Origin: Candidatus Eisenbacteria bacterium
GTDB lineage: Bacteria > Eisenbacteria > RBG-16-71-46 > SZUA-252
Reading direction: 5' to 3'
Assembly (NCBI GenBank): GCA_005893305.1
Contig: VBOZ01000031.1
Span: 29,460 to 65,273 of the forward strand
DNA: 35,814 nucleotides
A program made the translations under genes and the position numbers. Positions 1-35,814 of this stretch are shown in pieces. The first letter of the stretch is position 1; each line of letters starts with the position of its first letter. The notes under the pieces are model-generated. The model did not search any database, was not told where the DNA came from, and saw nothing but the letters and a program-made list of their open reading frames with translations.

Positions 1-1
1 C

Positions 2-235
2 GCGCTTCTGTCTCGAAAGCCCCGCTCGCTCCGCATCGCGACCCTCCTCGACAAGCGGGAGCGGCGCGAGCGCGAGGTCCCGCTCGACTACGTCGGGTTC
101 GAGGTGCCGGATCGCTTCCTCGTCGGCTACGGGCTCGATTACGCGGAACGCTTCCGGCATCTCCCCTACATCGCCGCGATCTCGAAGGCCGAGCTCGAGT
201 CGGAGCACGCCACCCACTCGTCCGGGGCCGCCTGA
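2..235 (+). CDS. hpt: hypoxanthine phosphoribosyltransferase, C-terminal part (5' end outside window)
   Basis: Only the last 77 codons lie in the window. The segment reads ATLLDKRERREREVPLDYVG followed by FEVPDRFLVGYGLDYAE and LPYIAAIS. This is the conserved C-terminal block of bacterial hypoxanthine(-guanine) phosphoribosyltransferases, in which the (V/L)DYVGF and VGYGLDYAE segments pack against the purine. The enzyme makes IMP or GMP from hypoxanthine or guanine and PRPP in the cytoplasm. Its TGA stop shares one base with the ATG of udk (TGATG), so the two are translationally coupled in a salvage operon. The PRPP-binding motif is upstream of the window and was not seen. Confidence 0.88.
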   Translation, partial: ALLSRKPRSLRIATLLDKRERREREVPLDYVGFEVPDRFLVGYGLDYAERFRHLPYIAAISKAELESEHATHSSGAA

Positions 236-873
236 TGTCGGCGGCCAATCGGCGCGGAATCCTGATCGGCATCGCGGGGGGAACGGGGGCGGGCAAGACC
301 CTGGTCGCGCAATCGATCTCGGAGGATCTGGGCAGCGACAACGTGCTGATCCTCGAGCAGGACTCCTACTATCGCGACCTGCGCAACATCCCGCTCGGCG
401 AGCGGGAGAGCCGCAATTTCGACCACCCGGATGCGTTCGACCGCGACCTGCTCCGCACCCAGCTGGAGACGCTTCTCAGCGGCGGCGAGGTCGATCTGCC
501 CGTCTACGAGATGCGCACCCACACCCGCAATCCCCACACGGTCCGCGCCAAGGCGCGGCGGATCCTGATCCTCGACGGCATCCTGATCCTGGATGATGCC
601 GCGATACGCCAGCTCATGGACATCAAGCTCTACGTCGACGCCGATCCGGACATCCGCTTCATCCGCCGGCTGAAGCGCGACCTGACCGAGCGCGGCCGCA
701 CCCTGGATCAGGTGATCCGCCAGTACGAGTCGAGCGTGAGGCCGATGCACCTCCAGTTCGTCGAGCCCTCGAAGCGTTACGCCGACCTCGTGATCCCCGA
801 AGGCGGCTACAACGTGGTCGCCATCGACCTTTTGAAGACGAAGATTCGGGCTCTGTTGCGCGAATCGGGCTGA
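235..873 (+). CDS. udk: uridine/cytidine kinase
   Basis: A 212-residue P-loop kinase that phosphorylates uridine and cytidine to UMP and CMP (pyrimidine salvage, cytoplasm). Walker A is GGTGAGKT at residues 15-22. It is followed by the family features QDSYYRDL, FDHPDAFD and the IFEGIL-like ILDGILILDD. The RRLKRDLTERGR lid segment and a C-terminal VIPEGGYN are also present. The length matches the roughly 210-residue bacterial Udk family. The start is fixed by the one-base overlap with the hpt stop. It forms an operon with hpt upstream and, 14 bases downstream, a nucleoside-type permease, so uptake and salvage genes are grouped. Confidence 0.93.
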   Translation: MSAANRRGILIGIAGGTGAGKTLVAQSISEDLGSDNVLILEQDSYYRDLRNIPLGERESRNFDHPDAFDRDLLRTQLETLLSGGEVDLPVYEMRTHTRNPHTVRAKARRILILDGILILDDAAIRQLMDIKLYVDADPDIRFIRRLKRDLTERGRTLDQVIRQYESSVRPMHLQFVEPSKRYADLVIPEGGYNVVAIDLLKTKIRALLRESG

Positions 874-887
874 CCGGGGGCGCGCCG

Positions 888-1772
888 ATGGTCTGGGTTC
901 CCCTGCTCCAGTTTCCGGTCGAGTGGGCCGCCCTAGCCCTCCTCGTCGTGGCGTGTCTCTACTGGGAACGCTCCGGCTTCTCCGGGCTGGGAGTCGAAGG
1001 TTGCGTCGCGTCGGCGATGCTCGGGATTCTGCTCGGCTACGAGTGGACCGGCGACTATTGGCTCTCCTGCCTCGTCGCGGCGGGCGCGGCGGCGGCGTTC
1101 GCGATCGTGTGCGGGACATTGGTGAATCTCTTCCGCGCCGATCCGGCGGTGGGCTCGTTCGCGCTCAGCCTCGTGCCCGCGTCCGCCCTCGGCCTCTTCG
1201 CGCGCTACGGAGATCTCCGCCTGTTTCACGAGGTCCCGCCGCCCGGGCTCTTCACGGGAACGATCTTCGACGGTACCTACGCGGAGGATTTGATCGCGAA
1301 CCCGTGGCTCCTCGGCGCGCCGATTCTCCTCGCTCTCGCGGGATGGCTCCTCTGGCACACGCCGTTCGGCATCCGGCTCCGCGCGTTCGGCGAAAATCCG
1401 GCTTGGCGCGTTCCCCGCTCCCGCCCGACGGCCTACCGATTCGTCGCGCTGGTGCTGGGCGCCCTCTGGACCGTGCCGGCCGCGGCGCTCCTGCTTCACG
1501 CGCACCCCACGGCCCCGCCGATCGCCCTCGGCTACCTGGCGCTCGCGTGCGCGATCGCGAGCCGCTGGACCGTGTGGGGCGGCATCCTCCTGGCCGCGGG
1601 ACCGGCGCTGATCCGATCCGCGAGACCGTACGGTACCGGGTTCCAGAGCGGCTTCGTGATCCTCGACGTGGCGCCCTTCCTCTTGGCGCTTCTCTACCTC
1701 GTGTTCCTCTCGCGGCGGAGCCTCCGGCTCGCCGCCTCCCCTCAGGCCCGCACCGATCCCGACGTGCTGTGA
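888..1772 (+). CDS. nucleoside/simple-sugar type ABC transporter permease (BPD_transp_2-like), stand-alone
   Basis: A 294-residue polytopic protein with about eight hydrophobic segments. The N-terminal LGVEGCVASAML corresponds to the NLGIEGMML signature, and the TPFGIRLRAFGENPAW block to the TPFG.RLRA.GENP signature, of NupQ/YufQ-type nucleoside permeases. The normal family continues with a G.NV segment that touches the ATPase; here that loop is shortened and divergent (ENPAWRVPRSRPTAYRF). No ATPase, second permease or binding protein lies beside it. It sits between udk and punA and overlaps punA by 4 bases (GTGA), so purine or pyrimidine nucleoside uptake is the likely job. Whether it still works as an ABC permease or has become an independent carrier is open. 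Confidence 0.7.
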   Translation: MVWVPLLQFPVEWAALALLVVACLYWERSGFSGLGVEGCVASAMLGILLGYEWTGDYWLSCLVAAGAAAAFAIVCGTLVNLFRADPAVGSFALSLVPASALGLFARYGDLRLFHEVPPPGLFTGTIFDGTYAEDLIANPWLLGAPILLALAGWLLWHTPFGIRLRAFGENPAWRVPRSRPTAYRFVALVLGALWTVPAAALLLHAHPTAPPIALGYLALACAIASRWTVWGGILLAAGPALIRSARPYGTGFQSGFVILDVAPFLLALLYLVFLSRRSLRLAASPQARTDPDVL

Positions 1773-2659
1773 GCGCGGCGCGGATCACGGGCGGCCCGAC
1801 GGCCGCATCGGATCGGCCCCCCGCGTTCGACCCGCACGAGGCGCTCCGCGTCGTCCGGCGGCGGACGCAGCTCGTGCCGCGCGTCGCGTTGGTGCTGGGA
1901 AGCGGGCTTGGCGTGCTGGCGGAAGGGGTGGCCTGGGAGGCGAGCATTCCGACCGCGGAGATCCCCGGACTTCCCCGATCGACGGTCTCGGGGCATTCCG
2001 GCCGCCTCCTGCTCGGGCGCTGGTCCGGCCGCCCCGTCGTCGTCGCGCAGGGCCGGTCTCACCTCTACGAGGGCTATTCCGCCGAGGAGGTGACGCGCAT
2101 CATCCGCCTCTTCGCGGCGGTCGGAGCGAAATCGCTGATCCTGACGAACGCCGCGGGCGGGATCTCGCGGCGGATGACGCCGGGCTCGCTGATGCTCGTG
2201 CAGGATCAAGTGAGTCTCCAGTGGCGCGCGCCCACGCGCGTCGACCCGCCGGATACCGATATGGACGCGCCCGACGCGCCCGCGAACCCGCGGGGCCTCA
2301 CCGCGCGGCCGACCTACTCGGAGGAATTTGTGGCCAAGGCGGCCCACGCCGCGACGATGGCCGGCGTGCGCGCGGAGCGCGGCACCCTGGGGGTGATGCT
2401 GGGCCCGTCCTACGAGACGCCGTCCGAGATCGCGATGCTCGAGCGGATGGGCGCGGATGCGGTCTGCATGTCGACCGCGGCGGAGGCTTCGCTCGCGGCG
2501 TCGATCCGTCTTCCCGTCGCGGCGATCTCCTGCATCACGAATTGGGCGGCGGGAAAGGGGACAGCACGGCTGAGCCACGCCGACGTGACCGCGGCGGTGG
2601 CGGGCGCGTCCAAGCCGCTCCGTTCGCTCCTCGAGCGGCTCATCCTGGCGCTGGCGTAA
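1769..2659 (+). CDS. punA: purine nucleoside phosphorylase, trimeric type
   Basis: Phosphorolysis of purine nucleosides to free base plus ribose-1-phosphate, feeding the hpt product in the same operon. Visible motifs: the phosphate loop LGSGLGVLAE (about residues 42-51), GHSGRLLLG, the LTNAAGGI segment, GPSYETPSEI, and the base/ribose site AVCMST. The purine-contacting Asn is in CITNWAAG, the pattern of 6-oxopurine-specific trimeric enzymes. I place the start at GTG 1769, which overlaps the permease stop (GTGA). This gives 296 residues, near the family norm; the open frame extends far upstream only as a GC-driven shadow of the permease gene. Its 3' end overlaps the convergent glycosyltransferase by 20 bases. 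Confidence 0.92.
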   Translation: MSAARITGGPTAASDRPPAFDPHEALRVVRRRTQLVPRVALVLGSGLGVLAEGVAWEASIPTAEIPGLPRSTVSGHSGRLLLGRWSGRPVVVAQGRSHLYEGYSAEEVTRIIRLFAAVGAKSLILTNAAGGISRRMTPGSLMLVQDQVSLQWRAPTRVDPPDTDMDAPDAPANPRGLTARPTYSEEFVAKAAHAATMAGVRAERGTLGVMLGPSYETPSEIAMLERMGADAVCMSTAAEASLAASIRLPVAAISCITNWAAGKGTARLSHADVTAAVAGASKPLRSLLERLILALA

Positions 2660-4184
2660 GCCTCGCAGGGCGCGATTCGGGCGCCCCGCTCGGAGGGCGC
2701 GTCCGGACGATGCGCCACGCGCCCGACGCGGCGATCACGGAGTACGCGGCCGTGTCCCCCTCCGCGACGCTCGCGAACCCGTCCGCCGACAGAAGCGCGA
2801 CGCCGCCCTCTTGGAGCCCGCGCCGGACGAGCGCGGGATCGCGAAGCGGCTGGGTGATGTCGTGGTCGGAGTAGTAGAGGAATTGGTTCACGGTCCTCCA
2901 ATAGCCTGCGTCCAGGTTCAAGAGCGTCGCCCCCCGCGGCACCTGCGCGCGGGCGGCGATCGCCATCCGCTGAAGGTCGGGTCTTCTCTCCTTCGAAAGC
3001 GGGATCGGGAAAAGCCAGAGGGCGAGCGCGGCCGCCCCGCACAGGGCGAAGCCGCCGACCTCTACCCGACGGCGAAGCGATTCGCCTCGAATCCAGGCGC
3101 CGGCCGCGAGCCCCGCGAGGAGAGCGAGACAAGGAAACGCGGTCATCACGTACCAAAGCTTCTTCTCCGCGCCGAGCGACATGATCCCGACGACCGTGAA
3201 GAGCCAGAGAAGAAGAAGCAGAGCCGTGTCGCGCCGGCTCCACGGGGCCGCGACCGCCGGGGCCGCTGCCGCCGTGGACGCTGGCGCCGTGGCCGCGACC
3301 GCCGGGGCCGCCGTCTCGCGGATCGCGATCACCAGGCCCGCCACCGCCAGCGGGAGCCAGGGCCAGTAGACCTGCCCGAGCTCGCGGAGGTAGTCGAGAT
3401 AGGACCACCAGGGACGAACCCCGCCTCCGATGCCCAGGCCACGTTGCCAGAGGAGCCACCGGAAATGCTCCTCGAGCAGCTGACCCCCTGAGCGCAGGAA
3501 ATTGGCGACGTACCACGGAGCGGCGACCAGGGCGGCGACGCCGAGGCCGCCGAGGAGCCAGCCGTCGCGGAGGGTGCGCCCGCGCCCCGTCGCAAGGAGG
3601 TGGACCACCGCCACCGTAAGCGGAAAGAGACCAAGCACGCTCTTGGTCAGGATTCCCAGGCCCGTTGCCAGACCGAGGAGGAGAAAGCTCCTCCGCTCGC
3701 CCTGGACGGCGCGCACGTAAGCGTAGATCGCCACGAGGAAGAGAAGGGTCAGGAAGACGTCGAACATGGCGTGGCGCGCGTATTTCAGGAAATACTGCGT
3801 CGTGAGGAGCACGGTCGCGGCGCTCCACGACTCGAACGGATCGAGCCCGAGGCGGAGCCGCGCGAGCCTATAGAGGATTGGGATGCAGAGCGCGCCCGAT
3901 AGAGCGGACCAGAAGATCGCGGCCCGATCGTTCACGCCGAGCACGAGGAAGGCGACCGACTGAAGCCAGAGGAAGAGGGGCGGGTTGTCGAGTCGGGGGG
4001 TTCCCGCGAAGTGGGGCGTCAGCCAGTCCCCGCCCCGGACCATCTCCTTCGCCTTCTCCGCGTAGTAGCAATCATCGAAGTTGGCGAGATGCCCCTCGCC
4101 CAAGCGGGCGAAGAGGATGCTCAGGGCAAGAACGAAGAGGAGGGCCGCGACGAGGCCCGGACGGTCGAGCGGGGGCGGCTTCAC
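2640..4184 (-). CDS. GT39/ArnT-like membrane glycosyltransferase (PMT_2 family)
   Basis: A 514-residue GT-C fold protein that would move a sugar from a polyprenyl-phosphate donor to an envelope acceptor at the outer face of the inner membrane. The first TM segment is followed by ANFDDCYYAEKAKEM and DNPPLFLWLQS. These are the ArnT/PMT pattern of an acidic pair in the first periplasmic loop followed by a (K/N)PPL block. About ten further hydrophobic helices follow, then a soluble C-terminal domain. A loop around residues 290-315 is almost pure Ala/Pro and is encoded by a 21-base direct repeat. It is the last gene of the ECF-sigma operon, 13 bases after the HEAT/PPIase gene. The acceptor (lipid A, protein or polysaccharide) cannot be told from sequence. 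Confidence 0.8.
   Translation of the reverse strand: MKPPPLDRPGLVAALLFVLALSILFARLGEGHLANFDDCYYAEKAKEMVRGGDWLTPHFAGTPRLDNPPLFLWLQSVAFLVLGVNDRAAIFWSALSGALCIPILYRLARLRLGLDPFESWSAATVLLTTQYFLKYARHAMFDVFLTLLFLVAIYAYVRAVQGERRSFLLLGLATGLGILTKSVLGLFPLTVAVVHLLATGRGRTLRDGWLLGGLGVAALVAAPWYVANFLRSGGQLLEEHFRWLLWQRGLGIGGGVRPWWSYLDYLRELGQVYWPWLPLAVAGLVIAIRETAAPAVAATAPASTAAAAPAVAAPWSRRDTALLLLLWLFTVVGIMSLGAEKKLWYVMTAFPCLALLAGLAAGAWIRGESLRRRVEVGGFALCGAAALALWLFPIPLSKERRPDLQRMAIAARAQVPRGATLLNLDAGYWRTVNQFLYYSDHDITQPLRDPALVRRGLQEGGVALLSADGFASVAEGDTAAYSVIAASGAWRIVRTRPPSGAPESRPARLTPAPG
3246..3311. repeat. 21-base direct repeat inside the GT39 gene
   Basis: Positions 3246-3266 and 3291-3311 are identical over 21 bases (each starts GGCCGCGACCGCC). 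They are 45 bases apart, a multiple of three, so the reading frame is kept. On the coding strand they produce an Ala/Pro/Val-rich loop between two membrane helices. This looks like an internal slippage or duplication product in a non-essential loop. Confidence 0.8.
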
Positions 4185-4197
4185 CGCTCCGTCGCGC

Positions 4198-6144
4198 TCA
4201 CCGCACCGTGACGCGGAGGATTCGGTCTCCCGGCATGATGCGCTCCACGACTTCCATCCCCAAAACTACCTTCCCGAACACCGTGTAGCGTCCCTCGAGG
4301 CGCGGCTGCGGCGATAACGTGATGAACCACTGGCTCCCGCCCGTGTCCTTTCCCGCGAGGGCCATCCCGACGGTGCCCACGTCGTACGGAAGGGCGTTGT
4401 ACTCGCACGGGATCGCGTAGCCGGGGCCGCCCCAGCCGTCGCCGCGGGGGCAGCCGTCCTGCACGACGAAGTTCGGCACCACGCGGTGGAACGCGAGCCC
4501 GTCGAAGTAACCCGAGCGCGCGAGGCGCGCGAAATTCTCGACGGTGCGGGGCGCGTGCGCTGCGTCGAGGGCGATCCGGATCGTGCCGCGATCGGTCTCC
4601 AAGGTGGCCGAAGTAGCGGGCGAGGCCGGGATCGGCTCGACACGCAAGACCGGCGCCGGTCCCGCGGCCGCCGATGCGGGAGGCAGCCCCAGGGCCCCGG
4701 CCGCGGCCTCGCGGATGCGGCGCTCGGGGTCGTGAAGCACTCCCCGGAGCGCCTCGAGCGCGGGGGCCGTCTTGAGCGCGACGAGCGCCGAGACCGCGGA
4801 GGCGCGGACATCCGCGTCCTCGGGCTTCCCGGATCGTGCGAGAAATACGGTGATCGCCGGCACGGACGCGCTGTCGCCGAGCGCCCCGAGAGCCTCCATG
4901 GCCGAGCAGAGGATCGTGTAGTCGCGGTCGCCTTGGAGGAGGGTGCGGAGCACGGGAATCGATGCCGCCGCGTCGGGCTGGCGCTTCGCGAGCCCCGACG
5001 CGGCGCCCGCCGCCTGCGCCGCGTCGGTAGGATCCTTGGCGCGGGCGATGAGCAGCTCGAGAGCCAAGGGGCCCGGCACCGGACCGAGCGCCTCCAAGAG
5101 GCCGGAGCGCAGAAAGGGCGGCAGGAGGTCGATCGCCGGCGCGACCTTCGAGACCGCGCGCTCGCCTTCGATCTGGAGAAGCGCCATCGCGGCCCCTTGC
5201 ACGACGCCGCTCGCGCTGTCCTGGAGCGCCGCGGTGAGCGAAAGCACCGACGACGAATCGAGAATCGCACCGAGGGAGACCGCGGCCTCCCACCGGACGT
5301 GCGGGCTCGGGTCCTTGAGGAGCGGCCGAAGCGAGCGTGCGTCGCGCCGGGCCTGGATCGCCCCCAGCGAGTGCGCGGCGTTCACGCGAACGCGCCACGA
5401 CGGATCGACGAGGAGCGCGACCAGCCGCGGGGCGGCGGAGGAATCCCGGACGTCTCCGAGGGCGCGCGCGGCGGTGTAGCGCACGACCTCCACCTTGTCG
5501 GTCGAGAGCTTGCGGAGCGCGGGAGCGCCTTGGCGATCTCCGATCCGGCCGAGCGCGTATGCCACGCGCCAGCGCATCTCGGGACGCGCGTCCTTCGCCG
5601 CGGCCGAAAGGGGCTCCACGAGCGAGGAATCCCGCGAGCGCGCGGCGGCCAGCGCCGCGGCCCACCGCTCCGTCGCGTGGGGCGCCCGCATCGATCGCGC
5701 GAGCGTGGAGCCGGCCGATCGGGCGCCGAGCATCCCGAGCGCCGTCAGGATCGATTCCCGAACGGTGGGATCGACCTCCGGCCTGAGGCGGAGGAGGAGA
5801 GCGGGCGTCGCCGTGGAGTCTCCCACGAGGCCGATGGCGAAGGCCGCCTCGCGGCGGACGATCGGCGACTTGTCGTCGAGCGCCTGGGCAAGGGCGGGAG
5901 CGCTGCCCGGATTCTGGATGCGCCCCAGGGCGATCGCCGCGGCGGCGCGGACTTTCGGCGATCCGTTCTCGAGCAGGAGGACCGCGAGGCCGGTCGTGTC
6001 GCGCGTGCCCTCGCGCTCGGCGATCGCGTTCCGATCCTCGAGGAGCGCCGCGGAAGCCGCTCCCGGTTTCGCCGATTGGCTCCGTGCGGCGGCCGGTGCC
6101 AGGAGCACCAGGAACGCCAGCGCGGAGATCATGCCGTGGCGCAT
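4198..6144 (-). CDS. exported HEAT-repeat protein fused to a cyclophilin-type peptidyl-prolyl isomerase
   Basis: A 648-residue protein. Residues 1-25 form a signal peptide (MISALAFLVLLAPAAARSQS after a short Arg/His n-region). Residues about 30-500 are a long array of HEAT/PBS-lyase-like repeats (recurring AAxALGxI, VRxxAAxALG and SWRVRVNAAHSLG patterns). Residues about 512-648 are a cyclophilin domain with the catalytic Arg in LAFHRVVPNFVVQDG, then GGPGYAIPCE, GSQWFIT (GSQFFIT in most cyclophilins) and YTVFGKVVLGMEVV. The start at 6144 is supported by GGAGGAACG just upstream on the minus strand. It overlaps the GT9 gene by 16 bases. A periplasmic folding factor with a scaffold arm is the natural reading; being in an ECF-sigma operon fits an envelope-stress role. 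Confidence 0.86.
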   Translation of the reverse strand: MRHGMISALAFLVLLAPAAARSQSAKPGAASAALLEDRNAIAEREGTRDTTGLAVLLLENGSPKVRAAAAIALGRIQNPGSAPALAQALDDKSPIVRREAAFAIGLVGDSTATPALLLRLRPEVDPTVRESILTALGMLGARSAGSTLARSMRAPHATERWAAALAAARSRDSSLVEPLSAAAKDARPEMRWRVAYALGRIGDRQGAPALRKLSTDKVEVVRYTAARALGDVRDSSAAPRLVALLVDPSWRVRVNAAHSLGAIQARRDARSLRPLLKDPSPHVRWEAAVSLGAILDSSSVLSLTAALQDSASGVVQGAAMALLQIEGERAVSKVAPAIDLLPPFLRSGLLEALGPVPGPLALELLIARAKDPTDAAQAAGAASGLAKRQPDAAASIPVLRTLLQGDRDYTILCSAMEALGALGDSASVPAITVFLARSGKPEDADVRASAVSALVALKTAPALEALRGVLHDPERRIREAAAGALGLPPASAAAGPAPVLRVEPIPASPATSATLETDRGTIRIALDAAHAPRTVENFARLARSGYFDGLAFHRVVPNFVVQDGCPRGDGWGGPGYAIPCEYNALPYDVGTVGMALAGKDTGGSQWFITLSPQPRLEGRYTVFGKVVLGMEVVERIMPGDRILRVTVR

Positions 6145-7121
6145 CGTTCCTCCATCAGTAGCGGCAGCGCCGCATCGAGCACTTGGGAAGGGTCGATCGA
6201 TTCCAGGGAGCGGTCCGCGGCCCGGACGCTGCGCACGCAGCGCCCGACGGGCGACCACTCGGCCGGGTCGGACCAGCCGTAGAGGCCGACCGTAGGGCAG
6301 CCCGTCGCGGCGGCGAGATGAAGGGGCCCGGTGTCGTTCCCGATGTAGAGCGAGGCGCGGGCGAATCGCGCCGCGAGCCGGGCGATCGGCTCGCTCCGAA
6401 CGACCGGAAGCGTCTTCCCGAGCGCGCGCGACGCCTCGTGAACGCAGCCTTCGTCCTGCGGGCCTTCGATCCACTGGACCTCGAGGCCCCGCCGCGTCAG
6501 CTCCCGCGCCGTCGCGCCGAAGCGCTCGGCGGGCCAGCGGTTCTTCACCTTGCCGGCGCCGGGGTGGAGGTAGACCGCGCCGGCCGGCGTGGTCGCGGCC
6601 AGCTCGGCGTCCGGGATGTAGTGCGGCGGCGGGGGCGGGGGGCCTGCCCCCGCGGCCGTAGCCAGAATCCCGTTCACCTCCGACTGGTGGAGCGTTCGCT
6701 CCGGGTACCGGAGCGCGCGTGTCAAGCCGGCGTGGTCGCGCTTCCCGTATCGCGCGGGGTCGAAGCCGATCCGCTCGCGTGCGCGGGACGCGCGCACGAG
6801 AAGGCCGCCGCCCTTGGAATACGAAACGGTGGTGAAGTAGACAGCGAGATCGGGGCGCCCTCCCCGGGGGAGCGCGGCCCGGACCAGGCCCAGCACGTCT
6901 CCGGGCTCGACGACGCGCACCTCATCGACCCACGATTGGCCCAGCACGGCGGCCGCGTTCTGTCTGCCGACGACGAGGGTGATGCGGGCGCGCGGGAAGC
7001 GCTCGCGGATCGATCGGATCGCGGGCACGTTCAGAAGGAGGTCACCGAGCTGATTCTGGGGGCGGAAGAGGTGGATTCGGCGCGGTTCGGATTCGTGGAA
7101 CGATCCGGGCGCCGCGGTCAT
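6129..7121 (-). CDS. glycosyltransferase family 9 (heptosyltransferase-like)
   Basis: A 330-residue GT-B enzyme related to the lipopolysaccharide heptosyltransferases, which move ADP-heptose to the core in the cytoplasm. The N-terminal domain opens with LFRPQNQLGDLLLNVPAIRS and ITLVVG. The C-terminal donor domain has YLHPGAGKVKNRWPAERF and the hallmark GNDTGPLHLAAATGCPTVGL. An unusual run of six prolines (about residues 166-171) joins the two halves. The ATG at 7121 overlaps the stop of the anti-sigma gene (ATGA), and this start removes a long N-terminal extension that only shadows that gene. Heptose itself is not proven as the substrate, since GT9 members vary. Confidence 0.87.
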   Translation of the reverse strand: MTAAPGSFHESEPRRIHLFRPQNQLGDLLLNVPAIRSIRERFPRARITLVVGRQNAAAVLGQSWVDEVRVVEPGDVLGLVRAALPRGGRPDLAVYFTTVSYSKGGGLLVRASRARERIGFDPARYGKRDHAGLTRALRYPERTLHQSEVNGILATAAGAGPPPPPPHYIPDAELAATTPAGAVYLHPGAGKVKNRWPAERFGATARELTRRGLEVQWIEGPQDEGCVHEASRALGKTLPVVRSEPIARLAARFARASLYIGNDTGPLHLAAATGCPTVGLYGWSDPAEWSPVGRCVRSVRAADRSLESIDPSQVLDAALPLLMEERCATA

Positions 7122-7387
7122 GCTCCCGAGCCGGAGGCGGACTGGTCGCGCTTCAACCGGATCTTCTCGATCTCGAGGACCTTGACCAGGCGGTCGTGGC
7201 AGGAGGGCGGCATCTGCGGCTCCTCCCAGTGTCGGTAGAGCTTGATCGTCATCGTGAGCGTGTCGAATTCGGCCCGGCAATCGCTGCACATGCCGATGTG
7301 CTTGTGCATCTCGACGGCGACCTCCTGCTTCAGGTCTTCATCGAGATACGACGAGAGGAAATCGAGCACCTCCTTGCAGCTCATCAT
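7118..7387 (-). CDS. soluble zinc-finger anti-sigma factor (zf-HC2/ZAS type)
   Basis: An 89-residue protein. It begins MMSCKEVLDFLSSYLDEDL and carries the ZAS metal site: Cys4, then about 25 residues on, HxxxCxxC (HIGMCSDC). A short helical tail follows (DRLVKVLEIEKIRLKRD) and there is no membrane segment. The position directly after an ECF sigma gene, with an ATGA overlap, is the classic sigma/anti-sigma pair. Cytoplasmic ZAS factors such as RsrA and ChrR bind zinc and release their sigma on oxidation or other cues. The lack of a membrane anchor suggests a cytoplasmic signal here, but which one is inference. Confidence 0.85.
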   Translation of the reverse strand: MMSCKEVLDFLSSYLDEDLKQEVAVEMHKHIGMCSDCRAEFDTLTMTIKLYRHWEEPQMPPSCHDRLVKVLEIEKIRLKRDQSASGSGA

Positions 7388-7986
7388 GACTTGGCCCCCA
7401 TGGCGCTTCGGGAATTCGGCTCGCTGAAGTGGGAGGCGAGCCGGTTTCGGACCTTCAGGCGCGCCCGGTGGAGCCGGGACTTCACGGCGGCCACCGAGAG
7501 GTCGAGGATGTCGGCGACCTCGGAGTTGGAGAGCTCCTCCACGTCGCGGAGGACGAACACTTGCCGGAACTCGGGGGGCAGCGCCTCGATGGCCTCGTTC
7601 ATCGCCTGCTGGGTCTCCTTGCTGAGCAGCTGCTCCACGGGGCTCGGCGCCCAGTCTGCGATGTTGATCGGGGCCTCGCGCTCTTCCGCGTCGTCGATCG
7701 ACACCGTGGGAAGCTGCTTCTTGCGCAATCGCATGAGGGCCGAGTTGGCCGTGATGCGATAGATCCAAGTCGAGAACGTCGAGTTGCCCTGGAACGCCTT
7801 GATGCCGCGATACGCGCGAAGAAACGTATCTTGGAGCACGTCCTCCGCGTCATCCGGGTTGCGGAGCATCTTCAGCGCCAAGCTGTATACCTTGGACTCA
7901 TAGCGGTTGACCAGCTCCCCGAAGGCCCGCTCGTCTCCCTGCTGTGACTTACGGACGAGCTGCTCGTCCGTCTCCGCTGTGGCCAC
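7384..7986 (-). CDS. ECF-family RNA polymerase sigma factor
   Basis: 200 residues with only regions 2 and 4. Region 2 (about residues 25-92) contains RNPDDAEDVLQDTFLRAYRG, the core-binding and -10 segment, then FSTWIYRITANSALMRLRKK. Region 4 (about 138-190) contains ALPPEFRQVFVLRDVEELS and the helix-turn-helix SNSEVADILDLSVAAVKSRL followed by HRARLKVR. The start is GTG at 7986 with GAGGAA upstream on the minus strand. It heads an operon of anti-sigma, GT9, exported HEAT/PPIase and GT39, so the regulon probably includes envelope assembly genes. The residues between regions 2 and 4 are short, as expected for the RpoE-like group. Confidence 0.93.
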   Translation of the reverse strand: MATAETDEQLVRKSQQGDERAFGELVNRYESKVYSLALKMLRNPDDAEDVLQDTFLRAYRGIKAFQGNSTFSTWIYRITANSALMRLRKKQLPTVSIDDAEEREAPINIADWAPSPVEQLLSKETQQAMNEAIEALPPEFRQVFVLRDVEELSNSEVADILDLSVAAVKSRLHRARLKVRNRLASHFSEPNSRSAMGAKS

Positions 7987-8042
7987 GCGTTCCTCGATCC
8001 TACGATGCAGACGGGTGGGTGGTGGGTTCGAAAATCGTATCG

Positions 8043-8072
8043 AGGCTACGGGGATTCGGCGGGGAGTGTCAA
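8043..8072 (-). promoter_or_regulatory. possible sigma-70 promoter of the ECF operon
   Basis: On the minus strand a perfect -35 hexamer TTGACA (8072-8067) is followed, after 18 bases, by TAGCCT (8048-8043), a poor -10. The ECF gene starts at 7986. The 3' end of the preceding activator gene (stop at 8086) is only 14 bases away. The stretch 7987-8085 holds nothing else that I can assign. Confidence 0.35.
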
Positions 8073-8085
8073 GGGCGGAGGGCCC

Positions 8086-9603
<1,518 letters not shown>

Positions 9604-9629
9604 GCCCCTAACGGAAATGGTATCGGCGT

Positions 9630-9671
9630 TTTGGGGGTCGAAGATTAGGGGGATTTGGGGGTCGGGGAGGG
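9630..9671 (+). other. G-run tract with quadruplex potential and an 11-base direct repeat
   Basis: Between the divergent activator and M20 genes the plus strand has G-runs at 9633-9637, 9648-9652, 9657-9661, 9664-9667 and 9669-9671. The last four are separated by loops of 4, 2 and 1 bases, which fits the canonical intramolecular G-quadruplex pattern. TTTGGGGGTCG occurs twice (9630-9640 and 9654-9664). The tract lies immediately upstream of the M20 promoter element. Confidence 0.6.
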
Positions 9672-9692
9672 AGCCCCCGGGGAGCGTCCCGA

Positions 9693-9701
9693 TGGTACAA
9701 T
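9693..9701 (+). promoter_or_regulatory. extended -10 promoter element of the M20 peptidase gene
   Basis: TGG-TACAAT at 9693-9701 combines a TGn extension with a -10 hexamer matching five of six consensus bases, rare in this G+C-rich sequence. No -35 hexamer is seen 17 bases upstream, as is common for extended -10 promoters. Only 9 bases separate it from the ATG at 9711, so transcription would begin at or next to the start codon. Confidence 0.5.
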
Positions 9702-9710
9702 GCGCGCCCG

Positions 9711-10862
9711 ATGATGAAACCACAGGCGCTCGCGGCCGACGAGGTGGTCGGGCTCCTCCGCGACCTGGTTCGAATCCCCTCGGTGAATCCGATCCTGGCG
9801 CCCGGCGAGCCGGGCGGTGAGGCCAAGATCGCGTCCTACATCCGCGGGTGGCTCGCGGCGCGAGGGGTGAAGGCGTCCCTCGAGGAGGCGGCGCCCGGCC
9901 GTCCGAACGTCGTCGGCACGATCGGCAAAGGCCCGGGGCCGTCGCTGGTGCTCTGCGGCCACATCGACACCGTCGGGACCGAAGGGATGACCATCGACCC
10001 GTTCGACCCGCGACTGGAGAACGGCCGCGTGTACGGGCGCGGAAGCTACGATATGAAGTGCGGGGTCGCGGCGCTGCTCGCGGCGGGCGCGGCGCTTGAG
10101 CAGACGGGCGTCGCGGGGACGGTGACCCTGGCGCTCGTGGCCGACGAGGAGTACACGAGCGCGGGCGCGGAGCAGTTCGCGGCGCGCCACCGGGCGGACG
10201 GCTGCATCCTGGCCGAGCCGACGGAGGGCTCCCTGGTGATCGCGCACAAGGGATTCGTCTGGGCCACGCTCAGGACCGCGGGGCACGCGGCGCACGGAAG
10301 CAGGTGGGATCTGGGGCGGAGCGCGATCGGGATGATGGGGCGGATCGTGGCCGCGCTCGAGGAGTTCGACGGCAAGGTGCTCCGCTCTCGTCGCCACCCG
10401 CTCGTTGGTCCCGCGTCGATGCATTGCGCGATGATTCAGGGAGGGGCCGGCCTCACGACCTACGCGCCGGCGTGCGAGCTCAAGATCGAGCGTCGGACTC
10501 TTCCCGGCGAGACGCCGGAGGGCGTCTTGGAGGAGCTGAGGCGCGTGGTCGCCGACGCCGGCGAGAGCGCCGAGATCAGCCTCGACTTCGCGCGGCCCTC
10601 ACTCACGTCCGATCCACAGTCGGCGATCGTCCGCTCGGTTCGAGGCGCCGCGGCATCCGTCGCGGGCTCCCCGCCGGCGGAGGTAGGCGTCGGCTACTGG
10701 ACCGACGCGGCCATCTTCGCGAGCGCGGGGATCCCGAGCGTGATCTACGGTCCCTCGGGCGCGGGCGCCCACGAGGCTCAAGAATGGGTGGAAGCCGACT
10801 CGGTGGTGCGCTGCGCCGAGGTGTTATTCGAGGCGGCGCGGCGGTTCGGTACCGGGGGCTAG
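9711..10862 (+). CDS. M20/ArgE-DapE family metallo-hydrolase (deacylase or peptidase)
   Basis: A 383-residue zinc-dependent amidohydrolase. Metal and catalytic residues are in place: CGHIDTVG (His and Asp near residues 83-85), [10 protein letters not shown] (bridging Asp about 114), ADEEYTSAG (catalytic Glu and metal Glu about 144-145), LAEPTEG, and the final metal His in [10 protein letters not shown] (about 354). The lid/dimerisation domain lies between ([19 protein letters not shown]). These features match acetylornithine deacetylase, succinyl-diaminopimelate desuccinylase and related N-acyl amino-acid hydrolases. No arginine or lysine synthesis gene is nearby, so the substrate is undecided. 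There is no Shine-Dalgarno upstream of the ATG. Confidence 0.87.
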
Positions 10863-10900
10863 CGGTTCGGTATCGAGCGGCTGGGTACCAGGGCTAGCGG
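10841..10900. repeat. imperfect short tandem repeat spanning two convergent stop codons
   Basis: Three imperfect units begin at 10841, 10862 and 10877: GCGGTTCGGTACC..., GCGGTTCGGTATC... and GCGGCTGGGTACC..., of about 21, 15 and 20 bases, followed by another GCGG. The first and third end in GGGCTA. The array contains the M20 stop (10860-10862) and the msrA stop (complement of 10894-10896). It fills the whole gap between the two convergent genes. Confidence 0.7.
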
Positions 10901-11382
10901 ATGTGGCAGCTCGCCTGGCCGCGCTTCTCCAAGTATTGCTGGTGATATTCCTCGGCCCGATGGAACGGCCCGGCGGGAACGATCTGCGTCACGATCGGGC
11001 GGCGGAAGCGCTTCTCCGCTTCGAGGATTGCCACGGACGCCTTCGCCGCGGCCTCCTGCCCGGGCGTATGAAAGAAGATCGCCGAGCGGTACTGCTCGCC
11101 CACGTCCGGACCCTGGCGGTTCGGAGTCGTGGGATCGTGGTTCTCCCAAAACACCCGCAGCAGGTCGTCGTAGGAGACCAGGGTCGGATCGTAGGTCACC
11201 TCGACCGCCTCGGCGTGTCCGGTCCGCCCCGAGCATACCTGCTCGTAGGTCGGGGCGGGCGTGCGCCCTCCCGAGTAGCCGACTTGGGTCGAGACAACAC
11301 CCTTCACGGTACGGAACGCCGCCTCGACGCCCCAGAAGCAGCCGGCGCCAAATGTGGCCTTCTCCAATGTGACCTGACGCAC
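10894..11382 (-). CDS. msrA: peptide methionine-(S)-sulfoxide reductase
   Basis: 162 residues. It reduces methionine-S-sulfoxide in damaged proteins using thioredoxin. The active-site Cys15 is in AGCFWGVEA. Downstream are VGYSGG, the substrate-pocket motif [36 protein letters not shown] and the C-terminal [10 protein letters not shown]. Further cysteines near residue 51 and at the C-terminus (ASCHIR) could act as resolving residues. The start is GTG at 11382 with GAAGGAG upstream. It follows dnaK on the same strand after only 17 bases, so protein repair is co-transcribed with the chaperones. No MsrB domain is fused. Confidence 0.94.
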
Positions 11383-11399
11383 GCTCGCTCCTTCGCTGA

Positions 11400-13337
<1,938 letters not shown>

Positions 13338-13356
13338 ATCTCCTCCGTTTTCTATA

Positions 13357-13387
13357 GGCGCGGAGGGGCTCGACACCCCTCCACGCC
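13357..13387 (-). promoter_or_regulatory. strong RNA hairpin between hsp20 and dnaK
   Basis: The arms 13357-13368 and 13376-13387 pair over 12 base pairs with a single G-U wobble, around a 7-base loop. No run of T follows on the minus strand (TATAGAAAACGG instead), so it does not look like a Rho-independent terminator. It sits 19 bases before the dnaK ATG and leaves the ribosome site free. Its likely role is mRNA processing or stabilisation, or setting the ratio of the two chaperones. Confidence 0.65.
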
Positions 13388-13405
13388 CGATTTTGAGCTA
13401 CGCCC

Positions 13406-13849
13406 TTACTTCGCGGTCTTGACCTGGATCTCGCGCGGCTTGGCCTCTTCGGCCTTCGGAATGCTCACCTCGAGCACGCCGTCGCGATAGGTCGCTTCGA
13501 TCTTGTCGGACTGCACCGCATGCGACAGCTTGAACGCGCGCTCGAACTGGCCGTACACGCGCTCGACGCGGTGGTAGGTGCTGTCCTTCTTCTCCTCTTC
13601 CCGGCGCTTCTCGCCGCGGATGACGAGCTGATTGTCCATGAGGGTGATCTTGATGTCTTCCGACTTCAACCCCGGCAGCTCCGCCCGAACCGCGTACTTC
13701 TCGGGCTGCTCCTCGATGTCCACGACGGGGTGCCATGCCACGGGGCCTTCCGGGCCATAGCCGCGGCCGAATGATTCCTCGAGAAGCCGGCTCATCTCGT
13801 CCCGAACCGCAAGGACGTCACGCACTGGACTCCAACGTACGAGTGTCAT
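13406..13849 (-). CDS. hsp20: small heat-shock protein (Hsp20/alpha-crystallin family)
   Basis: A 147-residue ATP-independent holdase. The N-terminal arm (MTLVRWSPVRDVLAVRDEMS) precedes the alpha-crystallin domain at about residues 40-140: VDIEEQPEKYAVRAELPGLK, EDIKITLMDNQLVIRGEK, YGQFERAFKLS and the GVLEVSIPK motif. The start at 13849 has AAGGAGGG upstream on the minus strand. It is the promoter-proximal gene of an operon with dnaK (68-base gap with a hairpin) and msrA. A -24/-12 promoter and a palindrome array lie upstream. No CIRCE element is visible, so HrcA control is unlikely. Confidence 0.95.
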   Translation of the reverse strand: MTLVRWSPVRDVLAVRDEMSRLLEESFGRGYGPEGPVAWHPVVDIEEQPEKYAVRAELPGLKSEDIKITLMDNQLVIRGEKRREEEKKDSTYHRVERVYGQFERAFKLSHAVQSDKIEATYRDGVLEVSIPKAEEAKPREIQVKTAK

Positions 13850-13925
13850 GGTTGTGCCCTCCTTCTGTCTTGATGATTCGCGAATGCAGCCCCATGCTGC
13901 TTCGCACGCTCAACCAAGACGGGGG

Positions 13926-13941
13926 GCACCAACCGTGCCAG
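13926..13941 (-). promoter_or_regulatory. sigma-54 (-24/-12) promoter of hsp20-dnaK-msrA
   Basis: Reading the minus strand from 13941, the sequence is CTGGCACG-GTTG-GTGCC. The -24 part matches the YTGGCACG consensus at all eight positions. The -12 part keeps the invariant GC but has G and C at its flanks (TTGCW consensus). The GG and GC doublets are exactly 12 bases apart, as required. Transcription would begin near 13914, giving a leader of about 65 bases to the hsp20 ATG. Confidence 0.72.
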
Positions 13942-14017
13942 AATACGGTATCGCGTCAATCTATTATCAATTCACGACTTAAGCAATTCGTTGGTCCGCC
14001 GCTGGCAGTACCAAAAT

Positions 14018-14064
14018 GAAACATACGTTTCGAAATAGAACGACGTTCTGTTCCATTATGGAAC
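14018..14064. promoter_or_regulatory. array of three palindromes, probable enhancer sites for the adjacent activator
   Basis: Three back-to-back inverted repeats: GAAAC-ATAC-GTTTC (14018-14031), AGAACG-A-CGTTCT (14037-14049) and GTTCCAT-T-ATGGAAC (14050-14064). A smaller TTTCGAAA lies at 14028-14035. They are A+T-rich in a G+C-rich genome. They begin two bases beyond the stop of the sigma-54 activator gene and centre at roughly -111, -129 and -143 from the predicted sigma-54 start. That is the usual distance for activator binding sites. The flanking stretches 13850-13925 and 13942-14017 show nothing further. Confidence 0.68.
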
Positions 14065-14066
14065 CA

Positions 14067-15173
14067 CTATACCCGATATTCTCTCATCTTCCGCCAGAGA
14101 GTCGAGCGCGAAATCCCGAGCGCCTTGGCCGCCCTGGTCGTGTTCCCTGCGAGGTGGTTAAGGACGCGGCGGATGTGCTCCGCCTCCAGCTGCGCGAGGG
14201 TCATGGACTCGGTGTAGGGGAAGGCGTCCCCTTCTCCGAGCAGCGGCACCTGCTTCTCGCGGAAGGTCGGCGGCAGGTCGAGATGGCTGATCTCCCGGCC
14301 CTCCGCCAACGTCACGGCCCGCTCGATCGCGTTCTCCAGCTCCCGGACGTTGCCCGGATAATCGTAGCGCATCAGATAGTACTGAGCGCGCTCGCTGAAT
14401 CGTTCGACCCGCTTCTTGAGCCGCCTCGCGAAGCGCTCGCGGAAGTAGTTCGCGAGGAGCGGAATATCCTCCCGCCGCTCCCGAAGCGGGGGGAGCTCGA
14501 TCTGGAAGACGCTGAGCCGGTAGTACAGGTCCTCGCGGAGTTTTCCCTCCTCGAGCGAGCGCTTCAGGTCGCGGTTCGTCGCGGCGATCACGCGGACGTC
14601 GACCCGCGACGCCTCGGAGTCCCCGACACGCCGGACCTCGCCGTTCTGGAGCGCGCGGAGGAGCTTGGCCTGCACCGCGAGCGGCATCTCGGCCACCTCG
14701 TCGAGGAAAAGCGTCCCGCCGTCCGCCCGCTTGAGGAGCCCCACCTTGTCGGAGACCGCTCCGGTGAACGCTCCCCTCACGTGGCCGAAGAGCTCGCTCT
14801 CGAAGAGCGACTCCGGAACGGCCGCGGCGTTCACGATCACGTACGGCCGGTGCGCGCGGCGGCTCTGGAGGTGAATGGCGGTCGCCACCATCTCCTTCCC
14901 GGTCCCGCTCTCGCCGGTGATAAGGACGGTGCTCTCGGTCGGGGCGACCTTCTCGATCAAGCGGAAGACGCGCTGCATGCGCGGGCTCACGCCGATCATG
15001 TTCTGGGTGATCGCGGCGCGACGGGGCGCCTCCGCGGCCGGGTGCGCTTCCCAGAGGCCCCGCGTGGCGGGATCGAGCGACGCGAGCTGGGAGGCCTCAC
15101 CGACATCCGTGCGTTGCCTCGGATCCGCGACACGGGTCGGTCGCACGCGCGGCGCGCCTCGGCGGGGTTTCAC
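14067..15173 (-). CDS. sigma-54-dependent activator without sensory domain (PspF-like layout)
   Basis: 368 residues from GTG 15173 (CCGGAGAG upstream); a longer open frame exists but would run into the divergent gene. The first 60 residues are basic and without a recognisable domain. The AAA+ domain follows: Walker A GESGTGKE (about residue 85), the sigma-54 contact loop GAFTGA, Walker B TLFLDEVAEM, and [18 protein letters not shown]. The C-terminal Fis-type HTH is NTTRAAKALGISRSTLWRKM. With no receiver, GAF or PAS domain, activity must be set by a partner, by its level, or by an effect on the AAA+ domain. Its position just upstream of palindromes and a -24/-12 promoter makes hsp20-dnaK-msrA its most likely target. 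Confidence 0.9.
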   Translation of the reverse strand: MKPRRGAPRVRPTRVADPRQRTDVGEASQLASLDPATRGLWEAHPAAEAPRRAAITQNMIGVSPRMQRVFRLIEKVAPTESTVLITGESGTGKEMVATAIHLQSRRAHRPYVIVNAAAVPESLFESELFGHVRGAFTGAVSDKVGLLKRADGGTLFLDEVAEMPLAVQAKLLRALQNGEVRRVGDSEASRVDVRVIAATNRDLKRSLEEGKLREDLYYRLSVFQIELPPLRERREDIPLLANYFRERFARRLKKRVERFSERAQYYLMRYDYPGNVRELENAIERAVTLAEGREISHLDLPPTFREKQVPLLGEGDAFPYTESMTLAQLEAEHIRRVLNHLAGNTTRAAKALGISRSTLWRKMREYRV

Positions 15174-15199
15174 GATGGTCTCTCCGGCCCGCGCACCCA

Positions 15200-16543
15200 A
15201 TGAGTCGACACGGCCTTCTCCTTCTCCTCGGACTTCTGCTCCTCGCCGCGATCGCCGCGATCCCGGCGCTCGGCGATTTGCGGGCCCGGACTGGGGCTCT
15301 GCTGGCTCTCTGGGCGGTCGCGCACGGAGCTTACCTCGTCGCCGCGAGGGTGGCGACGCTCCCGGCGGGTCCGCCTTCCGCCATCGCCCTCCCGGCCGGA
15401 GCCTCGCCGCGGCCCGCCCCGCTCTGGATCGTCGTAGGGGTCGCGATCCTCGCACGGCTCGTCCTGATTCCAACGGAGCCGACGCTCTCCGAGGACCTCT
15501 ACCGCTACCTGTGGGATGGACGCCTGGTCGCGCAAGGCGTCAACCCGTACCTCCACGCGCCCGACGACCCGTCGCTCGCGCCGTTCCACGATCAGCTCCT
15601 GGACCGGATCAACCATCGGGACGTGCCGACGATCTATCCGCCCGCGGCGGAGCTCTTCTTCGGCGCGGTCGCCCGGATCGGGCCGAGCCCGCTCTTCTTC
15701 AAGCTCGCGATGCTGCCCCTGGAGGCAGCCCTCTGGATCGCCCTCCTCTTCCTGCTGCGCCGCCGGGGATTGGCCGACGAGCGGCTGCTTCTCTTCGCGT
15801 GGAACCCGCTGGTCGTGATCGAGAGCTACGGGAGCGGGCATGTCGATCTCATGGTGGCGACGTTTCTCGTGCTCGCCCTCGCGATGTCCGAGGCCAGGCG
15901 CGCCGCGTCCGCGGGGGTCGCCTTCGCGGTCGCGATCCTCACGAAGTATACGCCGCTTCTCCTGGTGCCCTACCTGGTCCGGAAGCGGGCGCTGGCGCTG
16001 CTCGGCGTCGCCGTGGCGGTTTCAGCGCTCTTCTACCTCCCGTTCGGGGATGCCGGCGCGTCGCTCTGGAAAGGGCTCGGGACATACGCCGCGCATTGGG
16101 AATTCAACGGATCGCTCTATCCGCTCCTTCGCGCCGCGGGAGCGACCGTGAAGAGCTCGCGTCTCCTCCTCGCCGCGGCGCTCGCCGTGGCCGCGCTCTG
16201 GATCTCGCTTCGAGCGCGCTCCGCGACCGGCGCGGCGCTCGGGCTCTACACCGCGTACCTTCTCGCGAGCCCGACGGTCTATCCCTGGTACCTTGTTCCC
16301 CTCGCCGCGCTCCTACCGCTTCATCCGAACGCCGGGCTCCTCGCGTTCAGCGGCCTCGCGGCGCTTTCGTATCTCCCGCTTCCGGCCTATCTCGCGACGG
16401 GCGCCTGGACGGAGCCTGCGTGGATTCGCTGGGTCGAATACGGTGGGCTCGCGGTCGTCGCGGCGGCCGCGGCGTGGATCGGCCGGCGCCGCGAGGCTCA
16501 GGCGCGCCGCGCGGCGTGGGCGAGCGAGACCAAACCCACGTAG
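15200..16543 (+). CDS. GT-C membrane glycosyltransferase, mannosyltransferase-like (GT87/DUF2029-type)
   Basis: 447 residues with about eleven hydrophobic helices. After the third helix the first large loop reads PTLSEDLYRYLWDGRLVAQG and NPYLHAPDD, with the acidic pair expected to bind the polyprenyl-phosphate sugar in GT-C enzymes. TIYPPAAELFF follows. These blocks recur in bacterial polyprenyl-phosphomannose-dependent mannosyltransferases and GT87 proteins. It diverges from the sigma-54 activator with only 26 bases between the starts and shows no clear Shine-Dalgarno. Its 3' end overlaps the convergent GT2 gene by 46 bases. Family membership is likely; the donor and acceptor are unknown. 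Confidence 0.75.
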   Translation: MSRHGLLLLLGLLLLAAIAAIPALGDLRARTGALLALWAVAHGAYLVAARVATLPAGPPSAIALPAGASPRPAPLWIVVGVAILARLVLIPTEPTLSEDLYRYLWDGRLVAQGVNPYLHAPDDPSLAPFHDQLLDRINHRDVPTIYPPAAELFFGAVARIGPSPLFFKLAMLPLEAALWIALLFLLRRRGLADERLLLFAWNPLVVIESYGSGHVDLMVATFLVLALAMSEARRAASAGVAFAVAILTKYTPLLLVPYLVRKRALALLGVAVAVSALFYLPFGDAGASLWKGLGTYAAHWEFNGSLYPLLRAAGATVKSSRLLLAAALAVAALWISLRARSATGAALGLYTAYLLASPTVYPWYLVPLAALLPLHPNAGLLAFSGLAALSYLPLPAYLATGAWTEPAWIRWVEYGGLAVVAAAAAWIGRRREAQARRAAWASETKPT

Positions 16544-17979
16544 AGAAATCCGAAGAGGTAGAGCGCGAAGAACGGAAGCGGCGCGTAGAGCTTGGCCTGC
16601 GCCAAGGAGACCATCACCCAGGCGAAGTAGGCGCCCAGGCCCAGCTCCAGGAGTACCCAGACGCTGACCGGAGAGCGGTACCGTCTCCGCGGCCATTCGT
16701 CGCTCTGGCCTTCGATCCGGAACTTCGGCGTCCGGTGGAACGAGCCGCGCGAGCCGACAAGGCCTTCCAGGACCGCGCGCGAGTTGTTCAACGCAAGGCC
16801 AATCCCGAGCGAGAGGACGAACGGCAGATGCCTGAGCTGCTGAACCCAATCGCGGCGGAGCTCGCGCTGCGCGTACGCGAAGTAGAAGAGGACCGGGCTG
16901 GTCGCGGCCAGGAGGAGCACGGTGTCGGCGATCGTGAAGAGGAGGCTCTTGCTCTCGTAGCGGGCGAGGACAACCGGGTAGACGATGATCGAGAGGAGCA
17001 GGAGGAACACGTAGGCGACGTTGTTGGTGAGGTGGAAGGTCGCCTCCAGCTTCACCGACGCCGGAGAGGCGGAGCGCCAGATCTCGGGGAGGAGCTTCCG
17101 CGCGACCTGGATCGAGCCCTTCACCCATCGGTGCTGCTGCGCCTTGAACGCGTTCATCTCGACCGGGAGCTCGGCGGGGCATCCGACCTGCGGGGCGAAG
17201 ACGAACCGCCACCCGGCGAGCTGGGCGCGATAGCTCAGATCGAGATCTTCCGTGAGCGTATCGGACTGCCATCCGCCCGCGTCGACGACGCACGCCTTCC
17301 GGAGCAGCCCCGCCGTCCCGTTGAAGTTGAAGAATCGCTCCCCGTGCATTCGCGCCGAATGCTCGATGAGGAAGTGGCTGTCCAGGGAGATCGCCTGGGC
17401 CTGCGCCAAGGCGGAGTAGTCGCGGTTCAGATGCTCCCACCTCGCCTGCACCATCCCGACCCTCGGATCCCCGAAATACGGAACGAGGTCGCGCAGGATC
17501 GAGGGAGGAGGAACGAAGTCGGCGTCGAAGACCGCGAGGAGCTCTCCCCGCGCGCATTCGAGGCCGTGCTGGAGCGCGCCCGCCTTGAAGCCGGAACGGT
17601 CGTCCCGGCGCACGTGGACCGCGTCGATCCCGCGGGCGCGAATCTCGGCGATCTTCCCGGCGGCGATCGCGGTCGTCTCGTCGGTCGAATCGTCCAGGAC
17701 CTGGATCTCGAGCCGGTCGCGCGGATAGTCGACGGCGGCCGCGGCATCGAGCAGCCGCTCCACGACGTATCGCTCGTTGTAGATCGGGAGCTGGATCGTC
17801 ACGACGGGCCAGTCGTCGGGAGTCGTCGGAAGCCGCGGGGGCCGCTCCCGGCGGCGATAGAGGCGGATCAAGTGAAGCCGATGGAGTCCGTATGCCGCGA
17901 GCACGATCCACACGAGGAGGTGGGTTCCGAGGAGAAGCCGCCGCGCGGAGAATGACTCGAGCCAAAGATCCAGGTTCAT
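16498..17979 (-). CDS. membrane GT2 glycosyltransferase, cellulose synthase/glucomannan synthase-like
   Basis: 493 residues. A TM helix at about 15-35 is followed by a processive-type GT-A domain: VVTIQLPIYNERYVVERLLD, QVLDDSTDET (first Asp), AVFDADFVPP (the DxD), TEDLDLSYRA (catalytic base) and QQHRWVKGS (the Q(Q/R)xRW acceptor motif). Four or more TM helices then follow. This D, DxD, TED, QxxRW set is that of beta-polysaccharide synthases (cellulose, mannan, glucan). No PilZ domain or BcsB partner is seen here. The start at 17979 lacks a Shine-Dalgarno and lies 9 bases after a -10 element. Confidence 0.88.
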   Translation of the reverse strand: MNLDLWLESFSARRLLLGTHLLVWIVLAAYGLHRLHLIRLYRRRERPPRLPTTPDDWPVVTIQLPIYNERYVVERLLDAAAAVDYPRDRLEIQVLDDSTDETTAIAAGKIAEIRARGIDAVHVRRDDRSGFKAGALQHGLECARGELLAVFDADFVPPPSILRDLVPYFGDPRVGMVQARWEHLNRDYSALAQAQAISLDSHFLIEHSARMHGERFFNFNGTAGLLRKACVVDAGGWQSDTLTEDLDLSYRAQLAGWRFVFAPQVGCPAELPVEMNAFKAQQHRWVKGSIQVARKLLPEIWRSASPASVKLEATFHLTNNVAYVFLLLLSIIVYPVVLARYESKSLLFTIADTVLLLAATSPVLFYFAYAQRELRRDWVQQLRHLPFVLSLGIGLALNNSRAVLEGLVGSRGSFHRTPKFRIEGQSDEWPRRRYRSPVSVWVLLELGLGAYFAWVMVSLAQAKLYAPLPFFALYLFGFLYVGLVSLAHAARRA

Positions 17980-17988
17980 CGCCGCGCA

Positions 17989-18017
17989 ATGATTGGGATC
18001 GCGCTCCGGGCTGTCAA
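17989..18017 (-). promoter_or_regulatory. sigma-70 promoter of the GT2 gene, apparently leaderless
   Basis: On the minus strand TTGACA (18017-18012) is followed by a 17-base spacer and AATCAT (17994-17989, four of six). The GT2 ATG follows the -10 element after only 9 bases, so the transcript would start about at the start codon. No GGAG-like site lies between. Confidence 0.58.
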
Positions 18018-18034
18018 CGCTTAACTCGCGAAGG

Positions 18035-18064
18035 TTGACCGCGCGCGGACGCGTCTGCTAGCGT
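18035..18064 (+). promoter_or_regulatory. possible sigma-70 promoter of the GH15 gene
   Basis: TTGACC (18035-18040), an 18-base spacer and TAGCGT (18059-18064, three of six). The predicted transcript start near 18071 gives a leader of about 38 bases that contains the strong Shine-Dalgarno of the GH15 gene. The -10 is weak. Confidence 0.4.
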
Positions 18065-18095
18065 GCGTGCTCCGCTTCTTCCCAACCGTTTGATC

Positions 18096-18111
18096 GAAGG
18101 AGGTCACGCTG
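18096..18111 (+). promoter_or_regulatory. near-perfect Shine-Dalgarno preceding a CTG start codon
   Basis: GAAGGAGGT at 18096-18104 is followed, five bases after GGAGG, by CTG at 18109. An in-frame TGA at 18091 closes the frame upstream. No in-frame ATG, GTG or TTG occurs before 18397. The ribosome site therefore fixes the start at CTG. Confidence 0.75.
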
Positions 18112-20124
18112 GCGCGCGCATACGTCGTCGGGAACGGAGGCATCCTCGCCGCCGGAGATCGCCACGGCGCCCTTCGCGAGCTCTACGCGCCGTCGATCGC
18201 GCCCGAGCATCAACTCCTCCGCCGGCCCGCGCGAATCGGGATCTCAGTCGACGGAGAGACGCACTGGATTTCCGAAGCGTTCGAGTCCCGGTCGGTCGAG
18301 GGGGGCGACGCGCCCATCGTCGGCCTGGCCTTTGTCTCCTCGGAGCTGGAGCTCGAGCTATGGGTCGAGGCTTTCGTCGACATCCCGCTCGGGGTCGTGG
18401 TCCGGCGCGTCCAGGTCACGAACAGCTCCGAACGGTTCCGCGACCTACGACTCCTCTTCCACCATGACCTGAGGCTCGCCGCGGGCGAGCCCCACGAGAC
18501 CGCGTTTCGCGAGGGCTCATCGTGCGGGATCCTCCACCACGCGGCGCGGCGCTTCGTCCTCATCAACATGGAAACGGTCGACGGCCCGGGGGTTCCCCTG
18601 TGGCGAATCGCGTCCCGCGGATCGGACGACGCCCCGGGCGCGGAGGCCATGCCGGAGGGCGGCCGCATCGAAGGCCCGGCCCAGGCCCGCGGCCGCGTCG
18701 ATTCCCTTGTCGGAGCCCCGATCCCCTTGGCGCCCGGCGCCTCGTGCATGGTCACGGTCACGATCGCGACCGGGGAGACGCTGGACGAGGCCCGCGGCCG
18801 CGATGAGGCGTTCCGCCGGCTCGGAATCGCCGGGTCGCTCGCGAGGACGCGCGCGCACTGGAATCTCTGGCTGAGCCAGGGAGCGCGCGACCTTCTCGAT
18901 CTGCCCGAGGACATCGCGACGCTCTACCACCGAAGCCTCGTGCTCCTACGGCTCCACCAGACCCCGGGCGGAGCGATCCTCTCGGGGATCGAGACGGCGC
19001 CCCCCGGCGCGGCGAGGACGGACTATCGCTGGTGCTGGCACCGCGACGCGGCAGTCGCCGCCGACGCGCTCGACAGCGCCGGCTACCATTCGGCCGCACG
19101 ACGCTATTTCGAGTTCACGGCGCGCACCGCCGCCGAGGCGGGCACGCTCCACGCGGTCGTGGATGCCGCGGGCGCTCCGGTCGGGGCCGCGGCCGACCCC
19201 GACGCGCTGGCGCTTCCGCTCTGGGCTCTCGCCCGCCATTTCGAGCGAGGGCGCGACGTCGAGGAAGTAGCGCCTCTTTTCCATGATTTTCTCGTACCCA
19301 CCGCCGAGCGCCTCGTCGGATCGCTCGACGCGGCGACCCAGCTTCCCGCGTCGTACGACCTCTGGGGCGAGCGCCCCGGGTTTCACGCCTCGACCGCGGC
19401 GGCGGTGCGCGGGGGTCTGAGGGGAGCGGCGCGCCTCGCGGCTTCGTTCGGGGACGTTCAGCGCGCGCGCGCCTGGTCGGCGGTGGGGGATCAGGTGGGG
19501 CGCGCCCTGACGCGCGAGCTCTACCGCCCGGAGTGGGGGCGCTTCGCCCGCTCGCTCGTCAGGGAGGGGCGTTCGCTTCGGCCCGACCCGACGATCGACG
19601 CATCGCTCCTTTGGGTCGGACTTCTCGACGGAGTGGAGGCCGAGGATTCCAAGGTTCGTGCCACCGTGGAGGCGACGCGCGGCGCGCTCTGGGTGCGGAC
19701 GGGCGTCGGCGGGATCGCCCGATACGAGCGCGATCCGCTAGGATCGGTGGGAACGGATCTGGCCGAGGTGCCTGGGAACCCATCGATCGCAGCCACGCTA
19801 TGGATGGCGCAGCACTCGATCCGTACGGCGCAGCGGCCTCAGGACCTCGATGCCGCGCGAACGCTCCTCCTCTGGTGCTCGGCGCGCGCGGAAGGATGGG
19901 GGGCGTTGCCCGAGCAGCTCCACCCGTACCGAGGCGAGACGACGTCCGCGTCGCCCTCGATGGCGGCGCACGCGTGGCTCGTCAGCACCGTCGTGGATTA
20001 CGTGGAGCGCCTGCGGGGCCTCAAACGGTGTGGGCACTGCGGCGCGCCCGCGCCCGCCCGCCAGGAGCGACGGATCGATGCGTCCCTGGAGCCGAGCGCT
20101 CCGGGAGTGGTCAGTCGATCGTAG
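18109..20124 (+). CDS. glycoside hydrolase family 15 (glucoamylase/trehalase-type), CTG start
   Basis: 671 residues if begun at CTG 18109. The N-terminal beta-sandwich opens with YVVGNGGILAAGDRHGALRE and LYAP, the characteristic start of bacterial GH15 proteins. A start at the first standard codon (18397) would delete 96 residues of this domain. The (alpha/alpha)6 catalytic domain shows YRWCWHRDAAVAADAL (about 305), SYDLWGERPGFH (general acid region, about 417) and LPEQLHPYRG (catalytic base Glu, about 600). It would hydrolyse alpha-glucosidic bonds of starch/glycogen-like oligosaccharides or trehalose in the cytoplasm; no signal peptide is seen. The last 35 residues contain a lone CGHC pair, like half of a zinc ribbon. 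Confidence 0.86.
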   Translation: MARAYVVGNGGILAAGDRHGALRELYAPSIAPEHQLLRRPARIGISVDGETHWISEAFESRSVEGGDAPIVGLAFVSSELELELWVEAFVDIPLGVVVRRVQVTNSSERFRDLRLLFHHDLRLAAGEPHETAFREGSSCGILHHAARRFVLINMETVDGPGVPLWRIASRGSDDAPGAEAMPEGGRIEGPAQARGRVDSLVGAPIPLAPGASCMVTVTIATGETLDEARGRDEAFRRLGIAGSLARTRAHWNLWLSQGARDLLDLPEDIATLYHRSLVLLRLHQTPGGAILSGIETAPPGAARTDYRWCWHRDAAVAADALDSAGYHSAARRYFEFTARTAAEAGTLHAVVDAAGAPVGAAADPDALALPLWALARHFERGRDVEEVAPLFHDFLVPTAERLVGSLDAATQLPASYDLWGERPGFHASTAAAVRGGLRGAARLAASFGDVQRARAWSAVGDQVGRALTRELYRPEWGRFARSLVREGRSLRPDPTIDASLLWVGLLDGVEAEDSKVRATVEATRGALWVRTGVGGIARYERDPLGSVGTDLAEVPGNPSIAATLWMAQHSIRTAQRPQDLDAARTLLLWCSARAEGWGALPEQLHPYRGETTSASPSMAAHAWLVSTVVDYVERLRGLKRCGHCGAPAPARQERRIDASLEPSAPGVVSRS

Positions 20125-20133
20125 ATGAAGCGC

Positions 20134-21369
20134 TTACTTCCAGGTCTCGTCGCTGACGCGGAGCGATAGCGCGAAGCGGAGGAAGGTTTCGCGCGCGCCC
20201 AGCTCGTCCTGGTTCCCGCGCCTCCCTCCCTCCAAGCTGAAGTCGAAGGAGCCGCCCCTGTCCGGGGTCAAAAGCCCCGAGCCGATCGAGACGGCCCACT
20301 CGTCCACGGGAGCGACCCCGCCGGAGACGTCCGCGGCTCCGGCCCGCGGCAACAAATCCGGCCACTTCAAGAACGTCGCTCCGATGCGAAGCGGTAGCTT
20401 GCCGAAACCGCCTCCCATGGTCGTGGCCGCGCGCTCGAACCCGATCGAATAGCGCTGCAGCGCCCGGAAGTCCACGAGATCGCTCTTCAACGACTCGTCG
20501 TTCCAATTCTGGCGCCGGTACTGCCCCACGACGCGGCCGCGGTCCCCCAAGGCTACGCTGAATCCGGCCACGTAGCCGTCCGGAATCTGGAGCGTTCGGC
20601 CCGTCGTCTTGACCTCCGATCCGGTCGTGCGCTGGCGGTACGTCAACGGAAGCCGCCGCGCGGTCTCATAGACGGCGCCCAGCGCGAATCGCTCGCGGGC
20701 GTACTGGAGTCCGAGCCGCCAGCGACCGAAGCGATCCCAATCCGCTTCCAGCGTGTCGCGAGCCTGCGCGAGCGTGGGGCCGGAGAAGTCACGGCGCCAC
20801 TCCTCGCGATAGCTTCCGCCGACGACGTCGAAATCGACGCCCGCCCGAATTGCGCCCGTTATCGGCCGCGCGAGGGTCACCCGCGCGAAATTGATTCCGC
20901 CGGTCCCCTCGATGCGAAGGCGCGATACGGCGCCGGTGGTCTCCGCCCGGTCGACCTGGAACTGTCCGTCGGTGCCGGCGAGGTAGCTTCCACCCAGAAC
21001 GGTCCCTCCCGGAAGGCGGACGACGAGGCGGATGGAGGGAAACGCGGCCTCATAGGCCGACTCGCTGCCAAAGTCGGTGGTCGAGACGCTCCGCCGCGTC
21101 GACAGCATGGTGGCTTCGATCGAAAGGTAGCGAGCCTCCGCGATCGACGCCGGATTGACCATCGAGAAGGCACTCGGACCGTGCTCCGCCGCCCCGGCGC
21201 CGCCGAGAGCGCGCAGCCGCGCGTTCTCCTCGAGCGAGGGCTCACCGAGCCCCCCGGCGGAGAAGACCGAATTCGCGCGCGCCGGGGGAGCGCCCGACGC
21301 GAGCGCCGACGCGAGGGCGAGGACCGCGAGCGGGAGCACCCGCGTTGAAATTCGGCGGCGCGCGATCAG
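20134..21369 (-). CDS. outer-membrane beta-barrel protein (FadL/PorV-like)
   Basis: About 411 residues. A signal peptide (IARRRISTRVLPLAVLALAS, cleavage near PPARA/NS) is followed by NSVFSAGGLGEP, ALGGAGAAEHGPSAFSMVNP and ASIAEARYLSIEA. This early stretch (glycine-rich turn, then NPA) is typical of FadL/OmpP1 and PorV-type barrels. The rest alternates hydrophobic and polar residues in short strands and ends with an aromatic-rich strand (FLRFALSLRVSDETWK). The start is uncertain. CTG at 21369 overlaps the upstream stop (CTGA) and gives a complete signal peptide. GTG at 21339 would remove the basic n-region. It is coupled to the lipoprotein gene upstream. Confidence 0.8.
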   Translation of the reverse strand: MIARRRISTRVLPLAVLALASALASGAPPARANSVFSAGGLGEPSLEENARLRALGGAGAAEHGPSAFSMVNPASIAEARYLSIEATMLSTRRSVSTTDFGSESAYEAAFPSIRLVVRLPGGTVLGGSYLAGTDGQFQVDRAETTGAVSRLRIEGTGGINFARVTLARPITGAIRAGVDFDVVGGSYREEWRRDFSGPTLAQARDTLEADWDRFGRWRLGLQYARERFALGAVYETARRLPLTYRQRTTGSEVKTTGRTLQIPDGYVAGFSVALGDRGRVVGQYRRQNWNDESLKSDLVDFRALQRYSIGFERAATTMGGGFGKLPLRIGATFLKWPDLLPRAGAADVSGGVAPVDEWAVSIGSGLLTPDRGGSFDFSLEGGRRGNQDELGARETFLRFALSLRVSDETWK

Positions 21370-22613
21370 AACCGACCCGGGGGAGGCGTGGTGGTGCTGA
21401 AGCGAAGAACCGGAGGCCGCGTCGACTCCCGCGATCCGATCAGGAACGAAGGGCTTTCTCCCGGCGTCTGCGCAATCCTGAACACGTCGATCGAGGGGCG
21501 AACCGTCACGTCCCGGATCCGGATCAAGACCCCTTGGTTGGTCGTCGAATCGGCGCCCCATTCCCGGGTCAACACGCGCGGCAAGGGAATCGAGAGCGCG
21601 GTGTCCTGCGCCGTGAGGAACTGCGGCAGGATCAGGTGCGAGACGGGGCTCGCGTCGGTCGTGAGCGCGGCTTGGTCGGTGACCCCTTCCGTCCAGGGCG
21701 CGCGGATTCGATAGATGTCGACCGAGAGGATCGCGGTGTCGGGCATGGCGACGCCGTTGATCGCCGGAGCCGTCCCGGTCACCGGGAGCAGGAATCGAAG
21801 CTCGTTGACCGAGCTTCCGTCCGTGATCGTGGGCACGGGCGCGCGGAGCGCGAGGCCACACTCGAATTCGCCGCCGAAGATCATCGCGGTCTCGGTGCCC
21901 GTCGGGGGCGGGTTCATGGGGCCATGGACGTAGGCGCTCAGTGACATGTGCGTGTCGATGCTGTCGGTCTCGGTGCTGTCCGTACCCGTGTACTGGTAGA
22001 AGATGCGAAAGACCGCGCCGCTCGGGTCGAAGCTACCCACGCTGCCGCTCGACGATCGAGCGAGCGCGAAGCCGGGGGCGAGCGAGGGATCGGCCGCCCA
22101 CGACTGAACCTCGCTGAACCCGCTCGGGCCCAGATTGACCCGCAGCGCGCCGACGAAGTCGAAGTTCGTGGAGCCGAGGGAGGCGCCGAGGACGGGCCCG
22201 GGCCAGGCGACGCTGGAATCCCACGCCACCGAAGTGAGCGAGAGACCCGCGGAGATCGAGCCCGTGCCTCCCCCAAGAATTTGGCGCTGTGGGAGCACGA
22301 AGTGGACCGCGATCGGCGTGAACCCGGTCAGGGTCAGCGCCGGGAGCCTCCACGTCGAGACCTTGAAGAGCGCGAGGGCGTCGAACGATCCGGACTGGCC
22401 GAGCAGGAGGGCCGGTCCGAAGTTCGCGGTATTTCGCGGCAGGTGCGAGTCGCGGTCCGTAAAGCCCACGACGCTGACGGTGGTGCCCAGACCTCCCGGA
22501 CCACGGATCAGCCGCTCGTTCCCCACGATGCGGTCGACTCTGTTCGAGCAGCCGCAAAGGAGTATCGAGGCGGGGAGGATGAGGGCGGCCATGAGGAGAC
22601 GGGTCGGTCGCAC
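21366..22613 (-). CDS. putative lipoprotein of unknown function
   Basis: 415 residues from GTG 22613. The N-terminus is a lipoprotein signal: MRPTRLLMAALILPASILLC, then GCSN, so LCGC is the lipobox and Cys22 would be lipidated. The next residue is Ser, which does not suggest inner-membrane retention, so outer membrane is likely. The rest is secreted-type sequence rich in Ser, Thr, Gly and Pro, with beta-strand periodicity and two similar-looking halves (DIYRIRAPWTEGVTD, RVLTREWGADSTTNQGVLIR, SPSFLIGSRESTRPPVLRFS). The late part resembles DNRLRE-type surface modules, but only weakly. It is coupled to the outer-membrane barrel downstream, which suggests they work together. Confidence 0.72.
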   Translation of the reverse strand: MRPTRLLMAALILPASILLCGCSNRVDRIVGNERLIRGPGGLGTTVSVVGFTDRDSHLPRNTANFGPALLLGQSGSFDALALFKVSTWRLPALTLTGFTPIAVHFVLPQRQILGGGTGSISAGLSLTSVAWDSSVAWPGPVLGASLGSTNFDFVGALRVNLGPSGFSEVQSWAADPSLAPGFALARSSSGSVGSFDPSGAVFRIFYQYTGTDSTETDSIDTHMSLSAYVHGPMNPPPTGTETAMIFGGEFECGLALRAPVPTITDGSSVNELRFLLPVTGTAPAINGVAMPDTAILSVDIYRIRAPWTEGVTDQAALTTDASPVSHLILPQFLTAQDTALSIPLPRVLTREWGADSTTNQGVLIRIRDVTVRPSIDVFRIAQTPGESPSFLIGSRESTRPPVLRFSTTTPPPGRF

Positions 22614-22620
22614 GGGCGGA

Positions 22621-22626
22621 ATGATA
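22621..22626 (-). promoter_or_regulatory. -10 element just before the lipoprotein start
   Basis: TATCAT on the minus strand (five of six consensus bases) ends 7 bases before the GTG at 22613. No good -35 lies 17 bases upstream (TAGCGT) and no Shine-Dalgarno is present. This is a possible leaderless promoter. The remaining divergent gap up to 22754 shows nothing assignable. Confidence 0.4.
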
Positions 22627-22754
22627 ATTCCTTGTGGTTTCGAACGCTACCGGGAAGGTCCATCTCCAAAAACCATGCTGCGCCGCTCCAGTTCCACTCG
22701 CCCGGTGCCGATACTCTGTCCGACTCATCGTCCGTCGCCACAGAGGGTAACGCG

Positions 22755-24671
22755 GTGCGAATCCCGAAACGCAGCGCCCATGCTCGAAGCCCCGCGCCCG
22801 CAACTCCGGGCATGCCCAGCCGCACCGCGCAGATTCGAAGCGCGGCGATCGGGGACGCGAGCGTGGCGCTTCTCCTTTGCGCTTGCGCCGTAACCGCGAC
22901 GTGGAGCCTGGGCGCGCCGTGGATCGGGTTCCTGGCGGCGCCGGTGCTCGCCGCCCTGGCCTTGACGCGCTACCGCGGCCGCCGGGCGGAAATCGAGCGG
23001 ATTCACGCGCTCCAGGCGCAGCTCAGCATCTATCGGGTCGCCGAGATGATGTCCCGGGCCGACACCGAGGAGGAGCTGATCCGCCAGGGACTCGACGAGA
23101 TCGCGAAAGGAACCGGGCTCCCGCACTGGGCGATCTACCTCCACCGCGCGGGACGGGGTGAGTTCGCGGTCGCGGCGACGCGAGGGCTGCCGGAAGGGTC
23201 CGAGGCGGAGCTTCTTCCGGACGCGGTCGGCCCCGACGCCCGCTCACCCGCGAGCCGGGCGGCCTGGCTCGGTGAAATGCAGATCGTGCGGGATCCCGAC
23301 GCCGTACCGGAGTGGCGATTCCCCACGATGACGAACGGCCTTGGCCCTCGGCCGGTCGTGGTTTCGATTCCGCTCGCCGACCAGGGCGACCTTCCGGCCG
23401 TGCTCCAGTGCTTCCTACCGAGCGGGAGCGCGCTCGATTCCGAGCGCGGCGCGCTTCTTCGCTGGATCGGCGCGCAGTTCCTCACAGGATTGAAGCGGCT
23501 TCGACTCGAGCACCGCGATCAGCTCCTCGCCTCCTACATGATGAGCACGGGCGAGATCCTCCTCGGGCTCGATCTCCTGGGCGAGATCACGCACGCGAAC
23601 GCCGCCGCCGAGCGCGCGCTCGGCGCCGCCTCCGGGGCTCTCGTCGGAACCCGGCTCGACCAGCTCGCGGTCCTGACGAGTCCCGAGACGAGCGGCGCCA
23701 CGCTCTTCGATTTGGCCCGGTCGGCGGGCGAGTTCTCGGGCGTGGTCTGGCTCCTCCGCACGGACGGAACCCGCTTCCCCGCCGAGGTACGTCTCTCGGC
23801 CGCGTTCGACCGGCGAAACGCGCTCAAGGCGATGGTCCTCGTGGGGCGGGACGTCACCGATCGGCACGAGCAGGAACGCGAGCTTCGCGGCCGCACGGAG
23901 GAGCTCGCGCTCGTGAACCGGAAGCTCCAAGGGGTCAATCGGGAGCTGGAGGAGGCGCAACAGCTGCAGAACGACTACCTCGCGAACACCTCGCACGAGC
24001 TCCGCACTCCTCTGAACGCGGTGATCGGATTCGCGACGCTCCTGGAGCAGGGCGTACACAAGACCCCGGAGGAAGGTCGTGAGTTCGCGCGCTCGATTCG
24101 GGAAGCGGCCGAGCACCTCCTCGGGGTCATCAACGACCTCCTCGATCTGGCCAAGGTCGCGGCCGGACGCTTCGAGCTTCGGCTGATCGCCGGGGACCTC
24201 CGTCCGGCTGTTCAGTCCGCGCTGGAGGCCGTTCGGCCCCTGGCGGCGCAAAAGGGGCTCAACCTCTTGGTGGACATTCCCATAGAGCCCCTCGACGTGA
24301 CCCTGGACCCTGCCCGGTTGCGCCAAGTATTGCTGAACTTGCTTGGGAACGCGGTCAAGTTTACCGAAAAGGGAGAGGTGAGGATCCGGGCCTGGCGCGA
24401 TGAGGCAACCGAAGAGGCGCGCGTCCTGATCGAGGATACCGGGATCGGAATCGCTCCCGAGCACCGGTCGAGGCTCTTCAGGAAATTCAGCCAAGTCGAC
24501 TCGTCGTACAGGCGACGGCACTCCGGCACCGGTCTCGGACTCGTGATCACGCAGGCACTGCTGAAGAATATGGGCGGCACGATCAGCGTGGAGAGCGAGG
24601 GAATAGACCAAGGGACGCGGGTGACACTGGCCTTTCCGGCCCTGATCGGTTCCCGCGATGAAGTTCCATGA
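22755..24671 (+). CDS. membrane sensor histidine kinase (GAF-like, PAS, HisKA, HATPase)
   Basis: 638 residues from GTG 22755, chosen because CAGAGGG lies about eight bases upstream; ATG 22812 would give 619 and lacks a ribosome site. Two hydrophobic helices (about residues 35-75) are followed by a GAF-like domain (about 90-240), a PAS domain (about 250-380) and a short coiled coil. The phospho-acceptor helix has NTSHELRTPLNAVIGFATLL, with His in the H-box. The ATP-binding domain has NLLGNAVKFTEKGEV (N-box), DTGIGIAPEHRSRLF (G1), FRKFSQVDSS (F-box) and GTGLGLVITQALLKNMGG (G2). Its stop overlaps the ribosome site of the next gene, a response regulator, giving a three-gene signalling operon. Confidence 0.92.
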   Translation: MRIPKRSAHARSPAPATPGMPSRTAQIRSAAIGDASVALLLCACAVTATWSLGAPWIGFLAAPVLAALALTRYRGRRAEIERIHALQAQLSIYRVAEMMSRADTEEELIRQGLDEIAKGTGLPHWAIYLHRAGRGEFAVAATRGLPEGSEAELLPDAVGPDARSPASRAAWLGEMQIVRDPDAVPEWRFPTMTNGLGPRPVVVSIPLADQGDLPAVLQCFLPSGSALDSERGALLRWIGAQFLTGLKRLRLEHRDQLLASYMMSTGEILLGLDLLGEITHANAAAERALGAASGALVGTRLDQLAVLTSPETSGATLFDLARSAGEFSGVVWLLRTDGTRFPAEVRLSAAFDRRNALKAMVLVGRDVTDRHEQERELRGRTEELALVNRKLQGVNRELEEAQQLQNDYLANTSHELRTPLNAVIGFATLLEQGVHKTPEEGREFARSIREAAEHLLGVINDLLDLAKVAAGRFELRLIAGDLRPAVQSALEAVRPLAAQKGLNLLVDIPIEPLDVTLDPARLRQVLLNLLGNAVKFTEKGEVRIRAWRDEATEEARVLIEDTGIGIAPEHRSRLFRKFSQVDSSYRRRHSGTGLGLVITQALLKNMGGTISVESEGIDQGTRVTLAFPALIGSRDEVP

Positions 24672-24678
24672 GGAGCCT

Positions 24679-25107
24679 ATGGCGACACGCATCCTGGTAG
24701 TGGAAGACGATCCGATGAACGCGAAGCTCTTCCAGCTCATCCTCACCCGGGCGGCGCAGTTCGAGGTGGAGGTGACGGAGGATCCCGCGCACGTCGTCGC
24801 CCAAGCGCGGTCGGGAGGGGCGGACCTGATCATCATGGACGTGTCGCTCTCGAACAGCCTCTGGGACGGGGTTCCCGTCGACGGTCTGGAGATCTGCAGG
24901 CGGCTGAAGAGCGATCCCGAGACGAAGCGCGTGCCAATCTTGTTGGCGACCGCGCACGCCATGAAGGGCTCGCGGGAACGATTTCTTAAAGATTCCGGAG
25001 CCGATGACTACATTTCCAAACCGATCGTGAGCGCCGACGAGCTGATCAGCCGGATCCGCGCGCTGCTCGAGAAGGGGGCAAATGCCACACCACCTGCTCC
25101 TCGTTGA
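24679..25107 (+). CDS. single-domain response regulator
   Basis: 142 residues, only a receiver domain. ILVVEDDPMNAKLFQLIL carries the acidic pair; LIIMDVSLSN has the phospho-accepting Asp. LLATAHA gives the conserved Thr switch and DYISKPI the Lys. There is no output domain, so it would act by phosphotransfer or protein contact (CheY/DivK-like). The sequence after the phospho-Asp carries a few extra residues (SNSLWDGVPVDG) compared with ordinary receivers. ATG 24679 is preceded by GAGGAG, which overlaps the kinase stop. Its 3' end overlaps the next gene by 26 bases. Confidence 0.9.
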   Translation: MATRILVVEDDPMNAKLFQLILTRAAQFEVEVTEDPAHVVAQARSGGADLIIMDVSLSNSLWDGVPVDGLEICRRLKSDPETKRVPILLATAHAMKGSRERFLKDSGADDYISKPIVSADELISRIRALLEKGANATPPAPR

Positions 25108-25906
25108 CGACGAGGCTCATAATCGGAAGCTCCTGCGCATGGTCCTGCGTCAGGGCGAATACGAATTTCTCGAGGCCGAGAACGGAAATCAGGCGCTCGA
25201 GATTCTCGAGAAGCAGAAGATCGATCTCATCCTCCTCGACCTGATGATGCCGTCGCCGAACGGGTTCGATGTCCTCCTGGCGGTCAAGAAGAACGATCGG
25301 CTTCGGGACATTCCCGTGCTCGTGGCCAGCGCGTCGACCGCGCCCGACGACATCGAGCGGAGCCTGACGCTCGGAGCGGCGGACTACTTCATGAAGCCGC
25401 TCACCGAGTGGGACATTCGCTTCCAGCTCCCGATCAAGGTTCGGAACGCGCTCGCCGTCAATCAGGCCTCCGAGGAGCGTCTCCGCGCGGAGCGGATGAA
25501 GGCGGTCTCGGCCATGGCGGTCGCCTTGAACCACGAGATCAACAATCCCCTGCAAGTGATCCAGGGCAACGCCCAGCTCCTATTCGTCCACCCCGGCCTG
25601 CCGCCCGAGACCCGGGACAAAGTCGCTCGCATCCGGGCGGCGACGGAGACGATCGCTGGGCTCACGCACCGGATCGCGGCGCTCCGCGACATCGTGACGG
25701 TCGAATATCCAGCCGGGAACAAGACGACGGTTCCGATGGTCAACTTCAAGGCGTCGCCCGATGGCGGGGCGGCGAAAGGGCAGGAGGCGGGGAAGGGCCA
25801 AGCAGGGATCGGCGGCGGGCCGGCCAAGGGTGCGCCCGAGGCGAAGGGCCCCGAGACGAATCCGGCCGTCAAATCCCCAGAGTCGGGTAGATCCAGTCCA
25901 GAATGA
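25082..25906 (+). CDS. receiver plus HisKA-type DHp protein lacking an ATPase domain
   Basis: 274 residues. The receiver (about 1-125) has LLLVDDEAHNRKLLRMVL, ILLDLMMPSPNGFDVLL with the phospho-Asp, ASASTAP and DYFMKPL. A helical segment leads to a DHp domain (about 140-212) with the H-box ALNHEINNPLQVIQGNAQLL and the expected second helix (RDKVARIRAATETIAGLTHR). No N-, G1- or G2-box follows. Instead there is a short TVEYPAGNKTTVPMVNF segment and a 45-residue Gly/Ala/Lys/Pro-rich tail. The protein could receive and pass phosphate but could not autophosphorylate alone. It is third in the operon and convergent with the next gene (38-base overlap). Confidence 0.85.
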   Translation: MPHHLLLVDDEAHNRKLLRMVLRQGEYEFLEAENGNQALEILEKQKIDLILLDLMMPSPNGFDVLLAVKKNDRLRDIPVLVASASTAPDDIERSLTLGAADYFMKPLTEWDIRFQLPIKVRNALAVNQASEERLRAERMKAVSAMAVALNHEINNPLQVIQGNAQLLFVHPGLPPETRDKVARIRAATETIAGLTHRIAALRDIVTVEYPAGNKTTVPMVNFKASPDGGAAKGQEAGKGQAGIGGGPAKGAPEAKGPETNPAVKSPESGRSSPE

Positions 25907-26510
25907 GGAAGTTCAGCCGCCCGATGAGGAGCGCCACGCGCCCCATCACCGTGAACCCGAACGCGGCGCCGAAGGAGATCATGAGGAACCAGATTCCGAG
26001 ACGCGAGATTCGCCTCGTGATCGGTCCCTGCTCCCTCGAGAAGAAGAAGTAGACCAGGACGCTGAAGACCCCCAAAACGTAGACGAGCGAGAAGAACGTC
26101 GCCCGGTCGAGGCTCGAGAGGGGCAGGATGGCTCGGGCTAGCTGCGGCAGCACCTCCCCGTGGATCTTCCTCGTGAAATCCAGCCCGATGTAGTACGCCA
26201 CGTAGATCGCGAGCGCGTACCGCGAGACCCACCCGATCTTCGGCGCGTACCTCATGTAGAGGAGGACGCCCAGCAGCCCGGGAACCACCAGGTCCCAGTT
26301 CTGGCCGAAATCCTCCCGCATCGGCGCGAAGAGGTTTGGCAGAAGCGTTTGGTTCAGAACGATCCCGACGTAGTAGCCGAGCGAGACGCCGGCGAAGAGG
26401 CTCTCCGCGAAACGGAAGAAGGGGTTGTCCTTGTAGAGGAACGTGAGGCACGCGATCGTCAGGAACGCCGCGATCCAGACGCCGATCTCGGGAGGGTGCA
26501 TTCCGCTCAC
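25869..26510 (-). CDS. polytopic membrane protein of unknown function (operon gene 4)
   Basis: 213 residues from GTG 26510, which overlaps the upstream stop (GTGA); an ATG at 26501 is an alternative. About six hydrophobic helices are visible, beginning IGVWIAAFLTIACLTFLYKD, then the FFRFAESLFAGVSLGYYVGI segment, a re-entrant-like LVVPGLLGVLLYMRYAPKIG, and a C-terminal LIGRLNFLILDWIYP. The acidic/aromatic loop DNPFFRFAE between helices one and two looks conserved-type. I do not recognise a named family. It is the last member of the four-gene membrane operon. Confidence 0.68.
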   Translation of the reverse strand: MSGMHPPEIGVWIAAFLTIACLTFLYKDNPFFRFAESLFAGVSLGYYVGIVLNQTLLPNLFAPMREDFGQNWDLVVPGLLGVLLYMRYAPKIGWVSRYALAIYVAYYIGLDFTRKIHGEVLPQLARAILPLSSLDRATFFSLVYVLGVFSVLVYFFFSREQGPITRRISRLGIWFLMISFGAAFGFTVMGRVALLIGRLNFLILDWIYPTLGI

Positions 26511-27388
26511 GCCCTCGCTTTCGCGCTCGCCCTGCGCTGCCGGAAATAGGCGACGTTGCCGAGGAGCAGGAGAAGAAGGATGACCGTGTGGAGCACGGTC
26601 TGCCCGTCCATCCCCTTGGTCGCCGTGAAGGCGCGCGTGGTCGTGTAGAACGTCGCCAGCTGGGGGTATCGGGCCCGAAGGAGGCTCTCGTACTCGGCCG
26701 CACCCTTCATCCCGCCCACCATGCCGACGAGCTGCCCCGAGTTGAGGTAGGCATAGTACTTGGGGGCGCCCACCGCCGTCGGCCCGATGATGACGGGTAT
26801 CCCCACCTGGGGATGGACCTGCGTGATCCACCACTCCCCGATAATCCCGGTCGCGGCCGTGAAGACGACCTTCACCTGCCGGAGGTCGTGGACCCCCTTC
26901 ATGAGCGGAATCTCGGAGATGGGCTTGCCGTGGACATCGGTCGGAAAGGCCCCGGCGATGTCCTCGCCCATGTGGCGCATCACGGCAGCGGCCCCGTCCT
27001 TGTATCCCAAGTTGACGTAGTCGACGCCGTCCCGAAGGTTCGGGAGCTCCTCCGTGATCTTCGCGACCACGTTGTTGGCGAGCCCAAGGCCGCCGAGCGG
27101 ATAGAGCGCGCAGACGATGAAGCGGAGCTTCTTCAGAGCGCACTGGCGCATGACCGCCTCGGCCATCGGATCGTTCTCGGGCGCGGAAGACGGACCGTAG
27201 TCGAAGGAGATCAGGACGACGTCGCCTTCGTGGAGCGCCTCGATGAATTCGAACGCCGCCCGCGTCGGGCCGGTCGTGGTCACGGGGAGCCCGATCGGGA
27301 TCACGATCGGCGTCGCGACGCTCAGCAGCACGATGAGGAAGATCCACCGCCGGTCGAGGTTGACGATCCGATCGAAGAATCCCGCCAC
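26507..27388 (-). CDS. two-helix-anchored protein with a large soluble domain, unknown function (operon gene 3)
   Basis: 293 residues. An N-terminal TM helix (about 16-38, RWIFLIVLLSVATPIVIPIG) and a C-terminal TM helix (about 262-282) flank a soluble domain of about 220 residues. The domain reads like an alternating alpha/beta fold: VVLISFDYGPSSAPENDPMA, FIVCALYPLGG, VDYVNLGYKDGAAAVM, AFPTDVHGKP, VKVVFTAAT, IPVIIGPTAVGAPKYYAYL and GQLVGMVGGMKGAAEYE. The DYGPS, NLGYKDG and GGMKGAAEYE segments look like ligand-binding loops. The orientation is not certain. It is coupled to its neighbours (1-base gap upstream, GTGA overlap downstream). I recall similar proteins beside the other members of this operon in unrelated phyla, all unnamed. 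Confidence 0.7.
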   Translation of the reverse strand: MAGFFDRIVNLDRRWIFLIVLLSVATPIVIPIGLPVTTTGPTRAAFEFIEALHEGDVVLISFDYGPSSAPENDPMAEAVMRQCALKKLRFIVCALYPLGGLGLANNVVAKITEELPNLRDGVDYVNLGYKDGAAAVMRHMGEDIAGAFPTDVHGKPISEIPLMKGVHDLRQVKVVFTAATGIIGEWWITQVHPQVGIPVIIGPTAVGAPKYYAYLNSGQLVGMVGGMKGAAEYESLLRARYPQLATFYTTTRAFTATKGMDGQTVLHTVILLLLLLGNVAYFRQRRASAKARA

Positions 27389-27389
27389 C

Positions 27390-28190
27390 CTAGTCCCCCT
27401 TCCCCAGGCCCAGGTAGCCGCGCTCGATGCCGAGGATGACGCGGAGCGCCATCGATGCGGCGCCCAGGGCCGCGCCGATGATGATCCCCGACTGCGCGGC
27501 GCCGTTCGGCGTCTGCATGATCCACTCGGTCAGCTTGCCGAGACCCTGGCTCGCGGCTGCCGCGGCCGGCTGGATGGAGGGAATCGGAGCGGCGAGAAGC
27601 TCCAGCAGCGGAACGCGGCCCATCATGATGAGGGCGGCCGCGACGAGGAGGATCGTCGCCTCGGTGTTTCGCGCGCGGAACGCCCGGAACGCGGCGCTCG
27701 CCATGAAGAAGGCCAGAAGCGAGAAAATCGTCGATTGGAGCGGCTGGAAGAACCAGTTGGTCACGTATTGGAACGGCGTCGGCGTTCCGTCGGCGGCGAT
27801 CCCGATTCCCTGCCCCGAGATGCCCCCGTAGATCCCGAAGCCGCCGGTCACGAAGAGCCCGATCAGGAGCACGACCGAGAAGGGCCAGCCCGTTTCGCGG
27901 CGCGAGATCTTCCGCATATTGTTTTGGAGCACGTTCACGATCCCGAGGAGGAGCGCGAAGCCAGCCAGGATGATGAGCCATTGATCGAGCCTTGGGCTCA
28001 TCCCCGTCGGGCCGGCGATGAATTTCTTGGGTACGTACATGGAGAGGATCGGGATCAATCCCGCGAAGACACCGACGAAGATCGGGATCCGGCTCCGGAG
28101 CGCCGGAGCCCGCAGCCCCAGGAAGAATCCGACGATGGGGACGATCGCGAACAGGATGACCAGCGTGACGCGGCCGAATTCGAGGTTCAT
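27390..28190 (-). CDS. polytopic membrane protein of unknown function (operon gene 2)
   Basis: 266 residues with about seven hydrophobic helices: VTLVILFAIVPIVGFFLGL, IPIFVGVFAGLIPILSMYV, QWLIILAGFALLLGIVNVL, WPFSVVLLIGLFVTGGFGIY, STIFSLLAFFMASAAF, ATILLVAAALIMMGRVPLL and a last one near the C-terminus. The basic loop NNMRKISRRETG between helices three and four suggests that loop is cytoplasmic. A Pro/Ala-rich periplasmic-type loop follows helix six. ATG 28190 overlaps the stop of the upstream gene (ATGA). I do not recognise an enzyme or transporter signature. The size and helix count would suit the core of a membrane complex. Confidence 0.68.
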   Translation of the reverse strand: MNLEFGRVTLVILFAIVPIVGFFLGLRAPALRSRIPIFVGVFAGLIPILSMYVPKKFIAGPTGMSPRLDQWLIILAGFALLLGIVNVLQNNMRKISRRETGWPFSVVLLIGLFVTGGFGIYGGISGQGIGIAADGTPTPFQYVTNWFFQPLQSTIFSLLAFFMASAAFRAFRARNTEATILLVAAALIMMGRVPLLELLAAPIPSIQPAAAAASQGLGKLTEWIMQTPNGAAQSGIIIGAALGAASMALRVILGIERGYLGLGKGD

Positions 28191-29377
28191 TGGGTCCGGA
28201 AGAGGTCAGCGACCCCGTGCACGCCGAAGCTCGCGGCCGCGATGCCCAGGATCCCGAGAACGATGAGGATCGCCTTTGCGATGTCCTGCCCGCGCACCGA
28301 GCCAAGCAGCACCGGCTCCCGCGTCAAATAGGCGCTCGCGGCGTAGAGCTCCTCACCGATCAGCGTGTAATCGCAGGTCGCGACGAAGAACGGAAGCTGG
28401 GTGGGATCCGCTTGGCCGGCGATCTGGATCGCGCCCACGGATTGACCCGTCTCGGCGAGGATCAGGGACTCCGCGTAAAAGTAGCCGATGAGGAAGATCG
28501 CGGCGGGCCTCTCCCGGATCATCCTCGCGGAGACCGCCGCCGTGAAGGCGAACTGGTCGTAGGTGACGTAGTTGACCATCTCCTCGCGGAAAAGGTCCGG
28601 CCTTCCTTCCGCCAGATACGCCCCGCGGACCGCCTCGAGCGCGGAAGCGAAGGTGAGCGGATCCTTGTTCGGGACGTCCAGGTCGGCGCCGTACCGCGCG
28701 GTCGCGCGCGCCACGTTCCCCAGGATCGCGATCGAGGCCACACTCTGGATGTCGTCCATGCTTGCGCTGCCGGGGATGTACATCACCTTCTTCCCGATCT
28801 CGGTCGCGCGCCCGATCGCTTCGTCGAGAGCGTTCAGCCCCGCGATTTTCCGGATGAAGATGTTCTTCCCGGACCGGGCCACGCCGATCGAGCCCAGGAT
28901 GATCCCGATGAAGAGGACCACCGCGATCAGCGAGTTCGTCCGCTCAGAGCGAAACCAGTCGTCGTGCGAGGCCGCCGGATCGCTCACCACGGGCGGGCCC
29001 ACGGCCCCGGCGATGCCCGAGGAATCGGCGGTCGCGGCCGAGCGGACGCGGATTTCGTATCGGTAGACGTTCCCGTCGCGGGCCGTGGTGTCGACATGGC
29101 GGCCGACTCCGGGCTTCACCTCCGCCACCTCGGTCCATTCGTCCGCCGGCGGCTGTGCGCGGCGGATCTCGACCATGGCGTCGGCGGGCAGGCCGGGCGG
29201 ATCCTGCCACGTCAGGAGGATCGCGTCCCCCGAGTCACCGGGGCGGTCCACGGCGGTAAAGGAGAGCGGCGCTGGAATCTCGGGGGGCGCCGGCGGCAGC
29301 GTGCCTGTCGGCGTGGCGGCGGCGTTGGGGGCCGCGACGAGAAGCGCGAGGAGGGATAACCCTGCCGCCAATCTCAC
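28187..29377 (-). CDS. exported FN3-like plus membrane-anchored domain protein (DUF6754-like), operon gene 1
   Basis: 396 residues from GTG 29377. A signal peptide (MRLAAGLSLLALLVAAPNAA) is followed by a fibronectin-III-like domain (about 35-125, ILLTWQDPPG, VYRYEIRVRS). A TM helix follows (about 150-170), then a soluble domain of about 190 residues, probably cytoplasmic. That domain has GKKVMYIPGSASMDDIQSVA, AILGNVARATARYG, DVPNKDPLTFASALEAVRGA, GYFYAESLILAETG and ATCDYTLIGEELYAASAYL. A C-terminal TM helix (about 365-390) ends it. From memory this domain is the uncharacterised DUF6754; I could not verify that. It heads the four-gene operon and has its own promoter. Confidence 0.74.
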   Translation of the reverse strand: MRLAAGLSLLALLVAAPNAAATPTGTLPPAPPEIPAPLSFTAVDRPGDSGDAILLTWQDPPGLPADAMVEIRRAQPPADEWTEVAEVKPGVGRHVDTTARDGNVYRYEIRVRSAATADSSGIAGAVGPPVVSDPAASHDDWFRSERTNSLIAVVLFIGIILGSIGVARSGKNIFIRKIAGLNALDEAIGRATEIGKKVMYIPGSASMDDIQSVASIAILGNVARATARYGADLDVPNKDPLTFASALEAVRGAYLAEGRPDLFREEMVNYVTYDQFAFTAAVSARMIRERPAAIFLIGYFYAESLILAETGQSVGAIQIAGQADPTQLPFFVATCDYTLIGEELYAASAYLTREPVLLGSVRGQDIAKAILIVLGILGIAAASFGVHGVADLFRTQ

Positions 29378-29385
29378 AACCGCGG

Positions 29386-29415
29386 AGCCTAGGTGAGTCT
29401 TCCCGCGGGTGTCAA
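29386..29415 (-). promoter_or_regulatory. promoter of the four-gene membrane operon, apparently leaderless
   Basis: On the minus strand TTGACA (29415-29410) is separated by 18 bases from TAGGCT (29391-29386, three of six). The GTG start at 29377 follows the -10 after 8 bases. The -35 overlaps the stop codon of the upstream methyltransferase gene. No Shine-Dalgarno is present. Confidence 0.48.
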
Positions 29416-30410
29416 CGAGGTTTTCGCCCGCGAAGCCTCATGATCGGCCACACATAGACCGAGAGAGCGGGCCAGCGCGAGCAGAAGAACCGGAGGAAGT
29501 CCTTGATCCATTGCCTCGGGTGGACCTCGATTCCGCGCGAGAGGAAGGCCGGGAGGATCTCCGGCTCGAGGCCCGCCTCGCGGAACTTGCGCATCATCCA
29601 GAACGGGTTCAGCTCCCGCTCCGGGTACTGGCCGTCCCGAGGGTCCCGGTAGCGGAACGCGGGCTCGCGCGCCACGCGCCCCGTCTCGAGGAGTTCCCGG
29701 ACTCCCGCCTGGATCTCCGACCCCACGAGGCCGCGCGTCCGCCGGGTCGCCTCGAGAAGCTGGTTTGAGGAGAGGTTCGGAAAGTGCTCGCCGATCAGCG
29801 CGCGCCGGGCCTCGAAGTAGGGGCCGTCGGGCTCGTGCTCCATCCGCTTCCACCCGCGTCGCCTCCGCGGGCGCGCCGGGAGATAGAGGGAGTTGTTCTC
29901 GTCGCTCAGGAAGAAGAGGCCGCCCGGCCGGAGTAGGCGGTGCGCTTCCCGGAGGAATCCCTCCAGGTCGCGCACGTGAGAGATGACGCAGTTCGCCATC
30001 ACGCCGTCGAACGAGCCGGCGGGAAATTCCATCCCGATTCCGTCGCCGAAGCGCGACTCGAGATTCGTGGCCGGGGGGTCCACCTTCTCGGCCAGGTACG
30101 TCCCGACCGCGACCATGTCGCGATCGATCTCGGTCGCGACGACGCGCCGCGCGCCGTAGATCGCCACGAGCAGCGCCTCGAGGCCGAATCCCGCGCCCAG
30201 ATCGAGGACGTCCTTCCCGTCGCATTCCATGTAATGGAACATCTCCCGGCACTTCTGGAAGATGTGCTCGATCCTCGCCGGATTCCGAATGATGCGGAGA
30301 TAGGAGTAATACGTGAGGAAATATTCGGGGAATTGCGCGCGGAGGTCCGCGTCGCTCTGCATGAGAATTTCGCGAAGCGACGCCAGTCGCCGCGCGGCGA
30401 CGTCGGACAC
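29412..30410 (-). CDS. class I SAM-dependent methyltransferase
   Basis: 332 residues from GTG 30410, whose G is the last base of the upstream TAG (TAGTG). The Rossmann core starts at about residue 80: KDVLDLGAGFGLEALLVA is motif I, VVATEIDRDMVAVGTYLA gives the acidic residue after beta-2, and RFGDGIGMEFPAGSFDGVMA with NCVISHVRDLEGFLREAHRL plus LLRPGGLFFLSDEN covers motifs II to IV. An N-terminal helical region (FPEYFLTYYSYLRIIRNPAR) and a long C-terminal helical part end in aromatic-rich KDFLRFFCSRWPALSVYVWP. The substrate is unknown. Similar methyltransferases accompany glycan or lipid genes, and this one lies next to a polysaccharide cluster but is coupled to a regulator. Confidence 0.82.
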   Translation of the reverse strand: MSDVAARRLASLREILMQSDADLRAQFPEYFLTYYSYLRIIRNPARIEHIFQKCREMFHYMECDGKDVLDLGAGFGLEALLVAIYGARRVVATEIDRDMVAVGTYLAEKVDPPATNLESRFGDGIGMEFPAGSFDGVMANCVISHVRDLEGFLREAHRLLRPGGLFFLSDENNSLYLPARPRRRRGWKRMEHEPDGPYFEARRALIGEHFPNLSSNQLLEATRRTRGLVGSEIQAGVRELLETGRVAREPAFRYRDPRDGQYPERELNPFWMMRKFREAGLEPEILPAFLSRGIEVHPRQWIKDFLRFFCSRWPALSVYVWPIMRLRGRKPR

Positions 30411-32092
30411 TATCCGGCTGACTCGCTCAGGATTCGGGAGCGGCGGATGCCGTGCGCGTTCATCCGATTGTGGAGGTGCTGCCGGCTGACCCCGAGCGCG
30501 CGGGCCGCCCGCGAGACATTGGAGTCGCATTGGCGCAGCGCCTCACGGATCGTCTCCGCCTCGACGGCGTCGAGCGTCTCGCGAAGGGTGTGCTGTCCAT
30601 CCCAGCGCCGGGTGACCGGCGGGCCCAGCCCGAAGAGCGCGGGCTCGATCATCGCGCCGTTGTCGGAGAGCGCGACGGCCCGGGCCATCGCGTTCTCCAG
30701 CTCGCGGACGTTGCCCAGCCAGGGATGGCGCAGGAGCAATTCGCGGGATTCCGACGTGAGGCCCCGGATCTCCTTGGTCTGCTGCTTGGCGAAGAACTCG
30801 AGGAAGTGCTGCGCGAGGAGAAGCACGTCCTCGCCCCGCTCGCGGAGCGGGGGCAGCGTGATCGGAACGACGTTGAGCCGGTAGAAGAGGTCCTGGCGGA
30901 AACGCCCCGCGTCCACCTCCGCTTTGAGATCGCGGTTCGTCGCCGTCACCAGGCGGAAATCGACGCGGCGGGAAACCGTGTCGCCCACGCGGCGGATTTG
31001 AGAGTCCTGGAGCACCCTGAGGAGCTTGACCTGGAGCGTGCCGGGCATCTCCCCCACCTCGTCCAGGAAGAGCGTCCCGCCGTCGGCCGCCTCGAAGAGG
31101 CCCACCCGATCCTCGGCCGCGCCCGTGAACGCGCCCTTCCGATATCCGAAGAGCTCGCTCTCGAGAAGATTCTCGGGAAGCGCGCCGCAATTGACCGCGA
31201 TGAAGTTGTTGTCCCGCCTCGGGCCGTTCAAGTGAATCGCCCGAGCGATGAGCTCCTTCCCCGTCCCGGTCTCTCCTTGAATCAGAACCGACACCTGGGA
31301 CGGGATGACCCGTTCCAGGAGCTCGATCACCCGGAGCATCTTGGGGCTTCGACCCACCAGGAGCCCGTACCGCGACTCCTCTTTCAGCGCCCGGCGCAGG
31401 TTGAGATTCTCGATCTCCAGCCGGTTCTTCGAGTCCTTCAGCTGCTCGTGAAGGCGCGCGTTCTCCAGGGCGACCGCAACCTGGGCCGCGAAGCCCTCGA
31501 GGATCGCGATGTCTTCCGGCGTGAATTCGTGCGCGATCGAATGCGAGTCGACGTAGAGAACGCCCAGGACCCGGCCCGCGTTCAGGATCGGCAGCGCGAC
31601 GACGGTGCGGAGCGAGAGCTCGCGGACGCTCTTCCGATCCTGGAAGAGGGACGAGCCGACGGCATCCGGGACCCAGACGGTCTCCCGGCGATGCGCTGCT
31701 TCCTCGGCGACGCTCCACGAGATCTGGAATTCCTCGGGAGGGAGCGTCGATTGGTCGCGGCTGCGCGCGATCTCGAAGTGGAGTTTCCCGTCCTCGCGCA
31801 TGAGCATGAGAAAACCGCGATCGGAGCCGGCGATCTGGACGACAGAATCGACGATGCGGACCAGAAGCTCGTTGAGATCGAGCGTTCCGCTGACTTGACG
31901 GCTGGCCTGGAGGACGTGGTTGACGCGCTCGAGATCGGTGGAAGCGCGAGGGCGCGAGGGCGAGCGGGGCTGCGCGAGGAGCTCCCGCTCCCACTGGGTG
32001 AGCCCTCGGCTCAACCGCTCCAGTGGATCCAACTCCGGCAGATCCGGCACCGCCGGATCCTTATCGTGGAGAGGATCTGAGGACTGCGACAT
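30410..32092 (-). CDS. GAF-domain sigma-54-dependent activator
   Basis: 560 residues. After an acidic N-terminus, a GAF domain spans about residues 60-205 ([20 protein letters not shown] through [20 protein letters not shown] and [15 protein letters not shown]), with a coiled-coil linker. The AAA+ domain (about 240-475) has Walker A GETGTGKE, a complete GAFTGA loop, Walker [10 protein letters not shown] and [17 protein letters not shown] Fis-type HTH ends it ([20 protein letters not shown]). The GAF domain would bind a small molecule and control the ATPase. A sigma-70 promoter lies upstream. The downstream methyltransferase is translationally coupled. Regulated genes are not shown by the sequence; no -24/-12 site was seen nearby. 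Confidence 0.93.
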
Positions 32093-32158
32093 GGCGTTCT
32101 GGCCTCGTTAGTGACCAGCGGAGCTCCGACTCCCCTCCGTTGGAACCTCGGCCACCGG

Positions 32159-32187
32159 ACTATACAACTGTAAAAGCTCTTTGTCAA
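32159..32187 (-). promoter_or_regulatory. near-consensus sigma-70 promoter of the GAF activator-methyltransferase operon
   Basis: TTGACA (32187-32182) - 17 bases - TATAGT (32164-32159) on the minus strand: six of six and five of six matches with optimal spacing. Transcription should start near 32152, giving a leader of about 60 bases to the ATG at 32092. This is the best match to the sigma-70 consensus that I found in the window. Confidence 0.82.
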
Positions 32188-32195
32188 ATGTCGAA

Positions 32196-33209
32196 CTAGG
32201 GGGTGGGACCGATTCGTCCCAGGTAGGCCCAAAAAATGGCATATCCGAGCCCAGAAACGAGGACAGCCGCAATCACCGGTTGCGGGTCCGAAAGACCCCA
32301 AACGAGCACTCCGAGGCAGACGTTAAGCGTTACCGCTATGGCGACTATGCCGAGCGCACCCCACTTTCCGCTTCGTCGTCCAAGGCGATGCGTCGTGTGA
32401 TCGACTCCTCCGATATAGATCGGACGACCTCCGACAACGCGAACGACGATGACGAAGATCACGTCGAAGAGCGGGTAGCTGAGAAGTAGGGCCACCGCCG
32501 ACAAGTGTGGGATCGTGGGCGGCCCCTGGAGCGCTTGGAGAGTGAGGGCGGCGAGGGCGAAGCCGAGAAGATGGCTCCCGGCGTCGCCCAAAAAGATCCG
32601 TGCGGGCGGCGCGTTGTAGACGAGAAAACCGGCCCCGGCGCCCACGAGACCCCACGCGAGGATCAAGTCGACCGGCGCGTGATGGAGGAGGCCGATCGCC
32701 ACGAACCCGGCCGCGGTGATCGGGACCGTGGCGCCCACGATTCCATCCATCGCGTCGAGGAAGTTGATCGCGTTCAGGAGCGCCACCACACCCAGGATGG
32801 CCGCGGCGAGCGTGAGCGGACTCGCGCGGATCCATTCGACCTGGGGCCCCCAGAGCACGAGGCAGAGCGCGGCCGCGAGCTGCCCCGCGAGCTTTCCGAG
32901 CGGCGGCATCGGGCGCCGGTCGTCGAGAAGCCCCATTCCGAGGGACAGGGCCGCGCCGATGAAGAAGCCCGGCCGCGGAAGGGCGATTGGAATCGAAAAG
33001 AAGGCGCGCCCGAGCGCGGCGGCGAGAAGGAGCGCGAGCGCGACCGCGACGCCGCCGAGAAGCGGCGTCGGCTCCGCGTGAGACTTTCGCGGATCGGGGT
33101 GATCCAGGTAACCGGTGGTGCGGGCTATCTTGACGAAAATCGGCGTCGTGAGGAGCGCCGACGCGAACGCGAGCGGCGCCACGACAAGGAACGGAAGCGG
33201 TCCGCTCAA
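32196..33209 (-). CDS. undecaprenyl-phosphate sugar-1-phosphate transferase (WecA/MraY-like)
   Basis: 337 residues from TTG 33209, which overlaps the stop of the upstream glycosyltransferase (TTGA). About ten TM helices. Family signatures: YLDHPDPRKSHAEPTPLLGG (the P..R..H....P..GG loop), MGLLDDR (acidic pair), ALLNAINFLDAMDGIVG (catalytic DxxDG region), IFLGDAGSHLLGF, and the C-terminal VDHTTHRLGRR (HHRL-like loop). It would transfer GlcNAc-1-P or a similar sugar-phosphate to undecaprenyl phosphate, the first step of O-antigen, exopolysaccharide or teichoic-like glycans. MraY itself is less likely because the gene is not in a division/peptidoglycan cluster. Confidence 0.87.
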   Translation of the reverse strand: MSGPLPFLVVAPLAFASALLTTPIFVKIARTTGYLDHPDPRKSHAEPTPLLGGVAVALALLLAAALGRAFFSIPIALPRPGFFIGAALSLGMGLLDDRRPMPPLGKLAGQLAAALCLVLWGPQVEWIRASPLTLAAAILGVVALLNAINFLDAMDGIVGATVPITAAGFVAIGLLHHAPVDLILAWGLVGAGAGFLVYNAPPARIFLGDAGSHLLGFALAALTLQALQGPPTIPHLSAVALLLSYPLFDVIFVIVVRVVGGRPIYIGGVDHTTHRLGRRSGKWGALGIVAIAVTLNVCLGVLVWGLSDPQPVIAAVLVSGLGYAIFWAYLGRIGPTP

Positions 33210-34432
33210 ACGGCGGCGGGGATGAAGGGCAGGGGCTTCCGCGTCGGCTTGGGGTGCGCGCCGTTGTTCGACTCGAGCGCCTCGAGCGCGATGTCCCATG
33301 TGAACGTGGAGCGTGCCCAAGCCCGACCCCGCTGCCCTAGCGCCGCGGCGTCGGCGGGATCGCGAATCAACTGCACGATCTGGGCGGCGAGGGCCTCGGG
33401 CTCTATCGCAATGCGCAAGACGTCGTCTGGGACCGGCTCGAGACCGAGCCGCACTGGGGGCGTGGAAACGACCGGAATTCCGCTCGCCAGCGCCTGAATC
33501 ACCTTGGTCTGGAGGCCGGCGGCGAACCGGTGCGGAGCGACGAAGACCGTGGCCGTCATGAGCACGTCCTCGAGGCGCGGCGCATACCCGATGATCCTCA
33601 CCCCGTCGCCCCTCGCCCACGCTCCGAGGGAACCGGAGCTCCTCCCCACGATGTCGAGAGTCGCTTCGGGGACCGCTGCCCTCACTCGTGGAAACACATC
33701 CTGCACCAGGAAACGCACCGCGTCCCGGTTGTGGAACACCTCGTGAAAGCCGAGGAAGAGAAGCCGAGCGGCATCCCGCGGTCCGTTGGGATGAAACGGC
33801 TCGGGACCCAGGCCCATGGGGACGACGCGGATCCGCGCGTCTGGGGCGAGGCCTACGAGGTTCGCGCGCTCCGCCTCGCTGATGACCCAGCATTCGTCGA
33901 AGCGGGGCGCGATCGCGGCCTCGAATCGTTCGATTCGCCTCATCTCCTCACGATAGAGCCAGAGATCGGGGCCGCGGCGAAACGGCAGCGACCTCGCGAT
34001 TCCGGCGGAGATGACGTCGGTGAGATCAAGAATCCAACGGGTGCGATGCTCCTTCATCCGCTCCATGGCGTAGGGGGCCATGCGGAAGAGGTGCGTGTAG
34101 ACCACATCGGGGCGCACGCGCCGGAGCGTCTCGCCGACCTGTTCGCGCATTCGCCTCGAGCGGTAGTACGCGGCCTGCAGCGGCTCCCCGGTGGGAAGCG
34201 CCTTCGCCGAGCGCAGCGTCGAGAGAAGCTTCGGGAGCGGCACGATCCGGATCGACGCGAGAAGCCGTTCGAGCGGCGCGATCGCGGAGGGCTCGGGAAC
34301 GCTCCTGTCGAATGTGACGAGGTGAACCTCATGGCCCGCTTCGGATGCCGTGCGCAGAAAGTGGAAGACGCGGAAGCGGTCGCCCCCCTCGGGTGGAAAC
34401 GGCATGCGGGAGGTCAGGAAGACGACGCGCAT
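33206..34432 (-). CDS. GT-B glycosyltransferase (GT4 group)
   Basis: 408 residues from ATG 34432. N-terminal acceptor domain: VVFLTSRMPFPPEGGDRFRV and FHFLRTASEAGHEVHLVTFD. C-terminal donor domain: LLFLGFHEVFHNRDAVRFLV, ATLDIVGRS, GVRIIGYAPRLEDVLMTA, VFVAPHRFAAGLQTKVIQAL and ASGIPVVSTP, the latter being the usual nucleotide-sugar binding block. It resembles the sugar transferases of exopolysaccharide clusters. It is coupled to the WecA/MraY-like gene (TTGA overlap), so it probably adds a sugar to the same lipid-linked intermediate. A TACACT lies 6 bases before the ATG and no Shine-Dalgarno is seen. Confidence 0.85.
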   Translation of the reverse strand: MRVVFLTSRMPFPPEGGDRFRVFHFLRTASEAGHEVHLVTFDRSVPEPSAIAPLERLLASIRIVPLPKLLSTLRSAKALPTGEPLQAAYYRSRRMREQVGETLRRVRPDVVYTHLFRMAPYAMERMKEHRTRWILDLTDVISAGIARSLPFRRGPDLWLYREEMRRIERFEAAIAPRFDECWVISEAERANLVGLAPDARIRVVPMGLGPEPFHPNGPRDAARLLFLGFHEVFHNRDAVRFLVQDVFPRVRAAVPEATLDIVGRSSGSLGAWARGDGVRIIGYAPRLEDVLMTATVFVAPHRFAAGLQTKVIQALASGIPVVSTPPVRLGLEPVPDDVLRIAIEPEALAAQIVQLIRDPADAAALGQRGRAWARSTFTWDIALEALESNNGAHPKPTRKPLPFIPAAV

Positions 34433-34523
34433 GGCCGCAGTGTAGCACGAGTCGGGTCGTGATAGACTCCGCCGTCTTGGGAGCCAATGACAGGCCTCAC
34501 ACTCCCGCTCGCGCCGGCGCGCC

Positions 34524-35630
34524 GTGAAGATTCTCATCGTCGATACCTACTATCCGGCCTTCCTGCGATCTTTCTACTCGGAACGCCCCGGCCTTGAGCG
34601 CCGCCCGTACGCGGAGCAATGGCGCGCCCTCATGGACCAATGCTTCGGGGTGGCCGACTTCTATTCCACGAACCTGGTCCGGCTCGGGTTGGAAGCAACG
34701 GAGGTCGTCGCGAACGCGGGGGCACTCCAGCTCTGCTGGGCCCGCGAGCACGGTCTCGGTCTCCGCTACCGTGTCACCCGGCGGCGCGGGCCGGGGGGGA
34801 TCCCGGTCCCTTGGGTATCGAAGAGCTGGATCTACCCAGTATTGCGCGCGCAGATTCAGGCATTCCGACCCGACATCGTTCACATCCAGGATCCGGCCGC
34901 AACCGATCCAGCGTTCCTGCGCGAGATCCGATCCGACGCGCGGCGGATCACGGGCCAGATCGCGAGCCCGTACCCTCCGCGGGCGGACTTTCGCGCCTAC
35001 GACCTCATGCTCTCGTCGATGCCGCATTTCGTCGAGGCATTCCGCAAATCGGGGATTCGCAGCGAGCTCTTCCACCTCGGATTCGAGCGCACGGTGCTGC
35101 GGCGGCTCGGCCCCGCGGCATCGCGGGACGCGGTCTTCGTCGGCGGCCTCTCCCGATCCCACAAGGAGCGAATCCAATTTTTCGAAACCCTGGCGAGGCG
35201 ACGGCCCATCGAGTGGTTTGGCTACGGTCTCGAGCAGCTCGCGCGCGGGTCTCCACTTCGCGCGTGCTACCGGGGACCGGCGTGGGGTCTCGCGATGTAC
35301 GAGGTGCTGGCGGGCGCTCGCATCGCGCTCAACCATCACATCGACGTGGCCGGGCGCTACGCGAACAACATGCGTCTCTATGAGGCGACGGGGGTGGGCG
35401 CATTACTGCTCACGGATTGGAAGGAGAACCTGCCTCAGCTCTACGAGCCCGGAAAGGAAGTCGCCGCGTACCGGAGCGTCGAGGAGTGCGCCGATCTCAT
35501 GGAGCATTACCTGGCGCGGGAAGACGAGCGCGCGACCGTCGCGCAAGCCGGCCAGGCGCGCACGCTCCGCGATCACACCTACGAGCAACGGATGCGCGAA
35601 TTCGTCGAGCTCGCGCGCCCGCTTCTGTAG
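34524..35630 (+). CDS. glycosyltransferase with CgeB-like C-terminal domain
   Basis: 368 residues from GTG 34524; no ribosome site is visible and no earlier in-frame start exists. The N-terminal half begins KILIVDTYYPAFLRSFY, followed by FRPDIVHIQDPAATDPAFLR. The C-terminal half has AVFVGGLSRSHKERIQFFET, RPIEWFGYG, WGLAMYEVLAGARIALNHHI and NMRLYEATGVGALLLTDWKE, then NLPQLYEPGKEVAAY. This last stretch is the pattern of the CgeB/Glyco_trans_1-type domain used for surface glycan sugars. It diverges from the GT4 gene (91-base gap without a clear promoter) and reads into the next cluster genes. Confidence 0.83.
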   Translation: MKILIVDTYYPAFLRSFYSERPGLERRPYAEQWRALMDQCFGVADFYSTNLVRLGLEATEVVANAGALQLCWAREHGLGLRYRVTRRRGPGGIPVPWVSKSWIYPVLRAQIQAFRPDIVHIQDPAATDPAFLREIRSDARRITGQIASPYPPRADFRAYDLMLSSMPHFVEAFRKSGIRSELFHLGFERTVLRRLGPAASRDAVFVGGLSRSHKERIQFFETLARRRPIEWFGYGLEQLARGSPLRACYRGPAWGLAMYEVLAGARIALNHHIDVAGRYANNMRLYEATGVGALLLTDWKENLPQLYEPGKEVAAYRSVEECADLMEHYLAREDERATVAQAGQARTLRDHTYEQRMREFVELARPLL

Positions 35631-35634
35631 CCCG

Positions 35635-35727
35635 ATGCGCGTCGGAGCGTCGTCGCGCTACGACCTGGAGGACATCCTGGGCGAGCGAACCGTGACGAAG
35701 ACCTTCCTGTGCGAGGTGGACGGGTGA
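35635..35727 (+). CDS. possible 30-residue ORF or gene remnant
   Basis: ATG 35635 opens a 30-codon frame (begins MRVGASSRYDLEDILGER, ends CEVDG) four bases after the preceding stop. It is the only coding-like candidate in the gap 35631-35743. There is no Shine-Dalgarno and I recognise no family. It may be a small protein, the decayed N-terminus of a lost cluster gene, or noise. Confidence 0.2.
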   Translation: MRVGASSRYDLEDILGERTVTKTFLCEVDG

Positions 35728-35743
35728 GTGCGTTCTCGGTACG

Positions 35744-35814
35744 ATGCACCCTCACGTCATGACCACGGCCGAGGCCTATTTCCGCGAGAAGCGAGCCCTC
35801 ATCACCGGCGGCCT
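35744..35814 (+). CDS. N-terminus of a probable NAD-dependent epimerase/dehydratase (runs off window)
   Basis: From ATG 35744 (or 35759) the frame reads to the window end: MTTAEAYFREKRALITGG after a five-residue leader. KRALITGG is the first beta-strand and the start of the GxxGxxG nucleotide loop of extended short-chain dehydrogenases such as GDP-mannose 4,6-dehydratase or UDP-glucose epimerase. The context of glycosyltransferases fits. Only about 23 codons are visible, so the family is tentative. Confidence 0.5.
   Translation, partial: MHPHVMTTAEAYFREKRALITGG

Follow-up and report, generated by a model that had tools for sequence, protein, structure and literature searches.

In the 35,814-nucleotide stretch of contig VBOZ01000031.1 from a Candidatus Eisenbacteria bacterium analyzed herein (the window), four adjacent minus-strand genes arranged in the order A-B-C-D (positions 25869-29377) were found to constitute an inherited block, and their products are very probably the subunits of a single membrane complex. 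Gene A encodes a protein with a domain of the family DUF6754, and in its core version the block is extended by four further genes, one of which encodes an actin/Hsp70-type ATPase.

Organization and transcription of the four-gene block

Gene A (28187-29377, minus strand) encodes a 396-residue protein with a signal-like N-terminus (residues 1-28), an FN3 domain (approximately 38-113), a transmembrane (TM) helix (144-168), a presumably cytoplasmic DUF6754 domain (approximately 176-352), and a second TM helix (355-383). It is followed on the same strand by gene B (27390-28190; 266 residues), specifying a seven-TM protein of no named family, gene C (26507-27388; 293 residues), whose product appears to hold an extracytoplasmic Rossmann-like alpha/beta domain between two TM helices, and gene D (25869-26501 with an ATG start or to 26510 with a GTG start; 210-213 residues), encoding a polytopic protein with four strong and about six likely TM segments. 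The tight coupling recognized in the first-pass annotation was confirmed by the positions of the open reading frames, as A and B overlap by ATGA and B and C are separated by 1 base. The GTGA junction described between C and D was likewise found, the in-frame GTG at 26510 overlapping the stop codon of C, with the ATG at 26501 as the alternative start of D. Since GC3 was 0.88-0.91 in all four genes and more than 60 homologs could be aligned for each, they are not chance frames. At its 3' end, D converges with a plus-strand receiver/HisKA gene (25082-25906), with which it overlaps by 38 bases (25869-25906).

The block had been thought to possess its own promoter. Although a generic sigma-70 promoter scan returned no site, this null result was overturned by a conserved element, TTGACA-N18-TAGGCT (29378-29415, minus strand), located such that the GTG of gene A lies 8 nt past the second hexamer. 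The form TTGACA-N17/18-TAG[GT]CT, positioned 7-8 nt from the start codon of A, was shared by the window and five relatives (L052, L057, L058, L059, and L060), and no other site was detected on either strand of the 3.24 Mb of both-strand sequence of the compared loci. Because the promoter is only 7-8 nt from the start codon, the transcript of the block is predicted from the sequence to be leaderless. An Rfam search gave no RNA element near the operon. The upstream neighbor of A is a SAM methyltransferase gene (29412-30410, minus strand), an arrangement kept in close relatives and limited to the family of the window; in this subfamily, the methyltransferase, a sigma-54 activator, and a WecA-like gene lie upstream. 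Further upstream of the block in the window (32196-34537), the WecA-like transferase gene is accompanied by that of a glycosyltransferase resembling TIGR03087 (PEP-CTERM/XrtA system) at a score below the cut-off.

Distribution and co-inheritance of A-B-C-D

DUF6754 was present in 45 of the 47 genomes of Candidatus Eisenbacteria, in one to seven copies each, and the window block is one of three paralogs in its source genome. The named nearest relatives were mostly from the same phylum. The similar clusters that had been suggested for other phyla were indeed encountered in Planctomycetota, Firmicutes, and Binatota, where DUF6754 occurred in 49/199, 25/300, and 1/99 genomes, respectively, as well as in 6/8 genomes of one further phylum. 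Searches for gene A on plasmids gave no match, nor did searches of viral contigs with its peptide patterns.

The proposal of a fixed unit depended on the four genes travelling together in other genomes, and this they proved to do. The four adjacent same-strand genes in A-B-C-D order were complete at 84 of the compared loci (the window and 83 others), five further blocks being cut by contig ends, and the median intergenic gaps within the blocks were 26, 12.5, and 10 bases. In Firmicutes, a profile of C detected 24 of the same 25 DUF6754 genomes and no others (p=1e-34). The copy numbers of A and B were equal in 43 of the 47 genomes of the window's phylum, the four mismatches all falling in assemblies of hundreds of contigs, and D behaved alike. 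In addition, the trees of A, C, and B+D had 29-31 of 35-40 strong splits in common between genes. Three real exceptions to the block were observed, two of which speak against a single complex: in a planctomycete (G462, L143 8722-10095), A is preceded by the genes MutL and c7 described below, with B-C-D absent within the 20 kb examined, and at L152 A stands alone. The third, L112, is a degenerate copy.

At the other extreme, the 1.5-Mb genome of a Ca. Fermentithermobacillaceae MAG (G056, loci L093-L105) carried 15 DUF6754 loci, with A-B-C-D blocks lying back-to-back or closely spaced (L094, L104, and L105). A very divergent full block was found in a low-GC Firmicutes genome (G154, L136 8510-11286); it shares the adjoining tsaE-tsaB with its MutL-linked relatives but lacks MutL-c7.

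An eight-gene core unit with an actin/Hsp70-type ATPase

Clustering of the neighboring genes revealed that the core version of the block is larger than the four genes originally noted, adding a GlmL-like ATPase (MutL), c7, c5, and c12. In Eisenbacteria and Planctomycetota the core form is c12-c5-MutL-c7-A-B-C-D, as exemplified by L037, the second copy of the source genome, and by L145 and L149 in Planctomycetota, with L144 of the latter phylum lacking c12. The order in Firmicutes was c5-A-B-C-D-MutL-c7 (L113-L117), and that in Binatota c5-A-B-C-D (L065 by gene call; L066-L068 and L072 by six-frame search). Neither c5, MutL, nor c7 adjoins the window copy; in the source genome the core unit is found at L037.

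MutL is an ASKHA-type (actin/Hsp70-type) ATPase that matched PF13941 over 450 positions and keeps the phosphate-loop motifs DCGSTTTK and DIGGATTD, while its scores against TIGR01319 (162 and 176 bits) fell below the cut-off of 204. Among the other additions, c7 gave a weak match to an RnfC-like barrel-sandwich, c5 is a small protein, and c12 is a membrane protein. Across 300 Firmicutes genomes, c7 and DUF6754 occurred together in 23 and alone in 1 and 2, respectively (Fisher p=4.7e-31), and this genome-level co-occurrence holds also where the two are not neighbors. Tandem MutL-c7-(c5)-MutL-c7 arrays were observed at three Firmicutes loci (L133, L134, and L135), where c7 is multi-copy and A-B-C-D is found elsewhere in the genome; at L137 (G068), MutL-c7 is present although a search of that genome gave no DUF6754, so the soluble pair can stand alone.

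The tree placed the MutL-linked blocks of Eisenbacteria on one side together with those of L113-L117, and the four single-copy genomes examined in one family (L045, L049, L054, and L055) all keep the MutL-linked type. These observations suggest that the MutL-linked type is ancestral.

Features of the four proteins

The domain of the first protein, named in the first-pass annotation as DUF6754, was verified by a match of gene A to PF20539 with 359.8 bits (E 8.4e-108; positions 2-256 of 257) against a curated cut-off of 27 bits, and DUF6754 was the sole Pfam or NCBIfam family above its cut-off for A. An AF2 model of A (pLDDT 90.6) consisted of a beta-sandwich, the TM helix 144-168, an alpha/beta domain, and the second TM helix 355-383. 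The initial description as an FN3-like domain, a TM helix, and a soluble domain was thus correct as regards the FN3 fold (Foldseek E 3.5e-6; FN3-type matches only, among the matches listed) and requires amendment by the additional C-terminal helix, which places the DUF6754 domain between two TM helices. A K/R-rich stretch after the first of these points to a cytoplasmic location of the domain.

No Pfam or NCBIfam match was obtained for B, C, or D. Hydropathy analysis gave the seven hydrophobic segments expected for B and the two flanking TM helices of C, whose alpha/beta domain was modeled with high confidence (AF2 pLDDT 95.8, pTM 0.91); six helices in D are plausible, four segments passing the strict hydropathy cut-off. 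The positive charge at both ends of C suggests that its domain lies outside the cytoplasm. Comparisons by hhalign did not support A and C, or B and D, as mutual duplicates.

The loops that had looked conserved at first sight are kept in 66-69 homologs as SxDYxPxxxPE, VNLGYKxG, GGLxGAAEYE, and AESLxLAExG, with E234 in the third and E309 in the fourth being invariant. Strongly conserved polar residues were found in the extracytoplasmic domain of C and in the cytoplasmic domain of A, and conserved charged or amide residues lie within hydrophobic segments, namely R234 in B, R84 and R188 in D, and H267 and N278 in the second TM helix of C. As had been proposed, the four proteins may bind a small ligand and assemble in fixed stoichiometry.

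Possible function of the complex

Judging from the paralog expansion, the neighboring peptidases and amidohydrolases, and the topology of the subunits, we tentatively propose transport as the most likely output of the complex. In this scheme, C would capture a small solute on the outer face, the path through the membrane would be built from B and D, the DUF6754 domain of A would couple to the inside, and MutL-c7 would energize, assemble, or regulate the core complex; transport would probably be the uptake of small solutes, the paralogs differing in which amino-acid- or peptide-derived compounds they accept. Compared with the distant genes of the same loci, TldD/PmbA, M20, M29, and M14 peptidases and amidohydrolases were frequent neighbors, and these, together with the 15 copies in a 1.5-Mb genome, give the usual look of substrate-specific transporters. 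The conserved charged or amide residues within hydrophobic segments of B, C, and D likewise speak for transport. Genes for TldD/PmbA-type metallopeptidases adjoin A-B-C-D at L040 (13097-15998), L062 (6692-9611), L044 (12705-13730), and L069 (4743-7414), both in Eisenbacteria, where the first protein bears a twin-arginine-like signal, and in Firmicutes.

Several findings speak against transport. No subunit matched a transporter family of Pfam or NCBIfam, the ATPase partners are not adjacent to many paralogs, including that of the window, the peptidase neighbors are few and partly from related loci (about three independent cases for TldD/PmbA), and the neighboring genes in general differ by clade. 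Moreover, the key residues of the outside domain of C vary little across paralogs, a pattern more in keeping with a single ligand moiety common to all than with many substrates. A narrower version of the proposal, a new class of transporter or gated machine spread over several phyla, in which an ATPase of the ASKHA and not the ABC type drives or regulates a four-subunit membrane complex whose paralogs are specialized by solute, is put forward only as an unlikely one.

The same topology would also suit a ligand-sensing receptor in which C binds a signal outside, the DUF6754 domain of A relays it, and MutL-c7 acts as the effector, no solute being moved. The domain of C is tethered at both ends outside, A crosses the membrane and carries a conserved domain on the cytoplasmic side, and genes for GAF, HisKA, and response-regulator proteins occur among some neighbors, also around the window; however, none of these regulators is a constant partner, and two polytopic proteins exceed the needs of a receptor, which renders sensing improbable. 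The presence of a GlmL-like ATPase in the core cluster raises an idea of similarly low probability, namely that MutL-c7 and A-D make, activate, or recycle a cofactor or a modified substrate. Relatives of GlmL act in the service of B12-dependent mutases; in Eisenbacteria, genes for glycine cleavage and lipoate ligase adjoin the core cluster, and URO-D-like genes adjoin the Firmicutes copies. Nevertheless, the ATPase scored below the GlmL family cut-offs (162 vs 204 bits), the glycine cleavage and lipoate ligase links were observed in one phylum only, and no catalytic motif was recognized in A-D.

A complex for secretion, surface assembly, or polymer export, powered by the ASKHA protein in a layout like that of PilM-PilN-PilO, is very unlikely. 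While it would account for the combination of this ATPase with inner-membrane subunits, for the FN3 domain of A lying outside, and for the WecA-like and glycosyltransferase genes near the window copy, the block is not accompanied by a secretin, pilin, polymerase, or flippase, many forms of A, chiefly in Firmicutes, are too short by their lengths to hold an FN3 domain, and sugar genes are found near the subfamily of the window only. Finally, the block might belong to a known membrane family but have diverged beyond the reach of sequence profiles, and B or D may turn out to be remotely related to a membrane fold already known. For the block this appears somewhat unlikely, as profile searches of the PDB with 64-69 homologs of the proteins gave nothing meaningful and the very confident model of C found no fold match in the PDB by Foldseek with E<1e-3. 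Transport continues to be our working proposal for the output of the A-B-C-D complex.

Comparison with known systems

In agreement with the initial statement that no transporter, enzyme, or secretion signature is recognizable, Pfam, NCBIfam, PDB, and PADLOC searches linked none of the parts confidently to an unrelated system already known, and the suspicion of an undescribed system was supported. An anti-phage defense system was considered and rejected, as no PADLOC profile matched. A literature search, beyond whose reach the subscription literature lay, found no paper mentioning DUF6754 and none on PF13941. Because the set belongs to no known system of the libraries searched and no paper on either family was found, the complex is regarded as new as a system, subject to the reservation on B and D given above. 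That a conserved complex can be near-universal in a phylum, occupy up to 15 loci of a genome of 1.5 Mb, and still carry neither a name nor an assigned function, with three of its four subunits lacking any family model, exposes a clear gap in our picture of bacterial membranes. Some planctomycetes are culturable and amenable to genetic manipulation, and complete planctomycete genomes hold single-copy clusters; these, together with the co-occurring ATPase and c7, therefore offer an experimental entry.

Among characterized proteins, the core ATPase resembles the GlmL/Or-4/MutL family (PF13941, TIGR01319), accessory to B12-dependent mutases, in its PF13941 match and phosphate-loop motifs. It differs in scoring below the TIGR01319, GlmL, and Or-4 cut-offs, in being about 150 residues longer, and in having no mutase adjacent, and it is itself not adjacent to the window copy. 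ABC, TRAP, and TTT transporters consist of several subunits, among them a binding part outside the cytoplasm, and A-D are similar to them in the binding-like domain outside, the two polytopic subunits, the many paralogs per genome, and the enzyme neighbors; in contrast, A-D include neither an ABC ATPase nor a DctM/TctA-type subunit, and the outside domain of C is fixed by two TM helices and has no matched fold. In PilM-PilN-PilO, an actin/Hsp70-type cytoplasmic protein is coupled to small membrane proteins, and the core unit also pairs such a protein with membrane proteins, yet no sequence similarity was found and the block is devoid of pilus or secretion genes. Gene A is a full-length member of the Pfam entry DUF6754 itself; to this entry, which Pfam lists simply as a domain of unknown function, the four- and eight-gene context is added here.
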